Assembly (NCBI GenBank): GCA_020829485.1
Contig: JAIVFU010000239.1
Coordinates: 1 to 6,894, forward strand
DNA length: 6,894 bases
Reading direction: 5' to 3'
DNA from: Nostoc sp. CHAB 5834
Lineage (GTDB): Bacteria; Cyanobacteriota; Cyanobacteriia; Cyanobacteriales; Nostocaceae
The translations under genes and the position numbers were made by a program. Below are positions 1 through 6,894 of this stretch, piece after piece; within the stretch, counting starts at the first letter, position 1; each line of letters opens with the position of its first letter. Under the pieces are notes generated by a model, which did no database searches, was not told where the DNA came from, and saw only the letters and a program-made list of their open reading frames with translations.

Positions 1-2
1 TC

Positions 3-719
3 AAATACGACTATTTTGAGCACGCCGAAAGGAATGCCATTTACAACCTGGCACGGCAAACACTAGCGGGCTCCACTGCGCTGTGTACCGCTCCACCTGA
101 TATCAGCAGTGCTCGCGCGCTGATATCCGTGGGTGTTTCTGCTGTCTACTGGCTCGAACCTGAGGACGTGGAGAACGAAGAAAGCCTCAGCTTTTGCAAG
201 GCTCTCTTTCGCGAAGCGGGCATTGCATTCTGCAATTTCAAGCGCATCGATGAGATGGATTTCAATGTGGACCGCTTGACCCGTAAGCTTTCGGGAAACA
301 TGCAGTTCACCTTGGCGATGTCCGAGCTGATGTCCAAAGACCCAAAACGGTCTGGGGCCCTTTTCTTGAACAAAGACTACACCACCCTCACAGAAGGCTA
401 CAGCGGACAACCGCGGGGTGCTAATGATGACCTTCAAACCCGTTATTCTGGCGCAGAACGTGCGACATGGGTGGAGAGCTCAATTCGAAATGCAATTTAC
501 AACCTCGTCCGGCCCATCCTTCGCGGGAGCGTGCTCACGGTCACGTTTACAACCTGTGTAGAGTGCGCGCGTGCAGCAGTTGCAGTAGGAGCTCAATCGG
601 TTGTCTACCGCGAGCCGAATGAGGACTTTTTAAGCCGATGGGGTGACAGCGTGAAGGAAGCTTTGGCAGTTCTGAAAGAGCTGCAAGTCCCTGCACATGG
701 CATACGTATCGAGGACTAA
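3..719 (+). CDS. Tandem deoxycytidylate-deaminase-like protein, 5' end outside the window
   Basis: The frame is open from the left edge, so the start lies outside; 238 residues are visible. Two copies of a dCMP-deaminase-type fold can be seen. The first begins mid-domain at HAERNAIYNL (HAE at residues 7-9) and continues through a region where PCxxC should be but which reads PPDISS (31-36). The second is complete, from about residue 100: a GYSGQPRG segment (132-139, typical of dCMP deaminases), then SSIRNAIYNL (159-168) where HAE should be, then TCVEC (C185, C188). The RNAIYNL.R..L.GS block recurs 152 residues apart and is also similar at DNA level. In this family H and two C bind zinc and E shuttles the proton in dCMP to dUMP deamination. 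Each copy therefore holds only half an active site, and activity is doubtful unless the halves combine. A GTG at 129 is only an internal codon. Family assignment is strong; function is unknown. Confidence 0.85.
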   Translation, partial: KYDYFEHAERNAIYNLARQTLAGSTALCTAPPDISSARALISVGVSAVYWLEPEDVENEESLSFCKALFREAGIAFCNFKRIDEMDFNVDRLTRKLSGNMQFTLAMSELMSKDPKRSGALFLNKDYTTLTEGYSGQPRGANDDLQTRYSGAERATWVESSIRNAIYNLVRPILRGSVLTVTFTTCVECARAAVAVGAQSVVYREPNEDFLSRWGDSVKEALAVLKELQVPAHGIRIED

Positions 720-732
720 AAACTGATTTATG

Positions 733-763
733 AAAGGTGTGGGCTTAGCCCGCACCTTTTTTT
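733..763 (+). terminator. Rho-independent terminator of the deaminase-like gene
   Basis: A 12-bp stem (733-744 with 748-759, one G-U pair) closes a TTA loop and runs into seven T residues at 757-763. It starts 14 bases after the stop codon at 717-719. On the opposite strand the tract after the stem is not a clean T run, so it acts mainly on plus-strand transcripts. Confidence 0.9.
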
Positions 764-785
764 GTTGGAGTCAGACACAAAGTAA

Positions 786-818
786 ACGGGTACAGAGTCA
801 TAAAGACGCTGTACCCGT
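786..818 (-). terminator. Inverted repeat, probable terminator of the minus-strand ATPase/VWA operon
   Basis: Perfect 10-bp arms ACGGGTACAG (786-795) and CTGTACCCGT (809-818) enclose a 13-base centre. It lies 29 bases beyond the stop of the VWA gene. Read on the minus strand the hairpin is followed by TTTACTTT, a weak U-rich tail; no such tail follows on the plus strand. The loop is large for an intrinsic terminator, so a protein-binding site is an alternative. Confidence 0.55.
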
Positions 819-847
819 GAATGATTTAAATGCGCATTACCTCGTGG

Positions 848-2374
848 TTAACGCTTGAGCAGAAGAATGCCCTCAACGAGAGATTCTACCGTATCCCGAA
901 TGATTGCCTTGTCGAAATGCTTTAACAGATTCTCCTGGTAGCCCGCCGAATCACCGACATAGAGCCCCAACGTGTAAATCCCCTTTGCATGTAAAGAAGC
1001 CTTGTTAATAGGAGCATCTGTGATATGTCCATCGGTGTACACAAAAACATAATCAGCCGCTTTCGCAAACTTCATATTGTCTTTGATGGTTCCTGCAATA
1101 CCTTCACCTGAGAATCGCCCTTTTATCTTTTCAATTACATCTAGGCTGAGGGGCAGGGCATAGGTCTCCCATACACTGCTGTTTTTTTGCACAGAAGATA
1201 GGGCGATATGGCCCGTGATGTGCCCTTGCTTGGCAAGCTGAGACAAAGCACACACCAGTAACTTTCCTTCATCTGCGTGGAACCCCGCCATTGACCCGGA
1301 GCAGTCGAACACCAAAAAGATGTTCTTCTTGCCCCCGGTATCCTTTTTAGGCTTCTTGAAGTGTGCCTGACCGAGAACGAAGTGCTTTATCGAAATCCGT
1401 TTTTGAGGAACTTCGGTCATGACTTTTCGGTTCTTGTCCCTGAACATCAGAGACAGTCGATTTGCCACCTTGAATGCTCGGGATATGTCTACCTCAGACG
1501 CATCATCCGAGAGAACACTCCCATTTGATGAAGCTGGAGTATCGTTGCCGGTCGAGGCTTCTTCCAGGGCTTCCTTGGGGGATTCCTTGTGTCCCGCCAG
1601 GTCAATGCTGTCTTCATCAAATTCAGCGAGAGCATTTCCATTTCCGGCGAAAAAGCCAAGCATGAGGTCGCTGAACTTGTTGGCTTCTTGAGGATGAGCC
1701 CCGAACTTCCTGAGCCATCTTTCGATAATTGGCATTAGGGCAAGTGACTGTTTTACCTTGATGATTTCGCAGTAGTAAGGGTAGACTTCATTCAGTATTT
1801 TTTCTGCCTTATCAGCCTTACTCAACGACATGTCGTGTTTCAGTTCGGTAAACCTTCCCTCATACTGAATCAAGGCAAACATTATTGCCTCTGGGCTACT
1901 TTCGGCAACTGCTACGTTTTCATATTTCGTCCAGTTGAATCTGTAATTGAATTTATCCCGGTAGCGCTCCTCAATCACCGCGTCTTCAAACAGGTTAAAC
2001 AGCCTAAAAGGTGCTTTGATTGACGTTAGCGCATTGTTTATCAGCTTCATGTTGCGCACTGTAAAGTACGCGTGAGCCAACTCATGATGAAAGTAGTTTC
2101 CAAGGTATTCCGAGACTTCATCATCCGTCATTTTCGTTTTTACGGACGGATTCTGGAGAATGTCAGTCCCCAGGTAAATCCGGTGTGGTGGAACGAAGGC
2201 CCAACAAGCTGTCGAGAAGTGCTTCTTAAGCTTGATGATGCGCTTTTCAGGGAGCGCGTCCTCATACAGCAGAGTCGAAAAGACCGCTTTGTTGATTGCT
2301 TCCTTGATGAAGGCTTCGTCAACGTGAGGGTATGCTCGCGGCGCACCCTTTCCTAAGCTTGGCAGCCCCTTCAA
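848..2374 (-). CDS. CobT-like VWA protein with an HExxH metallopeptidase-like domain, partner of the MoxR-type ATPase
   Basis: 508 residues, cytoplasmic, no signal peptide. The N-terminal half has HELAH (97-101) followed 28 residues later by LFEDAVIEE (128-136), the HExxH plus downstream E/D-rich helix layout of putative zinc metallopeptidases in the VWA-like and CobT-related families. An acidic, Ser-rich linker spans about 250-297. The C-terminal VWA domain shows the MIDAS residues: D357-C-S359-G-S361, T429 in GIAGT and D448 in VYTDG. Known family members act with MoxR/CobS-type AAA+ ATPases in remodelling or metal-insertion machines, and such an ATPase is directly upstream. The TTG start overlaps the ATPase stop as TTGA and has a GAAGG ribosome site seven bases upstream; the next in-frame ATG, at residue 82, would discard conserved-looking sequence. 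Protease activity is an inference from motif only. This is not a cobalamin enzyme by context. Confidence 0.85.
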   Translation of the reverse strand: MKGLPSLGKGAPRAYPHVDEAFIKEAINKAVFSTLLYEDALPEKRIIKLKKHFSTACWAFVPPHRIYLGTDILQNPSVKTKMTDDEVSEYLGNYFHHELAHAYFTVRNMKLINNALTSIKAPFRLFNLFEDAVIEERYRDKFNYRFNWTKYENVAVAESSPEAIMFALIQYEGRFTELKHDMSLSKADKAEKILNEVYPYYCEIIKVKQSLALMPIIERWLRKFGAHPQEANKFSDLMLGFFAGNGNALAEFDEDSIDLAGHKESPKEALEEASTGNDTPASSNGSVLSDDASEVDISRAFKVANRLSLMFRDKNRKVMTEVPQKRISIKHFVLGQAHFKKPKKDTGGKKNIFLVFDCSGSMAGFHADEGKLLVCALSQLAKQGHITGHIALSSVQKNSSVWETYALPLSLDVIEKIKGRFSGEGIAGTIKDNMKFAKAADYVFVYTDGHITDAPINKASLHAKGIYTLGLYVGDSAGYQENLLKHFDKAIIRDTVESLVEGILLLKR

Positions 2375-2386
2375 TTGGACACCTTC
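2371..2386 (-). promoter_or_regulatory. Ribosome binding site and TTGA stop/start overlap coupling the two genes
   Basis: On the minus strand GAAGG (2386-2382) precedes TTG (2374-2372) by seven bases, and that TTG shares bases with the ATPase TGA stop (2373-2371). This decides the non-ATG start of the VWA gene and indicates translational coupling, so the two proteins are probably made in a fixed ratio. Confidence 0.75.
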
Positions 2387-3771
2387 GTTTCGGGGAACAG
2401 CTTGTCTAAGAGTAATACCACCTTGGCCATCTGCTCCGCAATGGGATGCCCGTCTAGGTCCCGACCCACCCAGAGGAGGGCTTGGCCCTCCAGGGCTTCT
2501 CGTATCGCATGCTCTGACCGTGCCAGTTGAATGGCCCGCACAATGGTCCGCGTCGTAGGCGCTTGAGACACCGACTCGTCTTTCTTAAGCTGTACCATCG
2601 CGTTGTAGAAGTTCAGGAGTCTTGCTTCGTACAGCGGCGGGAACTTACGCTCGGCCAGCTTGGCAGAAATAATCTGCTTCAACTTTGCCGAGGTCGTATC
2701 TTTGCGCAAGATGACAAATCGCTCGCCCAACGCTGGGTCTAGCTCTTCGACAGCGTATTCCGCCCCCACGTTCGTCGTTGCAATGACACAGAGGTTACCA
2801 ACGGGACATTCGATGTACTCCTCCTGAGCAACCCCGTCCTCGCTCACAGACAGGATTCGACCTGTGCGCAATCGATATACGGGTTCAGACTCTTCGTCGG
2901 TATCGTCGGGAGAGAAAGCCGTAAGCAGGATAGACAAGTGCTCTTGCGGAATCCGCAGCAGCTCATCAATCAGCAGAACTGTCTTTTCCCCGCGAGCCTT
3001 GCGGAACGCTTCCGAAATCGGCCCATCCTTCCAGACTAGCTCCCCAGCGCGGTACGGAACCAGGCAGCCAAGCATGTCCGTAGCCTCAACTCCTTCATGA
3101 CCTCCCATTTCTACATAAGAGGCTTGAATTTGCCGGGCGAACATACGAGACTCTCTGGTCTTACCCGAGCCACGGTCTCCCTCAAAGAGCACAGGCACCT
3201 TGAAAGCGAGGTAGGGGAGGTTGAATCCTTCCTCGTTAGCGCTCAGGTCCCCAGGGTCGACTTCGCCTCCGTTTGCAGACAATGCGGACAAGCCATCTGC
3301 CAGAAATTGGGCATGGTCACGAGGGTTGGAGTCCAGAACAGCATTCACATGCTTACAGAACTTGCGTTCTCGTTGCCAGCCCGTCCAGAAATTACAGGCT
3401 GCAGATATCTCCAGTTGACCTTGTACTGAGCTCATTTGCTTCGCCAGGGTTACCTTGTTGGGGTTCCCCGCGAGCGCTTCAGAGATTCGCTCGCTAGCCT
3501 CCCGGGCGCCAAGGCGGCCCTTCTCTGCAAATTTGTCACCACACCATGCCATGAACTGGGGGTTGCCGTCCTCCATGTAAGCAGCAAGAACCACGTTATG
3601 CTGGTTAATGCCTTCTTGAACTGTGAAAATGCTTGCGTATGCCAGTGATGAAGTTCGAGAAACCGTATCAAAATACGGGAAAGGTCCGTCAAAAGTGGGC
3701 ACGACGAAGCAGTCCGGATACACGTTCTTTCGCGCTTCAACGATGCGTTGCTGAAAATCAGCTTGTTTCAT
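2371..3771 (-). CDS. MoxR/CobS-family AAA+ ATPase
   Basis: 466 residues. The AAA+ module occupies about 185-460: Walker A GDRGSGKT (198-205), Walker B VLLIDE (265-270), sensor-1 N334 in ATTNVG, the MoxR/CobS hallmark LDPALGERF (344-352) with arginine finger R351, and a sensor-2-like R408. The first ~185 residues are an extra domain. It includes C77, then an AAC...CKHVNAVL segment (124-146) resembling the end of a SWIM zinc finger, although the usual first CxC reads AAC. MoxR ATPases use ATP to remodel or activate partners and are typically co-transcribed with VWA proteins, as here, where the next gene starts inside this stop codon. The start ATG has AGGAG six bases upstream; another ATG four bases further upstream is in a frame that stops after five codons. 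The substrate is unknown. Confidence 0.9.
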   Translation of the reverse strand: MKQADFQQRIVEARKNVYPDCFVVPTFDGPFPYFDTVSRTSSLAYASIFTVQEGINQHNVVLAAYMEDGNPQFMAWCGDKFAEKGRLGAREASERISEALAGNPNKVTLAKQMSSVQGQLEISAACNFWTGWQRERKFCKHVNAVLDSNPRDHAQFLADGLSALSANGGEVDPGDLSANEEGFNLPYLAFKVPVLFEGDRGSGKTRESRMFARQIQASYVEMGGHEGVEATDMLGCLVPYRAGELVWKDGPISEAFRKARGEKTVLLIDELLRIPQEHLSILLTAFSPDDTDEESEPVYRLRTGRILSVSEDGVAQEEYIECPVGNLCVIATTNVGAEYAVEELDPALGERFVILRKDTTSAKLKQIISAKLAERKFPPLYEARLLNFYNAMVQLKKDESVSQAPTTRTIVRAIQLARSEHAIREALEGQALLWVGRDLDGHPIAEQMAKVVLLLDKLFPETKVSN

Positions 3772-3907
3772 TCATATCTCCTGTTAATTCCTCCTTCGTA
3801 TAGAGACAAAGGAGTCCAGTAGACAACGGGCTTGTTTGGTTTAAAAGGCATCTGCCGCTTTAGATAGCCGTTGTTTGTGACAGTGGTGGGCACTGAGACG
3901 TCCAAGC
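3772..3907. other. 136-bp gap between recombinase and ATPase genes
   Basis: No gene is visible. It holds a small hairpin just after the recombinase stop (CAGTG 3881-3885, CACTG 3891-3895) without a T run. It also holds a spaced inverted repeat ACAACGG (3823-3829) and CCGTTGT (3868-3874), whose first copy overlaps the putative -35 of the ATPase promoter. This makes it a possible regulator-binding pair, without further support. Confidence 0.4.
3777..3826 (-). promoter_or_regulatory. Possible promoter and ribosome binding sites upstream of the ATPase gene
   Basis: On the minus strand TTGTCT (3826-3821) and TATACG (3802-3797), 18 bases apart, each match four of six consensus bases of a sigma-70 promoter. 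Initiation would fall near 3790, giving a leader of about 20 bases. AGGAG (3782-3778) is well placed for the ATG at 3771. A second strong purine motif, AAGGAGG (3796-3790), has no usable start codon at the right distance. The promoter call is weak; the AGGAG site is secure. Confidence 0.4.
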
Positions 3908-5098
3908 CTACTTGGGCAGTTGATGCTTTTGGGCCTCGTCATGCCACCGTTCATCTTCAACGTGCGAATACATTTCCGTGGTTCGAGCGTCGGCATGTCG
4001 GGCATCGCGCTGTACGTACCGCATTTCCATGCCTGCGTCCACCTTGCCGGTAATCCCTGTATGCCGCCCCCAGTGCGCTGAAGCGCGCCGCATCTTCTCG
4101 CGCTTGTGCACCTGGTCGTCAGGCAGCAGGTTGCTCGCTTGCAAGAACAATTCTTTCAGGATGCGGTTCAGCTGCCTGGCTGTAATTTTGGAGCCGTCTC
4201 GGACACTCCGTAGCAGGGGAGATGTGTCCGTCATGGATGGGACCGCAGACAAGCCCAGAAACTTCCGGTATCGGACCAAAGCTGTCAGCATGTCGTCCGG
4301 CACCGGAATGAGCGCTTCCTTCTGTCCTTTTCCGACCACGTGCCACCACCAGCGGCCACGATGCTCCTGAAACGAATTCATTCGATGCGTCTCCAGCTCT
4401 CCGGCCCGAGGAACCAGCAGGTAAAGCAAGGAGACCAGAAACACGGCCCGCTCATACTTGGCTACGTCTGCAGGTGTCTCCCGCGGCAGCTGCTCCAACG
4501 CACACATCAGCGCCTTCCACATGTCTGCATCCAGAAAACGCTCCATCTTGGGCTGATTGCCCATGGCGGACAGTGGTGTCCGAGTGGCCTCGTAGAGCTT
4601 CTGCTTCTTTTGCTTCATGAGCCCCAGAGGATTACCTTTGAGGTACCCGGCATTCGTCCACCAGGTGAACAACGAATTCAGACTGGAGAGGGCTGTCGTA
4701 CCTGCAGAGACGTTCAGTTTGCCAACAAAGGGCTTCCACTGCGAGCTCTCCTGCGGAGCTCGTGGGCCACACCAGTACTGAGCCGGCTGAGGGTCTGCCA
4801 GGAACGCGAGGTACTCATCGAAGTCCTCTCGGTTCAGGGATGACACGGGCTTGTCTTTGACAATCCAGGCCCAGAGGAAAAGCCTCTCTGTCTCTCTGCG
4901 GTAGAGCCTGAACGTGGCCGAAGACCCTTCGTGCTCTGATAAGAAGGCATCAAGAGCCTGGAAGTCATTAGCAGCCTCCAGCTGCAGCATGGAAAGCTCA
5001 GCTCGGTTTGCTCCCTTCGAGCCAAGCAGCCGCTCGGGGGGCTGAAGCTTTCTCAAGGGGGAAATGTTGGCCGGTGGCCAAGCGGAAGTGGGGGGCAT
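3908..5098 (-). CDS. Tyrosine recombinase / phage-type integrase
   Basis: 396 residues, a usual integrase length. The N-terminal SAM-like core-binding domain covers about 45-160 (ATFRLYRRETERLFLWAW). The catalytic domain covers about 185-390 and has the full set: R231 in VPRAGEL, K257 in GKGQK, H342 and R345 in HWGRHT, H368 in DARHAD and the nucleophile Y377 in TTEMYSHV. The usual GH before the tyrosine is RH here. The enzyme should cut and rejoin DNA at paired ~11-13-bp arm sites through a 3'-phosphotyrosine. ATG at 5098 is supported by GGAG (5107-5104) five bases upstream. A 28-bp dif-like palindrome abuts that ribosome site and is the obvious candidate substrate or operator. No excisionase is visible. 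It could drive integration of an element, resolve dimers or invert DNA; the window does not show which. Confidence 0.93.
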   Translation of the reverse strand: MPPTSAWPPANISPLRKLQPPERLLGSKGANRAELSMLQLEAANDFQALDAFLSEHEGSSATFRLYRRETERLFLWAWIVKDKPVSSLNREDFDEYLAFLADPQPAQYWCGPRAPQESSQWKPFVGKLNVSAGTTALSSLNSLFTWWTNAGYLKGNPLGLMKQKKQKLYEATRTPLSAMGNQPKMERFLDADMWKALMCALEQLPRETPADVAKYERAVFLVSLLYLLVPRAGELETHRMNSFQEHRGRWWWHVVGKGQKEALIPVPDDMLTALVRYRKFLGLSAVPSMTDTSPLLRSVRDGSKITARQLNRILKELFLQASNLLPDDQVHKREKMRRASAHWGRHTGITGKVDAGMEMRYVQRDARHADARTTEMYSHVEDERWHDEAQKHQLPK

Positions 5099-5108
5099 AA
5101 CTTCTCCA

Positions 5109-5136
5109 GTGTCTGATAATGGATATTATCAGACAC
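5109..5136. repeat. 28-bp perfect palindrome with dif/Xer-like geometry; candidate recombination site or operator
   Basis: The arms GTGTCTGATAAT (5109-5120) and ATTATCAGACAC (5125-5136) are exact inverted repeats around GGAT. Read as a Xer site it is 11 + 6 + 11: arms GTGTCTGATAA and TTATCAGACAC around TGGATA. From memory, E. coli dif is also 28 bp (11 + 6 + 11), and its central ATAATGTATATTAT differs from this site's ATAATGGATATTAT at one of 14 positions. It ends one base before the ribosome site of the recombinase gene. Alternatives are an operator for the nearby Xre-type protein, or an mRNA hairpin in the recombinase leader. Confidence 0.7.
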
Positions 5137-5177
5137 ATCATAAGAGCCCCAAAGTCGGTCAAAAGAGCTTTAAGAAG

Positions 5178-5564
5178 CTATTCGATTCGAGAGATAGCCG
5201 TCAGCACGTAATCGGTACCGAGCTGCGACTGAAGCAGTTCAATCGGAACGGCCCCCTTGAGCGACGGCTGCTGCGAAAACAACCACAAGCGACCACGGCT
5301 TTCACCCAACTTGTCTTTGGCTCGTAGATAAGCATCGGCAATGCGGTACATCGAACACGAGCAGGCTTCATTGAGCCGCTCGCCTTTTAGTTCACCAGGG
5401 CCAACCTGGACAAACTCACGCAGGGACATCTGAGTGACTCCTAGCGCGGTGGACAGTGCTTTCAGCGACGATGTGTGGATACCTTGCGTTAAGACCTCAT
5501 GCCAACCGTACAGCGACTCAGGCGGCTCGTCTACGGCTAACAGCTGTGCAAGGTGCTTGTTCAT
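5178..5564 (-). CDS. Xre/MbcA/ParS-type antitoxin (DUF2384 domain), no toxin visible
   Basis: 128 residues. The N-terminal part (about 15-52) looks like the HTH of Xre-type antitoxins (LKALSTALGVTQMSLREFV). The C-terminal toxin-binding domain (about 73-128) follows the family pattern closely: RIADAYLRAKDKLG, then WLFSQQPSLKGAVPIELLQSQLG, ending at ISRIE where relatives usually have a few more residues. In known pairs this protein blocks a RES-domain, NAD-degrading toxin encoded next to it and represses its own promoter. Here the next gene is the recombinase, and the preceding one is a secreted protein, so no RES partner is in the window. ATG at 5564 has AGGAG (5574-5570) five bases upstream. 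It could be an orphan antitoxin guarding against a toxin elsewhere, or a regulator of the recombinase and element. Confidence 0.8.
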   Translation of the reverse strand: MNKHLAQLLAVDEPPESLYGWHEVLTQGIHTSSLKALSTALGVTQMSLREFVQVGPGELKGERLNEACSCSMYRIADAYLRAKDKLGESRGRLWLFSQQPSLKGAVPIELLQSQLGTDYVLTAISRIE

Positions 5565-5595
5565 GGTGGCTCCTAAATATCAGGTATAGCCACCA
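5564..5595 (-). promoter_or_regulatory. Inverted repeat enclosing the ribosome binding site of the antitoxin gene
   Basis: Exact 8-bp arms TGGTGGCT (5564-5571) and AGCCACCA (5588-5595) are 16 bases apart. In the mRNA the 3' arm overlaps the end of the AGGAG ribosome site and the A of the start codon, so the hairpin would limit translation. As DNA it could be an operator for autoregulation. The enclosed CCTGATATTTAGG is roughly symmetric and shares CTGATA with the palindrome at 5109-5136. Confidence 0.5.
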
Positions 5596-5637
5596 CGAGG
5601 GCTGCATTGTGCGATTTAGCTTACAAAAGCGGTCCGT

Positions 5638-6435
5638 TCACCTTGCTAAAAGACCAACGAGAGCATAGGAGCCTGTGGAGAACTCGATGCGCACATGACC
5701 CACGGCGTCGTGCTTAGAGCCGGTGTAATACACCGTGGCCATACAGCTCTCGTTGGGCTCAACTTCGACGCAGTTATGCTCGCCGCTGAACCCGGGGGTG
5801 AAGTGCATCCCTACGATGGATAGCTTTCGGTAAACGATTGGCGGGCCTTCTTCCAAGACCATCTCCGTGTTCAAGATGCCGAATTCGTGAGGCTCCCCAC
5901 CCCACAAAACGGCGCCAGGCTGAGCCTTCTTTTCAAGAGCCCCGTCAAAGACGAAGTCTTGTGGCACGAACGTTGGCACCATGACTTCGTAACGATTTAA
6001 GCTCTTGGCCCCGTAAACCGTTACCGGGTATTCCGCCGGAGCTTGGGTAGAGGGAACACTGCCAGCACAGCCAAGTACTGTTCGCTTGAGCCCGGCTTGC
6101 GAAAATCCGAGGACCGCCCCACTCCACTCCTTGAAAGTCTGCACTGTCCGCGCAATGCAAATTTGGACGGTTTCTTCGTTGGTGGAGACAACGGACCACG
6201 ACATGGCAGCGTTGGTGGGCGGGGTGAATCCCCACTGAGGGAACAGCTGGACCTCACTCGCTGAGGCTTGTGTACCGTCAATCGTATTGACAGCCGCCAT
6301 CCGGCGATTAAACGCGGCCTCCACCGAGTGCGCCGTTCGAACGATGGCATGCGCAACCTGAGACTCAATAGGGCCTACCGCCCACGAAATCCCCGGTACC
6401 ACCAATGCAAGTGCAAGGAGCCCTGCGCTTTTCAT
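5638..6435 (-). CDS. Secreted protein with a C-terminal HYDIN/choice-of-anchor-D-like beta domain
   Basis: 265 residues from ATG at 6435. That start gives a clean Sec signal peptide (MKSAGLLALALVVPGISWA, likely cut before VG) and overlaps the upstream stop as ATGA; an ATG at 6528 would put 31 unlikely residues before the signal and has no ribosome site. The mature part has no recognised enzyme motif. Residues about 184-262 follow the pattern of ASH/HYDIN-like Ig folds: a C-x8-C pair (C222, C231) in a loop with EPNESC, then TVYYTG, then a glycine-rich last strand ending ALVGL. Two further cysteines (C93, C123) could form a second disulfide. It is probably periplasmic or surface-located, in a structural or adhesive role with the upstream gene product. 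The domain call is from pattern recognition only; the rest of the protein is unrecognised. Confidence 0.75.
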   Translation of the reverse strand: MKSAGLLALALVVPGISWAVGPIESQVAHAIVRTAHSVEAAFNRRMAAVNTIDGTQASASEVQLFPQWGFTPPTNAAMSWSVVSTNEETVQICIARTVQTFKEWSGAVLGFSQAGLKRTVLGCAGSVPSTQAPAEYPVTVYGAKSLNRYEVMVPTFVPQDFVFDGALEKKAQPGAVLWGGEPHEFGILNTEMVLEEGPPIVYRKLSIVGMHFTPGFSGEHNCVEVEPNESCMATVYYTGSKHDAVGHVRIEFSTGSYALVGLLAR

Positions 6436-6893
6436 TTGGTAACGCCCGGAACGTAGCTCACGTAAAACGTGATGCTCAGCTGTGAAGGCAAGTTGGCGGG
6501 CGTTGCAACCGACGTAATGGCGCCGCATTCGCTGTTCATCATGTATTGCTCAGGCGAAAAGACAGAAGCAGCTCGGCTTGCACCTTTCCATGCAACGACG
6601 TCAGCAGCTCCCACAGTTGTGGATTTCAAGCAGAAATAATTGAGCCCCGCCCACATACTTCCATCACTGGGATGCGCCCCGTATTCCCATTGAAAACCGG
6701 CTGGCGCTGCCGGTAGGAACTTTAGCAAGGGGCGAAAGTTTTGGGCGAACCCTCCGTCAGCCCCGGCTGATACAGAGGGGGGCTCCCCGTCATTGGCACG
6801 GGTAATTACATCGTAAGCCTGCTCCATCTGGGAAAAGCCCGCTCGAATGGTCAGCTCAACGTCCTGCGAAGGTTTCTGCCACCAGGGTATGTA
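6432..6893 (-). CDS. Exported pilin-like or surface protein, N-terminus outside the window
   Basis: The frame stays open to the right edge; 153 residues are visible. The ATG at 6827 (residue 23) lacks a ribosome site and is probably internal. The visible start YIPWWQKPSQDVELTIRAG, a following helix-like stretch (about 12-35), a loop-rich body with several W and G residues, and a C-terminal cysteine pair (C88 and C123) before a beta-strand ending (SITFYVSYVPG) recall the globular domain of type IV pilins and minor pilins, where such a disulfide closes the D-region. The diagnostic N-terminal prepilin helix would lie outside the window, so this is a suggestion. Its stop overlaps the ATG of the secreted protein downstream, so the two are co-translated and probably act together outside the cytoplasm. 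Confidence 0.6.
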   Translation of the reverse strand, partial: YIPWWQKPSQDVELTIRAGFSQMEQAYDVITRANDGEPPSVSAGADGGFAQNFRPLLKFLPAAPAGFQWEYGAHPSDGSMWAGLNYFCLKSTTVGAADVVAWKGASRAASVFSPEQYMMNSECGAITSVATPANLPSQLSITFYVSYVPGVTK

Positions 6894-6894
6894 G

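Follow-up and report, generated by a model that had tools for sequence, protein, structure and literature searches.

A tandem dCMP-deaminase-type gene with a predicted single composite zinc site shared between its two repeats

The window, that is, the whole 6,894-nucleotide stretch of DNA analyzed here, opens within a deaminase-like gene that is followed by genes on the opposite strand. Its features are:

3..719, + strand: 3' part of a tandem dCMP-deaminase-like gene (238 amino acids and stop; from Pfam, PHROG and homologue lengths)
3..71, + strand: N-half of repeat 1 (N1), the part inside the window; outer domain, with HAE at 21-29 as zinc His and catalytic Glu
72..242 (boundary approximate), + strand: C-half of repeat 1 (C1); inner dead half, with D at 99-101 and S at 108-110 at the zinc Cys positions
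243..527 (boundary approximate), + strand: N-half of repeat 2 (N2); inner dead half, with SSI at 477-485 replacing HAE
528..716, + strand: C-half of repeat 2 (C2); outer domain, with the zinc Cys pair at 555-557 and 564-566
732..760, + strand: terminator-like hairpin with a T tail, 3' of the deaminase gene (consensus scan)
848..2374, - strand: VWA/CobT-like protein; no Pfam match, 39% identical counterpart on Variovorax sp. SRS16 plasmid 2
2371..3771, - strand: AAA_5 (MoxR/CobS-like) ATPase (Pfam, PHROG); 47% identical to a gene of the same plasmid
3908..5098, - strand: tyrosine recombinase (Pfam, PHROG); 53% identical to one on the same plasmid
5178-5564, - strand: small protein with a weak match to the Xre/MbcA/ParS antitoxin C-terminal domain (25.7 bits, cut-off 24.5)
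5638-6893, - strand: two overlapping frames with no Pfam or PHROG match at E 0.001

The frame at 3-719 is open at the 5' edge of the window and ends with TAA. Matches to PF00383 (Pfam) and phrog_174 (PHROG) place it in the deaminase family, and its missing N-terminus, estimated from homologues, comprises approximately 70 residues 5' of the window edge. The consensus scan of positions 650-900 returned two terminators, compared with a mean of 0.2 in shuffled sequence. A preliminary description of this DNA had read complementary half-sites in the two repeats, and the residues it reported (HAE, D, S, SSI, and the two Cys) are indeed present in the gene, at the coordinates listed above. The name of the 848..2374 product is one that we assign by resemblance.

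The window deaminase is 43% identical to its counterpart on the 801-kb plasmid 2 of Variovorax sp. SRS16, which is annotated there as a hypothetical protein. On that plasmid, the VWA-like gene lies next upstream of the deaminase and the AAA gene two upstream, all in a row on one strand; in the window, by contrast, the deaminase is convergent with the AAA and VWA-like genes. Three sister strains of Variovorax sp. SRS16 also have AAA and deaminase matches. Plasmid 2 additionally encodes thyA, a DNA polymerase, ligases, gyrase A, RecJ, and a 5'-nucleotidase. By analogy with this gene content, the tandem deaminase would likely perform a dCMP-to-dUMP step that feeds ThyA; thyA itself was seen on the Variovorax plasmid only, and the window's own element presumably carries one as well. 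The AAA_5 ATPase and VWA/CobT-like pair (848-3771, - strand) also accompanies the tandem deaminase on the Variovorax plasmid. A search of the phage collection with the AAA protein at E 1e-5 gave no match.

We assembled relatives of the gene from a homologous-protein search (best 120 of 217 matches) and from two alignment-query searches (best 120 of 7148 and best 120 of 2927 matches). The resulting tandem alignment contains 223 proteins including the window row (P0001-P0090, P0095, and P0121-P0252), which are the top-scoring relatives rather than a random sample. Twenty-nine listed proteins of 138-174 amino acids (P0091-P0094 and P0096-P0120) were taken as single-domain and left out before counting; all 29 have HxE, with CxxC no more than 45 residues away in 28. 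In P0004 numbering, repeat 1 keeps His77 and Glu79 and repeat 2 keeps Cys253 and Cys256 in 223/223 tandem proteins, with identity to P0004 as low as 29% in the first 91 sequences. The loss of H/E in the second copy and of C in the first, as noted in the preliminary description, is therefore the same split throughout, and no tandem protein contains an intact repeat (0/223).

At the complementary positions, none of the 223 proteins retains Cys at the first zinc position of repeat 1 and 76 retain it at the second, while repeat 2 has His in 1 (P0151) and Glu in 54. Remnants of the second site survive in part of the tandem family, although never as a whole site. P0151, the sole member in which the dead site of repeat 2 still has its His (HAA), also keeps the second Cys of repeat 1, and is a possible intermediate of inner-site decay. 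The GYNG motif of N1 is similarly well preserved in the 222 homologues other than the window row (Asn52 in 221/222 and Gly53 in 221/222). Repeat 1 of the relatives thus carries the G(Y/W)N(A/G) allosteric motif as defined in PMC12088426; the window begins 3' of it. In the first 91 sequences, the repeat 2 equivalent of the GYNG Asn is Ser at 202 in 77/91, and the inner halves of most carry a GYSGMPRG-like motif.

An intact deaminase domain further upstream in the same protein could also have accounted for the broken repeats. In the same 222 homologues, the stretch ahead of the His has a median length of 70 residues (range 22-120), which normally leaves no room for such a domain, and none was found. 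As a single-domain control, we examined 160 loci (the best 80 of 305 from a genome-contig scan and the best 80 from an IMG/VR alignment scan); 158 of these yield a frame with a GxNx-HxE signature, and CxxC lies no more than 45 residues from the His in 158/158. Three tandem proteins (P0128, P0219, and P0235) have 181-227 residues after the last Cys, compared with a tandem median of 61.

We then compared each half with ordinary deaminases by using half HMMs built from 58 single-domain proteins, which were selected from 69 frames by length and CxxC. N1 outscores N2 in 222/223 tandem proteins, the exception being the window row with its truncated N1, and C2 outscores C1 in 220/223. By these scores, both outer halves are the ones nearest to ordinary deaminases. 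A single residue reaches 90% or more in 26/85 columns of N1, 2/56 of C1, 4/86 of N2, and 4/59 of C2, so that conservation of C2 is modest. Eight tandem members lack much of N2 (46-69 residues). The similarity of N1 and C2 to single-domain proteins, the conserved columns of N1, and the losses in N2 are what a live outer site and a dead inner site would predict.

AlphaFold2 (AF2) models were obtained for two distant tandem relatives, as zinc-free monomers, in place of the window's own incomplete protein. These have pLDDT values of 96.3 and 93.3 and pTM values of 0.94 and 0.91, and both show the DCTD fold. Structural alignment to the PBCV-1 dCMP/dCTP deaminase 7fh4_A covers 140/140 residues at 1.2 Å and 138/140 at 1.4 Å. 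The aligned ranges of the models run from repeat 1 through to the end of repeat 2, against a single-domain chain, indicating that N1 and C2 together make one canonical domain by an intrachain swap. ADAT2/3 also appears among the fold matches of the AF2 model.

Residue couplings favor the same pairing. Among the top 200 long-range couplings, 26 are N1-C2 and 23 are C1-N2, versus 11 N1-C1 and 13 N2-C2, a preference for the swap of only about 2:1. With the window row left out, the top 200 pairs by mutual information include 65 swapped and 30 unswapped, from nearly equal numbers of possible pairs (10674 and 10701), and the swap is favored in 20/20 bootstraps. The strand 3 and helix 3 segments alone give 29 swapped versus 10 unswapped couplings, which places the crossing before strand 3 and hence the CxxC helix of repeat 2 beside the HAE helix of repeat 1. 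In repeat 1, position 103, where the first Cys was lost, and position 105 are coupled to position 227 of repeat 2, where the His was lost, as expected if these positions face each other in a dead inner site. Some strong unswapped couplings are also present (65-139 and 226-258), and these could reflect interdomain contacts or noise. A comparison of equivalent pairs is weaker, with the swap winning 12/20, 27/40, 41/60, and 60/100. Sequence identity to solved chains did not discriminate between hinge positions, since the values were alike at each of them, and with some chains an unswapped pairing scored about as well; the exact crossing point would lie where the couplings suggest.

Together, these results make it very probable that the window gene is the 3' part of a tandem dCMP-deaminase-type enzyme with one composite zinc site, built as an intrachain domain-swapped pseudo-dimer. 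In a chain ordered N1-C1-N2-C2, N1 (from helix 1 through the HAE-bearing helix of repeat 1) would combine with C2 (strand 3, the CxxC helix, and the remainder of repeat 2) into one canonical deaminase domain, and C1 and N2 would pair into an inner domain, of presumed similar fold, with a decayed site. The predicted live site would take His and Glu from repeat 1 and two Cys from repeat 2; its zinc binding and catalysis are predictions, like the substrate, oligomer, and role of the protein. Loss of the inner site in such a pseudo-dimer leaves repeat 1 without Cys and repeat 2 without His/Glu, which removes the puzzle of two matching half-losses: judged from the sequences, the apparent pair is one whole loss and the inner site is dead. 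The dead inner unit may have a structural or regulatory role. The putative reaction would convert dCMP, and possibly also dCTP, to dUMP on a Burkholderiales megaplasmid carrying thymidylate synthase; for the window gene, dUMP production from dCMP is the most likely function by this analogy. Computed support comes from the ligand split kept across the family, the swapped model, the coupling analysis, and the gene context.

The preliminary description had offered a composite site, between copies or between subunits, or else a conserved pseudoenzyme. The composite site is borne out by conservation, by the two AF2 models with their structural alignment, by the couplings, and by half-by-half similarity, and in the models it forms between the repeats of one chain. 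A site formed in trans, with each repeat folding separately and the ligands meeting between subunits of an oligomer, would agree with the hexameric state of known DCTDs (PMC12088426) and with the couplings, which cannot separate cis from trans; we consider it unlikely, given that both monomer models produce the canonical domain from a single chain at 1.2-1.4 Å with pTM 0.94 and 0.91.

That the protein is catalytic at neither site and instead serves nucleotide sensing or scaffolding is less probable still. Each repeat alone does lack half of a site, and the inner halves do keep the GYSGMPRG-like motif described above, which most of the first 91 proteins have (77/91 with Ser at 202). Yet exactly the four residues that make one full site are kept in 223/223, the N1 GYNG Asn is kept in 221/222, and a sensor would presumably not require the proton-shuttle Glu together with the Cys pair. 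The pseudoenzyme proposal is thus disfavored for the protein as a whole, while the inner C1/N2 pair has the look of a dead domain. Ordinary decay or a sequencing error, which a single truncated copy in the window might have suggested, has next to no probability and is refuted by the same split in every relative, down to the most divergent of the first 91; the earlier argument against simple decay holds, with H, E, C, and C kept in 223/223.

The nearest solved single-domain DCTD is the PBCV-1 bifunctional dCMP/dCTP deaminase 7fh4, others being human 2w4l and S-TIM5 4p9c; the family profile finds five solved chains of 138-193 residues, all single-domain. The tandem protein resembles these in the fold of the N1 plus C2 composite, in HxE and CxxC, and in the GYNG motif. 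It differs in the distance from His to the first Cys, with a median of 28 residues in single-domain proteins (58 sequences) versus 180, across two repeats, in the tandem family (223 sequences). HxE and CxxC occur together only as a two-repeat composite (223/223). Because one chain holds two repeats, in place of one domain per protomer, the tandem protein, although predicted to act as a DCTD does, is a variant and not a standard member of DCTD (PF00383).

Paired live and dead domains are familiar from ADAT2/ADAT3, from E. coli CDA, whose second domain is dead, and from adenylyl cyclase C1/C2, in which one live and one degenerate site lie at a pseudo-twofold interface. In ADAT2/ADAT3 and E. coli CDA, the zinc site is inside one domain, and we know of no ADAT2/ADAT3- or CDA-like deaminase with split zinc ligands. 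In searches of open-licence PMC literature, we found no description of a cross-repeat tandem deaminase architecture. The anti-phage dCTP deaminase (NCBIfam NF041025; PADLOC dCTPase PDLC02373) has a related catalytic segment, scoring 45.7 and 41.8 bits for P0004, but the match is confined to a 45-60-residue stretch and falls far under the curated cut-off of 400. Scores against NF041025 (45.7 bits for P0004 and 22.2 bits for P0156, at least 400 required) and against ComEB TIGR02571 (23.2 and 40.2 bits, at least 219.45 required) place the proteins outside both families.

The nearest known tandem DCTD that we found is human CDADC1, a (d)CTP deaminase (PNAS 2025, PMC12088426). As described there, CDADC1 likewise has two DCTD-like repeats per chain, one live and one dead, but each repeat is a separate domain that binds a zinc of its own, and a linker of more than 100 residues connects the two; the NTD has HAG, the CTD has HAE, and PCxxC is found in both. 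In the tandem family, the two repeats do not each carry a zinc site of this kind (first Cys of repeat 1 in 0/223, His of repeat 2 in 1/223).

A duplicated enzyme may therefore look dead in both copies and yet be live, as a domain swap plus the loss of one whole site yields complementary halves, and repeat-by-repeat annotation would label the tandem deaminase a pseudoenzyme. These proteins provide a natural setting in which to test how swapped pseudo-dimers and obligate live/dead pairs evolve. They also point to megaplasmids as carriers of a dUMP supply in gram-negative hosts; according to PMC12088426, such hosts use dCTP deaminase instead.

Trees of the N-halves were built from 35 tandem proteins and 30 single-domain rows, and topology tests used 24 tandem proteins. 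N2 of the window's clade groups with its own N1 and separately from the N2 of the P0156-type clade, which hints at two separate duplications behind the tandem clades. A single N2 clade has a p-AU of 0.061 and is not rejected, and three C-half topology tests reject nothing (p-AU 0.476, 0.212, and 0.525). One or two duplications are both compatible with the N-half and C-half tests. A wider proposal, which we regard as doubtful, is that intrachain-swapped tandem deaminases with one zinc site across the repeats constitute an unrecorded enzyme architecture with two or more independent origins by duplication, one in the megaplasmid-type clade of the window and one in the P0156-type clade; each time the inner site would have been killed, and the inner domain would persist as a regulatory unit within the chain that replaces the second subunit of the classical ring.

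P0156 had no match at E 1e-30 in 398 genomes of the phylum to which the Thalassospira genome with locus L017 belongs, a null result that carries no weight without a positive control. IMG/VR scans with single-sequence queries gave no viral relative of the tandem deaminase, and the alignment-query scans (best 80 of each of two) gave matches mostly near 400 bases, which we read as single-domain genes. One viral contig (L087) has a 212-residue deaminase frame whose Cys/His-rich N-terminal part looks like an HNH nuclease, and the single-domain deaminases of L018 and L042 have a long C-terminal extension that looks MazG-like.
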